Shown: in pieces, positions 1-64,000 of the stretch
Layout: every line of letters begins with the position of its first letter
Numbering within the stretch: position 1 is the first letter of the stretch
Made by a program: the position numbers and the translations under genes
Origin: Bisporella sp. PMI_857
Taxonomy: Eukaryota > Ascomycota > Leotiomycetes > Helotiales > Helotiaceae
NCBI GenBank assembly: GCA_021307315.1
Contig: JAJSPD010000109.1
Span: forward strand, 1-64,000
Direction of reading: 5' to 3'
Length of the DNA stretch: 64,000 bases
The notes under the pieces: model-generated
Seen by the model: the letters and a program-made list of their open reading frames with translations, nothing else
Told to the model about the DNA's origin: nothing
Databases searched by the model: none

Positions 1-620
1 TTAACAATTGATTGTTTACTAGTTAACGACTAAACAAAAATATTGCAAAAATATACTGCTAGTTTATATATTGCTACCGGTTTATTACAAGTTAACAATT
101 AGTCGACAATTATAGTATTTGCTTTTTGTACTCGAGTTTAATAAAAAGCTTTATATTACTATTAACTATACAAAAAAACTTTATATTTGTAAAAATAATA
201 TATATTGAATTTATAAAGTAATTTTGCAAAACAATAAATATACGTTTATTTTTGTTTATTGTTTAAATTATAAAAACAGAATTGTTCGCAATATAGCACT
301 TTGTATATTTGCGAAAATTTATTGCTGTATTTTATTGTTTATTACTAGTTAATAACAAATTGTTAATAAATTAAGTACTAATTAACGTGTTTAAAGTTTT
401 TTGCTATATTCGAGTATTATTAACAAATTTATTCGTATAGTAAAATTATATAATTTCGTTTAAAACTTAAGCTAACTTAATTTAGCAAACGGTCAACAAC
501 CGGTTATAATTTACTATTGTTGCTTATTTAAGCAAAAATACTTCAATTTTCTGTTAACTTTATTAGTTTACCGGTTATTAACCGATCCGCTTATCACCTA
601 TTCCTAATTAAACAATTCCT
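1..620. repeat. AT-rich, RIP-like decayed DNA
   Basis: The stretch is strongly AT-rich by eye, with many TTA/TAA/ATA runs and almost no sustained reading frame. Such blocks in ascomycetes are usually transposon remains mutated by RIP. No terminal repeat or recognisable protein is visible, so the original element cannot be named. The composition changes abruptly to ordinary DNA near 620. Confidence 0.6.
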
Positions 621-1664
621 CGGTTATTATCTGGGTTGCAACCGGGCGTGCCCCGCCCAAACATTTTTACCTTGTATTCCAGGCATCTCTGCATGCGAAA
701 AAAAAACGGCCCCGAGCTCTATGCACCGAAAATGTCCCAAGACTGTGCCAAGAATCTAGGGTCATGTGACTACCCCATCAAAATTCTCTCAGCCCTTGGG
801 CTAGGTAACATCGAGTTTGCGAGAAGGCTGAACCTCGTATACAACAACGATATGATAAGGTTTATTACGACACTTCAAAATTACCACAGAACGTTTACGA
901 GTTATTGTACAAGAAGCTTGGAATACTGTGCTAGATAGCTTTATTAATAGTTTATTTGGTTCTTGGTAGCGGTGATATCAAGCTATGATCGATGCCTAGG
1001 GTTGCCCTACACAATACTAAGAGAAAAGGGGGATCTGTACATTACTCACCATTGAATCAAGAAAGCGGCCAATATCTATATCCCTAAATTCATTCGTCGA
1101 CCTGCCCCAGTTAATAGAACCTTGCCACTCCCCACCAGGCCCATCCCGTTTTTGCCCTTTATTTGGCGGGGTAAAATGGAAATTCCTCATTTAATATTCA
1201 AGGCGCTTGTAAATCGTGCCGTAGGGTGAAGCTCGGCGCTTTGACATATATTCTTGATGCAGGTGTGCGGCACTTCTGTGACATGAAAAGAGGCCAATAT
1301 ATTCACAGAAGGTTGAAGAAGATTGCTTCGAGAAAGAAAAGAAAACCAGAAGATTCTCTTGATTTGGTAAAATGACTAGACATAATTGTGAGCTCCTCAT
1401 CGCCTTTTCCATGTGACATGCACGTGATTTTACCTGCTCCGCTTTTACCACAGCCTTGAGATCGACTTGAGACAAAGAATTCGCTTGGACGGCCTTCAAT
1501 TCGTATTAATTGGAATTTGTCCGTGGCGCTCAAGGTTCAAGGGCGCTTAGCGGCTTGTCTTGATAGTCTGCCTTCTCGGCCGCCGGCCGGCCCAGCTCTC
1601 TACTATAGTTTCAATCGCAGTCTCTGCGCCTGCCGTCAGCTCAATATACTGCGATTCGTCTACT
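621..1664. other. no convincing gene
   Basis: Only short open frames are present on both strands and none resembles a known family over its length. Around 1200-1245 on the plus strand a short run reads C-x2-C-R-R-x-K, like the start of a Zn2Cys6 binuclear cluster. The expected following cysteines are missing, so it is not called as a gene. Confidence 0.4.
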
Positions 1665-1666
1665 TA

Positions 1667-2028
1667 CGGTAGCGTGCAAAAAAGTCCGAACCCCCTTGCC
1701 AGCCGAGATTTACTTTCTTACTTTGATTATTTCTTTGCCCCCGCTTTCTTGAGGTTTGATTCTAAATATACAATACATTTATTATATTGTGTATAAAAAA
1801 TTCGGTTTCAAATATTTTTACAAATATACATATATATGTGTGTGTAAAAGCAAGTATTTACTATAAAAATCGCGTACGAAATAGCTGAGAAACTATTAAT
1901 ATACTTTTAGTTCCTACTTTTACAATTGCTTATATTTAAAAGCTGCAGCACAAAAATGACCAAAATAGAATAGTACATCTTGGCTGGTTTTGTTTGGGGG
2001 GGGTCCCGTGACTTTTTGCACCCTACTG
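1667..2028. mobile_element. small inverted-repeat transposon, Tc1/mariner-like, non-autonomous
   Basis: The two ends are imperfect inverted repeats. The left end begins CGGTAGCGTGCAAAAAAGT and the right end, read inward on the other strand, begins CAGTAGGGTGCAAAAAGT. Both are flanked by TA (1665-1666 and 2029-2030), the usual target duplication of Tc1/mariner elements. The 362-base interior is AT-rich and codes for nothing visible. A second copy with a matching end sequence lies at 21882-22024. Confidence 0.6.
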
Positions 2029-2444
2029 TACAGTATGTGACTTAGAAATTATCGCGCAAGAAACGAACGTTGAGGGTTACTCTGCGGCGCATGATGAACT
2101 AATAACTTGGCTAGAATAATAGATTGGTCCTCCTGCCTCAAAATGGCAGCGGCGAAGCACCATAACCCGTGTGAAAAGGCACACTTCATACTTGGCGACG
2201 ATAATTGATACTTAGCAGACAGGCTGCGTCTCTGGTAAACCAAGACGGAGAATCTCTATAGAGGAGCGCCATCAAGCCATCGACTGCAATGTTTACATAC
2301 TGGTCCAGATAGCCAATGTTATTGGGTGGCTTTACCCGAACTGTTATTTTCAAAGGATGCATAACCCAACGTCCAAGACGGCCATGATATATCGTTAAGT
2401 CTTGGAAGGGATTGATATCAAGCGATGACAGGTATAATAAAGAG

Positions 2445-2453
2445 TATATAAGG
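2445..2453 (+). promoter_or_regulatory. TATA box of the Hce2 effector gene
   Basis: TATATAAGG lies 85-93 bases upstream of the start codon at 2538, in pyrimidine-rich leader sequence. The spacing is ordinary for a fungal core promoter. Confidence 0.5.
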
Positions 2454-2537
2454 AAGCATCTCACAGAGAAGCAAGAGTAGTCTCTCATCATCGAACCTGC
2501 TTCACGCCATTCTCAGAACAGCGCTGATATACACAAC

Positions 2538-3338
2538 ATGCACTTCCTTTCCACCCTCGTTGCGACCTCTCTTATTGTTAGTGGAGTCCTTGCGGCTCCT
2601 CTTCAGAGCGCGGAAGAGGCTGGCTTCGGCTTCGACGCTTCAAATCTGGTTCCAGAGAACTTTACTGCCTCAGACGGTCAGGTCTATGAGATTGTAAGGA
2701 TTCCCATTCGGTCGTTAGTAGCGAAGATGGCACGAACTCAATCGTCCGTCCGTCTAGCTTCGATCTTTCGCAACACGAGATATCAGCTGACAAGTCTTTA
2801 GTGGGTTGACAGCAGCTTTCTCCACCCCAACGTGACCGAAAATAACGAGCCACCATCCTCGAGACAGCGCCAAACGGGCCCGGCTGACCCTCCTGCTCCT
2901 GCGTCCAAGTACCCTCCTTCTTGGGAGGAGAGATCCACGGACCAGAACAAATGCCGTCACAGCTCCTTCGTGGGAGACACCGGTCCCCACGCGCCAACGA
3001 CGGGTCGATGCCGCGCCATTCAAGAATGGGCCAGGACCAACAAGGGCTTCTGGGCAATTGGGTGGAAATCTATCACGCCGGGCAAGTACCGCGCTCTTCT
3101 CGCCAGTCGCAAGAGTGGCACCACGCAATGCCTCTTCGGCGTTAGCCATCAGGCTTGGGAGGTTCGCATCGGCAACTCAGACATCTACGATCTCGTCCGG
3201 GACTCTTTGACAAAGTTCGAGCAAAATTTTAATGGTGTATGGAGAGTTCGCTCGTGGGGATCAGCGGACTGTGACGGAGATTTGGTTCAAAACGGCTCAG
3301 CAGAGTTGAAATGGTGGATGAGTGAAACATTTTCATAG
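2538..3338 (+). CDS. secreted Hce2/Ecp2-type effector (putative necrosis-inducing factor)
   Basis: Two exons, 2538-2693 and 2802-3338. The intron starts GTAAGG and ends CTTTAG after a CTGAC branch-like site, and the join keeps frame, giving about 230 residues. Residues 1-19 form a classic signal peptide ending VLAA. The C-terminal half matches the Hce2 domain: a first cysteine in NKCRHSSF, a second in GRCRAI, then TTQCLFGV, then VRIGNSDIYDLVRDSL and a last cysteine in the SADCDG segment. Known for the family: Ecp2 of Cladosporium fulvum and relatives are secreted, and some cause plant cell death. A Pro/Ser-rich linker joins the signal peptide to the domain. The gene lies between decayed repeats, a usual place for fungal effectors. 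Host role is inferred, not shown; an antagonistic role against microbes is also possible. Confidence 0.85.
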
Positions 3339-4055
3339 GAGGACCCCATCCAGAGTGATATGGATTATGCACAACGATCCAGAAGATGAGGGCTAGGGAT
3401 GTCGCATGTTTGTTCTTTAGTAAAATACTTTCGTGTTGCTTCACACTTTGTCTCAAAGCTTGGTAACCAAGACTACTACAACTTTAGTATAAAATTAGGC
3501 GAAGCTTACCTGCGAAGATATTGAAGCAGTGCTACAGAACGGTGCCTCTCTCAGCTTCTTCACGTCAACATGAATTTACACGACCAAAGAGAAGTGAGAA
3601 TACCATGAAAATTATTCGTCATTGTGAAAACGCAATCCGATAATTGAACAGACCCTTCCGGAAATAAAAATGCGAGCAATTCTCCATCAGGCTAGCCATT
3701 AATCCAGCCGGGTTATTAAAACTCACTAGCTTAACTGCTATGTTGTGAAATGGGACTAAATCCTGTCTCCTTCTAAAATGCATGTCGCGTCGGCGTAGGG
3801 TGGGGAACTGTACGGCTTTCGGCCCAGGCTACGCTGAACACAGTTGACAGGGTTGTTTCTCGGAGGACAAAACCGTTCATATGAAGGCGCTCGTTAGGCG
3901 TAACGATCGAGAATAGAAAGCTTGTTTGGGTTGTTATTAGTAATATATCTCGTTTTTATATAGGGGCTAGCGCCTCAAACCCCCGAGCCTCGCTGCCCCT
4001 GAAAATAAGGTATTTTAAGTGTTTATAAAGGGGCAAGCCCCTAAACTTCGCTGCG
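3339..4055. other. intergenic, nothing recognised
   Basis: No coding region is evident. At about 3958-4050 two related GC-rich patches occur (ATAGGGGCTAGCGCCTC and AAGGGGCAAGCCCCT), each a short palindrome. They are probably repeat debris next to the LTR that follows. Confidence 0.4.
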
Positions 4056-4217
4056 TGTCACGGTTAGTACGTGACCTGTTCGCGTATGTTCCTTAATTGG
4101 GGCTAATGGCTTGTGGCCTGGGGACCTCCCTCGGCCTCTGCTTTTTTCTTTTTAGTTTAGTATTTTCGTAATTGAAGCACCTAACAACAGCTTTCACAAG
4201 CTCTTGTATTCGTGACA
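4056..4217. repeat. solo LTR, family B
   Basis: It starts TGTCACGGTTAG and ends CGTGACA. It is alignable with 12938-13120 through a shared GTTCC-TTAATTGGG-like segment, a TTTAGTTTAGTATT-TCGTA motif and the end GTGACA. TG..CA ends and about 160-180 bases suggest a solo LTR. I see no matching target duplication, so the copy may be old or truncated. Confidence 0.5.
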
Positions 4218-5337
4218 GTAGTAACTAGTTTTTGATCTGTAAAAAAGACTTGGGATGCGTCGCTGATTCGCAGTGAAAAATTAGAGATTTAAACTTGGAG
4301 GAGCACAAGATGCTGGATGTTGTCTTGGTAGTCATGGATGAGCGAAGCTAGCCTCTACGTAAAGTAACATTTTTCCAATTTGTTCTCTAACATTCATAAG
4401 CTGTGATAGAAAATAATCCAGCTTATTGGCATCCTCTATTTCTCTGTTGACTACTTTTTTGATCTCCTTCAGTCGGATAAGGCCCAGTGATGAGAATGTT
4501 ATATCTCGCGATGCACAACAAAATATAAGCTGCCGCCTTTATCATATTTTTCCAGTCCAATTTTGCCTTTTGTGGAAGCGCTTGGAGGACGTCCGCATGC
4601 ACATCGACGTTTTCAGATTTGGCTGCCCTACCGTCTAAATTTTTGGCATCCTAGATAGCCATTGGCCAAAGGTGGACCTGAGGGTCCTCGAGGTCAAGCG
4701 CCTCCACCGGATATTCCGGCTGATGGCAAAGTATATATCTATCTTTTAAGCTAGTCAAGACAGCTGCATCATCAACATCATCAACAGACAGAATTCACGC
4801 CTGCCTTTGTATCCGTAGTTGTTTGATGCTGTTATACATCTGCAATCGCAAAATTTATCACCTACTATCATCTCTAATATTCAACACCTTCTAGCTCAAG
4901 TAGTGGAAACACGGGATGCGTATGTAGCCAGCCAGAGGGTGGTCGCTTCATGATTCAATGGTAAGAAGATGGCCGTTCTTGCCTATATCACTACTAATAT
5001 TTCTTAATATTCCTTGTCATGTTTATAATGCAGTGTCTTGGGTATTGATGCATTTTGGCTCCTTGGCATCTTGCTATCATTCATGAGCCAATTCTAGACC
5101 GTTCAATCAATGGATCTGTTCCTTATAAAATTCACTTCTTGCTCGGCCATTCTGCAACAACCACCCTTCTACAGCTTCTCCAAAGTTTGAAGGCAGGCAC
5201 GTCTCAAAATTAAACACCCTGCGGCGTTGAAAGCGCCCTGCAATTTTGAGAAAAAGCTTATCCTATGGTGTCACGCATAAATAGTGGAATATATGCGAGG
5301 TTGCTATGAGACCACCTGTACTACTTGCGCATCCTCT
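4218..5337. other. intergenic, nothing recognised
   Basis: Short unrelated open frames only (the longest about 70 codons). No repeat or domain was recognised in this stretch. Confidence 0.4.
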
Positions 5338-5466
5338 TCTGGCGAAGGAGGCGACTCTTAATTTGTAACAGAGAAAGAGGTTATTATGCGCTCTATGCTC
5401 ATCAGCAACATGGTTGAGGATCTCGGAGAGGACGGTATTGGTGATCAGCCAATTCCCATTCTTAAC
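5338..5466 (+). pseudogene. Skp1-like fragment (SCF ubiquitin ligase adaptor)
   Basis: Read from 5338, the frame gives an N-terminal Skp1-like segment: EKEVIMRSMLISNMVEDLG, followed by a G-D-Q-P-I-P-I motif and then a GTAAGC splice donor at 5467. Fungal Skp1 proteins have the same order, with D-Q-x-I-P ending close to an exon end. An in-frame TAA at about 5359-5361 interrupts it, and no C-terminal Skp1 exon (the V-I-E-W-C region) is visible downstream. It is best read as a broken or partial paralogue of the adaptor that links F-box proteins to cullin. Confidence 0.55.
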
Positions 5467-5598
5467 GTAAGCTAACCCTCTGACTCACCTTCCCGAAGAA
5501 CGATTAGCCCTTTGCCGACAGACGCCTATAACTGTAGGAAAAGCCATCTTCGAAGGCAAGCGTCATGCTCGAGCACAAATACGTAGCTTTGGAAGCAC

Positions 5599-6054
5599 AT
5601 GTTGGCAGCTCTACTTAGTGTGGTGGGGCTCTGGTTACCCGGAGAAGCTGTAGACCTGCGGTCATTGTTCAAGTTTGCTCTCGTTCGCGCCAAGAAACAC
5701 ATCATGGCGAATGCAGAGGCGGCTCCTAGTCTTATACAGAATAATCTAGAAGTTGTCAGCTTGCAGAGGTTCTTGGAAGGCCACGGTGTAAAGCCCGGTC
5801 ATAGCTTGGGGGAGCTCGAGGAGCGGCTAGTCATTTCAAGGAGAAAATTGATATTAAAAGGTAAATTTACTACACCTCGGTCGAGTGCTTCTAAACATTT
5901 ACCATGCAATCTTTGCGGAGGGCTGTTCCAAGAAGACGAAACGATAAGTGTTAATTTACAAGATGCTAAGTTGCAATACTACTTTCAACAAAAACTCTTT
6001 ACTGTAGACCCTTGTTTTCCGGGGACAGCAGTGACATATATTTTGCAGGGATAG
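5599..6054 (+). CDS. hypothetical protein, 151 residues
   Basis: An open frame of 151 codons with an ATG start. The first 15 residues are hydrophobic. The middle is basic and could be helical (residues 45-90), and a CNLC pair occurs near residue 101. I recognise no family. It lies just downstream of the Skp1-like fragment and upstream of LTR debris at about 6160-6230. It could be chance coding, or one exon of a decayed gene; codon use is unremarkable. Confidence 0.25.
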   Translation: MLAALLSVVGLWLPGEAVDLRSLFKFALVRAKKHIMANAEAAPSLIQNNLEVVSLQRFLEGHGVKPGHSLGELEERLVISRRKLILKGKFTTPRSSASKHLPCNLCGGLFQEDETISVNLQDAKLQYYFQQKLFTVDPCFPGTAVTYILQG

Positions 6055-9000
6055 TATCAAGCCTTTTTGGGTGTGATTTCTGTTTTAAGCTCAGTATCAA
6101 CCTTGTGGCAGAGAGAAAAGTGAAGATTTATCTCAATTTGCAATGCGATCGACCCCATCTTTTTCCTTAGTTTAGTATTCTCGTAATAGAGCCCTACTGC
6201 TAGCTTGTAAAAGCGTTAGTATTGGCTTCGTGGCAATTGGGCAAGCATAATTGCAAGGATAACGTCTATAGAAAATGTGTTTCTACGGCCCTAATTGGGC
6301 AGTCATTGGCGGGGTTGAATGGATTTCTCCAGATAATTACCAAGCTGCAGCAGCTCGATCGTGCAATTGAATCCGGAACCTGTAGGAATAGAGTTAAGAG
6401 TTGGCGGTGGAATGTCCCGGAGACCTGCATATGCATTGGGACGCGCGAGGACGGGATGGCCGCCTCTCCACAGAATAGAACAGTGAGATTATTGATGGAG
6501 GATAATGATGATCATGTGCGAGGAAAAGGGAAAGTAGGGTGGGTCAGGGTTTGACAGCCCAGAGACGCGGAATTGCGACAGGTGAGGTAGCCACAACGAG
6601 ATTGGACAAGGGTTCTAGGGTAAAAAGCATTATTATTGGTTTAGGTCTCATGTTGGAAGTGACGCTCTAAGAGGTGGTACCCCAGTGTAAAAAAAAAACC
6701 TTGGCATTACCCACAAAACCACTGCCAAAAGAAAACGCTGAACGATGCCACCAGCCCAGTTGAAAGTTCCACCCAATCACCACCACCCCGCCTGCGGTTT
6801 CAGCCTCATTTACCTCGCAGAAGTTGGGCGGGCAACCATCGCAGTCTCTTTTAGCTGTGCATACCTGTACTGCATTGATCCATCTTAAACCTAATGCTGT
6901 GACCCCTCCCTCCCTTCTTATGTCGCAGCCAATGTTAATATAGCATGGCCACGAACTACTCTAGATGGGGATTAGCCAACGTCTAGCGCAATGGACAAAA
7001 ACGAAGGTAGCAGGTGAGTGAATGGTGCACCTAAAGATATACAAATTAATTTGTTGATTCCAGAGAGCGACCGTAATCATATAAAATATGGCTTTGTCCT
7101 CCGTGAAGCAACTCTATCCTGTCAACCTCGGCCCGGTCGTGTCTTCAGCACGCAAAAAGCACGCATAATAAGCATTATCTCAGCATCAGAGATATACTCC
7201 GGCACGTGATTTATCCGAATGCAAAGCAATGGGTATTATCCTTTAATAATCAATGGGGGTTTTTTAGAAGTATGCAATAACATTTGAATCTAGGGCTTTC
7301 TACTAGCGAAATCTTAGCGATTATTTTCGGCATTATAGCTACACTTCTCGGCGTCGCGGCTGTTCTTGCTACGCTCGCAGTACGCACTTCGCGAATGCCA
7401 TCGGGTATACTTCTCTTTTGACATTTCTCTCTATACTGCTTATATTTTTGTACTAGAGGACCCCGAAAATCGGGCTGGAGTTGCCAACAATTATTCTTCC
7501 GATGCAGTTATCAAAATTATTGAGCTCCTTCCCCAAATCATCCATGGGCATGGTCCTAGGCGTGCCGATGGCGCCATTCGATTGGAGAATACTAGTCATG
7601 AGCGAAAAGATTGATAAGAAAACAAAGGCTTAGTTATTGAGCTCCAGGTTAATTTAAGGTCCTTGGGATGAAAGATAGATCATCGGGAGGGCTTTGGTTT
7701 CTCTGTAGTTTTTACCGCGTAAAGCCAATACAATACTAGTTTCAAGGGAGAATTTATGAAAGGAAAAAAGATGAGGTTGTTTTTATGCTGAGCGGTCCAG
7801 CAGGTACGCTAGTCGAGCGAAAGTAGCTTGTGAATCTTATCACAAATACAACTTTTAAGCCTAGAAGGCAAGAATATAATCTGTTCAATTTTCACTTGGT
7901 CTGTAGAAATATCACCAATTAGGGAGTTTATCTTCGCAAAAGATCATACAAATAGTTATTAAGGCGCTTGTATGGTGCTGTAAAGGAGAAGTCCTATTTT
8001 CCATAAAAAAAAGGCTTTCTGTAATTCAGGCGCAAATACAATAACGCGAACGTAATTTTCGATAAAGGAAAGGCCTAAGTATTCAGGAATAACGTCCGTC
8101 CCTGCGTGCCGAGACGCACCCTGTTGTGAGACAAACTATAGGTACTTTGAATTCAAGTGACTCTAAAATCTGTGAACGCCTTGAAATTTCCGTGCTATCC
8201 GTGTCAAATATATTGTATACCCTTCCCCGATACTCCCGACCCGGTTACTTCGAATATTATGATCACGTCGTCGCCGCCCCCCTGATTTACGGAGGGCCTT
8301 TTTTTATGGCATGATCAGACACTTCGGCCGTAGCACTATTATCGAGCACCTTTCACTTTTTAAACTTGTAGGACGGTTAGGCATAGATTTCCAAGTTTTC
8401 CCATGAAGCTAAAAAGTCATTGTCAGCCTTGTGGCGATCAGGCGGTATTATGTCATGCGACGTCGCTACCTGGATTGGTCCTCCAAGTCAAGCGATCTAG
8501 GATCCTGGTCAATTGCGTTGCTTTTATGTAATCACTGTGGCTGAAACTATGTGGCTGCGAAGGATGGAGCCGGAAATACCCATTTCCCGACATCCACCGA
8601 ATTCCTCTCAGGCAGAGCAAAAGTAACCTGTGACGCAACGACTTCCGACTTTCCACTTCAGACTCTTACTGTACCTCGTTCAATCTTTGCGCTCTGCCTA
8701 GAATGATGACCGTTTTCGACTGTCAGGCCCGGTATCCAAGGGCAATCTGCTCCTCCTACAGAGGTGGATAAATCGCTGACTTCTAAGATGACCTTAATCA
8801 ATGATTGCGTCTGTATGGTCTGAAGAGTGCCGAGAAGAGCACCGTGGCAACGACGCACTACGATAAGGGACAACAATATCTAAGACACATAATAAGGGCA
8901 CAATGAAGAGGGCACAATATAGTAGAAGGCGAATTGAGTGTCGCTAATATTATAGATCACATTTAAGTAGTCTCCACTTCCTGACGCTTGCAGCTATACA

Positions 9001-9473
9001 CCCTCGCCTGGTTGTTCCCCCAAGGTAGTGCTGGCACAGACCAAGAGGTTGGCAAAAATTGGCTGATACAATACTGTTACATGCGAAATTGGTGTTACAC
9101 CCGAAGTCGAAATCGATGTCGTGTTTGCTCTCTCTGCGCAACAAGAAAACATCCCTGTATGTCAAAGATGACAATAACTCTACACCTCATCCGGGATAGT
9201 CTAGGAATATGTAGTATACATAAACCAGACTCAGCTATCCTGCTGTCAGGCTCACGTGGTGTTAGCCTCTTAAATCAGATATACCAAAAGCAAGCCTGGT
9301 ACTGTAGCAGCCATTACCGATGAGGGTAGAGGATGCAGTACATTCCGACGTGACCCTGACCCTCCAACTCATCTTGAAAATAATTACCTGAAAGTATCTA
9401 GTGAGAAACTCGCCTCTGCCGCCGATCCTGCACAAGCAGTGCCACTCAGGCTTCTCCGAACAGCAATTTCCAT
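6055..9473. other. long gene-free stretch
   Basis: About 3.4 kb without a convincing gene. The segment 6165-6195 (CTTAGTTTAGTATTCTCGTAAT) repeats a motif also found in the family B LTRs, so old LTR debris is present. All frames elsewhere are short and resemble no family I know. Confidence 0.4.
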
Positions 9474-11243
9474 CTACTCATCGTCGTTGATATCGACGAC
9501 CGTCTGCTTCCATTTGCGAGCCGGGACATGACGCTGGAACAAAATGTCGATCTCACGGAAGGACCTGTGCTTCATCTCTGGAATCCAGATCCAAGACATG
9601 ACGGTGCAGACAAAGGCGGTGCCAGCCCAGATGTAGCCGCTCTTGCCGCCCAGGTTCCACTTATCAGTGTTGAGCATGTAGCTGGCAAGGAAGATGCAAG
9701 GAATATTGACCAAGTAGTAGGCACCTCGTCCAATACCGGTTGTCAGTGGCCTGAGACGAACGGAAGATGTCTCGCCGATGATGACCCATGAGGCAGGGGC
9801 GGGTCCCAAGCAGAACAGGACGGAGACGATCAAGCCAAGTGATGCTTGCGCATTGCTAGCCGCCTTACTAACGCCAACTGAAGCCGCAATACCGAGCGCG
9901 ATCAAGAATGCACAGTTGATGAATTGACCATAGACATAGATGGTGCGTCGGCCGAGGTATGTGGTGAGGACCCAAGAGACCATGACCATGATCCACTGGA
10001 GGGCAGAAGTGATGAGACCAAGTGCAAATGCGGTGTTGTCTGCCATGCCGGCCTCTGAGCTGGTGTTAGTCTGCTATGAGGTTGCAGGAATGGTTGGACT
10101 CACGTTTGAAAAAGTAAACCGCTTGGTTAGCGATCAGATTGCCTGTCAGATTCTGAGATGCGTACACACCGCACACAATCAATGTGCGGTAGAGATCGGT
10201 ACCTTTCCACAGTTCAATGAGACTGGGCTGCTTCTCGGTCTTCTCAAGCTCGATCGTGCGACGCATCATTGCGACTGCGTCAGCGGGATTATCATTTGCA
10301 CTTGCGCGTCCAAGGCGTTTGACAGCCTTCTCTGCCTCAGCCAGACGGCCCTTCCGTACGAGCCACCAGGGTGATTCAGGCGCAATGAAGAGTAGGATAG
10401 CGAGAGGAGTAGGAAACATCCACTGGAGTGCAATGGGAATTCTGGTATGACTGTTAGTACAGTGCTCCTCGATGGCATCTATGGGAGCGGACGAACCTGT
10501 ACGCTGTGGAGTCACGCCTGGATTGGTAGTGGTAAGTGATACCGCCGACAATGATCGACCCAATAGCCCAGAACATCTGCAACATCTGCGTCGCTGGAGC
10601 TCTCAATCTCAGTGGCACAATTTCGGCACAGTAGGCGGGTGCATTGGCGATGAAAATACCCCACGGGATGCCTTCCAGGATCTGGGCCGCGAGAAACATC
10701 CCCTGGCTGTTGCCGAAATAGAAGATTAAGATGAAGGCATTCAAGAACATGAGACCACCAATGGTTGTCCATCGATATCCAATCCAACTGGTAATGGGAC
10801 CTGCGATGAAGACACCGATGAAGGCACCGACTGGTCCGCTACACTGGAATGCTGACTGCCATGAAGCTTCGATGATAAAACCTTTTTGAATTTCGCTGTA
10901 TACGCCGAAATCCGTGGCGAATTGAACTGTGGCTATGAACTGTCCCATCAAGAAAACACAGTATGACTCCATGATCTATCGCAGCGTTAGAGAAATGATC
11001 TGCCTATCATAGGCAAGAGCTTACAATGGTGCATGACATAACGAATGCCCACCAACTGGCAGCGGGATAGGCCTTGACAGCCTGGAGCACAGTCATATCA
11101 TGTTCGATCTTCTCGGCATCGATGGCGCCCGTTCTGTCGTAGTCGACCTTCTCGTTAACATCGTAGACAGGCCCGCCCGTGGAGGCGGGCTGCGCCTCGA
11201 CCTCCGACACTGAGGTCGGCTTCTCTGTGATGACGTTATTCAT
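9474..11243 (-). CDS. MFS sugar transporter, maltose/alpha-glucoside permease type
   Basis: Four exons: 11243-11025, 10975-10497, 10441-10104 and 10054-9474. All introns are GT..AG and the joins keep frame, giving 538 residues, normal for the family. The cytosolic N-terminus (residues 1-60) is hydrophilic, then about twelve hydrophobic segments follow. Family marks are GYRWTT near the first cytosolic loop, PESPWWLVRKGR after helix 6, the YFFK-QAGM join between exons 3 and 4, GRRTIYVYGQ in the second half and a PEMKHRSFREID motif in place of PETKG at the end. Members import maltose, other alpha-glucosides or related sugars with protons at the plasma membrane; the actual substrate is not visible. 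No metabolic partner gene lies nearby. Confidence 0.92.
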
Positions 11244-12937
11244 GTTGACGATTTCTGAGAGAAACGTGAGAACGAAAGAGAGGGAGGCACGACTGGGCTT
11301 TTAAATCTTTATCCCTGCGACTACATGCTCATGATAGTAATCCCAATCTTAGCTCAATTGAGTGAAGCTTGTTCCAGACCATGACCTCTGCAACCAAACA
11401 TCTCCACTCATTAGGGTCATTTTCCCGGGCACCATGGTAGCAGCGTCGCATTCGCAACGTCGCCTTCGCCTCGATCAAGCTTTCTTATTAGCTATAGCGG
11501 ATGTCGGTGCATCTTCTCCCGAGTCGCCCTAGGGCCTGCGTGTAACGGTGTAATTTTAATTATGGGCTCTTGTCGAGCGGGGTAATCTGATACTAGTCGG
11601 AAGTAGATGCACCGGTCCCATAGGCTTCGATTCTGTGATATTATACTTCTTGAAGTCAAACATCAAATTACATTTGCAGTAATCTATGGAAGTGATTAAA
11701 AAATATCTCCGCCAATCTGTAAGGGTTCTAGCTATAAAGAAAGGCAAATTTTAACCTTCCAAAAGACAGCAATCAGGAAATTTTGAATTCATTTAAAAAA
11801 CCCTAATTTTGTGTAAGAGTTATTATGAGAGACAAAGGAATAGCGAAATATTTGACTGCGAGACATTGATCAAGGTGGCCCAGCTCTGATCAAGAAATAT
11901 CAAGGAGAGTACTAGGTATCCCGAGCCTCTTGATTCTATTTGATGGATAATGATGATGCTAGCATTCCAGGCTGGGATTAAGTCCCAACTATTGGATAAT
12001 AACTATTGTTAGCGCGAATGTGGAGAACTTGGGGCATCCAGTGCGGGGTTGTTAGCGCCTTGGCTCGGCGGCTCCACGGCCATACTCTTGGTATACAGAA
12101 GTTCATACGACTGGCTCGCTTGAAGAAGATTCATGTGATTAGCACGCTTGAAGAAGATTCATGTGATTAGCTCGCTTAAAGAAGAGTGGAACTCGGCATG
12201 ATTTAGCCAGATCCAACGGCGATTACACTGTTCATGGTCTGTGGCGTATTCTCGTTCTTACCGGTCCAATGCACGTGTAGCGTTTAGTCTTCCCACACAG
12301 GAATGGGTCAAGCTTCCACTTTTCCCTGGCTTGTGGTCTCTAAGTAGGAATTGGGTCTCTGCGACCACAGACCTTCTCTTCTATCGAGGGTCGTCCGCGA
12401 GCACGATGATGGAGTGTTGAGCGAGGGACATTACGATGATCTGCAAGGGCACCGTATGATTCAGGCACCCCAGGAGGAGGCACGCCTTGCGCCAGTGCTT
12501 GACTGGCTCTGTCCATACAATCCTGCCGCCACGTTGGCGATGTAGAAGGAGACAAGAGTGCAGCACGTAGCTACGGAATGTTCGAGAAACCTACTATAAA
12601 CAGAATGGGCACCTCTCCCCTTCGAGAAGCGGCTTTTACGCCACAAACGTGATACACGCCACACATACGACCAGGCCTAAGAATGGCTGTACATTAATAA
12701 GCGCTAAATCCTGAAGCTAAAACATGTGGCGTTTATGCCCCTCTCGTTATACCGGAGAAACTCCCGGGCTACATCTTTTTCCTCTTTGAGTTCTTCAAAA
12801 TTTAAAGCCATATTCTTCTAATGTGAAACCTTCTTCCCTTAAGTGCTCCCAATTTTAAAGAGACTCTAATACTCGTGATTAAGCAGGGGGGAGCAGCCAA
12901 AGTGGTGATCGATGGCGTGATTAAAACCGTTAATAGT
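11244..12937. other. transporter promoter region and gene-free DNA
   Basis: This contains the upstream region of the transporter (transcribed leftward) and about 1.5 kb with no gene. A 28-base direct repeat lies at about 12120-12180. I see no other structure. Confidence 0.4.
12118..12184. repeat. 28-bp tandem repeat, about 2.4 copies
   Basis: The unit TTGAAGAAGATTCATGTGAT plus TAGCACGC is repeated with one substitution (CAC versus CTC), and a third partial copy starts CTTAAAGAAGAG. It is a short minisatellite in gene-free DNA. Confidence 0.7.
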
Positions 12938-13120
12938 GTCACAGTTATCACGTGACCAGGTTGTGTGTGTTCCCTAATTGGGACTAGTAGCGCCTGGCCT
13001 GAGAGCCAGACTTAGTTGAAGAGTTTTTCCAGAACTCCGCCTCTTCTCCTTAGTTTAGTATTCTTGTATTGAAGCACCTACAACCCGCCTTTCCAGGCAT
13101 ATAGGACCGTGTTCGTGACA
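12938..13120. repeat. solo LTR, family B
   Basis: It starts TGTCACAGTTATCACGTGACC and ends GTTCGTGACA, 183 bases. It shares its middle (TTCCCTAATTGGGACTA, TAGTTTAGTATTC) with 4056-4217, and its last 40 bases recur at about 51766-51805. No target duplication was found. Confidence 0.55.
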
Positions 13121-13149
13121 CTAAAGGTTCGAAGAGTATAAGTAGAGAA

Positions 13150-13231
13150 CTCGTGGCGTATTAGAAAAAGTAGAAATTAGTCTTCGTATCAATATAAGTT
13201 GATTTGTGCCACGCTACTCTAGCACTTTACA
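13150..13231. repeat. partial LTR, family C
   Basis: The segment GTAGAAATTAGTCTTCGTAT and the following 50 bases, ending CACTTTACA, match 18395-18469 with several transitions. It is a truncated copy abutting the family B LTR. Confidence 0.5.
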
Positions 13232-13524
13232 CTGGCCAATTACGTGTCGAGTCAAGTGATCGATCAAGCTGTATCTAAGTATCGAGAATCGGCTTACGTA
13301 AGTAAGCCCAAAAGCTAAGTTAGAAAATCTCTTCATTTCATATTACGGCTACAACCGTATACAATATTATCATTTGTAACGCTTCGTATTTTGGCCCGTA
13401 TTTTATTGCAGTAATACTTTCGCAGGTCTCTTATTAGATCCTTTAAACGATAATTCTATTTCTGATATCAAGTTTGTGCTTTTTAGCCAAAAGCACATTA
13501 TCCAATTTTACTACTACTAGTTTA

Positions 13525-13791
13525 TGTGACAACTCAAGCTGAACAGGGATCTCGATCCGTAGATCCAGGTGGAAGGACTCAGAGGTGTGAACAACTGTCA
13601 ATTGTCATAATTAAGAGAACAAGCTACAGATACAAGAAGGGACAGAAGAAGGGAAGGAAAGCAGCGCTCTATATACAGGAACTGGCCGGAGGCCAGTATA
13701 AGCGAGCTTTGTGGTGTCCGGTGCTGAGCTCCGTCCGAGCTCCGGGTTGTCCGGTATCAAGCTCCGTCGAAAAGAGGCCAGGGCCGTGACA
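13525..13791 (+). repeat. solo LTR of the Ty3/gypsy element (family A)
   Basis: It starts TGTGACAACTCAAGCTGAAC and ends GGGCCGTGACA, 267 bases. It is clearly homologous to the two LTRs of the element at 29013-35458, differing by substitutions and an indel near the 3' side. The flanks show a perfect 5-base duplication, GTTTA at 13520-13524 and 13792-13796. This is therefore a solo LTR left by recombination of an independent insertion. Confidence 0.85.
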
Positions 13792-14150
13792 GTTTACTTA
13801 TATTTTTTACTGACGATTAAAAAATACAGACTTCGGCTTACCGGTGTTCGCACATGTATGCCTGATATATGCTACATTTAAAGCTGAATGCTAGATCCTG
13901 TTACTGTTTTTGCGCTTTGAACATGAACTCCGCTTCAGTACTATTAAAAAAGTAAAAAATATCCAAGTTTGTTGTAAACCGATTTCTAATTGCGATTTGC
14001 AATTTGATCAATTATCATATTCGATTACCCCATTTTGCGTTGTTGCACGTTGGCCGTTAGTTCATGCCATACGTTGCATTTTAAGCATTTTTCGCAAAAG
14101 ACTTCGTATAAACTAAACAATATTAGGGATTGAAAATTGTACATCCGGGA
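13792..14150. other. AT-rich decayed DNA
   Basis: AT-rich sequence with short frames only. It probably belongs to the decayed transposon that follows. Confidence 0.4.
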
Positions 14151-15950
14151 AAACAAAAACACGTACGTTTCTAGTGCTTGCAGTCAACTTTTTACCAAGT
14201 TTTATCTGACTACTTTCTTTTAAAGCGCCAAAAAAATCTTTTAAGTATGTAAAAACTGTACTTTCGCATGCTACAGAATCGCTATAAGCCCCATCAATGC
14301 TATATACTAAGTCCGTAGCATAATCTTGCAGCGTTTCTAAATCGTACGGAGTAACACTAGGATATTCGAGTTTATATCTATTAAGTAAACTAAGTGCTAG
14401 AATTGTTTGGCTTTAGATTGTAAGGACTTTACTGTTCGAATATTGCTAGCGCGCGGGCATATCTCTTCAAAGTATGTGGTTGGAACGCTTTCTTGACCTC
14501 TTTTCCAGTAACACAAACCGGTCTTGCTAGAGTGCTTCTTTTAACTAGCATATTGATCTTCCAAATCTTTCGTTTGATCTTTCTGTTAGCGCTGCAAACT
14601 GGTCCGACTGCCTCGTCTGCTCCATTCTAACAATAGTGCTGCATACATCTCGGATGCACGCACACTAGGTATTTCTTTCTGGCTTCGGCACTCATCTTAG
14701 CTGCTGCTGCTGTCTAAAGGTTATGTCTTTAGCAAAAAGCGCGCAAGGTTAGTAGAGCCTCGTCGCAAAAGGAAGGCCGGATATCCTCAAGCGGTTAGCC
14801 GTGTAGTTTGCACCGTTGTTATGATGTTAATCGATGATATCCGGCAATCTGAGGCTAGGCGTACAATGGCCCGAATGCAAGCTATAAGTAGGATTATCCC
14901 ATGTTTCCGGGACCGGCTCCAATTTGTTTCATAAATCAATCTAACCACATTAGGGCTGTCTCTTCGCCGATATGCCCCGAATCCGTCAAAAGAGTCTGCT
15001 TTTGGCCGGTCAGCGAGCTAGTATACCAGTCCTCCATATGCCACTTCGCAGGAACAATAAACGACCGTCGGCACACCGTCTACCACTGTTACAGCTCTGC
15101 GATTCTCTGAACTTGGAAGCGTACAGCTTATTAACATACACTTGAACTACTAGTTCCTTGCTTCCAGAACAGCCTGCTCGCGCGTTAGTTCCATCGAAGT
15201 TGTAGATATATTTGCCCGAATAATTACCCTTCAATTGAAGCATTTTGTGTTACCCTTGAAACCACCCCTTCACGCCCGCGACTGTATGTGTGCCCATTGG
15301 TCCTTTGAAATGTGCTTCATTTTCATCGTGTGGATCTCTAGCCCAGACTTTATCCACTTCTGGAACCATCGATAGGAAGGGTGTGGTCGAGGACGGTATT
15401 GGTGGATTCGGAGGTGGTAATGGCTAATGAAGATCGTGTGCTTAGTAGCCCTAGCAATTCCTCTGCGTAGCGGGTAATATACTCAAGAACAATCTCTCCC
15501 TGAGCAGGAGAAAGTATCTTATTTTATCATTCACACTTCCCTGCCTTGTACTGACGTGATTGCAGCTTCTTCTTGCGGCGAACCTTCCCTGAACAAAACC
15601 GACCGATCCTCAATCAATACTATGGCTTCTAGCTGTGGCAATAGGCTCTTCCTTAGGGTGTCGGAGGCACCAATTAATAGCTCTTTCGGTATGCCTCTTT
15701 AGCTCCCCATCCAAGCACGAGTCTCGACAAAAGCCTTCTACTTCTTTGACCTTACAGAAGGGCACCAAATCTTAAAAGTCTTGCAAGAAGATGCCAAAGT
15801 CATCGCCACCCATCGACGCCCTTTTTACACGGCAATGTAGCACCCGTCCTCCTTGAAATTTCGGTTTTTTGAGAGCGTCGGGTCCCACATTTTAGCATAG
15901 CAGTCGGAAGGATAGCCCCCCCTTCCACCACTTATCGCTCTCTCCTGTGG
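14150..15950 (-). pseudogene. relic of a pogo/Fot-type DDE transposase
   Basis: The minus strand carries pieces of a DDE_1-type transposase in several frames with many stops. At 15243-15130 the catalytic-core start reads IYNFDGTN-R-GCSG, where family members have N-F-D-E-T-x-x-x-G. The glutamate after the first catalytic aspartate has changed to glycine. At 15065-15040 a CADGR segment follows, as in the family. At 14985-14900 a T-D-S-G-H-I-G-E-E-T-A run and a W-L-D match the next conserved block. There are no clear terminal repeats. It is a dead copy, unrelated to the Fot element at 27.6 kb at the level of visible sequence. Confidence 0.55.
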
Positions 15951-16269
15951 TACAGGATGTAAGTATTGGTAAAGGCAGAATATTCAAGAAAGCAAAAGAA
16001 AAAGAAGAGCTCGCGTATGACGAGGACTTGGAATCTCATTTTCGAGGTTTAGAATCTTAGCAATAGTAGAAATTGAACCATCGTACTCCGTCTTTCTGTC
16101 TAGCCAAGCCGTAACTTTTGAAGACGCCAAATGGTTCCCAATTCCCCCCAACTCCGGCCGGTCTACCGAACCTGAACCTTTGTTGTCTGCTAGTAAACCA
16201 CCTCGCAATCTCATGCTCAGGGCGCTATGTCTAAGCGCCTGGATCATTACTTCCCCCGCTATACGGACG

Positions 16270-16790
16270 TCAGCATAGCTTAGACAAGTGAGTGAAGAAG
16301 ATTACACATACGATCCTCCCTGTCCACATCGCCCGCCGCATTTTTTATCACAATTGGGGCACTTCTCAGTATCCGAAAATTGCAGAGCTACGAATGATCT
16401 ACATCGGTCAATGGTTATAAAATTTTGTTAGGGAATATATTTAACTGACAATACAAATCCTGCCGCTTGGTCGATTCTTACGCCGGCTTTCCAAAGTGCA
16501 GGTCCTGCGACGAGGAAGAGCGCAGCCAAGAGAAATCCCACGAAGACTTTGGACAGAACATCTCTGCTCCGGGAAACCGTGATAAACGTGAGATGTAGAA
16601 AGACCCAGCTGACTAGCCAGTTCGAGAAGAATGTCGTGAGCGAAAACGTAGACTGGCCAGCAATGTGATGATAATCTAGAGGAGATGCATTGGCAAAGCA
16701 GAAGAAGGGAGCGAGGTACACAAAAGTCCAATTGCTATGCGCGATCGAATATCGGAACCTAATTCTCCTGTCGGCATGGCTTAGTTAGCC
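16270..16790 (-). CDS. putative small membrane protein, incomplete model
   Basis: The minus-strand frame from about 16760 to 16443 encodes three to four hydrophobic segments (for example FVGFLLAALFLVAGPALWKAG). A GTCAGT..TAG intron at about 16443-16390 would join it to a short Cys-rich end (CPNCDKKCGGRCGQGG) and a stop at about 16306-16308. The 5' end is not resolved; one or more small exons may lie at 16860-16800. No family was recognised. It could equally be a decaying gene. Confidence 0.35.
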
Positions 16791-16979
16791 CGCAGTTAAG
16801 TTATGTTAGGCCTTGTCGAGCCTCCAGCACACACTTACGCATTCCCAAGCGTATGCGATTTTCTTTTTTCAAGGCGGCTAAAGTGGAGTTAGTGGTTCAA
16901 TTTTGCGGCAATCGACAGGGATGAGTGGCTGACCGGTCGCATTGACCAACTGGAGGATGCGACGCTGGGCCTCGATGTC

Positions 16980-17330
16980 TACTGCACCCGCACCTTCGTG
17001 GTTCGACAGTATGCACAACAGGGTGTTTGACAATATGGACATCGTGGGGTTTGCCATTGTGGGCAACGTGGGGTTTCGCATATGGGGCAGAGATCAGTTT
17101 GGATGGTAATGCGCGATGTTCCACAAGCGCACTAAATATGGTCAATTTGGCGTTCGACACGGCTCAGCACACTCTTACACATTGCCATACGTAGACAGTT
17201 TTTTGTCGGATTGACCAATTGAAGAATCCATCTGCATCATAAGACTGTAGTGTGGTAGAGCGTCGTTCGAAATTTAAGGCAAAGGTGAGCTGTTCTGAAG
17301 GTATTGGTCTTTGGAATACTACGTCTGGAT
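16980..17330 (-). pseudogene. Cys-rich (zinc-ribbon-like) protein fragment
   Basis: On the minus strand a frame open from about 17340 runs through VYVWQC to a GTAAGA donor at about 17180. After an intron ending TTTAG it continues as CACG.., CPICETPRCPQW, CPYCQTPCCAYC and a stop near 16999. The paired C-x2-C motifs look like zinc binding. The upstream part has no ATG in frame (a TGA precedes it), so the gene appears broken at its 5' end. Function is unknown. Confidence 0.35.
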
Positions 17331-17399
17331 TTCTTTCCGGTCATATATACTGCGTAGAAGTGTTAGGGGATGTTTGGATTCCAGAATGGTTGGTTAAGG

Positions 17400-18278
17400 A
17401 CAAAACGAATCGTACATAAGGTGGGGACGGAAAGTCTGCAGGAGACAATTAATTTACGCTATACCTAATCGGTAGCCTCACGTGCAGTCCTTAAGCCAAT
17501 TGCATGAGGATCGTCTTTCTCCAGATAATTTTGGGGCGTGTGTAGCGTGTTTTTTTGACATAGAATTTTCACCCACAACTACAAGGCGTTCAGTTAATTG
17601 AATAGAATCATTCGATTCACCTACTAATATTCTACAACTGGGTGAATTTGAGCTATGTAAACGCAAGACTTGTGTTGTTAGAGTGCGCAGTATAACCTAG
17701 GTCATCTTTTCACCCTACCTAACAGACCTATAAAAATTTGTATACGGCTACTCATAGACGGGTTTCCGATGTGGTCAAGGTCACGACATATCGGAATTTT
17801 CCACAGCACACGAACGTACAAAAAATGGATGCCTGGATATAGCATACCTTTGTGCACAGCTCGGTTAAATTAAGAACAAATAAAAATGTTGTTTAATGTG
17901 CTATAGATGGATACATAAAACATAATTTTTGCAACATCCATCCTTGGGTAGCGAGAAACCCACTTTCCCGAGAAAAAAAATGACAGGCAGCTTGACGTCA
18001 AGCATCTCAAACTCTATAGACACATCGACATCTCCTATATTTTTGCCTAAGTCATGTTCCGTGGCCATCCCTGGATACTTTAGACTTCCCGAATAGAAAA
18101 TTACGTTCGCATCGTCGCCCTCGTGCTTGATTTGCAGAAAGTTTCTATTTATAGCGTGTTAGAGTTCTATTACTACAGCTTTCCTATCGAGCTCTTAATA
18201 CTTATAGAGAGGTCTCACCCAAGGTTCAAAGCCTTCCTACCACGCCAGAACCCGCTATAAGCCTTGTGACTACCGTGG
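17400..18278. other. intergenic, nothing recognised
   Basis: Moderately AT-rich DNA without a plausible gene, ending at the family C LTR. Confidence 0.4.
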
Positions 18279-18469
18279 TGTCAGGTGCCGGGACGCCACG
18301 TCCTAAGAGGAAATAAGGAGTTTGGTAGAAGCTCTAAGTTTCGGCACGTAAAACGTCGCCAGGGGTACGGAGGGCATAAGTAAAAGGTTTGGGACATAGT
18401 AGAAAGGGTAGAGATTAGTCTTTGTATCAATGAGAGCTGATTTGTGCCACACTACTCCACCACCTTACA
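18279..18469. repeat. solo LTR, family C
   Basis: It starts TGTCAGGTGCCGGGACGCC and ends CCACCTTACA, 191 bases. Flanks are CGTGG on the left and TGTGG on the right, a 5-base target duplication with one C/T difference. Its last 75 bases match the fragment at 13150-13231. Confidence 0.6.
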
Positions 18470-19080
18470 TGTGGCATGCAAATTTACACAAGGTCACCAC
18501 ATGGGTCAGTACTTCTAGTTATAGTAACTAACGATTCTCAGTTAGAGCAGAACGACCCAACACTTAATGGTGCATACCTGTAGAGTACAATTTGCTGTGG
18601 AAAAGTCACATGTGTCAAATTAATTGACTCTACAACTTGTACTTTGTTGTATTCCCTCAGACGCAGTTGGTAACATATCCATATTTCGAGAGCACAGTCA
18701 AGGATCTCTCGGTAGCTATTGAACAGCAACATCGCGTTTAAGGGCGGCATTCGCGCAGACCTTGTTGGCAGTGTAGCTCTTCATACCCATATGTTGCCCG
18801 TTGATATGGTTGTAAAGCTGTTTACACTGGAGTAAGTGTTGGTGTAGTGAACTGGATGCGCCCACCTTGCAATTCTCGCAGATAAAACGGAGGAACACCC
18901 ATGTCGGTCCCCCGATCGCAGGTTTGCATGTGCGTCATCGATAGCGAAATCGACTTCCGCCTGAACACTTCAAGAAATTAAAATGAGCCACACTGCCCAG
19001 ACTCCCAGCACGCAACACGCCAAACCTCCACCGCGCATCGCGCCACGTGCTGGCCAAGTCTTGAAGCCGTACGCATTCCC
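18470..19080. other. intergenic, nothing recognised
   Basis: Only short frames are present. It leads into the TPR relic. Confidence 0.4.
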
Positions 19081-19084
19081 TCAG

Positions 19085-19345
19085 TAGACCTACAGTTTTC
19101 GCATCTCGACCAGGTTGCTCACGCTGGTTAACGTGTTTGGATAGTCTGCTCCCAGTTTCATCTTGCTTATTTCTATCACTTGCAAAAACAACTCTTCTGC
19201 TTTCCTCCACCGGCCTTGACTCCTGTAGGTCCGCGCCAGGTTGGCCATGCCGGTCAGCCTATTTACATGCTCCTGGCCAAGCACTCTTTACCTAGGTTCC
19301 ATCTTCTGCATTCCAATCTCCACAGCCTTTGTCCCATCGACGGCC
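19085..19345 (-). pseudogene. tetratricopeptide (kinesin light chain-like) repeat fragment
   Basis: The minus strand encodes about two TPR units: W-D-K-A-V-E-I-G, an in-frame TAA after about 15 residues, then LGQEHVNRLTGMANLARTY, RSQGRWRKAEELFLQV and GADYPNTLTSVSNL. This spacing is that of KLC-type TPRs found at the C-terminus of fungal NB-ARC/TPR receptors. It lies just downstream of, and on the same strand as, the HET gene and may be the last scrap of a lost NLR gene. Confidence 0.65.
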
Positions 19346-19454
19346 AGGGAGACTATTGATAAGAGAAGGCGATGTCGAATCCCTAATGAGTTGGTACTGT
19401 TCATTCAATTCGTTGAGTACACGGTAACGGTGGGAAATCAACATCCGTCAATAG

Positions 19455-21158
19455 CTAACCAAGAATGATTCGTTTCTCTACGCCGCCAGCGGCCAATAGA
19501 GCGGATTCCTGCACATGACCTATTGCTAACCGCTCCGCCACACCCCCCTTCCAAGTAACAAGCATGACTAGTACCTGGGATCCAGACATTGGTTCTCGTC
19601 TCCTTGATGGGTAGTCCCATGCCTTGATCTCAGGATGCCACGGCATTGCTCCCAGCCATACAATGTCTAGGGATTCCATATGCATGGGGAGGTTTCGAGA
19701 GCCGATTCCGTACAGGATACCACAAAATGTACCGTTTGATAGCCATATTACTTGGTGTGGAAAGTATTCATCACCGGTGGGTCCTGTTCTAATGAACTTG
19801 AGTCTAGACTCATGATTAGAGTCGAGACAATTAAAGGGTGTTGTTTTCGCACAGAAATCTAAATAGAAAGTGTTCGTCGGGATTGCAAGAGGCTTGCTGA
19901 TATCTAGAGCAGCAAGTAACCCTTCAATCTCCGAAGAGTTTTGTGATTCCTTCTCCACTATTCGCGTGCTCTTCCATGCATTATCTTGCCATTCCAACAA
20001 GGAGACTGTCGAAAGATATGACTTCAAGAGGTGTATGGCAGGAGTTGTTTTCGCGTGGTAAGAATATGAATACAGCGGCAGGAGCGAGTAGTCAGCACTG
20101 CCCGCCCATCCGGCCCACGTCCAACTTGGGATTCGGTACTGTGTCGAGTCACTATGACCGTAAAAGGTAGCTTGTTGTCTTTCAGAGTTTGTCGTCCAAA
20201 GAAGTGACTGGAAAAGAAAGTTTTGAGGGAGACCAAGGTGCATCGTCCACCGAAATCGACCTCGGAGAACTTCACAAATGCCATCGAATGCGGGCAATAT
20301 ATCTCCAGGATAGGTAAAATTTTTCGCAGTGTAAGACTGTACAATGTTCATGTAGATCTCGAATTGTTGATCTGATGTACCATTACCTGTCGTGAAACAA
20401 GAATCAGGCGCCGCTCCTAGAAGGAGAGGGTTCAACAGCCGCAGCCGTGTTGGTAGGATATCTTGAGATTCATAATTTTCCGTGCCGTCTCGGATGCAAC
20501 TCCTATGGCACGCAAAGTACCCTTCCTTGGCTCCGAAGAAGATGCACCGTGTTGAAAGTATTCGCTCTTGGAAAGTCCAGCCCCTTTGGGCATAAGTGGA
20601 GTTGTAAATTTCTTGCTCGAGAGCAATGGCTTTTGGTTCCTGATGTGAGGCTCGATCTGACCTTCGACGACGTTGGGAAAGGGTCGTACTTGCATCCGTG
20701 CCTGTCAAAGGGATGAGCGTAGCCAAGGCACAGGAATAAATTGTCCCCATTGTTCGAATCTGGTCGTGCTTGGAACCGGCATCGTCTTGACAGATGCAAA
20801 GGGAATCCACCCATAGAAACTGCTCCTCCAACTCCGTGGTGATATCCATTGCATCTTTGATGACTCGAGGGATCTGGAGTAGAGCCTCTTCAGTTGCTAA
20901 TGATTCGCCCTCTTGAAGATTAGCGAGATTGGATGTTGTTGTCTGCAGTTGCGATACCTGGCCCCAAACGTAGCTCAAAATAATGTATTTCGGCGCTGTC
21001 CTGAGGGGCGTTTTGACAAGTCGACGTTCCTTGACGTCAATCAACATAATCTCCAAGTCTGGCGCATCTCCCTTGTTCAGAAGTCCTTTGGCACAGCCAG
21101 GGTGAGAGTCAAGGCATCGCGTGAGGTACTCCCGGAGACACAGCGGGTCATCAGGCAT
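19455..21158 (-). CDS. HET-domain (heterokaryon incompatibility) protein
   Basis: Single exon, 567 residues. The HET domain covers about residues 55-205: YIILSYVWG near residue 60, FLWVDSLCICQD near 115, and RGWTFQERILSTRCIFF near 195-210. The remaining 350 residues have no recognised domain but include the aromatic WTWAGWAGS segment common in long HET proteins. HET proteins trigger growth arrest and cell death when genetically different hyphae fuse; the domain is distantly TIR-like. The first ATG is used, about ten residues before the usual conserved start. The frame is intact with no sign of RIP. Confidence 0.93.
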   Translation of the reverse strand: MPDDPLCLREYLTRCLDSHPGCAKGLLNKGDAPDLEIMLIDVKERRLVKTPLRTAPKYIILSYVWGQVSQLQTTTSNLANLQEGESLATEEALLQIPRVIKDAMDITTELEEQFLWVDSLCICQDDAGSKHDQIRTMGTIYSCALATLIPLTGTDASTTLSQRRRRSDRASHQEPKAIALEQEIYNSTYAQRGWTFQERILSTRCIFFGAKEGYFACHRSCIRDGTENYESQDILPTRLRLLNPLLLGAAPDSCFTTGNGTSDQQFEIYMNIVQSYTAKNFTYPGDILPAFDGICEVLRGRFRWTMHLGLPQNFLFQSLLWTTNSERQQATFYGHSDSTQYRIPSWTWAGWAGSADYSLLPLYSYSYHAKTTPAIHLLKSYLSTVSLLEWQDNAWKSTRIVEKESQNSSEIEGLLAALDISKPLAIPTNTFYLDFCAKTTPFNCLDSNHESRLKFIRTGPTGDEYFPHQVIWLSNGTFCGILYGIGSRNLPMHMESLDIVWLGAMPWHPEIKAWDYPSRRREPMSGSQVLVMLVTWKGGVAERLAIGHVQESALLAAGGVEKRIILG

Positions 21159-22306
21159 CGTAAGGACCGATAGCGCTCAGCTTCACCGACCACCAATGCT
21201 GGGGAAAGAAGGTTAAACAACAGATTGACAAGAATGGAACTTGACATAAACTAGAAAGTTATCAGGTTAAACTCGCTTTAATCAACAGTAAATATTTTCT
21301 AGCATCAAGAGATTTTAAAGCATGGGAAAATGCACACCATGACACAGCCTGGAGGCAGTGCTGGGGCTATCACATTATCCAAGCTCAGGCGTCATTTTTG
21401 TTGATGCACAAGCTTGTTACTAGTCGCACATAGCAGATCTACTGTAGCTGTTTATTTGTATTCCTGTTGTCAGAATTGAGAATGCCATTTTCATAACCAA
21501 TCTGTTCCCAGCGCCAATATTGGCCGATGTCAGCTAAATACTAGGGTTTCACCGCCCAGTTCCTTAACAGGCCGGGCAAAATCCCGGCTCTATTATTGAG
21601 GTTTATATAATATTATCAAAAAGGCTTTTAATTGTTTTATAAACTATTGATATGTACTAAAATTTCGCCCCTTTTAGTTATTAGGGTTTTTCCTGGAATT
21701 TTATGACAACTTTGTTGGGGAGGCTATAAATTTTGGGCTTAGGCGCTTGCACAAGAAGCATTTTTCTCGAGGGATATAACATATTCGGTTAGCCCTACAA
21801 ACGTGCGCAAAATACGCGGGCCAGTTGCAGTTGATCCTCTACGATATCAGTGCTAGGTACAGTATACGGCCCGCTCTTCTACAGTAGGGTGCACAAAGTA
21901 TCGACACCCCTTGCTAGTTGCTTCAAGGGGGGTAAAAATGCGTACATTAAAAACTGCAGCCCTGGAACTGCGTATATAAAGTCACGCTAGCAAGGGGGGT
22001 GTCGGTACTTTTTGCGCCGTACTGTAGTTCAATATCCTTCCCTTAGCTCAAGCTGGAACTCACAAAGCCCCGCTGCACTTCAGGGCCGTTTTTTAAATCG
22101 CAGCAATCAAGCCTGCGAGTTAAAGCATATTGACCCAATTCGGTTGATGCAGACATCACACTGACGTGTATTGTAGCACCACTCACAACCATATCTTTAC
22201 CCTACGGCCTGCAGGCACTTCCAACAAAAGCACGAACAAAGACACTTCTAATGAACCTCGTTTCCACTGCAGCCTTCGTCATATCACTTCCGCCGTTCTC
22301 ACTTTG
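21159..22306. other. intergenic with one MITE
   Basis: Gene-free apart from the inverted-repeat element at 21882-22024. This is the shared upstream region of the HET gene (leftward) and the small membrane-protein gene (rightward). Confidence 0.45.
21882..22024. mobile_element. MITE with long inverted ends, TA target site
   Basis: The left end begins CAGTAGGGTGCACAAAGTAT and the right end, read inward, begins CAGTACGGCGCAAAAAGTAC; similarity continues to TTGCTAG for about 38 bases. TA flanks both sides (21880-21881, 22025-22026). At 143 bases it is mostly terminal repeat and could fold into a hairpin. It belongs to the same family as 1667-2028. Confidence 0.75.
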
Positions 22307-22954
22307 ATGTCGAAAGCTCCCATGCGAGGTCATGGAACCGATGCTACGGATTCTGCCGCCGGGGCGATTGATCGCAGTAGCACAGCCAGAGGGGAAGGCG
22401 TCGGGGTCAAGAAAACAGACAAAAGGTGTGAACAGCTGGAACAAAGAAGCTCTACACCGCTCTCTACAATTTTAATATGGATAGGCTGGATTGCCGCCAT
22501 CTTTGTCCAATTTATATGCGCCATCTTGATAAGCCTGTATGATGTGTCGCGTTCAGATATTGTCCACCGTCCTTATCCTCTACCTCCGCTTGTTTCCATC
22601 CCTTCGAATGTAAGTCCTTGATCGCATTTACTTTTGAACAGCATCTAAATTTTGAGACAGGACACTCTGAGCCTTTGGCGACTGCCCTTCATACGCGATA
22701 TTCCTCCCCCATCTACGCCTGTCTTCACAAACGCGGTTATGGTATATGGCTCTGCTGTCTTGGTTGCTTATAACCTGCGGAATTCCGATCCCTATCAAAA
22801 TCACATTCTTTTGCTGGGGATCCTAGGAGGAGCGATATTACATGTGTACATTACGGGATTTGAAGGAAGCATGGCTCGTTTCAAGGACTTTATGCCGGCT
22901 GTCATTTCTTTGAGCCTGGTTATAAGCGTTGGTGTACACCAAGTTCTGCGTTAA
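22307..22954 (+). CDS. small four-helix membrane protein, unknown function
   Basis: Two exons, 22307-22609 and 22661-22954, with a GTAAGT..CAG intron joined in phase 0, giving 198 residues. Residues 1-55 are hydrophilic and charged. Hydrophobic segments follow at about 60-85 (ILIWIGWIAAIFVQFICAIL), 125-145, 152-170 and 178-195. The frame is open further upstream to 22166, so a longer start is possible, but the ATG at 22307 gives the better N-terminus. No known family was recognised. It is transcribed divergently from the HET gene. Confidence 0.65.
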
Positions 22955-23577
22955 TCATCTGAGATGCAACGATTTTCTAAGGTAATAGCCCGCAAAGAAT
23001 AAAAGCCAACTCTCACCTGGAGACTCTTTGGAATATATTATTGTAAATGTAAGTAGTACCATAAGCACATCGCCGCATTCATAAAGCATGCTCTTATCAT
23101 CAACAGTTGTTCAAACCACATACTAGAACTACAGTCCAGAAATCCGCCCATTCATTAAGCTTTCAGCAAAAAGATTTTTTCTAGCTCTGAGACGTAGTGA
23201 CGGGAGTCGCAACAGAGACGATTGGGGCCATTCGGGTTTGTTCAATGCCGTGCAACTTTGACCTCCATCTTCTGTTCACAACCCCAACGCCGCTCTCCCC
23301 AACCCCATGACATGTCGGTATGGTAATAATAATATTCTAAGTAAACCAGGTTTGTTTGAAAGTGTGATAGCCAATTCATGGTAGACGGTAAGTCTTTTGA
23401 TTTCAAGCTTAAATTGATGTTTAGCACTCCATCAGTTTACGCTTCCGATGTTTGAGAATTTCTTCCAATCCTAAAGTAGGGGTATACGATTCCAATTAAT
23501 ATTTCTTAGATGGTGGACGTGTGGCTGGACTGGAAGTAGTTTGAATATATACCTGTTCCTCCGGAAGCTTCTTTGAA
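22955..23577. other. 3' region between convergent genes
   Basis: About 600 bases between the stop codons of two convergent genes. Nothing else was recognised. Confidence 0.5.
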
Positions 23578-25364
23578 TCAAGGTAGCTCAAAGAGCACCT
23601 CCTCTTCCACCAGCTCTTTGCGATCTGAAAGGGCCGCAGCCCGCAAAGCATCATCATAGAGCTGTTCATGTCCATAATGCTCAGCGATGGTTCGCGGAGT
23701 AAGTTCCTTGTACTCCATCTCCTCTGGCACTAGCACGCTCGCCGGGTACGAGAGTGCCGTTGGTTCAGCACCTATCTCCAAAAGAAAGGTTATCATTTTG
23801 CTAGACCCACTTGCTGCTGCGAGGTGTAAGAGGGTCCAGCCTCTGCTATCTTTCAGCGTCAGTAAGATAGGATTGGGGATATCTTCTGCGAGGAAGGAGA
23901 AAGTTGACATGTTCCCATATCGGACGGCACACTGAAGCGGACTCCAATTTCCAAGAACAGTTTGCCGGTCCACAGTCACGCCGAGGCAAATGAGTTTATT
24001 GACATGGCGTCCCTTCCCGAATGCAGCGGCGCGGTGGATAGGCGTCCAGCCGACCGTGTCGGCGTAGTCCCAGCCGTTGAAGCGTTTAGTGGAACAAATG
24101 TCGAGGATTTCCATGGTGCAAGAGTGGTTTGGGAGATCTGGGTCCCATAAGTATGAGAGAGATGTCCAGGCGCGGGTGTTAACATATTCTAAGTCTGCTC
24201 CACTGGCGAGGAGGAGGCGGATAATACTGACGTGGCCAAGGAGGAAGGCGTTATTTAGGGCACTCCTAGATTATATGAGGACGATGAAATAGTTTGGGTG
24301 GGAGGATGCTTACGTTTCTTTGGTGCCGAAGGTGAGGTTTGGATCAGCTCCTTGCTCGAGGAGAAGTCTGACCACGCTGAGATGTCCAGCGCGAATGGCG
24401 AACTTGCTCCTAATCAGTACTTTCAGCTCTGTAGAATTTTGAGAGAGAACATGCCCGCAGCATACTAAAATTTTCGGCTGTAATATCATTTGGATGCGCC
24501 AGACCAGAAGCAAAAAGATATTGAATACGCGGGATATCGTTGCTATTGCATGCCTCGACGATCGCTGAGTCTGACGGGATGATTCTTTGCGGCCAGAGGG
24601 AGATAAAAGGGACAGGCGGCCAACACCCGCTGAGGCTCATACGCCCGCTCAGAACTCTGCTCCAAAGTAGATGCCAACGGAAGAGCATGCTATATGTGCT
24701 ATGGTAGTAGTCTCTTGATATGACAATGCTAGCGTTGAGTCCAAGGTAATGGCTGGGCCACGTCAATTTATGGACGTATGCTGCGATATACTGGCTTTGC
24801 CTCCTATGGGAATTTGCTGAGGAAAAGAGGGAGCAAAACTGAGAGGTACAGATATCTTGAAATTCGCGGAAACTTTTGCGGTGTTGCTCTGCGGCCGAAC
24901 GTTCAAGCCCAACCTCCTTTTGGAGCTCCTCTCTTTTTCCATCAGCTTCCAATTTATTTTGCCGGAGACTCAACATACATCTTTTGAAGAGCAACAAGTA
25001 TTAATGTTAACTTGAGTGAATTTTCTGTTTCCTTTAGGAGGCCAATCTCTTCTATCACTTTCGCTTTCCTCCCAGCAGCCCAGCGGAGACGGTCCCTTTT
25101 CTTCCTCGATTTGAAATCCAAGGACAACGCAGGTGTGATCTCCGCCATTGAATGCTCCGCCGGCACTAACCTTTCTCTGATTTCAGGCGAGAGGCCATCT
25201 AGTTGGGCTTGATTGGCTTGAAGATGTGCTTGTTGGCGTTGAGCATGGCGCGTTTGCTTCTCCGCGTCTCTATAATCTTTGTAAAAGTTGCTCGCTGACG
25301 AGGCTGTCTTACCAACGGCCCCAGCAATCGTCAAGCCTGATACAGCTATACTTAAGGGATCCAT
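23578..25364 (-). CDS. ankyrin-repeat protein with fungal NLR-type N-terminus
   Basis: The gene starts at 25364 with MDPLSIAVSGLTIAGAVGK, the usual opening of the fungal N-terminal helical domain (Fungal_N) seen in NLR-like proteins, followed by a long basic coiled-coil. Further segments at 24997-24450 carry the coiled-coil on and start the ankyrin array. Ankyrin units are clear at 24400-24314 (RAGHLSVVRLLLEQGADPN), 24265-24120 and 24070-23640 (GWTPIHRAAAFGKG, GWTLLHLAAASGS). One intron is certain (24313-24266, GTAAGC..CTAG, phase kept). Two joins, near 24960 and near 24420, lack a normal intron: the coiled-coil changes frame within about 10 bases at 24960. It is either a frameshifted gene or has unusual introns. 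Likely role: recognition or scaffold in non-self response. Confidence 0.7.
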
Positions 25365-26220
25365 GAATTAAGGAGAGTACGAATTTGTAAAAGCGGGATG
25401 CATCCTTCACAGCCTGGAGGCTCGCATTCGGAGGAAGACTCACGACATCGCGATGTTTAATCTAGAGATATGATCGGGGATGGTTTATAGCGCACCCATT
25501 CCAAATGGGCTGTAAAAGTGAGGCTGTTGTGAGATGGCGCATATTGAAATGGCTGGCCAGAATTGAAGGAATCTGAAAGTAACCTTGTAGGCTTGGCGCT
25601 TGGGCATCAACATGCTCAGATCAACACTGTGCAGCTAGGCCTTACATTGGTATTTGTCACTTATTTAGGGCTTAGGCAGAGGTAGCCGCCACTGCCTCTC
25701 TGGTGAACACCTGCCTTATACCTCTGGTGCAAATCCTATGGCAGACCACCCATAGTGTTAAGAAACGAGATATAGGTTAGCATATAGGTCAACCTAATTT
25801 GCTGGTCTTTGTAGATAGAGTTGTGGCTTTTAATTAACAATGGATGATGGAGTTGGGCGAAGTTTAAAGTGCAACGGATGATGGAGTTGTGGCGAAGTTC
25901 AAGCTGACATGCATAAAATTACGAGTGTGGCCTGTAAGCACAATGGATAATAGAGTTGTGGTGGCAAAGCTTAAGTTAAAATAAGCTTAAACACTATCTG
26001 CCACAAAAAAAACTCTATTTCGCAATCCTGCAATCCTGATGTTGTTTTATTTTAAATTTGTAAAGGATTTACAAGAATAAAGATTTGACTTTCTCTGGAG
26101 ATATTTACTATTATAGAACAAAATGTAGTCAATTTGACAGTATAGGATTAATAGGATGAAGGCTTTTTCTTCATCAAAAAAAGTTTAGTATATTTTAAGC
26201 ATTTGCAATGTTTTCAAATG
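25365..26220. other. intergenic with a 30-40 bp degenerate repeat
   Basis: No gene is visible. Three related copies of CAATGGATGATGGAGTTG..GCGAAGTT occur at about 25838, 25872 and 25941. This is the upstream region of the cold-shock-domain gene. Confidence 0.5.
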
Positions 26221-26228
26221 TATAAAAG
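26221..26228 (+). promoter_or_regulatory. TATA box of the cold-shock-domain gene
   Basis: TATAAAAG, about 140 bases upstream of the start codon, with a CT-rich leader and a 5'-UTR intron between. Confidence 0.55.
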
Positions 26229-26313
26229 TGGTCTACGTTTCCTTCTAAAACTGCAATATTATTTCATTCACTTCGACTTCCAGCATCTCAATTAGCCAAT
26301 ATTCCAGAAACAT

Positions 26314-26360
26314 GTAATATTTCATCTTTGTTCCCTCTGTGTTATTGCTAACATTCCCAG
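26314..26360 (+). other. 5'-UTR intron of the cold-shock-domain gene
   Basis: The segment starts GTAATAT, holds a perfect GCTAAC branch site and ends CCCAG, six bases before the start codon. At 47 bases it is a normal fungal intron. Confidence 0.6.
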
Positions 26361-26366
26361 ATCAAA

Positions 26367-26645
26367 ATGAAATTCACCAGCATCATTGCACTGGCGGCGT
26401 TTGTTTTATCTGCTTCAGCAGCGCCTTCCAGAGCTGCAACATTTCACCTGTTTAATGTCAAGTGGTTCAACGATGCCAAAGGCTTCGGATTCGCAACGCC
26501 TGTAAATGGAGGCAAAGATGTTTTTGTTCACTTCTCAGCTATTCAAATGGCTGGTTTCAAGTCTTTGCACGAAGGCCAATGCGTTACAGCACAAATTGTT
26601 TCAGGTCCAAAGGGCCCACAACTGGCAAATGTTCACCCTTGCTAA
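26367..26645 (+). CDS. secreted cold-shock-domain (CspA-like) protein
   Basis: Single coding exon, 92 residues. Residues 1-20 form a signal peptide ([20 protein letters not shown]). The rest is a complete cold-shock domain: [15 protein letters not shown] (RNP-1-like, KGFGF), [10 protein letters not shown] (RNP-2-like, VFVHF), then KSLHEGQ and KGPQLANV. Order, spacing and length follow bacterial CspA closely, far more than eukaryotic Y-box proteins. CspA-type proteins bind single-stranded nucleic acid inside cells; here the signal peptide directs it outside. The aromatic binding residues (W, F, F, F, H) are kept. A 5'-UTR intron and a likely 3'-UTR intron show it is a real fungal gene. It may be of bacterial origin and could act as an apoplastic effector, RNA binder or antimicrobial; these roles are inference. 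Confidence 0.9.
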
Positions 26646-26656
26646 GCGAATTTAAG

Positions 26657-26707
26657 GTATGACTTACTTTTGTTATTTTGTTACTATATCTAATTAATCT
26701 TTTATAG
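26657..26707 (+). other. probable 3'-UTR intron of the cold-shock-domain gene
   Basis: It starts GTATGA 12 bases after the stop codon, contains a CTAATTAAT branch-like site and ends TTTATAG, 51 bases. It is called from splice signals only. Confidence 0.4.
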
Positions 26708-27577
26708 TTTGCAATATCTTGAATGTTCAAGTTTTGGATAATAGGAGTTTTGGAGTTAGTGATTTTGTGAATTTAGCATCTGAAAGTTTGAGGCGCTCAA
26801 TTGAATAAAGGCTTGCTTTCTCATTCTATTCTTTCAAAGAACCACTTTTATCTCTCCAGCCACAGCCTTTTCTCACTCTGGCCAAAGACTTCTCTCCCTC
26901 TCTCCCAATTCCCTCCATCCAAAGCCCCACTATTATCCCGCCAACTAGAGGCATCACTCTGAATTCCAGTCGGGTCGATTTCCTGGTTGCTTTAGGAACA
27001 GGGCCATGAACCCTCTAAATGTTGATGGTATCACTTTCCCTTGCTAGAAATCGCTTAAGCATTATTCTGATGGTGATAACTGCTTCCACTAACGTACCTA
27101 ATCACTTGGCTGGCCACATTATACAAGGTCTTTAGGTATAAAGAGTACTTAGCTTGGAAGACATACGATCCCCCGCCTAGTGCGTGATGAGACATAAGAT
27201 CATAAGCGATCGGAAGTTCATTGACGAGATTCGAGCACTCTCTAGTGACCATTATCAGAAGCAAAATCAAATGGACTTTCGTTAGTTGTTGTTAAAAGGT
27301 GTAGGAAATATATGATTTGAAACTATGTCTGCTGGAGAAACAGTTCTTGACGATATGATGAAGGTGATGGTGTAGGAGTACAAGGTATAGCATGGGAGTA
27401 CAAGAATGGTACGAGACGGAAAGCATTGTCACAATGCACTTTTTCATTCTACAGCTTCCCACCACCCCCAAAAGTCATTGCTATATTGTTGGCAAGAGAT
27501 AAGCCACGCTAGGCGTCCTATGGGAGCTGCCAAACATATACTTATAAATAAACCCCACCCCACTTGTGTTATCGAGT
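26708..27577. other. intergenic, nothing recognised
   Basis: About 870 bases between the cold-shock-domain gene and the Fot-type transposon. Only short frames are present. Confidence 0.45.
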
Positions 27578-27579
27578 TA

Positions 27580-27626
27580 AGTCCGTGCACCCCCATTTGG
27601 ATACCCCCCCCATTTGGATACCCCAC
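27580..27626 (+). repeat. left terminal inverted repeat of the Fot-type transposon
   Basis: It matches 35796-35842 on the other strand almost perfectly for 46 bases, including two copies of a 17-base subterminal repeat. Such subterminal repeats are typical transposase binding sites. Confidence 0.9.
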
Positions 27627-27669
27627 CTAGCCGAGTATTGCTCAAACAAAAACAGTTCTAATTAAATAA

Positions 27670-29012
27670 CTACTTAACCGAAATACAATCCAAAGTAAAA
27701 TCAGACTCATTACTTTCATTTTCATCCTTTTCTATATTTATAGCCTCCTCTGCTTCTAATTGCGTTTGTCGAATACTCGAAATATCCGCAAATTTCGAAT
27801 TTGGACTTGTTTTAACTTTCTTTCTTTTTCTAGGCCTAGCTTTTTCTAATTGAACTTCCAAAAACTGTATTTTGTAGCTATTACTAGTTAAAACAGATTC
27901 TTGATTTTCAAATCTCTTAATAATCTTTCGAAATAAGATTCTTTAAGTAAAAAAGTCGTCCGTACTTAAATTTTGAAACTTAGCTACTTAAGCTTTTACT
28001 TCGATCGATTTCCGAAAAGTAAATAAAAGTACAAGTAAGAATTCTATTCTTAATAGTCCTGACTTGCTTTGACCAGTTTATAATGTTTTTTTTTTCGTAT
28101 TTGAGTTCTCGAGAAGTAAAAAGCTAAATAAAAGTTTAGCTATCGATTTTAGCCACAACCTAGTAGCTTTTTACCCAGTTTTAATTATTTTTGCGAATAA
28201 TGCTTCTTTTTTAGCTTTTGAATAGCAAGTAAAAAAGTTTTGCTTTTCAATTAAGCTAAAATCAGTCAAAAAAGCTAAAAACCCTACGGCGGTTCGATAG
28301 TGACTTTTAAAAGAAGAAAAAACTGATAAATCCAAAAGCTGAAAAACGTGTAACGTATATAGCAGTAAAAAAAGTAAATAAACGTTGTTTTGAAAACAGA
28401 AATACATGAATTCAGTAGTTTTATGACTTTTGTGGCTATTTAGAATCAAAAGTCTAAGTTTAAAAGTATAGCTTTAAAAAAAAAAAATCTTTTTTAGCTA
28501 TTTTATAGTTGTAAAGTCGGAAGTCTAAGCATTATCGGTAGCTGTAAATAGCCAGTTTTTATAGCTTGAAAGATCTTGTTGAAACTATTGTTGTTGTACT
28601 GATTTTCTTTTGAATATAACAAAAAGAGAAAAGGCTTTTCTACTAGCTGAAATACACTCGATAAATAAAGTTTAAGCACGAAAACCAGGCTGTTTTTTTT
28701 GAATAGAACGTTGCTTAAAGCTTCCTACAACTAAGCTATTTACTCCAATACTTTCTATTATACTTGACTCGTTTATATTCCATCGATTTTCAGGTTTGAT
28801 ATTCGAAATTGCAAGTATATTAAGTCGAGTAAACTAGTCTTTAATTACGGTAGTTGTAGCTTTATTGACTCGTACAGAATCGATATTTTTAGCTCTTTTA
28901 GTACGTAAAATAGAATTACGACGTAAAAAGCTTTTTATCCACCGTTTCCTTAGTTTTTGCGTACTTCCTTTGATTGCTAAAAGCCGATTTGCAAATTGCT
29001 TGATTTGACTAT
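27670..29012 (-). pseudogene. Fot1-type transposase, HTH, DDE and C-terminal part (5' part at 35460-35710)
   Basis: From right to left the minus strand reads the rest of the CENP-B/Tc5-type HTH (IKQFANRLLAIKGS at about 28995-28950, KRWIKSFLRRN), then the DDE core (28449-28180: MILNSHKSHKTTEFMYFCFQ, HVFQLLDLSVFSSFKS, KAKKEALF), then the basic tail at 27861-27670 (RPRKRKKVKTSPNSKF). In functional relatives the second catalytic residue is an aspartate in the L-D-x-H-x-S-H context; here it reads N, a C:G to T:A change. The P-P-H-T-S-H block reads L-L-Y-T-L-H, again transitions. Several stops occur. The protein is dead. Confidence 0.85.
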
Positions 29013-29300
29013 TGTAACAACTCAAGCCGAACAGGGATCTCGATCCGTAGATCTAGGTAGAAGGACTCAAAGGTGTGAACAACTATCAATTGTTATAACT
29101 AAGAGAACAAGCTACAGGCAGAAGAAGGGAAGGAGAACAGTGCTTTATATACAGGAAGCTGGCCAGGGGCCAGCGTAAGCGAGCCCTGTAGCATCGGTCG
29201 CTAAGCTCTGGGTTGCCGAGCTCTGTGGTAGCAGGGGCTAAGCTCTACCGAGCTCTGCAGTGTTTGGCGCCAAGCTCGAGATAGGGCCAGAGCCGTGACA
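29013..29300 (-). repeat. 3' LTR of the Ty3/gypsy element
   Basis: On the plus strand it starts TGTAACAACTCAAG and ends GCCGTGACA. It contains a CTTTATATACAGG segment that may hold a TATA box. Five of the seven LTR differences are T or A in this copy against C or G in the other. Confidence 0.93.
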
Positions 29301-30179
29301 TTACTCTTTTCTCCAGTATAGCTTGTTTTTAAGCTACAGCAAATCAAGAGTAAAAATTTAAAATTCAAAATCAAAAAAGAATCCACTATTCAGCCTATAT
29401 AGCTTGCTTTACCTATTATCGTCTAAGCGATCAGCTGGATTTTTGCTTTGTAAGTAACAGTCAAGCTAGTATTGCAGGTTCACCGGGGGTTTTTTAGCTT
29501 TAAAGTACTTATTATGAAAAGCTTTGAGTTTGTATAGTGCTCTCTTGAACTTTTCGGCGTTATAGAATACAGGGTTATGGTTTACGTTTACTTACTTGAC
29601 TTGATATTGAAGTTTTCGGCGGTATTTCCGGCTTTGCAACACTTGCTCGATTTTTCACTCCGGCTGTTGGTTGTAGACTACAGGCACTGGAGGCTTTTGA
29701 TGCTGGCTTGGCAGCGGGTTACCGGGGTTTTTTCGCAGGAGTTCCGGTGCAAAAACGTTATAGAGCTGATTTTTTTCTGGAAGTTTTAAGCGATACGAGT
29801 GACTTATTTGTTCGATAATTTTATATAGGCTTTTATTCTGGTAGCTTAGCTTTCGGCTTGGCTGTTTATTAGTTTAGTTTTTTGTCGAAATTTATACTTT
29901 GTTTTTGACTTTAAAATCGACTGGCCGGCGGTGCTTGTTGGCTTGTGTTGCTTGTTGCTTTTAGGCTTTAGCTATTCTAGCTTTAGCTTATTTTCAAGCT
30001 TTGTGGATTTTTTCGATATAGGCTTAAGCATTTTTCCGGGCTTTTTTAACGTGCTGTAAAACCGGAACAAGGTTTTTAGGGCGGACTTAGTTTATTTTTA
30101 TTCGAAGCTGGTACTTTAGTTCGATTATAAAAGAAAACAGTTTTGTTGAGTGATGTAGCAAAGTGGCTGCCGCGTAGTT

Positions 30180-33100
30180 TACCGCATGAATCAAAGTAGA
30201 CTAGTTGTCTTGAAAAGCATTGGCAAAAGAGCGAAAGCGCTAGTCGATTTACTAGTTAGCGTTTTTAGTTTGGCCGTCTGTCTGAGAGTAGTATGTTGTC
30301 GAAAGCTTGAGCTTTGTGCTTAGTAGCCGGCAGAATTTATTCCAGAACGCGGAAACAAACTGTAGTTTTCGATTTGACACTATAGTAGTAGCAGGACTAT
30401 AATACTTATGAATATGCACTAAGTACAGCTGAGCTATAGTCCTAGCGTCGACTGTTTTGTTGCAAAGAATCGAGATAGGGCGCTTGCTTAACTTGTTTAT
30501 AAACACACAAACTATGTTTATGCTTTTTCGGTCAGAAAGCATGTTTTTGAAATCCACCGATATGTGCTGCTAGGGCCGGTCCGGTATTGGCAGTGAATGC
30601 AAAAGTTCTGGGGTTTTGTTTTTAGGAACTTTAGACTTACGGCAAGCGTGGCAATTGCTGACGAAACGCTTAATATCGTCGTTTATTCTAAGCTAGTAGT
30701 ACCGCTTTTTGATTAGCTTTTTAGTCTTGTTTTGGCCTGGGTGAGCTGTCGATAAGCTACAGTGTGATGCTGTGATTAAAGCTGTACGGGCTAATTCGGC
30801 TACTACAAAACGGCTTTTTTTTTTTAGCAACTCGTTTTCTAAACTGTAGCTTTTTTTGCTTTTTTGACTTAGCTTTCGGGCATAGTCTAGATTTAGAGCA
30901 GTCCGATTTGCTTGGAGGATTTCGTTTATCAAGTTCAGCTGCTTTTCGATTAGCGACAAAAATAAGGCTATACGGTTTATTTCGAGCTTTTGTAGAATCC
31001 GGTAATCAAGCTGTGCTGGAGATAAAAAAGCCTAGTTTCGATTATTTCGCTTTGCTTAGTCCAAGCTTTTGGTCTAGTTTTGCCGTGTTAAAGGGTCGGC
31101 TTTGTTGTGTTTGCCTAGCTTGTAAAATATTTTAAAATGGTATCGAAAGAAAATCTCAGCCCAGCGAGCTTGTTTGGCTAACAGCAGCTTGCTAAACATG
31201 AAATATTCTAAGGCTTTATGGTCCGTAATTATTTCGATGTGATTTTTAGTGCTTTCGAGCTCGGCACGCTAATACTGCAAAGCTTTGACAATAGCTAGCA
31301 TTTCTTTGTTGTAGATTGGGTAATTAGTTTCTGCAGGAGCTATAGTCTTGGAGAAATACTTTACAGAGTGCTACTCGCCGTTAAGTTTTTTCTGAGAAAA
31401 CACGGCTGCTACTACTGTGTCGAAAGCGTCTGTTTCAAGTATACACTGGCTGTTTAGGTTATAGTGAGCCAACAACGGAGCACTTATTAGCATAGCTTTA
31501 AGCTTGTTAAATGCCTGAGTGCACTTGCTGTCAAAAACAAACTTATAATCGGCACGAGTTAACTGGGTCAGCGGTGCCGCTATTTGGCTGTAGCTTCGAA
31601 TAAACCTTTTGTAGAAATTGCAAAATCCTAGAAAAGATTGAACTTTTTTAACTGTTTTAAAAGGTTCTTAGTTTTTGATCATTTGTATTTTGTCGGGGTT
31701 TACTTGAATGCTGTTAGTTGAAATAATAAATCCCAAGTATTTTGTTCGCTTTACACTGAATTCACACTTTTTGATGTCGGCTTGTAAGCCGGCAGTTTGC
31801 AATCGGTCGATTACTTGCTTTACGTGTGCTTTATGCTGTAGCTCGTTTTCAGAGTAAATCAAAATGTCGTCAAGATATGTTGTGCAAATCACATCCAACA
31901 AATCCCGAAAAGTGTTGTTAATATAATTTGAAAAGTAGCCGGCTTATTAGTAAGGCCAAAAAGCAGAACTTTGTACTGGAACAAACTATAGCGAGTGCGA
32001 AACGCTGTGAGCTTTTCAGATTCGGGAGAAATCCGGATCCGGTAGAATGCTTGGCGAATATTTAGCTTTGTAAAAACTTTAGCTTTGCTTAGTCTAGCTA
32101 GCGTTTCGTTAATCAATAGCAAAAGATACCGGTTTTTTTTGGTCAACGAATTCAGTTTCCGGTAGTCGACACAAAAACGAAGTAAGCCGTTCGACTTTTG
32201 TGCAAACAAGACAAGTAATGCAAAAAGAGCTTTGCTAGTAACGACAAATCTTTTTTGCAAATTGGCTGTCAAGTAGTCTCGCATAGTTTTAAGTTCTTCA
32301 ATTGAATGCTTGTTCAAATGGCAAAACCTCAAAGTGTTGTTTTCTGTAAGCTCGATTTTGTAGTCAATGCTTCGGTGTGGAGCTAGAGTATTTGACTCTT
32401 GTTTTGAGAAAAAAGCTAAGCGACTGTAGTAAGTACTAAGGACTTTGTTTTTCAGGAATTCTTCCGGCTTAACAGGCTGCTGTTCTTGCTTCCGATCTTC
32501 GATCATCCGGTCTAAGCCGTCTAAAGTGATTGAAAATAACTCAATTCCTTGCTGTCGAGCGTTTAGCATAAACCCATTACTGGAAATCATTTTGATATCT
32601 AAGTGTGCACGCCGGCCAAGCCGGCTATTTCCCCCTGTTTTAGCGAGGTCCCCTGGCCGAAGCTCCTGAGCACTCCTGTAGTCGTAAGGGCGAGAAAGCT
32701 CGTTAGCCATGATTTTCAGGCTCTTGCTGGTTTCTCGAGCCCAGGTTGGCCCGTGAGCGCTAGCTCGAGTGAGCTTCTGACTAGCTGTAGCAGAGCTCGA
32801 CTTTCCGAGCGTAGGCTGCTTGCTGTTTTGCTGAACGTTCAACTGCTGAACGGCTTGTGTAGCTTGAACGACTGGATGCTGAACAGCCTGTACAGCCTGA
32901 ACGTGCAAACAGTCTTTCTTTGGCAGAGCCTGAGCTAGGTTTACTGTCAGGGTTTTGATCTGAATGCCGTCCAAGCGTTTTTTGTCGTTTCTGGCGATCG
33001 CTTTGTTTCGGCGTAGCATGTTTTGTTGGTGCTGTATTTGAACTTTCTGAGGTCGAACACCGTTTCGTGTATACGTAGCTATAGTTCTGGAATAGGTATA

Positions 33101-33349
33101 TGCTGGTGAAAATTCCGAAGGCTATCGCAGTTGCTGGTAGTGAACATTAATTAAAATACGAAAATAATCAAAGAAATTGCGTCCGAGAATCATATTATAA
33201 GAGCTTAGCTCTAAAATAAGTAAAGGAAAGTTGTAAATCTGTCGGCTATTAATCTCAATATTAAACAAGAGGTATTGAGAGATAAAAGATCCTTTTTTAC
33301 CATTATATCTTTTCGGATAAATAAAATAAGGAAGCCGTTTAGGCTTCAA
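30180..33349 (-). pseudogene. pol: protease, reverse transcriptase, RNase H, integrase
   Basis: Read leftward: a retropepsin-like part (33349-33122) with NMILGRNFFDYF; then after one TAG, in the same frame, a linker and the reverse transcriptase (33019-31668) with LRFCVDYRKLNSL, FTKLNIRQAFYRI and YLDDILIYSENE; then RNase H (about 31660-31100) with ETDAFDTVVAA and TDHKALEYF; then the integrase zinc finger (about 30760-30640, H..H..CHAC) and core (30557-30252, SVDFKNMLSD, YYSQTDGQTKNAN). Interruptions are mostly TAG where relatives have Trp, plus a one-base deletion at about 31930 within the reverse transcriptase. Inactive copy. Confidence 0.9.
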
Positions 33350-33555
33350 TTCGAGAATGCGGCAAAAGTTTAATGCAAAACGAGTGTCAATGAAAACGTA
33401 ACTACTAGCTCCGGTGTCACTTAACGTTTTAGTTTGTACTGCAATACTATTTTTGTAAAAAGTGTATGTTACAGTAAAAGAATTGCCGGCTATTAGTGAA
33501 CTTAAATCAATCTGCTGAAGATCGAATACTTGAGCTCTAAAAAAGGAGCCTTAGT

Positions 33556-34660
33556 TTAGGGCTGTTCGTTTTTCGACTCGTTTGAATCGGCTTTATTCTG
33601 TGTTTCGTTGTCTGAAGCGTTTTTTTGTTCAATTTCTTGAATTTTAGGTATTACTCGAAGCTTTGAGCAAACTTTTGCGAAATGTCCCGTTTCGCCACAG
33701 TTGTAGCAAGTGTTTTGAGAAGGATCCGGAGCTGGGCTACGAGCCGGACTGGAAGTGCTGTCGCGGCCTGTAACTAAGCTTAGGGTGCTATTGCGGAACG
33801 CTGTAGCTGGTCCTGAAGCAATACGTGGCGGAAAGGGTCTGGAAGCTTGTAGAGCTAAAAAGAGTCTCTGGCGTTTAAAAGCCGACAAAGGATTTAACTT
33901 AGCTTGTCGAGCTGGTGCAAATGGAAATTGCCGATAGTATTTTTGCAAGTCAATACTTAACCGTTGACATTTATGTACTAGTTCCTGGTACGTAGAGTGC
34001 TGGCGGTGTGTAAACAAAAGTCGGTTCTGGAATTCTTTATTTAGCTTTTTCTACAAATGGCTTTTTTAGGTCGAAGAAGGAACTCGCTTTACTGCCGCTA
34101 AGCGAACAAACTCAGTATAGAAATCATTGAAATTTTGTGCAGCTTGTTGTTTTAGAGCGTAAAACTGGTTCTCGGCTTTTTCGGCTTTAAAATAGTTCCG
34201 AAAAATTGTGTTCAAGTAAGCTAGCATTTCGTTGACAGAAAGCTAAGGTTTTAAGCTATTTTCGTTATGCCGAGGCGATAAGTAACGTTGTGCTTTTTCT
34301 GTAGTACAGCTAAACACGTAATCGATCCGTTCCTGTTCCGTAAGCTACTAGTCCGCATTTGTTTTAAGCTTTTTTCGTAATAAAGATTTCTAAGCAGTGT
34401 ACGTAAACGATGTGCCGTCGTCTAGAGAGTCTAGGTTTCGGTGCTTCGGAGAAAGCTTTTTTGAGTATGGCCGAGACTTGTGCCGCTTATTAGGCTTAGA
34501 CCTATAAGACTTATAGTTGCTACCTGAAAAAAAGCTGTTCGATAGTAACGCGTCTGGGTCATTTTCTTCGTTTCGAAATGACCGAGGAGTTGAAAGTTTC
34601 TTTACTGAAAGAACTACGTTGCTTGGCTTCGTAGCCGCTAACCGTTTTAGTAACATACGG
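33556..34660 (-). pseudogene. gag-like region with CCHC zinc knuckle
   Basis: The minus-strand frame 34017-33556 encodes a basic, Pro/Ser-rich protein with one C-x2-C-x4-H-x4-C knuckle (CYNCGETGHFAKVC), the nucleic-acid binding motif of Gag. Frames at 34656-34390 and between 34390 and 34017 belong to the upstream part but are broken by TAG and other stops. It would form the virus-like particle; this copy cannot make a full protein. Confidence 0.8.
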
Positions 34661-35170
34661 AACTGGCTGTCTGAAAGTTAAACAGGGATCTTTAAAGCAT
34701 TAGCCACTTGTTGATTCAATTGACTTCGTGTGTCTGCGTTAAGCTTTTTGTTAGCTGACGACCGACTCGTTTTCTTAGAAGCAGCAGTTGACGACGTTGC
34801 TTTAAGAGTAGTACAGTCGTTCAGTTGAACCAAAAGAGTACTTTTTGTCGAAAGGAGTCTAGAAAGCGTTTTTTGTCTTTTTCCGACGAGCTTCTTTTTT
34901 GCAGTTGTTGTAAGTATGTTGTCGTAAAGTAGAATTCAAGAATAAAGAAAAGTAGTAATAGTAGCTCGATTCGACTAATTAAAAGGAACAGGCTCAACTA
35001 GTATGTGCTGAGAGCTAACGTTAGTAGTGTATACAAGTTTTAACTTTGACTTATATCTTTACAGACTTCGTTTATAGCGTCGTGAAGTTGTCGTTACGGT
35101 TCTGGTTCAATACAAAAAAAAGGGATATTGTTAAGCTTCGTTTCCGGAAAGTTTGTAAAGCTTGTTCTAA

Positions 35171-35458
35171 TGTAACAACTCAAGCCGAACAGGGATCTCG
35201 ATCCGTAGATCTAGGTAGAAGGACTCAAAAGTGTGAACAACTATCAATTGTTATAACTAAAAGAACAAGCTACAGGCAGAAGAAGGGAAGGAGAACAGTG
35301 CTTTATATACAGGAAGCTGGCCAGGGGCCAGCGTAAGCGAGCCCTGTAGCATCGGTCGCCAAGCTCTGGGTTGCCGAGCCCTGTGGTAGCAGGGGCCAAG
35401 CTCTACCGAGCTCTGCAGTGTCTGGCGCCAAGCTCGAGATAGGGCCAGGGCCGTGACA
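35171..35458 (-). repeat. 5' LTR of the Ty3/gypsy element
   Basis: Same length as 29013-29300 and about 97.6 percent identical by eye. As the element reads leftward this is its 5' LTR and would hold the promoter. The primer binding site should begin immediately left of 35171 (minus strand TTAGAACAAGC..); I cannot match it to a tRNA. Confidence 0.93.
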
Positions 35459-35459
35459 A

Positions 35460-35710
35460 CTATAAGTTAAAAGGGAACCTAGCGCTTTTTGGGCTAGTAC
35501 TTACTTAGTTAAGTTTTCTTTTTAATTAAGAAAAAACTTCTGTTGACTTTCGGCTGCAATAGTATAACTCTGACTACCGTTGTTGCGATTCTACAAAGTA
35601 GTTAAAGAAATACTTTATTTTTTGCTAGCTAACTTCACTGACTTGCCATTTCCGACGTCATTAAAAGCCGCAAGCAGATCCTGTTCGGTGTATTGACGCA
35701 TTATCACTTG
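35460..35710 (-). pseudogene. Fot1-type transposase, N-terminal part
   Basis: The minus strand from about 35703 starts MRQYTEQDLLAAFNDVGNGK, then an HTH-like segment with TAA and TAG stops where relatives carry Trp and Gln, and ends at 35459 exactly where the retrotransposon target duplication lies. It is continued at 29012. N-terminal psq-type HTH domains of this kind bind the transposon ends. Confidence 0.85.
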
Positions 35711-35795
35711 AAGATTAATGGATTCAAAAATTAAGTAATAGTGATTAGAATTAAATTAATAACTGATTTTTTTGTTGAAGTAGCGGTCTAGCTAA

Positions 35796-35842
35796 GCGGG
35801 GTATCCAAATGGGGGGGGTATCCAAATGGGGGTGCACGGACT
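35796..35842 (-). repeat. right terminal inverted repeat of the Fot-type transposon
   Basis: Reverse complement of 27580-27626 with one mismatch at the inner edge, followed by the TA target site. Confidence 0.9.
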
Positions 35843-35917
35843 TAGTCGGGTAATTATTAGTATAACTTTTCGCGCTAAATACCTTTACAAACGTCGTTCT
35901 TCTTCGACACGGGACAT

Positions 35918-36620
35918 ATGACGAGTCAAACTATACCAAGATACAAAAAGGTACAAGATATCGTAGTGGGAAAGGTGGATGTGATTGTGGTTGGCGGTAA
36001 CACATCAGTTTTTATGTATATGCCCAAGGCTAGGCTAATCTTTGGTAAAGGTGGGACTTCTGGGTGTATCATAGCTGGACGGATAGCGAAAGCTGATCCA
36101 TCAACCTCAATTATAGTGATTGAAGATGGAATAAATAATCGAGAGAATCCTGCTGCCAGCACTCTAATATCATGCTCCAAGCATCTGAAGGGGAAAAGCA
36201 AGGTTATGTCAGGTTATCAGTCCCAGCGATCGCCTGCTACTGCAAATCGAGAGTACTTTGTTAAAACAGTAGTGGTACTTGATGGAGGCTCGTCGATCAA
36301 CTTCTGCATGTGAGTCTTTACCGGCGTTAAAATTTCTCTGAAATACATGCTTATTGGCATAACTACATTCGACCACTAGCTCCGGACCTTGATATATTCT
36401 GCACAAATGGGTGGACGTTAAAGATATTCTGCTATATGCAAATAGTACTTTTAATCAAGTGATGCTTAATAGCCTTTACTATTTGTTTTTTAGTTTGAAG
36501 CACATCATAGCAATGTCACTCTACTTGTCTATGGATATGATGGGCTGATTCACACCTCGGATGGCGGGTTTGAGTTGAGCAAATGGTTCTAGGACAATGA
36601 GTGGCGGTCTTGTACCTGTG
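35918..36620 (+). pseudogene. broken GMC oxidoreductase (alcohol oxidase-like)
   Basis: The N-terminal FAD-binding motif is split by an intron (35997-36050, GTAACA..AAAG): VDVIVVGG then GTSGCIIAGRIAKADPS and VIEDG, together the G-x-G-x2-G dinucleotide fold. About 75 residues later comes the family signature GGSSINFCM, ending at a GTGAGT donor near 36311. The next exon is recognisable (Y-I-R-P-L-A-P-D-L-D..GWTLK near 36360-36420) but has no AG acceptor, a stop follows, and a later piece near 36495-36590 contains in-frame TAG. No C-terminal His/Asn catalytic region is present. GMC enzymes oxidise alcohols or sugars with FAD; this copy is dead. Confidence 0.75.
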
Positions 36621-36918
36621 TGCTTAATGTTTCATATTCATCTTCTTGTTCGTTGACCAATAAAATGCTCACGCCATTTCCATCAAGTCGAAATTATCTA
36701 GTGCAGGTTCTCACTATTTTCAGGGTATTGAAGCGCGTATATCTCCTGCGGCAATGACATGAAGACATCGGCCTCTCTGTTGTCACCAAAGAATTGCCGC
36801 CTGATGGAACGCTAGTGATAACGGCTGTTAAATCCAAATTAAGGTGAGCCCAGATGATGAGGTTGATCATCCAACCTATGCGGAGACTGTAACCTTTCTG
36901 TCTTCTGGCGGGCGAACC

Positions 36919-39900
36919 TTAAGGGTCTCCGTAAAGTGTAACCGACCGTCTAGAAGTGGATCCACCGCCGACTTCTGTGTCATGATGCAATCCTTTCTTC
37001 TTCCTAGAAGAAGCATGTCGCAAAGCCTGATACTTTTCCATGCCTTCCTTGTCCTCCAGTGCGCCACAGACCCGCACGAGCCCGTCCAAGACCGCCTTCT
37101 CCATCGCCAGCCCCCTGGTAACCCGGTTAATCTCCCAAGCACTTTCAAAATGTCCCCTTGCCTCCACGAGCTGGCCGTGCTTTTCGTAACTCTCCCCAAG
37201 GAAATAGTGCGCCATCCCCGCATCATGGGACGCCGGGCTATGGTGCAGCTCGACAAGGCGCAGGCACTCCGCGTCGTACTCAATCGACTCAGTCCGTCCC
37301 TGATTGAAGAAGAACCAGGCGAGGTCCTGCACACGCGAGATAACCTCAATAGCGTTCGAGCCGTAGCGTCGGACCTGCCACTCAAAGAGCTTCAGATATA
37401 GCGACTCGGCCTCGCGGCTCACGCCGAGCTCGGTGTACGTGAACGCCAGGTTGCAGAGCGCCGTCTGTGCGTTGCGGAGGTCATATCCTCTTCTTTCCGC
37501 TTCCTCCTTGACACTCTCGAGATGCACTCGGCGCATCTGTGGATCGTAGAGCTCCCATTGGAGGGTGCGGTCGATATTCTCGAAGGCGATCCACGTTGGG
37601 GCATAGAAGATGCAGAGGCGGGCGGCCCGGGCTGTGGCGAGCGCGTCCTGGAACCACCGGATCGATGCCTCTGCATCGGGCTCCTGCGTCCCCCGGAGGA
37701 CCTGCGCGCACACAATCCAAAACGGGTTTTGCAGGCGCCGGAAGCCGTCGAGGGTTTCGAGCAGGGCCGTGTTTGCGTCCGGGGCGAGCGATAGATCCTG
37801 TAACATCAAAGCCTTCTCGTAAAGGAGTGTGTAGTATGCCATGCCCCGCCCAGGTGTGGACTCCATCGTATGCGCGATCGAGTCTTCGATGAGGGCCATT
37901 GCCTCTTGTGGCCTGCCTCCCGATCCGAGTAGTCGGGCGATATCCCCTATAGGTTGGTACACCTGGGCGTGACGGAGGGTATCTATGTCGCATTCCCAAA
38001 GGTCCGCCGCCGGCCCCAGATCTGCCTCGCTCAACTGATCGCACCAGACAGGTCGGACTAGAGGACCGCGCCCTTGGAGTCGCTGGCTGAGGACGTTCGC
38101 GTGGAGGATAAGTCTCTGCTGGCTTTCGGCCCACTGTAATGGCGCATACAAGATGGGACAGGCCCACGCTATGGCCGAAGCGGCGGCATTAAGCAACTCT
38201 GCATCGGTTTCATATGCCTCATATATACAGAGCCAGTCAAATACAACCCGGTGCATGGAATACACACCGCTATTGTTCGTCTTGTCGATTAGTGACAGGT
38301 CCAGCAGGATCCTGGCAGTGGAGTAAAAATCCAGCTTGGACTTGAAGACTTTTGAAATCCAAGCCGGGGCTTTGTTCACGAGCCTTGTGTTCTTCAGAAG
38401 CTCGTAGTCAAGATCAAGAGGATCAAAATATGCGAACAGATGGAGCAGTTGGTACGCACAACGGTGTGGTCCTGTATTGTGTTCGTTGGCCATACGCTGC
38501 TTTAGGATATTAACGGACGTAGTCCACGTTGTGCGTATGCTCGCGCGCTCCGGGTCATTAGGCAGTGCTTCTGGTGGAAGCATGTCGATGACCTTGCGCT
38601 TTGAGTTCTTGTATAGCTCAATGTACTCTTCGACGTCGACTCGTAGTGACTTCATGAGCTTTCCCGCCTGAGATATGGCTAGAGGTAAGCCGCCCAGATC
38701 TTCGACAAGCTTGAGTTCCATCGTGGCTTTGTAAAACTCAGAGTTAGCGCTGCTTAATATGTTTAATATGGGCATACCTTGAGACCCTAGTCTGCTACCG
38801 AGATACGTCACGGCTTTCATTACATTTCCCGCTGTCGACGCTCTGGTAAGAAGCTCAATTGATTGTATTTCGTCTAGTTCCTTAAGATGCTTCACCGTTG
38901 CAGCTATAGGAAGAGACGCCAAGCGGGTCGTGACAATGATGAAGCCGCAGTCCTTTGCTGGGAAGAAGGCGTCCAATGCGAAACCTCCCAGATCGGTCGG
39001 CTCGAGGTCAACATTATCATATATCAACAACCATCTCTCGTTCCCTTCGAGTGAAAACCATTCCAAGGTCTTGGCTGTGATTCCATCCGGCGTCAAGTTT
39101 GTAACACCATCTCTTTCGGAGTGCGACTTTGCATCATCGGCATCGCTTATGGCGACTCGTCGAAAGACCTGCAGGAAACTCTGGAGCAAGGCATCTTTGC
39201 TCGAGCCGTCGATAAAGAAAATGGATGAGAAGGTTGTCTTGTGGCGCCGAGCGAACTCAACAGCAAGCTGGGTCTTACCCATTCCACCGAGACCACATAT
39301 TACATAGGTCTTTCGGCGCGATAGCTCTAAGTCTGAAAGCAGACAGAGTTCCATGTCTGTGATAAATTCTTGACGGCCCACGAAGCAATTGATCAATGGA
39401 ACCTTATCGAGATGGAACCCATGGTTGAAGCCATCCTTCCAGATCGACCCTGGAGTGGCCGTTAGTAGATTGGTGGACCATGCCGGCTTAGACTCACGCT
39501 TGTGCTGCCCGCGACTGGGCAAGGTAGGGGTATGAGTAGCGATGCTATCGACCTTTTGTTCCAATGCATCGAGCCTCTTCCTAGCCAGATATCAGGTCAA
39601 TTAATCCAATTGAAATTCCACGATGGTGCGTACACCGTAGATGTAGATCGTGTAGCCTGCATACTCTCGACATGCTCTGACAGTACCTGGTGCGTCAGCG
39701 TTTCTGATCGTTTAGCAAAGGCAAAATCAAGGCATGGGCGATGTACCTCTTTGATATTCAGACGCATCTTCGCGAATTAAAGCCTCGCCAATCTCCTTTT
39801 TGAGCCGGCGAATCGCATTTTCCTTTCCCTCGCCGTATATCGGCGGCATGAAGACACCGAAAATGCCCAGAAGACAGTATGCCCAGTCTTCCTTGCGTGT

Positions 39901-40521
39901 GGTCTGGCGCTTCTCCGCCCATTTCAATCGCTCGTCAACGCCGAACTGAGAGAGCGGCGTTCCCCGCAACGCCGGAACGGCAATCCCTGTTATTTCGTGA
40001 ATCTGTTGCTCTAGAGATCTTTTGTCACCAAGTAGCTGGCCTTCACGCGTGAAGAACTTGACGGATACTGGGGCAAGAAGCTCTTGGAGCGTCCAGCCTC
40101 TAGTAAACCATCTGCTCGCTCGAAAATTCGACTCCCACAGGAGTTCGCACTGTTCGCTGTCCAGCTCATGGTTAGTGATTGAAATATTTGATAGGTACAC
40201 ATAGCATCGAGCCGCATCGCGGTACCAGCGGAACATAGAATTTATAGCCTCTGAGAGTTCGTTGCTATTCGATTTGTCGATGCAGCAAGTGTCGACCCAA
40301 AAGTATCGTAAGCCGTCACGTCTCGCTTGTTCTGAGCAGAACCTGATCTTGTCATAGCCAGCCTTGTCCTTACCAGTCCCGCCTACCAAGTCCTTGAAGG
40401 TGACCTCTTCGGTATCTGGTCCCCACGTGTGTGAAAGTATGGCATACGCGGGGATATGATCGCCGACTAGGTCTTCAGTCAGGCGAAACTCGCAATCATG
40501 ACTACGTTCCAAGAGTCGCAT
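36919..40521 (-). CDS. HET / NB-ARC / TPR receptor (NLR-type)
   Basis: Three exons proposed: 40521-39747, 39676-39634 and 39580-36919, joined in frame to 1159 residues. The HET domain is at about residues 20-165 (AYAILSHTWG, YFWVDTCCIDKS, RGWTLQELLAP). A short linker exon leads to an NB-ARC NTPase: P-loop GLGGMGKTQ at about 369-377, Walker B-like WLLIYDNVD, IIVTTR and GLPLA. The last 450 residues are helical TPR-like repeats (ALCNLAFTYTELGVSREAES and others). The start is taken at MRLLERSHD, the usual opening of HET-NLRs; an upstream ATG at 40734 would add a poly-Asn/Lys tract from a microsatellite. Such proteins act as cytosolic non-self sensors, oligomerising through NB-ARC and signalling by HET. 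The middle exon is inferred. Confidence 0.88.
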
Positions 40522-40669
40522 TGTGTCTTGTGAAAGATCATTCGTCAATGGTGACGGAGGGATCGCGGGAGGCACAGAGTGGATGAATCTACCTTCCGTC
40601 AGCCGAATTGGTGATCGCTGGCACGTGCTCCAAGAGCTCGGAAAATGTGGGGTGATATCTGCAGCCGGT

Positions 40670-40706
40670 TTCTTCTTCTTCTTGTTGTTGTTGTTGTTAT
40701 TGTTGA
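40670..40706. repeat. trinucleotide microsatellite (TTC)n(TTG)n
   Basis: Consecutive TTC then TTG/TTA triplets. Read on the minus strand in the extended frame of the HET-NLR gene they would code poly-Asn then poly-Lys. More likely it lies in the 5' untranslated region. Confidence 0.75.
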
Positions 40707-40734
40707 AGAAAGGCAATTTATTTCGCTTCGACAA

Positions 40735-41474
40735 TTCAATATAAATACTACTTTCGATAAAAGTGTTGCAAGCATGAAGTTGTTCTATGCTATTAATTTA
40801 GGATGGGATGCAACTTTGGGTTAGTGCAAATTCCTAGTTTATATGTTGTGGGGTGTGCAAATATCCGCACCAAATTTCCGATCCTAAGAGCACGTGCTAG
40901 AGCTCAATGCATTAAGTCAGCTACCTCTCTGGTGAACACGCGGATTGCAAGCTGCTGTAACAGAAACAAACTTGGAGTAAATTAGCAATACTACTAGTGG
41001 CGTAGCGGCAGTGTTTTTCGCTAGCAGAACTTCTCTAATCAATTAAACTATATAGATTAAACTTTTGTATGCTATATTTAGCATATATAATTTAACACCT
41101 CTATATATTACAAAATTTTTTAAAAACAATTAGTAACTTTTTAACAAGTATCTGACATAAACATGTTAACAAAATTATAGGAATCAGGAATTGTTGTTAT
41201 ATTTTATACATGTTCACTTTAGCTCAAGTAAACAAAAAAACAAAAAGTAAAAAGGACTTTTCGATATACAAATTCCCCCCCAAAAAGGGGGGGGGATGCA
41301 AGAAGACCGCAACGTAGAAAAATAGGCACAACTTCATTTCCGCTATGCTTTTCTCAATGTAATCCTTGTCCTAACCATAAAGATCTAAATTGAACGCCAT
41401 AACGCCTTTTCAAACTGCCACCTTCTTTCTACGGCCCACCTCATCTGCTCTGCCACGTACAGACATCTCTCTAT
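40735..41474. other. intergenic, AT-rich
   Basis: No gene is visible. It contains a GC hairpin at 41275-41295 and AT-rich sequence at 41000-41250. Confidence 0.45.
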
Positions 41475-41775
41475 TTACGCTTTGACGCACTTGCCCTTCT
41501 TGTCTTCGTAATTCTTGAACCTGCAAAACTCCCCAGGCTTGCAATCCCCATTCCTTTTACATCCACCCTACGGGAAGAATGAGCAAACAAGGTAATGAAT
41601 CAATGAATGTTTCAGCGGCTGCAAAGCCGGTGAAGGATAAACTTACCAAACCTCTAGAGAAAACCTCGGTGGTAGCTTCGCGAGCTTCAATTTGAGACTC
41701 AATGCTTTGCGGAAGAGCTGAAGTGAGGCTGGCGGCCACCAAAAAGCAGCTGAGAACAACAGTCTTGAATTGCAT
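41475..41775 (-). CDS. small secreted cysteine-containing protein, effector candidate
   Basis: Two exons, 41775-41647 and 41567-41475, with a GTAAGT..CGTAG intron in phase 0, giving 73 residues. Residues 1-20 are a signal peptide (MQFKTVVLSCFLVAASLTSA). A propeptide-like stretch with an acidic and EAR-containing segment follows. The mature end carries four cysteines, GGCKRNGDCKPGEFC and KGKC, a C-x5-C-x5-C-x11-C pattern that would give two disulfides. Size, secretion and position in repeat-rich DNA fit a plant- or microbe-directed effector, but the family is not recognised. A TATA-like element (minus strand TATATAAA, 41928-41921) lies about 150 bases upstream. Confidence 0.75.
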
Positions 41776-44171
41776 TTTGATAGCTTTGTTTTTTGTATGT
41801 TGGTTGTGTGTTGTAAATGAAATTGATGTAAGAAAAGAGTTTGATCTGTTAGATTGTGATTGCTGGTTAGATGAGTTGATAATGTTCTGGTTTTTTTCAA
41901 GTCACCGGCAGAACAGCGACTTTATATACTATTTCTATGAAGTGTTTGGTTTATAAATAGAATAATAATTTTTAATGCTTTGTATATGCTGTCAGAAGGA
42001 TCGCGGGTAAACTTGAAGGAAACCATTTAAAAAGGGTAAAGGATTCGAATTATTGAAGGAATTTAGGGAAAATTCTAAAAAAAGAGACTTTCGTTCCATC
42101 ATACTTGTTTCGCAAAAGTCCTGTAACTTCTAGCTCCTTAAAATTACTTTTCCTCACCTCTCCGCCGCAATCTCATTCCTCTACGCCATTCTGCAACCTC
42201 GGAACTCTCCATGGCACGGCTCCCTACTATCCTCCCCTAAATAGAGGTTGAAGGATGGGGCCAGCGGAGTTGTATGGCCCAAAGTAGACTTATGAATGGC
42301 CAGAGATCCTTGCGGCTCCTTTGCAAAGCTTTTGAAAGGTGGGGTTCTCCCTTTTACACGAGCCTGCAGCAATGGAGAAGTGAAATCAAACTCTTGATAA
42401 AAAACACAACAAAGGAATCTGAATGGTTAAACGCCTAGTCAGCAAAAGCTTGGCTGTATCCATAAGACCCATACTTTAACCTCTATTTAGGGGAGGATAG
42501 TGGAGAGAGAATGGCTTGGGGTGCATGGAGCCACTTGAAGTTCTTCAATCGTATGAAACCCCACTTTGTTGGCTGGCTATCAAGACGCGCTTACGAGCCT
42601 GTCCGGGGCGGGGGCGGGCGGGTGGCTGTGGCAACCTAGATGCAACGTCACGAACGCAATCCTCCTCGCCCACGCCTTTGCTCGAGCATACGATACATTA
42701 CTATCGAATATCAAAGGAACGATCGCCGGCCGTTCGCTGGACCGCACTTGGTCGACTTGCCCAGGCTCTAGGCACTGGCTCCTAGCTCCTCAAGGACCAA
42801 CTTGGCTTCTTCGGGAGGGAATCCTAAGAATAGCCAGCTTGGACCTGGGACCCAAAAAGCCGCTAAATATTAATTAGGTGGAGAAGCCTGCATATGCAAG
42901 GCTGTGATGCAAAGGCTGAATATCATGCGATATGTCAAGGTCGAGCGAAAGGGCCGGGTTGCGGGATAGCACTTGTCGAGGATACTAAGCCAAGGAGGGA
43001 AAGAGCTCTGAATTCACTGTCTTCGTACTCATGACGCTGTACCTGATGGGTCCTGATAATAAAATATTTAGTAAATAAAACACATTAGTGCCGAATCTGA
43101 GATAGAGCATATATCGAACTTAACTGCCGAAGGGACTTGACATGTTGCTCGAGTATAGCAACGGATTCGGTGCTTGAATAAATGTGTTGTTGTTGAGAAG
43201 GCGTAAACGGAGGAGGTGTTGAAAACTTTACAGAAAAAATACCGGCGAGTAAAGATTTGGCCATATTATATACCTGGAACTAATACCTAAAGCTTTGCGG
43301 GGCCAGCAAACCATCATTGACCACCTTTCCCTTTGAATTATTCTCCGAAGGAATGGATATTGTTACATAGACAGTACTGTCGTTGTCGCCATAAATCAAT
43401 TGACTGGAAAAATGCCCAGTAATCAGGCTACGAATCAGTTTGAGTCCGATGTCCTATAGCTGTACTAGCTCGGTGAGGCGTGATGGATACGGTAGGTGCG
43501 ACAGATGCAGTCGGTATGGTGGCCTATAGAACGAATGCCACAAGTTTGTTGGCAACCACTGGGAGCAGCCCCATTTATAGCAGGTAATGCGGCAATTACA
43601 CAAATTTGACTGGAAGTTATCCCCTTGCTGCTAGACAAGTCTTCATCTTTCGTTGGGGGTAGTAAAGGCGAGCTTAGCAGGAGAGGCTATTTTATCATTC
43701 CTGACGCTGTCTAATAGATTTCCAACAGCAGTAGCTATGACTTGCGCCTAGAGCGATTCTTGGTTTACCTAATTAGAGGTTGAAGCTTGAATGTACAGAC
43801 CTTTAATGCCAGGTTCGTAGATAGAATCCCACGGGGAAGCTGAGGGTGTGTTCAGCTAGCGTATCCGTCTTCGGTATCACGAGATTTATTGGCCTATATG
43901 GTAACTAAAGCAGGACTGTTATTTAGTAATTTCGTAATATTATTACATTTGTTATTTCGATATTGGTAAGAAAAAATTGGTAAAGGAAGATAAAGATATC
44001 ATTTTAATACAGATTCCCTCAAAACTCATAGCAAACAAATGCACTAAGTCATACCGTTACTGACCTTCGAGTGGTGCCGAACTCGGTTTCGACCAAATTT
44101 TGCTCTTGGCCTCTGTGCTCTAACTGTCAACCACAAGTTCCCAGCCTAACTTCTTCCTCCCAACCACAACC
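41776..44171. other. long gene-free stretch with an inverted-repeat element
   Basis: About 2.4 kb. It contains a pair of 24-base inverted repeats (see 42226-42501). Frames of about 90-100 codons at 42516-42877 overlap each other in different frames and resemble nothing known. The rest is AT-rich without a recognisable gene. Confidence 0.4.
42226..42501. repeat. foldback or MITE-like element with 24-bp inverted repeats
   Basis: ACTATCCTCCCCTAAATAGAGGTT at 42226-42249 is exactly repeated in reverse complement at 42478-42501, and similarity continues inward for about 12 more bases. The 276-base unit codes for nothing visible. No clear target duplication was found. Confidence 0.6.
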
Positions 44172-44925
44172 ATGGAAAAACAAGACAGTGTCGACCACAC
44201 AGTTGATGTGCCAATGGGCGTAGCATATTTTCGAGAAAATCGAAAAGCACCCGTCCGTATACTAGTATCTACCGCAACTCATCTTGTGCCTGGCAACAGT
44301 TTTATTGAAAGGATCAGACTCTTACAAAACTTTATCAGCCAATACCACTGGGGATGTGATTTTAAAAAAGGCGATCGTTTTGAATCATATAATGCTGAGT
44401 TTGATTTCGACAACCGCGCTTACTACTTTGTTCTTGACTATGGTCAATCCCCCGATAGTAATGATGATAAGGTACCAATACTATGGTATCGGTGGACAGG
44501 TACCTCACTGCAAATGCTCTAAATATCATTTTGTTGCTTAACTAACATAACAAAGCATACGCGTTATCCAAGAGCTTCCATCTCGTATACAAAAGAAATT
44601 GAAAACATACCCATTTACACCCCCTACACCCATAGCGAGACCGCGGTGCCAGCTTGATGCTGTTCAGAGACGCGAAGATATCTGTGCAAAACTTCGCTAT
44701 AATATAAGGATTTTAAGTCAAACTTTTGACTTCTTAAAGGAGAATATGGAACATTTGGCATGGCTGGAACGCAATCTCGAGTCTGCGCTTTGGCTAAAGT
44801 TCAAGTCACTCAAAGCTATATATGACAAGTTTGAAAGCCCAGTTGCTCGCGGGATAATTACGTTGGTTCCAGCTCAAACCGGTCCAGGGAAGGGAGAGAA
44901 ACCCAAAGATTGTACGGAAAGGTAA
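44172..44925 (+). CDS. hypothetical protein, two exons
   Basis: The first exon starts at ATG 44172 (MEKQDSVDHTVDVPMGVAYF..) and runs to about 44490-44510. A GT..AG intron with a CTAAC branch site (near 44560) ends at about 44565, and the second exon is open to 44925, about 225 residues in all. The best frame match uses a GTGGAC donor after WYR, which is weak. The protein is mixed, with a coiled-coil-like second half (residues about 140-190). No family was recognised. Confidence 0.45.
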
Positions 44926-45600
44926 AACTGCCTGGGTTACTCGTATATGGCACCAGAAGAATTCCAATATTTCTACTTTCATTGAAAAACGCCTCCTACA
45001 CTTATAAGCGGTGACCCTATGTGAAGAGTGCGGCGTGGAATGTGAGAGAACGTGTGCGACTAGCCATGCCGAACGTCTTTGTGTTCATGATGGCTAGCTG
45101 CGTTGGCGATGATACTTACCCTTCCCCAATGCCTTATCCGGCTCACATCTTAATCAAGCCATATCACCAATCTATTTGCCTATTAAACCTCGCATTGCAC
45201 TTCCCTCGGATAAAAAGAACCGTAGGCCTGACTGGGTGCTAATCGCAAGCAAACAGGTCGGTGGTGGGAACCCTAGGCCTCCAGACAAGCGGCAGCTAGG
45301 CAAAAGGCAAGGGGCGTTCCAAAATATTGCTTTTTTCGATATAGAAATTATATTACTAATGTAAGACGTTAGCCTGCTTATGGCTGGGGGGAGTCTAAAG
45401 AGCAGCTGCGCCTATACGCGCCGTATGCGACTATTACAGGAACACACAGTTGCTTGGGCTGGAATTATTTATGATGGTGAGACTAAAAGCCGTTTGTTTG
45501 GGTGTAGCAGTCACAATGCAGTTGATGTTCAGCTAGGGGTGTTAGGATAGAGTGTGTGTTGTATAACCTTCGTGAGGATATAAAGGAGACCTACACGCCC
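44926..45600. other. intergenic, nothing recognised
   Basis: Only short frames. The end contains a direct repeat GTCCTCCAAGCTTCA (45613 and 45631) in the likely leader of the next gene. Confidence 0.4.
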
Positions 45601-45663
45601 GAGCTCTCATCAGTCCTCCAAGCTTCACCAGTCCTCCAAGCTTCATCAGTTCCAAGTCTCATA

Positions 45664-46229
45664 ATGAATAACAACCTTTACCCATGTAAGCCGATATTGC
45701 TGCCCATGAGAGTCATATATTAATCCTTCGTGTTCTACGGCATACAATGAGCTCCAGAGACTAGCGAAGAGAATACCGCCACCACCACTGTCGACGTCAC
45801 TATCGAGAAAACAGGGACGGCGGCGGCTCGCATCACGAGTCTGGCTCTAGCTCCGAGCTTTCCTCCAGAAATCATTCAGACAGCTCCGGAGACGACTCAG
45901 GCGGTAGCTTTGGAAGCGGCGCTGACCAGCGCAAGGCCCATTCAAATCCAACTTGTGAGCTTTGCAGAGGAACAGGAGAGGTGTGGAAGCAGGATGTGAT
46001 GCCCAAGCCAAAGGCTTGTCCAACGTGTTGGGGGGAGCCAAACTTCATCAGTAAAACCGCCGAAGAGACTTGCCAACAATGCAATGGTAATGGATGCAAT
46101 AGATGCAGTTGGTGGGGTCGCGTACGAGTTAATTATCCTTGCAACGAGTGCAAAGGATATGGTGCCGTCACGCGTATAGTAGCTAGTAAACAGTTGGCGG
46201 AATGCTCGTGCGCCAGTAGAGCCGATTAA
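45664..46229 (+). CDS. DnaJ-type zinc-finger protein without a J domain
   Basis: A start at 45664 (MNNNLYP) with an intron beginning GTAAGCC is proposed; the acceptor (near 45763) is uncertain. The following exon encodes a Ser/Gly/His-rich stretch and then the DnaJ central zinc-finger pattern: CELCRGTG, CPTCWGEP, CQQCNGNGCNRC and CNECKGYG, ending 21 residues later. In Hsp40 co-chaperones these four motifs bind two zinc ions and help hold unfolded clients. No J domain (HPD) is present, so it cannot stimulate Hsp70 in the usual way. It sits 170 bases upstream of a gene that ends in a DnaJ C-terminal domain. Confidence 0.65.
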
Positions 46230-46400
46230 GACACGATTAGCTGCCCATAAACTTCTTTTTTGCGTCTCGACTTCTACCCAGCTAGAGAGCCTGAGCGTGC
46301 TGAGCTAAGCCTCACAGCATTGCAAGCTTCCGTCGATATCTGACGGATTCCTGTTGAGGGAGCAAGTCCAGCAGACTGTGTATATACCACCGCCGCCTCA

Positions 46401-49252
46401 ATGTCCTTTGGCTTCTCCATTGGAGATATCTTTGTTGTGGGCCAGTTCGCATAGTCGGTATACAAATCATGTAAGCGCCATTCAGAGGTCAGGTCACTGT
46501 GGAGAACAGAACTGATTGCAGTGAAATTGTAGGCAAAGGAGCCGGTGAGGCATTTGCAGAGGTCTCTCATGAAGGTAAATCATTTGCCAGGGTCGCACAT
46601 CCTCTCGTAGAAGTGGCATGCTAATGCCTTTTCTACGATAGTCATTTCGCTCCACGCCACGATAAAAGAACTTGAAGATGAAATCCAAAACCCAGATTCA
46701 ATATTTAATCGAACCGGCGCTGGGAAAAAGAAAGAGCTGGGCGTACTGGTGCACAACTGCAATGGGGTTCTTCAACAGTTGAACAAGCTCCTCATAAAAT
46801 ACAAGTCCTTGGGGACGGGAAGCAAGCGAGCCTAGGACAGGTTAAGATGGGGCAAGGAGAACGTGGCGGAAATAAGGGAAGAAATCATGAGCCATTCTTC
46901 ATCATTGGCTCTATTCTTGACGACTCTAAGTACCAGATCTTTAGGTCGGATTGGGAAGAAGCTGGATCAATTGATTGAGGACGTGAGGGCTGGAAGAAGA
47001 GAGGAGACTGTTCTCACGATGGCTGATAATGACGAGGATGAAGCTGAAATACAGTGGAATTTATGGAAAAGCGAGCTAGTTGATGATGGCTTTACCAAGG
47101 TGGAGCTCGAAGCCAATAAGCACTGGATCAAAGCTAGATTGGTAGGGCTTATCGAGAGTGGAGGTTTACATGAAGAACCGTTACCAGAAAAGGGAAAGGC
47201 CAGCAAATCTAGCCCTCAAAATCAAAAGACTAGCAACATCTCGCAGAACTTGAAGAATCCCATTCCTGTGTACCTTTAACGAAAAATCAAAACTTGCAAC
47301 CTTTCGTCGAGGATGCGGAAGACGAAGGAGAAGATGATGATGAAATTATAGGGGATGAGACATTCGATTCGCAAGAAAGTAGGCATCCCGGATCAAAAGG
47401 CCCCTCCCGAGAAGAGGCAGCTCAGGAGGATCAAGGAGAGAAGTCCAACCAAGACTTTCCATCCCAACAGACCGAAAAATCTGACATGTCTGATTCTAGC
47501 GACGATACTTTTTTACCATCGGACTTGATCTCAAATATCGGTATTAATATCGCGGAGACTCGTTCAATTTTAGACACTCGAACGGCCCGGCCCCTACTCT
47601 CCACAACCTAGAAAAGGTCACGCCACGAGGGCAAAACAGACCCACCACCAAATCTACGCCAATATAGTTCTAATCAAGGACCTCCACCTTCGCCTCCACC
47701 GCCGCCACCGCTCCAGGGGAGTCAGGAAACGGGACAAAGACGGCTTCCGTTGGCTTCAACTATGACAGCGGTGGTGACCAAGACTTTCGTAATGAATTCA
47801 ATACTGGTGGTGATTCTGAAAATAAAACTAAGACCAGACGCAGGCAGGCAAGAACCTCGGCGGACAGTCCTGGTAAGCCGGAATCGGAATACGTTGAGCA
47901 GCCTAAATATCGGGTACGACATGAACCGCCAGAAATGGCACAACCAGCAGAAAACCACTATTCCGGTGCTCCGCGGCGCGAGAGATCCTACCATGAGTTA
48001 AAATATAATAAGTCTTCCCGCGATTATAAGTCAAATGAAGCGAACCAAACTTTGCCACGAAAAGATCCGCCATCAGATGATGATTACTCTGACTCTGACC
48101 CATCAGACGTGGGGAGGCCATATAGCAGCGGGGTGTTCGAAGAACCCCTCCAGGCCGACCACTGGATTGAGAAGGATCCTATATTTGACTCCAGCCGTGT
48201 TCACAACTTACGCTCTCGACCTCTTGACCCTTATATTGACCGGAGGTATGATCGTTTTCTCGACCATATAGGTAGGCGTTACATCGATCCAAGGGACGAT
48301 CGATCCATTGACCCGAGGGCCAGTCGAGGTACATCAACTCCAACTCGTGATCCAAGATATTTTGTCTCAGGAAACAAACAGGCCTCAAATTATCCTCCTA
48401 GACCAGGATCATTTGATGGGTACCTACCTACGAATACAATCCCCACTGACCCAGATAGATCGAGTGCCTATGGGTTTCCAACTGGATCTGAGTCTGGTAG
48501 GGGGTTTTCATTATCGAATCCGGAGGAAATATTTTCCGAATTTATTCGTGGCCAGGCCGGCATGGAAAATACTAATGGTTCGAATGATGACTTCGCCAAT
48601 TTTGGACCTGATACGGGAAGAAGGGGTCCCATTCCTCGGCCTCTACTCCTGAGGCCGCGACTATTGAACGGCCCCTTCCGTTAACTCTTGGGGAGGTCTT
48701 CAAAGGTACGCATAAAAAATTTAAGATCAAAAGGAAAGCCATTCACCCAACCACCGTAAAGAGGGTAACTCAAGACAAAATCTTGGAGATGGACATTAAA
48801 CCTGGCGTTAAGAATGGCTCAAAGATCAAATTCAAAGGCGTTGGCGACCAAGAAGAAGCCGGGCGGCAAGATTTGCATTTTATCATTGAAGAAGTCAGTA
48901 TTTAAATTCAGAATGGCCACCCTGCAATTACTGACACCATCTCATTGTAGAAACCTCATCCGCTATTCACTAGAGATGGCGACGATCTCCATCAAACTGT
49001 GGAACTCGATTTTCGTTAGTCGCTCTGTGGTTGGAAGCGTGCTATCACTACAATTGACGGCAAGCAATTGAACATCGAAAAGCAGGGTCCGACACAACCC
49101 GGATCTTGTGAAAAGTACCCGAACCTAGGCTTGCCTCTACCTGAGGCTTCAATAAAAGGAGTGATTTCATAGTCACTTGTGCGGTCAAGTACCCGGCCTC
49201 CTTGACACCAGAGCAGAGGTCAAGATTAAATGAAATTTTTGGCTGGACCTGA
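46401..49252 (+). pseudogene. broken gene: fungal NLR-type N-terminus joined to DnaJ C-terminal domain
   Basis: Exons 46401-46470, 46533-46574 and from 46642 can be joined by normal introns. The first 220 residues (FSIGDIFVVGQFA, GEAFAEVSHE, TIKELEDEIQNPDSIFNRTG, GRIGKKLDQLIEDVRAGRRE) match the N-terminal domain of many fungal NLR-like proteins. A long acidic, Pro-rich and Arg/Asp/Ser-rich middle follows. Then comes a Gly/Phe-region-like segment (NPEEIFSEFIRGQAGM, 48510-48570) and a DnaJ C-terminal domain (PLPLTLGEVFKGTHKKFKI, IKFKGVGDQEEAGRQDLHFI; an intron 48900-48949; then to FGWT at 49252). TAG codons occur at 46451-46453 and about 46832 (both where Trp is expected) and near 49038. Frame changes occur near 47270, 47735, 48630 and 49158. 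No J domain is visible. Confidence 0.72.
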
Positions 49253-49560
49253 GATAAGGTATGTTGGGTATGCCGAGTTCAAAGAACAGCAATTTCTTTT
49301 TCTCGTATTGAATATATCTCGTTGAGAAGCTTCTTAATGGGATCGGTTGGGAGTAAATAAGTGGTTGGCGCGCAAAATCGACCACTGCGCCTAGTATATT
49401 AAGGGAGCATACCTCCCGCCAACTCTCTCCTTCTCTCTCTAGGTTAGTATTCTCGTAATACATGCCGTTCTACGAGTACTCCCTTATAATCTTCTCGTGA
49501 GGTGTCAAACAAATCCCTTTCTTTCCTTTCTGCTCTCTAAAACTATACCCGTAGCTTAAA

Positions 49561-50350
49561 ATGGATGCAAAGTATTGCAACATTTGCCCTCAAAAGCTCC
49601 CACTCTCCTTCTTTCTAAAAGATACTATATCTTGCTATCCTTGTAGAAAGCGGTGAAAGGAGAACTACGATACTTTTAAACCGACTCGCGACAGACCTTC
49701 CAGACCTACCACAGCCTCTACGAATCCTAACCCCTCCGTTACAGTCCGTAGCTCCTGCTCCTCCAAGAACCTGCTCCCGCGAACGGGGGAGTCCTTCCTA
49801 CGACCGGATGGGACTTAATTCAAGGGTTTCATCAGTATATAGATACAATACGGATAGAGAAGTGTTCGCGCTGCAATGAGCGTTGGTTTGATATACGGCT
49901 AAAGGATCACGTTTGCCACGGGTGCATTCTACGAGACAAAGGCCGGGATATGTATTTTTTTAATGTCTTCAGAGAATAATATGGACCCAGGAGAGGTTGT
50001 GGACTAGCTTCCGGCCCTCATGCTGGTCGAGGAGATGGTAATGGCTCGGTCTCATGTGGGTTGATTCTATATTGTCAGCTATGTACTTGAGCTCCTTAGC
50101 GATATAAGCGGGCTTTTTAATCGTGATGGGTTGGTATATGGCTACAACCAAAGCCAGTATCCGCTTACAGAGATCAGCATCTTCTAAGTCACTTATCTGC
50201 TACACCACCCGCCCGTAAAGAGAGTCCAGGATAGGGGGAAACGTGTAATTTAACTTCCTCAGCACGCTCCACTGTGGAATATCTTCAAGATTCTGGCAAA
50301 CCAACGCTATCCACAGGAAGTGTCGTTTGAATTTGACGCTAGATGCTCCA
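49561..50350 (+). pseudogene. Helitron-associated (DUF6570-like) protein relic
   Basis: Starting at ATG 49561 (MDAKYCNICPQKLPLSFF), pieces in different frames resemble the region upstream of Helitron helicases: a zinc-finger-like C-x2-C..W-F..C-x2-C at 49855-49935 (CSRCNERWF, VCHGCILRDKGRDM), then, after a frame change in a run of T, ENNMDPGEV and LPAL-x-L-V-E-E-M-x-x-A-R-S-H-V at 49973-50056. In intact relatives the M-D-P-G and E-E-M-L-I-A-R motifs occur in this order. No helicase or Rep domain is visible. It starts about 300 bases after the DnaJ-type pseudogene. Dead mobile-element debris. Confidence 0.5.
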
Positions 50351-51614
50351 GCAGGGCATCTAGCGTTCTGTTGCCGTACTTCTTCCTCTGGGCAAGCTGA
50401 GGCGCCGTTCACGAAGAGCGCGAAGGCTCGCGAGGTCAGTGCTATGGGGTCGATTGTCGTGGGAGAGCACCGGCGAATTCGAGCATCGCACATGGACATG
50501 GATGAGTATGGTAATGCGGGGCGGGGAAATGGTCTGGGAAGGGTGGGGAGGGTACAGGTGGGGCGGACACTGGTGGGTTCTTATGCGTGTGGGAGCCATG
50601 GGTTGCGGCGTAGTTGGTGAAGAGCACTGGATGCATGGTGCGTCAAATGGTGGTGAGCGCCATTTCCTTCCCCATTCCTGAAAGGCGTCGCTTAAGCAAA
50701 GACAGCTCTATCGTTGCCATTCTCACTCTTTTAAAAGTGTCGGGACGCTCTGGGTCTACTGGCAAGAATGCAAGTTAGGCAGACCGTGTCTCATCATTGG
50801 CAATCCCCATAAGTAGAGTATCTTTAATCAATTCGCCGTCAACCGAACAATCGTAATGCCATTTGTAAGGTGGAGTTATGTTCAGTATCTCGCTTGTCAT
50901 GTCATCTGTTCGTTGAAGCGACAATGCTCTCTGGTAGCAACAGGGCTGCTCCAGATCGCTTATCCCTCTCGAATATCGTTCCATCAAGCTCATAGTTTCA
51001 ACCAGGACTAATTTCTCGGCCGCACGCAGACATCATCCCTGAGTTGATTTCACCTAATGGATCGCTACCTACCGGTATGGTCGAAACAGAGATAACACAA
51101 GCCTTTTCTTCCGTGGCCATCGAAGAGCCAGACCAGTACATCTCCCGATCTCTTGATTCTATGGCTTGCCTGCCTGCATCTGTTGGTTAGTAATTGGACG
51201 CCCACGACAAACTTGGCGCGCGATATGGAACAAGCCTGCCGTTCCTTCTTTATGGTGCATAGAAAATGGTACAACATGGTGTCTCCCATAGTCCAGCGTA
51301 GTATGCGCAGCCTCGTTCAGCTTGGAAGAGTTTTGCGATGCTTTGGATGGCAGGGAATATATCCTTGTTGTATGATAGCGAGCAAAGGCAATAACATTTG
51401 ACAATTTGGCGCCATCGATGCTGTGGAGATTGCACTGAAATTTTTTCCTCCATCTACCCCCTGTTGGGAGCAGTACCAACCTTCATCAACTCTATCTTGG
51501 AGAATTTACTGGGCGTATAATTATCACTTTCACACTTTCCCTTGCTTAGACATTCCCAATACAGCTCACAGCGAAGTGAACAACGGGTGGCGATAAGAGA
51601 CGCTCCTGAAAGGT
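50351..51614. other. gene-free or decayed DNA
   Basis: No convincing gene. On the minus strand at 51000-50700 a segment (SRGISDLEQPCCYQRALSL, then LAFLPVDPERP after a stop) may be the end of a decayed HET-like or other gene, but it is too short to name. Confidence 0.35.
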
Positions 51615-51766
51615 ACACGCTCTTGTATATAAAGCACTGCTTTCCTTCTTTTCTTCTGTCTGTAGCTTATTCTCTTCGTTATAACAATTGACAGTCGTTC
51701 ACACTTTTGAGTCCCTCTTCGTGAGATCTACGGATCGAGATCCCTGTTCGTCTTGAGTTGTTACAC
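51615..51766 (-). repeat. partial LTR of family A, reverse orientation
   Basis: Reverse complement of the first 150 bases of the Ty3/gypsy LTR: the minus strand starts at 51766 with TGTAACAACTCAAGACGAAC and stays alignable to the TGCTTTATATACA segment near 51625. The other end is missing. Confidence 0.75.
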
Positions 51767-51805
51767 AAACCACCTTTCCAGGCTTATAGGACCGTGTTCA
51801 TGACA
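51767..51805. repeat. tail of a family B LTR
   Basis: ACCTTTCCAGGCTTATAGGA and the following CCGTGTTCATGACA match the last 40 bases of 12938-13120. The family A fragment adjoins it, so one LTR has probably inserted into, or recombined with, the other. Confidence 0.55.
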
Positions 51806-52214
51806 TCGCGCCGCCAATTTCCGGCAGCCATGACGCACTATTCGACCATAGCTCTCTTGAAAATCCAGATATCTCTCATCTAATAAAGCGTTTATTGCGC
51901 CTTGGCATATGAAGGATGCAACTAAATGCAAATCCATCATTTGATTTGACTCCTGTTTCGAACTTGTTATCCAGAATACAGCAACTAATGTTAGTATCTG
52001 ATCCTATCCTCTCTTCTAATTCAAATCCTATCGGGAAGATTTACGCGTCGTGGTACTAGGGTAGTACTGCGATGACCTAGTGGCTTCGCGAAAATGATAT
52101 CCTAAGGCATCGGAGGACCGTGGAGCGTATGGATCTTTTATGCCTTTTTGGTGATTTATTACTTCAACTGACCCACGCGTAGTCGCAGTAAGGTACTTTT
52201 GATCTGGATGATTG

Positions 52215-54473
52215 TTAGCCGTATATTGGCGATAGACCATACCAAGGCTTACTATTAGCTGGTACTCTGTATCGAAGATTCGAGGCAGAAGGAGTCTCGC
52301 TTTGCCTGGATTCCTTGCCCTTAGGTGCTTTCGATAGGTCGCTTACTTCTTCATCCGCCGGCAGATCCGAGCTATTTTTCCGGTCATCTATCGCCTTTGC
52401 CTTGTTTTTTGTTCGTTGCAGCATTGACTGAAGTATCGGATCGTTCTCAAGACTCTCTGTCGATTTCCGGGACGCGAGCTTATCAAAATTCCAGCTAGCC
52501 ATCCAGGCATCCTTGTGACTTAAATCTAACTCAAGGTGAGCATTTCCTAGAAAATTTGTGGAATTGGTTTCAGTCAGCTGAGGTTTCCAATGGTCCCAGA
52601 AGTGTTCTGTTCCAAGTGCAACCATGTCCTCGTCATCCTCCAGATTCTTAACCGTACTCCTGCTCTGCGGCCGTGAAGCGTCAACACTATCCTTTCCACT
52701 TTCAGCGTTGTCTGGTATCTCGTCTTGGTGGCTTGGAAGGGACTTGAGGGCGAGGGATCTCAAATGTCCGGTGATGTGATCCTCCAGACGACCATCGACC
52801 TCGGTCTCATCTTTGCCACACAAGGGGCATGATAGAAACAGCTTCACCATCTTGCGAGTGTTCCTGTTTGCCAAGGTGCGAAGTTGGGTGTCGCTGAGTT
52901 TGGTATTATGGACTTCCCGCATGTGTTGGATGTACTCTTCACGGGTCGAAAATGGACCTAGCTCGCGGTGAGAGGAGCAGCGCCATCGCTGACTGTGCTG
53001 ATGTAAATGGCTGAGCCATCCATCGCTGTGACTATAGAGCTCGTCCGCTTGGTCGCAGTCCTCACAGAGGCACACATAGGGGTCTAGGTCATTCTTGACG
53101 TGATTTCTTGAAGTCTAATCAGTAGTGTGCTACGACGGCAAGAACTTTGCAGGTATGGTAATTTTTCGTTGCGAGCTAGATAATTACTCACTGCCACTTT
53201 CGCTCGTCGAACACCTCTTCAGCTGGTAGAGCGTAAAGGCAATAAGGACAGGTGATCTCTCCTATTGCCTGGAGGTCTGACTTCAGAGTGTCTTTGAGCT
53301 TTGCCTCTATGGAGGCTATGTCTTACGTTACCTTGTCAGCAACACTCAGCCTGGGTGGTGGGTGCTTACAGGAGTCCTTCGTGGCACATAATTCCAGTTC
53401 ATCAAGCACAGTCTGGTGAACAGCTAACCGCTGTGACTTAAGTTGTTCGTACTTTCGTTTGGCAGCGAGCCCAGGGGCGGGTGGGAAATTGAGAGCTTCA
53501 TGGTTGCCCAAGGCGACTGTCTTGCTTGCTGAAATAACGGATGGACTTGATGCGGCCGTTTTGAACTTTTCGGGGAGTAAAGTTGTTGCGCTTTTGATCT
53601 GGGAGGGTACAACTGTGGTCGCTGCCACGGCAACAACCTGACCATCATCCTGTTGTGGATTGCCTTGCGCTAAGGGAACCGTTGGTCGAGCAGCTGGCAA
53701 TATAATAGACGCCTTGAGCACTTCTTTTTGTGGCCGGGGAGCCATCTTCCCTTGACGATGTCTTCTGTATAGAATTCGTTTCCGTCGAAGGAGCATTGCG
53801 CAGGCGAGTCTCTCTTGGATAGTGTTGCTGATGTTGGGAAACCGATCACGGATGTAACGTTCAAAATGACCGAGCAAGAGTGGCTCTACGTCATAGCCGT
53901 CGTCGTCTTTAATCCGGAAATCGCTTGCTTTAAGAATTTGAGCTTCTTTGCTGGCTCTTTGAATTGTGTTCGACATCTTGTTTAAACGACTGATCTCAGT
54001 CGCAATATCTCCAAAACACCGTTCCAACGCTTCTCTTGGAATACCCAGAGTATTCGTTGCTGGGGACTCGACAATGATATCAAGGACGTCCGAGTCTGTG
54101 TGGACGTTAAATTGACTTGTCCAATTTTGGAGGCGAGAGGCCGGCACAAACTGAGGCCATGAACTGCAACGAAGGGGCGAGACCTACAAGTTCGAATGCG
54201 GTAGTTCAGTGACTCCAGCAGACCAGTGACAACACTATGCACCTCCGGGGCATATCGGAGCCGATGATCCATCGATGCTCGCCCAAGAGCAAAAACTCCG
54301 ATGCCCGTAGTCCAGGTGGAGAACCTCGCGACTTGGTCCTCTACCATTGAGAGCTCCCGGGGATGGACGGACGAGGCACGGAGGAGGCATTGTTGAAACG
54401 ATTCCAGGCACTGGTTAGCGGAGGCAGCAACGGTTGATCGCTTTGGCTCTGAGGCCGTGTCAGCGTCAGTCAT
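52215..54473 (-). CDS. C2H2-type zinc-finger protein, possibly frameshifted
   Basis: The start at 54473 gives MTDADTASEPKRSTVAASAN and a helical domain (CLESFQQCLLRASSVHPREL). Exon ends at 53370, then 53315-53192 and 53106-52215, with good GT..AG introns. The zinc-finger part spans the last two joins: EITCPYCLYALPAEEVFDER, then CLCEDCD..H..H, the WRCSSH..H..H and CPLCGKDE..H fingers, followed by an acidic, low-complexity tail. Fungal proteins with this layout are nuclear or cytosolic proteins of unknown function, often near NLR genes. Between about 54190 and 54150 the frame must change without room for an intron (from YRIRTC to PASRLQNWTSQF), so the gene may carry a one-base lesion. Confidence 0.75.
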
Positions 54474-54977
54474 GGCGGCGAGTCTGTAAAGCGATCGAAT
54501 GAGTGTTCATATATCGGCTGCTTGTCACCATAGATGGAGAATGGAGCAGGTTGATGTTGGCGTGCGTCTGTATCAGGCACCAAGGCAAGAATCTCGCACG
54601 CTGCACCTTGGGTCGTCTGTAATTGGTGGGGCTAATAAACGGTGTTGCCATGCCTACTGAAAGAATGCCGCAGAACAATTAAAGAACTAAAGAGCCTTGT
54701 AAGTCTTTTATTCTAAACAAGAATGAATTTTGCTGTAAGTATCAGAGAGAATCTTTCTAAAATTTTAATAGCCGGAGCTGGTTGCTATATGACACCGAAT
54801 TATCCAGTATGTTGGGAACTAATGTGTTTTGTTTATTAAAGACAACTTCAGGCGGCTATGTCCCACTTTGTCTCAGCCGCGTCAGCTGAAGATCCCCCCA
54901 TGGATGTTCACGATCCCAGACTTCGTCGAGCGGTATTCGAGAAGGTGTCGTCGTGACTACAGTCGAAGGCTAGTAGG
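54474..54977. other. divergent promoter region
   Basis: About 500 bases between the divergent C2H2 and DUF7580-subtilase genes. Nothing else was recognised. Confidence 0.5.
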
Positions 54978-57900
54978 ATGGTCACATCCTTGACCCCCGA
55001 TGACAGGGGCGAAAATGACTTGCTCCTGAAAACGTCCGAAACAGTAATGCAGATGGCAGAAATTGCTCGAATCAACGAGGTCAACGAGGAAGCAAGAGTC
55101 TTCTACTGCCACTTGGGGTTCCATTGCGTCAGATTCCGAGACCATGTAAGGCGCACATGCCAGACTTCGTCTCTACTCAATAGGGAACTGGTCAGCCAGG
55201 CTCTGCGCCAACTCGGCTCTCTGGTTCCTGAAACTGGCCTCCAGAAACTGCAATCATACCCTGTCACGTTGGAATTTCGTCTCGGCGCTCTTAACCTTCA
55301 CTGGAGCGAGATACGAAAGCAACACGAGGACGCGAAACTCGAATTCATTAGAAGATGGTTGAAGCTTGGAGCGTCCGACGAGCATCGCAGCGAAGTGGAC
55401 AAAGCACTGGAAAGTTGTGCGGACGACCTCGACAAGCAACAGCCCAAGCACTCTTTCAAGAAACCCGCGGAGATAATCGCATCCCCGGACATCAGCGAAC
55501 CATCATACACCGTCGGGAAGGTGGCTCAATCGATATTCGACGCGCTGTTGGATTGCAAGGGATGCTCCTGCTCGAGCCAACACAAGTTTGGAGCCAAGCT
55601 CGAATTGGGCACTTACCGGAAATCCGAGAAGAAAATCGATAAGAAACCAGTCGCCAAATATATTCGAAACCGTAATCGAAAGCTCTGCGGCTATGACGAT
55701 GCAGCCGGAGAGGAGATCAATTTCGACATGTTTCTTTCTATGGAACAGGATTGGCACGAAGTTCGCGTTCAAACCGTCAAAGAGAGAGTCGTTAGGTTTG
55801 CTATTTCTAGTGAAGTGGTGCTGCCCAGTGGAGGCAACGCTGCTGGTGCATCTACGAAGGTGGAGAAACTCTGCAGACCAATTGCCAAGATGAAAACGAA
55901 GGCTTTGCAGCGCCTCGTGTTGAAGCTCACCAGCGGCCAACTCTTTGAGATAGGATTTGAGAAAAGCAATTTCCGGATCGACAAGATTGCTGAGCCTATT
56001 TCTCTATCTCGGTGTTTTGAAGAGCGGCACGAATTCTTCACAGAGAAGACGAAACGCATCCTTTCGCTCATCATTGGCTACACAGTTCTCCACCTGAACG
56101 ACACTTCCTGGCTTCAGCCAGGGTGGGGTTCTACAAACATCAAATTTTTTCAGACAATTTCTTGCAAGACTCCTTTGCGACCATTCATCCAAACCCAGCT
56201 GCCCAAGGCCAGTCCCGCCGGCGCGATTCCCGATTTCCAACTCGTCGTGAACGGTGGTGACGGCGCTGACGATAGCTCGGACGTGCTAGATTCAGGACAT
56301 CGCTGTCCGGCATTGGTTGCCTTAGCAGTGGTGCTGATGGAGGTTTACTTTGTCAAGCCATTCAAAAAGCTAGCTGAGATGCATAACGTCCCGCTAATTG
56401 AGGAGTCCAGTGGCCGTATCACACTCATTGACGTCGATCAGGTGTTCAATGGCGTTGAGGAAATTGAGCAGGAAGGATGGCGGGCCCATATCCCCGAGGA
56501 CTCTCCTCTACTTACCGCTATAGACAACTGCCTGGATGGCGAGCTCTGGGAAGACGACGAAGGCGAGGCCCTCGACAGTGGAACGCTCATGTCGCGGATT
56601 TATCAACAAGTTGTTCGGCTCCTGGAGCTCCACCTGACTTGCGGCTTCAGCCAGATACCTCTGGACGGCATCGACAAGTATGCAAGGGATTTGGATGTTG
56701 GGAAGTGGGGTCAGGTCATAACCAGCCATGAATCAGATGGCCACGCGGCTACTCTGCCTCCGGGGGTGCTCACACCTACACACACCCCGCCATCCGCGCC
56801 TTTGCTGCTTGTTCCAAGCCAAGCCGGCGTCCAATATTCGCAGTCCAATTCTCTGGTCTCATATCCGGCACAGTATCCGGACTCCATGCGGAATCCTGAG
56901 GTCGATTACAAAGCATCTCAGTTCTTTGATGATGAGATGGGTGACGGGGAGTATTCTGTCGCTAAGTAAGTATCTCAATCGCAACTCTGTGAGCTCCCTG
57001 TAATGGCCTACATTTGTTTATGAATGAGATATGCCTGCTGACTTCCCATTCAGTAGAATCGAGAGATACCTGACATGGAGATCAGAATACGAAAAAGTCT
57101 ATGAGAGGTTCATTAAGGCACACCTCCCAGGCTCTCCATCACAACCTGTTAAAATTGCGATTCTGGACACGGGTATCGATCGAGATCACTACGCCTTCGA
57201 AGCTCGCGAGGTGAACCTCAAGGAAATGCGCAACTGCTACAACGAGTCCCAGAAGAAAGTTCCAGATCGAAATGGACATGGCACTTTCGTTACGAGCCTG
57301 ATACTCGACTATGCCCCAGACGCAGAACTCTACGTCGTCAAAGTTGCGGACAAGGAGAACTTGAGACCCGACGCCAAGATTGTTGTGAATGTAAGCGGCT
57401 GGATTGGTATTGCTTCCCTACACAACATTCAGAAACTGACATACACAGGCGATCAACCACGCAGTTGACAAATGGGATGTGGACATCATTTCGATGTCGT
57501 TTGGGTGGCCCTCCTCTAATTTTGAAGGTTACGACGCCCTCGAAGCTGCTATCGGCAAAGCATACAGCAAGAAAGTCCTCATGTTCGCTGCTGCTGCTAA
57601 TAGTGGTGGCCGACTTGGTCGAGCGTATCCTGCCAGCAGCTCGGAGGTCATCTGCGTCCATTCGACCGACACGTATGGGGGCGCATCGAACTTCAGCCCG
57701 ACCGCCGAGCCTAACTCCATTAACATTGCGACGGTCGGCGAGTGGGTCCAGTCGGCATGGCCGATGCTGCTTTGTGGCGACAAGTCGAACCCAAAGTGCG
57801 TCGAGTCCCGGTCAGGGACGTCGTATGCGACGCCTATTATTGCGGGGATTGCGGCGTTCCTGCTGCAGTATGCGCGACTGCATTTACCGGGGAGTGCGGC

Positions 57901-58081
57901 ACTGGCGTTGAAGCGGAAGGAGAGGATGGAGGCTCTGCTAAGGAGATGTGCCGAGCGGGGCCCCAATTACAATCCGAGGGATGGATATTTCTACGTTGAA
58001 CTGAGTTTGAATCACCATAATCTTTTTGGAGGGAAGTTGGAGTGGGTCAATTATGAAATTTCGAAGACATTGAGGACATAG
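54978..58081 (+). CDS. DUF7580-like / subtilisin (S8) protease fusion, HET-Q2-like
   Basis: Three exons, 54978-56965, 57054-57390 and 57449-58081, with clean GTAAGT/GTAAGC..CAG introns in correct phase, giving 985 residues. Residues about 1-600 resemble fungal DUF7580 proteins; the part near residues 370-470 (GYTVLHLNDTSWLQPGW, ALVALAVVLMEVYFVKP) is reminiscent of a degenerate kinase-like lobe. Residues about 690-970 are a subtilase with all catalytic marks: AILDTGID (Asp about 701), GHGTFV (His about 738), AAANSGG (oxyanion Asn about 826) and SGTSYATPIIAG (Ser about 900). There is no signal peptide, so it should act in the cytosol. It is convergent with a gasdermin-like gene, stop codons 114 bases apart. 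By analogy with HET-Q2 the N-terminal half may sense a trigger and the protease may cleave the gasdermin; this is inferred. Confidence 0.9.
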
Positions 58082-58195
58082 CAAGCATGTTTCGGATACA
58101 TGTATTTCAGCGTAGTGACACAAGACCAGTACTGAAACCTTTTCGTCCTAGTCACAATTTACGAAGCAAACGGACTTCCTTCTTCTGCCTGTGTG

Positions 58196-59197
58196 TCAAT
58201 CATCAGAGTCTTCCTCCTTTGGAATCGCGCAGACCACCACATCGCCATCATCCACCAGCTCCACTGTGTCAAACCCTTCACTCTCCGCATCTGGATCTTC
58301 GACCTTCAGGACAGACAGTTCCGGGCCTTTGACCTGCTCCTCCTCGTTGCCCAACATAGCTCCCTTGCGGTACTCCTCCTCGCTCACCACCTGCCCCGTC
58401 GCCTTACCCACAAAGATCTTGCTCACGCGAAACGCAAACACAAAGTCGTCGCTGCCCTCCCATTTTGTGATGGCTTTTTTGCCTGCTTTGCCCTCTATAC
58501 CCGGACCGCCACCAATAGGTAAGATGCCGCCGCTCCATAATGTGCCATCGACTTCAAAGGCAAGAGCGCCCCCAACGGTGCGGGACTTGAGCGATTTGGC
58601 TTCGACGCCAGTGACGACTTTGAGGCCGGTAATGATATAGACTGGCTTGCGGTAGCCAGAGATTTGGAGGAAGCGGCGGACGTCGTCGGCTTCGATGCAC
58701 CTCTGGAAGTAGGACGGTGTTGGAAAGAATTGTGTGGTCTGAATGGTTTCGAAAGAGAATGTGTCCTCATCACTGGTATTATCAACGAGATATAGTTAAT
58801 TTCCACTTAAATAGCACTAAGAGATACTTAGAGAGGAGCAACTCGGGCTTAAAGAGAGCGCATTAAATCATAAGTTACGTTCTTGATGGTGTTGGGTGCT
58901 CGTAGAGGCAAGGCTCGCCTACCTATTGTCCATTTCGGCGTCGACATCGACACCAAACCCAAGAACGCTGAGGAACTTGGTCAGGATGGAGAACTTTCCG
59001 CTCCGCCACTTCTCTTTGGTGTATTGGACAGTCATTTTTTTCGTCGAGAAGACATCAGAGCCCTCTGGCGGCGGAGCGCAGTGGAGGGGTCGTTCAGGCC
59101 TTTTGACCGAGGTGATGACGTTGCCTAGCTTGATTGGACCACCCGGGGGATAATCCCACGTCGGAGCGTAGAAGAAGAAGCATTGGCAATTGGCCAT
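58196..59197 (-). CDS. gasdermin-like pore-forming protein (HET-Q1/RCD-1-like)
   Basis: Two exons, 59197-58923 and 58772-58196, with a GTAGGC..CCAG intron of 150 bases, giving 283 residues. The N-terminus is hydrophobic (FFFYAPTWDYPPGGPIKLGN), and FSILTKFLSVLGFGVDVD follows at about 72-89. The core resembles the gasdermin N domain: VYIITGLKVV (136-145) corresponds to V-Y-V-V-T-x-x-L in animal gasdermins, then a Gly-rich hairpin-like stretch, K-K, and WEGSDDFVFAFRVSKI (196-211), matching the G-S-x-x-x-A-F-R-V end of that domain. The last 65 residues are acidic (EEEQVKG, EDPDAESEG, EEDSDD) and could be the inhibitory tail removed on activation. It would form plasma-membrane pores and cause cell death. 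The call rests on motif order by eye, supported by the neighbouring subtilase. Confidence 0.8.
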
Positions 59198-59344
59198 GAC
59201 TATTGTCGTGTCTCTACCTTGGGCGATTCGGAGAGGTAAGACTCTTTGCTCTAATAGAACTCGGAGCGTTAGGCAATCACTTCTGGTAGAATGGTATTTA
59301 GGCATCCATCAAATGCAGTGGTTCGCAACCAGGCAACATAACTT

Positions 59345-59516
59345 TGTTACGACACACGTTGTGGATCTACAGACACAGAGGGCAACAGTGGTATCATACA
59401 GAGAATCTAAAGCTAAGCAAGGAAAAGGAGCTCGAGGAGAGCAGGCTATATACACGAGTGGCTCTGAGAGCCCGGCTAATATAGGTCACGTGTGCTCCAG
59501 AGCACGGGACGTGACA
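59345..59516. repeat. possible solo LTR
   Basis: It starts TGTTACGACACACGTTGTGG and ends CGGGACGTGACA, 172 bases with TG..CA ends. A TATATAC segment and an AAGCTAAGCAAGGAAAAGG stretch recall the family A LTR layout. No matching target duplication was found. Confidence 0.4.
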
Positions 59517-59606
59517 ATTGTTTTTGAATTTTAATTTATTCTTTTTTAATACTTTCTCTACGTTATTTAATAAGTTAACAAAATACAAAAAGCGCGTGAT
59601 GAATCC

Positions 59607-59680
59607 GATTTAATCTGATTTAATCTGATTTAATCTGATTTAAAATCAAAAAAATCAAATCTGATTAAATCAAATTGTAA
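59607..59680. repeat. 10-bp tandem repeat followed by its inverted copies
   Basis: TAATCTGATT is repeated three times directly (59611-59640) with a further partial copy, and then appears inverted (AAATCAGATT-like, 59648-59680), so the whole block can fold back. Confidence 0.7.
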
Positions 59681-60689
59681 TCAATCCTAGGCGTCGGAAT
59701 ACCTACCACGTAGCAAAAGGCGTAGTAGCTGTGACTACGCTTTTGTTTGTGTGGTTCTGGTATTGATTGATTCTTTTAAGCTACCGCTTATGGCCAGGTA
59801 GATATATGTGATAGAAGGCCCACAATTCCCGCGATCCGATGGATCGCGTGAGCTATATATATGCACCCCAACACTAGGATTATATTTTGGTCACACTGCG
59901 CATTTCTTAAATTCAGAGTTTTTTTCGCAGCCGCAAATGTGCTTAATATACACCTGTACACACATGGTCGAACTAAGGTTTGCTAGGCAGAGTACTATAC
60001 AAGTTGGCTTGAAAAAATTTACCTATTTTTAGTGGTAAAGATGTATAATTTAATTCAAGTGAAGAACGAGATGCGAATCTGCCTGTGAAATTCTAGATAA
60101 TCAGACTTCTTCAGGATACTCGTGACTCGATTCTAAGCACGCACCACTTGCAAAATCTGGTTCGCGGTAAAAAAAGTTCTTGACGCGTCTAGGTAGTTTT
60201 GGTAACCGATAATGATCGGACTTCATGGTGCACAAGAGATATTATACTTGGAATGCTCTACGTCTGGCCTCGGGAAAAGTCACGAGTAGCGCGTAATTGA
60301 GGTCTCGATTGGAATTCCAGGTGGCGCTTACGGGCGAAGAACAAAACCGCATATAGATTCCGACATAGGTTAGTTGAACTTAAGATGGATCAACTGGATA
60401 ACTGTCGAACAAAACCAACAGTCGAGGGAAAGGATGTGTCAATTGGCGCCGTGGGTAATTTCTATAAATGCATAGTAAGCGCGTTAACTAAAGACCGTTG
60501 CCCGAACTTTCGGTTATTTTTTTATACAACGCTCGCTTTCTGCTACAAACATCCCCAAACAAAAGTCTGCCCCAATCTACCACAGACCTCAATATCAACT
60601 TCTAATCGAGTAAGCCAGGTCTTATTATCAAGAAAACCCTTCTTCGGTGTGTATCAGACGCATCACCCCAACCAAAGCTATGCATTCTA

Positions 60690-61437
60690 CCATGATCGAG
60701 ATCTTGTATCAAGATATAGATACTCAAAGTAACACGTCTAGCTATTACAGAATGCTGGTGAACAAAAGTACTTCACATACATTACTATCGACCCAGGAGT
60801 CTATGAAATTGATGACCTGTGCTTCCCGCAAGGGACTGGAACTATGGCTGCATCTCGCAAACCGTGGGAGGTCTGACATCGTTCTTCGCGAAAACCGCTA
60901 AGAAAAATTTTCCTTCAATCAATACTCTGGCATAAAAAGTCCTACGAATGCCTTTCTTTGAAAATTGGAGAGAGACTCAGGTCAAACGTCTACATAGCAT
61001 CTTCTCCGCAATCCGAGAAACCAATAGTTGCTAAATTTGCAAGATTCTACTGGGAGATTGGATACTATATCGCCGAGACCGAAGCGTATTCATGGATAGA
61101 CGGCCACAATGTCAGCCCAGAGTTCCTAGGGCCCTTAACTGAAGATGGCTGGGTTGTCGGGTTTCTTATCGAACACGTTGATGGTCGCCATGCTACCATT
61201 TCAGGCCTTCCTGCCTGCGAGGTCATTTTTAAACGATTGCATGGTTTAGGCATTCTTCACAGCGATCTGAACAAGCACAATTTTTTGGTTTCGGAAATGG
61301 GCGCTATTCTCATTGATTTTGAGACGGCAAAGCGGTTGGATAATAGCGAGGCTATGAAAATGGAAATGGAGGGATTAGAGGCGCAGCTGTTGGACGAGTC
61401 TGGAAGTGGTGGAGTGGTTTTGGAGGACGACACTTGA
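60690..61437 (+). pseudogene. kinase-like protein, N-terminus frameshifted
   Basis: The C-terminal 150 residues are intact in one frame from 60955: LKIGERLRSNVYIASSPQ, IVAKFARFYWEIGY, ETEAYSWIDG..PEFLGPLTEDG, then the catalytic-loop-like HSDLNKHNFLV and the DFG-position IDFETA. This is the fungal kinase-like (aminoglycoside-phosphotransferase fold) family. Upstream the homologous N-terminus is present but spread over frames: YYRMLV, then YFTYITIDPGVYEIDDL, then DWNYGCISQ..FFAKTAKKNFPS, then back. Frame changes lie near 60757, 60830 and 60925. Either a pseudogene, or only the C-terminal frame is used. Confidence 0.65.
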
Positions 61438-62329
61438 AGATTTTGGATAAGCCTAACAGGGGTGAGATTTGCTAGATGGTGAGGTTGAAGCCGCTTCAGA
61501 GGCGGTGACGCATTCGCCATAGGTTGTTGAACAGGCTAGGTCTAAGGATCATACCTAGTCTGTTGTAGGCACCGGTAGGTACCTGTAGGCAACGGTAAGC
61601 AACAGTAGGTATCAGTGTGATGACATGTGAGTATCGTACCTCTATAAGTATAGGGATTATCTCCTGTAGTATTAGGTTCTATAACCTTCAGCAATTGATA
61701 CTTGTTTGCCCTATACTCTCTGAAGGCCACGTGACTTTCTTCCTCTATTTGAACATAGGTCTATGCGCTTTCCATCAAACTATTAAATGCTACGGCTTCA
61801 ATACAAAATTAAGCCCGGGGTGGGTGGTTGAAAGAGTAAGGTACTTTACTAATGAAGGCTCGCTCATGTGCTTGTACTTTTGGCGGCACGAGCAGCGTTG
61901 AAGTGAGGCATTATTAGCAGCGGGTAGGCAGCGGGTAGGTAAGTGGAACACCATAGCAAAAGTGTGACGATCGAAAAGAACTCAAGTTGTGTGAAAATAG
62001 CGCCGGTAGCCTGCATAAATATATCGATTTCTTCATCTCTATTTCTATTCCTCAAGCTGCATGTACAGTCACTAGCAGCAAGCGGAGAACTTCTTAAATC
62101 TTGCTTTGGATTTGAGATGACCGCTTTGTCTTATTTCTTATGGTACAACCAGCTTAAATACTGTGGTACCCCGGTAGTTATACAGTCCTAGACAACAATA
62201 CTATCGACAAAAACTCCTGAAATTGCGTCAACCACTCGTTCAAAGAGTATTCACCTGCAACTCTGATCAAGGGCGAAGGAATACAGCGTCTCCATGATAA
62301 TGGATAATTTATGCCATACTAAAGTTCAC
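61438..62329. other. intergenic, with a short GGTAGG-type repeat
   Basis: At 61563-61617 an imperfect 11-12 base repeat of the type GTAGGCA(C)CGGTAGGTA occurs about five times, and a GCGGGTAGGCAGCGGGTAGGTA copy lies at 61919-61941. No gene is visible. Confidence 0.45.
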
Positions 62330-63575
62330 TTATCTTCTAGCTACAACAATGCACCCTCTGACAATACCACTGCGAGCCCACCATTTGAACACCTTTCCAG
62401 CTCCTTTGTACCTCCCAATAGTCATGCCAGTATTTTTCAGTTCTCCGTCTCGCCTTTCTATGAAAGATGCCATCCCGGCAAAGACGTGATCGGATATATC
62501 TCGGATCTCAATCTTGTTCCTGTTATACCCAGCGGCGAGTAGCTGATTCCTATACTCTGTGATTGTAAGGAAATTAGTAAATGGAGTTGCGGCAAAGAAG
62601 CAGACAAGGCGAAGAAGGATGAGGCCCCAGATAGATGGCGTGTCAGACAGGAGAAGGTCAAATGCCATTATAGAAGCGTTTAATTCTCCAAAGGCATGGC
62701 GGAAGATGGGTTCTCGGGATGGGATGAAGTGATAGAGCGTATCGAGTGCAAGAACCCAGGTAGCTAGGTTGGGTGTTGTTGGGGCAACAACTGTGCCGTC
62801 TTCCTTAGTTGACGTATCGGAGGCAGCCTCGTGAATATCCTTGGTCCAAGTGCTGGGCTTTGCAGCGTCTGCACAAAACAACTTAACTCCGCTTCCATTT
62901 GTATTGGAGGATGAATATAACCGCTCATTCGCAAAGCGAAATTGGGATGGGACAATTGTCAAGCCGACGTAGCTATCCAAAAGATAATGCCTAGGTGAAT
63001 CGGTAGCGCCATCCTCAGTTCGTCGTATTTTACGCGCCAACTGTGCAAGATATATACTTTGGTCACCGCAGCCGAATCCAAGATCAATAACTCTGAACTT
63101 GGTAGTATTCGACTGACCAAAGGGCATCCTATCTGGGCCCAACAGTCCGGCTGCCATTAGCACCTCGTCAAGAAGAGCACGGCAAGCAACTGGGAAACTC
63201 GTTGTTTGCTAAGGAAGAATTAGAACATCAACTTCAACACCCGATGAGCTGTCTTACCTCCCAAAAGCCCATGTTCATCCACATTGACGCCGGGGGCACC
63301 TCAACATTAAGTATCCCGTGATCGAGTCTGTAAAGATCATGATCACCTTCATCTTTTGAGTGGAAAAGATATCCTGCAACCCGTTTGAGTGCGTGTGTTA
63401 AAAATGGCACTAGTATGGCTCCCGATATGCATCCAGCAACATAGACATATACGAAATTGGACATTCCATCTTGAAACATGTGATCAAACCTCTCCATGCT
63501 GCTAACGGCAGGCCATATGGATATCGTAAAGCAGGCAGCAATGACAAGGCCAACAAGCCATTTACTTCCATTCAT
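62330..63575 (-). CDS. membrane-anchored SAM-dependent methyltransferase
   Basis: Two exons, 63575-63258 and 63208-62330, with a GTAAGA..CTTAG intron in phase 0, giving 398 residues. The N-terminal 65 residues contain two membrane segments (WLVGLVIAACFTISIWPAV and VYVYVAGCISGAILVPFLT). The class I methyltransferase fold follows, with motif I FRVIDLGFGCGDQS at about 144-156 and a WVLALDTLYHFIP segment in the place of motif IV. The substrate is not visible; methylation of a lipid or lipophilic metabolite at an ER-type membrane is plausible. It is transcribed divergently from an FAD-dependent oxidoreductase gene 279 bases away, suggesting shared regulation and a joint pathway. Confidence 0.82.
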
Positions 63576-63854
63576 ATTACCGCATGCCCCAATAGGTAAC
63601 GATCTCGGCTTTGTATGCCAGACAGGTATCTTTTGATTCTCAAGTCAATCACGAGAGAAGCGGCCCAGTCTTGGCAAAAGTAGGCTTGGTGCTCGCTTGT
63701 GGCCGTAACCTCGGCTGTTTTGTGCACAGCCCCAACTCCTATTTTTGCAAAATGAATTCTCGATGTGGTTCTGGATTGCGCTCTGCATCACGTACAGCTT
63801 TGCAGTATCTTTGGTTGCCGTCTTGAGCCGCAGTGTGGTTCTGTTGCAGCCAAT
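63576..63854. promoter_or_regulatory. shared divergent promoter
   Basis: 279 bases between the start codons of the methyltransferase (leftward) and FAD-oxidoreductase (rightward) genes. No clear TATA box or operator was recognised. Confidence 0.45.
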
Positions 63855-64000
63855 ATGGAGGGAGACACGAACGTCAAGTGCCGGGTGGCAGTCGTCGGGT
63901 CCGGCATGGCTGGATTAGTAACCGCATACCTTCTGAATCAGGACCCTGAACATCGATACAGTGTTGAGGTTTTTGAGATTGTAAGACTCCGAAGGGATTT
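63855..64000 (+). CDS. FAD/NAD(P)-binding oxidoreductase, 5' part only
   Basis: The ATG at 63855 opens MEGDTNVKCRVAVVGSGMAG, then LVTAYLL and YSVEVFEI, a Rossmann dinucleotide-binding start (G-x-G-x2-G with a downstream acidic residue, E in VEVFE). A GTAAGA donor at about 63978 probably ends exon 1. The window ends before the rest. The motif is that of amine-oxidase-like or flavin-containing enzymes; further assignment is not possible. Confidence 0.75.
   Translation, partial: MEGDTNVKCRVAVVGSGMAGLVTAYLLNQDPEHRYSVEVFEIVRLRRD

Follow-up and report, generated by a model that had tools for sequence, protein, structure and literature searches.

A probable two-gene cell-death unit in Bisporella sp. 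PMI_857: a fungal gasdermin beside an S8 protease with a pseudokinase-like half

The gasdermin gene and the adjoining protease gene

We analysed a window of 64,000 nucleotides of Bisporella sp. PMI_857 (the whole stretch from position 1 of contig JAJSPD010000109.1), in which a gasdermin gene and a gene for a multidomain S8 protease converge. Both gene models were built by hand from sequence and homology, so that the exons given below are predicted ones.

54978..58081, + strand: sensor-protease gene (DUF7580 and S8), 985 aa; exons 54978-56965, 57054-57390 and 57449-58081
54978..55700, + strand: aa 1-241 (N-terminal region); matches no Pfam family, start not strongly hydrophobic
55701..56636, + strand: DUF7580 (PF24476), aa 242-553, E 4.5e-25; pseudokinase-like, putative sensor domain
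56106..56150, + strand: stretch SWLQPGWGSTNIKFF, aligned opposite HRDLKPENIL, the catalytic loop of kinases, but lacking the catalytic Asp
57148..57883, + strand (including intron 57391-57448): Peptidase_S8 domain, aa 695-920, with D701, H738, N826 and S900
58082..58195, no strand: gap of 114 bp between the convergent stop codons
58196..59197, - strand: gasdermin gene, encoding 283 aa in exons 59197-58923 and 58772-58196
58196..58351, - strand: acidic C-terminal tail, aa 233-283, and stop codon; putative inhibitory peptide by analogy with HET-Q1
58352..58354, - strand: Leu232, candidate P1 residue of a predicted activating cut; does not vary among five paralogues
58394..59179, - strand (including intron 58922-58773): gasdermin pore-forming core, about aa 7-218, from the profile match to the HET-Q1 pore 9uv9

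Sequence comparison places the 283-aa protein among the fungal gasdermins of the HET-Q1/RCD-1 family. The single sequence matched the structure of RCD-1-1 best (E 9.8e-8), followed by RCD-1-2 (9.6e-7) and HET-Q1 (2.6e-6); a profile of five paralogues reached 5.9e-22 against the HET-Q1 pore over profile positions 7-218. These comparisons with gasdermin structures bear out the likeness to gasdermins proposed in an earlier sequence-only reading of this DNA. The PADLOC bGSDM model also matched the protein (3.5e-8), and the gasdermin profile matched bacterial bGSDM structures at 0.16-0.22 only. A Pfam search of the protein assigned no family.

The gene is complete, as the sequence-only reading had it, with two exons and a GT..AG intron of 150 bp (58922-58773, GTAGGC...TACCAG); across the exon junction the product aligns without gaps with four paralogues, each of which is open there in one frame. 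We also confirmed that the two genes are convergent with stop codons 114 bases apart, a distance that puts the protease gene within 10 kb of the gasdermin gene. The acidic tail reported behind the core is present: the last 70 residues contain 22 D/E versus 6 K/R, and all five paired gasdermins have an acid-rich tail (19-23 D/E per last 70 residues in four of them, 14 in one). A cut had been expected within about residues 212-235, and the invariant L232, our candidate, falls inside that stretch. HET-Q1 loses a comparable C-terminal piece to an S8 protease at F238 (PMC10989679).

The introns of the protease gene (88 and 58 bp) are both GT..AG; among many alternatives that keep the frame, the splice sites nearest to consensus were chosen. 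In two paralogues (C7, 105-114 kb, and C274) the top-scoring intron likewise ends right before the matching AI-x-x-A motif, while in the C252 paralogue the top-scoring acceptor is elsewhere. The 985-aa protein has a Peptidase_S8 Pfam match of 3.2e-30. The claim that all catalytic residues are kept proved correct for D701, H738, S900 and the oxyanion N826, and these four positions are retained in five of five aligned paralogues.

The N-terminal half of the protease

About 600 extra N-terminal residues of DUF7580-like type had been attributed to the protease. The type was right, the length was not: some 690 residues precede the S8 domain, and the domain search found DUF7580 at aa 242-553, with no Pfam family in aa 1-241. 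The score of the sensor half against PF24476 was 89.4 bits, above the curated cut-off of 27 bits.

To judge from profile alignments, DUF7580 appears to be a pseudokinase-like module, apparently a worn-down relative of protein kinases. Direct hhalign comparison of DUF7580 with the kinase C-lobe gave E 2.2e-4 and a score of 37.1 (probability 45%); in the controls, 60 column shuffles scored 12.8 at most and an unrelated S8 alignment 17.7. When the link was made through bridging proteins, the hhalign values were 2.1e-16 and 2.5e-15. Used alone against PDB, the DUF7580 profile had 39 matches, none significant: a COMMD-like protein came first (0.073), and all 38 that followed were kinases (0.38-0.94). 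The HRD and DFG motifs are absent, the aligned stretches reading SWLQPGWGSTN and RPFIQT. Since the single-sequence AlphaFold model of protease exon 1 (the sensor half) had a pLDDT of only 34, sequence profiles are the basis of the proposed kinase-like fold. By analogy, we infer a sensor role for DUF7580.

A Pfam search for a HeLo or HELL domain at the N-terminus of the protease gave no match. A HeLo-like origin of this N-terminus was considered but found no support: hhalign comparisons with the N-termini of other DUF7580 proteins scored 12.5 (shuffles up to 15.4) and 14.6 (shuffles up to 19.0). Comparison with one HeLo domain, made without a shuffle control, scored 13.1.

Pairing in the genome and a proposed mechanism

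Five of the six gasdermin-like loci that we found in the 55.6-Mb genome adjoin a DUF7580-S8 gene (the counts of gasdermin and DUF7580 loci are lower bounds, at least six each); thus, the architecture makes up a family in this genome and is no singleton. With six loci of either kind, chance would be expected to place 0.006 gasdermin-like loci at 5 kb or less from a DUF7580-S8 gene. Accident does not explain the pairing. The five pairs come in three arrangements, and their gasdermins are 18-30% identical; the intergenic gap is 114 bp in the window pair and ∼350-951 bp in the four other cassettes, where gene ends are approximate. Divergence of the partners is correlated (r 0.73; 7 of 120 relabelings gave a value at least this high), a weak test given five pairs.

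Two unpaired loci were counted as misses throughout. On C13, a DUF7580-S8 gene that retains D, H and S had no gasdermin within the 7.5 kb examined. The gasdermin-like sequence on C189, which lies in two frames (broken or split by an intron), had no S8 match, the only family searched for, within the 9 kb examined.

We consider the window pair to be, probably, a fungal two-gene cell-death unit in which a pseudokinase-like sensor-protease activates a gasdermin. In the resting state the pseudokinase-like half would keep the S8 protease inactive; the protease would be released when the sensor half binds a signal of non-self or damage, or a host protein that has been modified. The released protease would cut the gasdermin at or near L232 and so remove the acidic tail of ∼51 residues, upon which the freed N-terminal core would insert into the plasma membrane, form a pore there and kill the hyphal cell. 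Viruses, parasites or incompatible fusion partners could be contained by such a death.

A different trigger is conceivable, with the kinase-like half serving as autoinhibitor or scaffold and a third protein, e.g. an NLR or a phosphorylating kinase, giving the signal. MLKL, which is matched by the bridge profile, is itself switched by another kinase (PMC12881547). A kinase-like fragment is present in the window (60877-61434), the C252 cassette has a protein-kinase match at a distance of 3.9 kb from its DUF7580 domain, and four of the five bridge genes have kinase matches within 5 kb. Still, among the matches listed there is no protein kinase within 5 kb of DUF7580 in the other four cassettes, and we regard a third-protein trigger as rather doubtful, if worth keeping in sight.

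It is known that het-Q1/het-Q2 operates as an incompatibility system (PMC12881547, PMC10989679), and the window has two HET-domain matches, one of them beside an NB-ARC/TPR match. The pair could therefore be a polymorphic heterokaryon-incompatibility locus like het-Q, causing death after hyphal fusion of incompatible strains rather than upon sensing of microbes or damage. However, het-Q1 and het-Q2 are idiomorphs, that is, alternatives at one locus (PMC12881547), while here the gasdermin and the protease, both open, stand side by side on one contig of one strain. The five divergent copies, moreover, resemble a sensor repertoire. A het-Q-like locus is thus an unlikely explanation.

Birth-and-death evolution has been reported for this family (PMC10197012), the C189 sequence is unpaired and in two frames, and the protease model of the cassette at C7:2-11 kb required poor joints; a locus that is decaying and no longer has any output might leave such traces. 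In the two genes of the window, on the contrary, the frames are open, the introns are of the GT..AG type and no catalytic residue is missing, and we find decay improbable for them. That the neighbourhood is due to chance, with the protease acting on another target, is hardly credible, as S8 matches are indeed common (41 places in the genome) but the DUF7580-S8 type, beside most of the gasdermin-like loci, is rare (six loci found).

Returning to the cell-death unit, one could speculate that DUF7580 acts in fungi as an MLKL-type pseudokinase switch serving two death pathways, a tentative idea that may well turn out wrong. HeLo-type or hydrophobic N-termini joined to DUF7580 would lead to direct necroptosis-like killing, and DUF7580 joined to S8 would lead to pyroptosis-like killing via the adjoining gasdermin. 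If the two-pathway idea is true, DUF7580 could explain part of the gasdermin-linked proteases (about two-thirds) with no assigned architecture in the first survey. A 2025 review regards it as a major open question which stimuli set off the various sensors in the cell-death clusters of fungi (PMC12881547); if DUF7580 is a pseudokinase-like regulator, this question becomes testable in five natural pairs. Such a regulator would also tie the gasdermin pathway, within one fungal genome, to the MLKL-like kinase module of another death pathway.

Relation to known systems

The original het-Q paper, by Clave et al. in 2022, is said to contain 18 Q2L (HET-Q2-like) architectures. Some 63% of the gasdermin genes of fungi lie in clusters with S8 genes (PMC10197012), and gasdermin-linked proteases are sometimes fused to ‘kinase-like domains’, in the words of a figure legend (PMC12881547). 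The window pair is thus of an already known kind, and, with five such pairs in this genome, the suggestion of an unusual or undescribed architecture is not supported. The name DUF7580 was not met in the literature searched.

Both genes being present together, with a long N-terminal half in the protease, the pair is better described as a Q2L two-gene cluster than as a het-Q locus. Q2L clusters combine a gasdermin with an S8 or CHAT protease, and there, as in the window, the gasdermin adjoins a multidomain S8 protease; the sensors named for these clusters are of the ANK, TPR, WD40 and NLR types (PMC10197012), whereas the putative sensor in the window is DUF7580.

The assignment to the HET-Q1/HET-Q2 type can be kept for the chemistry. 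The Podospora anserina pair, for which Saccharomyces cerevisiae has served as expression host (PMC10989679), shares with ours a gasdermin of ∼280 aa, a short C-terminal piece, which in ours is predicted to be removed, and an S8 subtilase partner. It cannot be kept for the locus: HET-Q2 is an S8 protease of 388 aa (PMC10989679) encoded by one of two idiomorphs, while in the window a sensor-protease of 985 aa adjoins the gasdermin. RCD-1 of Neurospora crassa has a core homologous to that of the window gasdermin (E 9.8e-8) but is triggered by the meeting of two allelic forms, with no proteolysis (PMC12881547).

MLKL and the fungal HeLo/HELL-kinase proteins have a kinase-like domain related to DUF7580; the bridge profile matched MLKL, among other kinases, at 4.8e-6, and in L024 a HeLo domain is joined to a DUF7580-related kinase-like domain. 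MLKL carries its own killer domain, whereas in the window a protease is joined to the kinase-like domain and killing would fall to the separate gasdermin. Bacterial gasdermin systems differ from the window in their sensor types and in the weak profile match to their bGSDM structures, but they resemble it in the PADLOC bGSDM match and in the layout of two genes, a gasdermin and a protease.

Gene models and domain content of the pair

The window opens a contig of 108 kb, covering its first 64 kb, in a genome of 55.6 Mb whose HET domains, introns and fungal-type gasdermins point to a filamentous fungus. The predicted gene models bear out the convergent layout proposed from the sequence alone, with stop codons 114 bp apart. 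Introns of both genes are of GT..AG type, and the gasdermin intron junction aligns gap-free with four paralogues that keep a single uninterrupted frame at that position. The features listed below include matches from a scan of 20 further open frames of at least 150 aa in the window.

54978-58081, + strand: predicted sensor-protease gene, three exons, 985 residues
59197-58196, - strand: predicted gasdermin gene, two exons, 283 residues
36922-40797, - strand: HET domain (1.5e-15) with NB-ARC, DUF7779 and TPR matches directly after it; together they probably form a single HET-type NLR gene
19458-21176, - strand: second HET-domain protein (1.2e-28)
31892-34050, - strand: reverse transcriptase and zinc-knuckle matches in AT-richer DNA, likely a retroelement
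2802-3335, + strand: match (2.1e-15) to Hce2 (PF14856), whose members are described as putative necrosis-inducing effectors
60877-61434, + strand: small kinase-like fragment (Kdo/APH/Pkinase, best 6.8e-6), ~1.7 kb from the gasdermin start

Given the two HET-domain matches, NB-ARC/TPR and other genes nearby, the pair lies among other fungal self/non-self genes.

The 283-residue protein has no match in Pfam. The sequence-only reading had called it gasdermin-like and proposed a comparison with gasdermin N domains; against solved structures the single sequence matched RCD-1-1 (9.8e-8) and RCD-1-2 (9.6e-7) of Neurospora crassa and the HET-Q1 pore of Podospora anserina (2.6e-6). With a profile of five paralogues from this genome, the match to the HET-Q1 pore improved to 5.9e-22 and spanned residues 8-216 of the 232-residue chain. 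The PADLOC bacterial gasdermin model also matched the protein (3.5e-8); the five-paralogue profile reached only 0.16-0.22 against bacterial gasdermin structures. On these similarities we classify the protein as a gasdermin, as proposed.

The 985-residue protein is a sensor-protease, its sensor role being assigned by analogy. Pfam assigns aa 242-553 to DUF7580 (4.5e-25) and aa 695-920 to Peptidase_S8 (3.2e-30), with no match in aa 1-241; the earlier description of a DUF7580-like N-terminal half stands for aa 242-553. The S8 catalytic residues are intact, as claimed: D701, H738, N826 and S900 are all present at the positions required by subtilases.

Gasdermin-protease cassettes across the genome

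DUF7580 matches at 20 places, a lower bound, were counted as 18 loci after merging pieces of one gene; one locus scores under the curated cut-off. An S8 domain follows DUF7580 in six of the 18 (the window, contigs C252, C274 and C13, and two on contig C7). Gasdermin searches of the genome returned at least five complete genes, plus a weak match on contig C189. All five full genes adjoin a DUF7580-S8 gene, and five of the six DUF7580-S8 genes are thus paired; the window pair is one of a family within this genome. These cassettes are convergent (window, C252), divergent (C274) or tandem (both on C7). The partners are old, the gasdermins being 18-30% and the S8 parts 27-41% identical between cassettes. 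Linkage kept despite such divergence and rearrangement is the strongest evidence that the gasdermin and protease genes work together. Gasdermin and protease distances correlate (r 0.73), which lends this weak support, as 7 of 120 relabelings were equally high. The four catalytic positions are kept in all five aligned proteases, one of them assembled from open pieces.

Contig C7 (124 kb) carries its two cassettes (L052 and L050) near opposite ends, and another DUF7580 gene at 76 kb. The unpaired DUF7580-S8 gene (L053, C13:1015747-1017521) retains D, H and S, although one of its pieces falls short of the Pfam S8 cut-off (0.054). A search of 7.5 kb at this locus revealed no gasdermin; this protease either lacks the usual target or has one too divergent to detect. 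At C189:8489-9303 (L054) a gasdermin-like sequence is split over two frames, with no match to S8, the protease type searched, in the 9 kb covered.

Probable relation of DUF7580 to protein kinases

A Pfam scan at loose threshold covered 10 of the 12 DUF7580 loci without S8. In three of them (L024, L027 and L028) the same residues match DUF7580 and Pkinase (Pkinase 3.2e-6, 0.013 and 0.0016, respectively); in a fourth (L022) the DUF7580 residues overlap a weak Kdo kinase family match (0.0021) and are preceded in the same frame by a distinct Pkinase match. No kinase family was found in the other six.

Comparison by hhalign of 11 aligned DUF7580 domains, five from S8-type proteins and six from other loci, with 18 kinase domains of the genome gave E 2.2e-4, score 37.1 and probability 45%, against maxima of 12.8 in 60 column shuffles and 12.5 for the reversed alignment; unrelated families (DUF7580 versus S8) scored at most 17.7. 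Links through five bridge proteins, which have kinase-like domains and match DUF7580 weakly, are strong: the bridge proteins align with DUF7580 at 2.1e-16 (score 119; maximum of 40 shuffles 19.2) and with kinases at 2.5e-15 (score 106; maximum of 40 shuffles 17.8); because they were picked up with the DUF7580 model, only the kinase side of this link is independent. The bridge profile matched LIM kinase (2e-6), IRAK4 (3.4e-6) and MLKL (4.8e-6) in PDB (best 60 of 399 sequences). The DUF7580 profile alone had no significant PDB match; a COMMD-like protein (0.073) was followed by 38 chains of a few kinases (BIK1, B-Raf, IRAK4, SymRK; 0.38-0.94).

In the kinase register, SWLQPGWGSTNIKFF of the window DUF7580 sits at HRDLKPENIL and RPFIQT falls near DFG; catalysis by DUF7580 is therefore unlikely. 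Our interpretation is that DUF7580 represents a kinase C-lobe in degenerate form and is a pseudokinase-like module.

At L024 (C68:668554-669057 region) a HeLo domain precedes a kinase-like domain matching both DUF7580 and Pkinase, an MLKL-like layout. Among the 12 S8-less proteins, five (of those readable, besides L024) have a hydrophobic start, with best 19-residue Kyte-Doolittle means of 1.6-2.1, compared with -0.1 to 1.1 in five S8-type proteins; gene starts are uncertain in both sets. No sequence similarity was found among the N-terminal starts compared. A protein-kinase match lies within 5 kb at no fewer than four of the five bridge loci (~0.02 expected per locus; a post hoc observation) and at least one of the 13 other DUF7580 loci, the C252 cassette. 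The bridge genes concerned are:

C13:128953 (L022), protein-kinase match also in the same open frame
C37:20025 (L026)
C68:668554 (L024)
C244:24897 (L027)

This arrangement recalls a kinase beside an MLKL-like protein. Together the data suggest, without proof, a single regulatory module common to direct membrane killers and gasdermin-cutting proteases; the former may perhaps use a partner kinase.

Proposed activation and comparison with known systems

L232 is invariant in the five gasdermin paralogues, with acid-rich sequence shortly after it in each. Subtilases often tolerate large hydrophobic residues such as Leu, and L232 is a candidate P1 of the activating cut. According to PMC10989679, the S8 protease HET-Q2 cleaves HET-Q1 after F238 or at it, removing 40 C-terminal residues; by analogy, the window protease would strip the acidic tail from its gasdermin, and the pseudokinase-like half would hold the protease silent until a signal arrives.

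The literature searched, which covers few subscription journals, contained neither DUF7580 by name nor a pseudokinase sensor explicitly fused to S8. According to PMC10197012, ~80% of gasdermin genes in fungi have a protease gene nearby and ~63% an S8 gene, with 18 architectures assigned in about one-third of some 1500 proteases. The suggestion that the architecture might be undescribed is not supported; fungal proteases fused to 'other predicted kinase-like domains' are reported in PMC12881547. With such fusions and gasdermin/S8 clustering both described in these reviews, the window pair belongs to a known kind of gasdermin-protease cluster.
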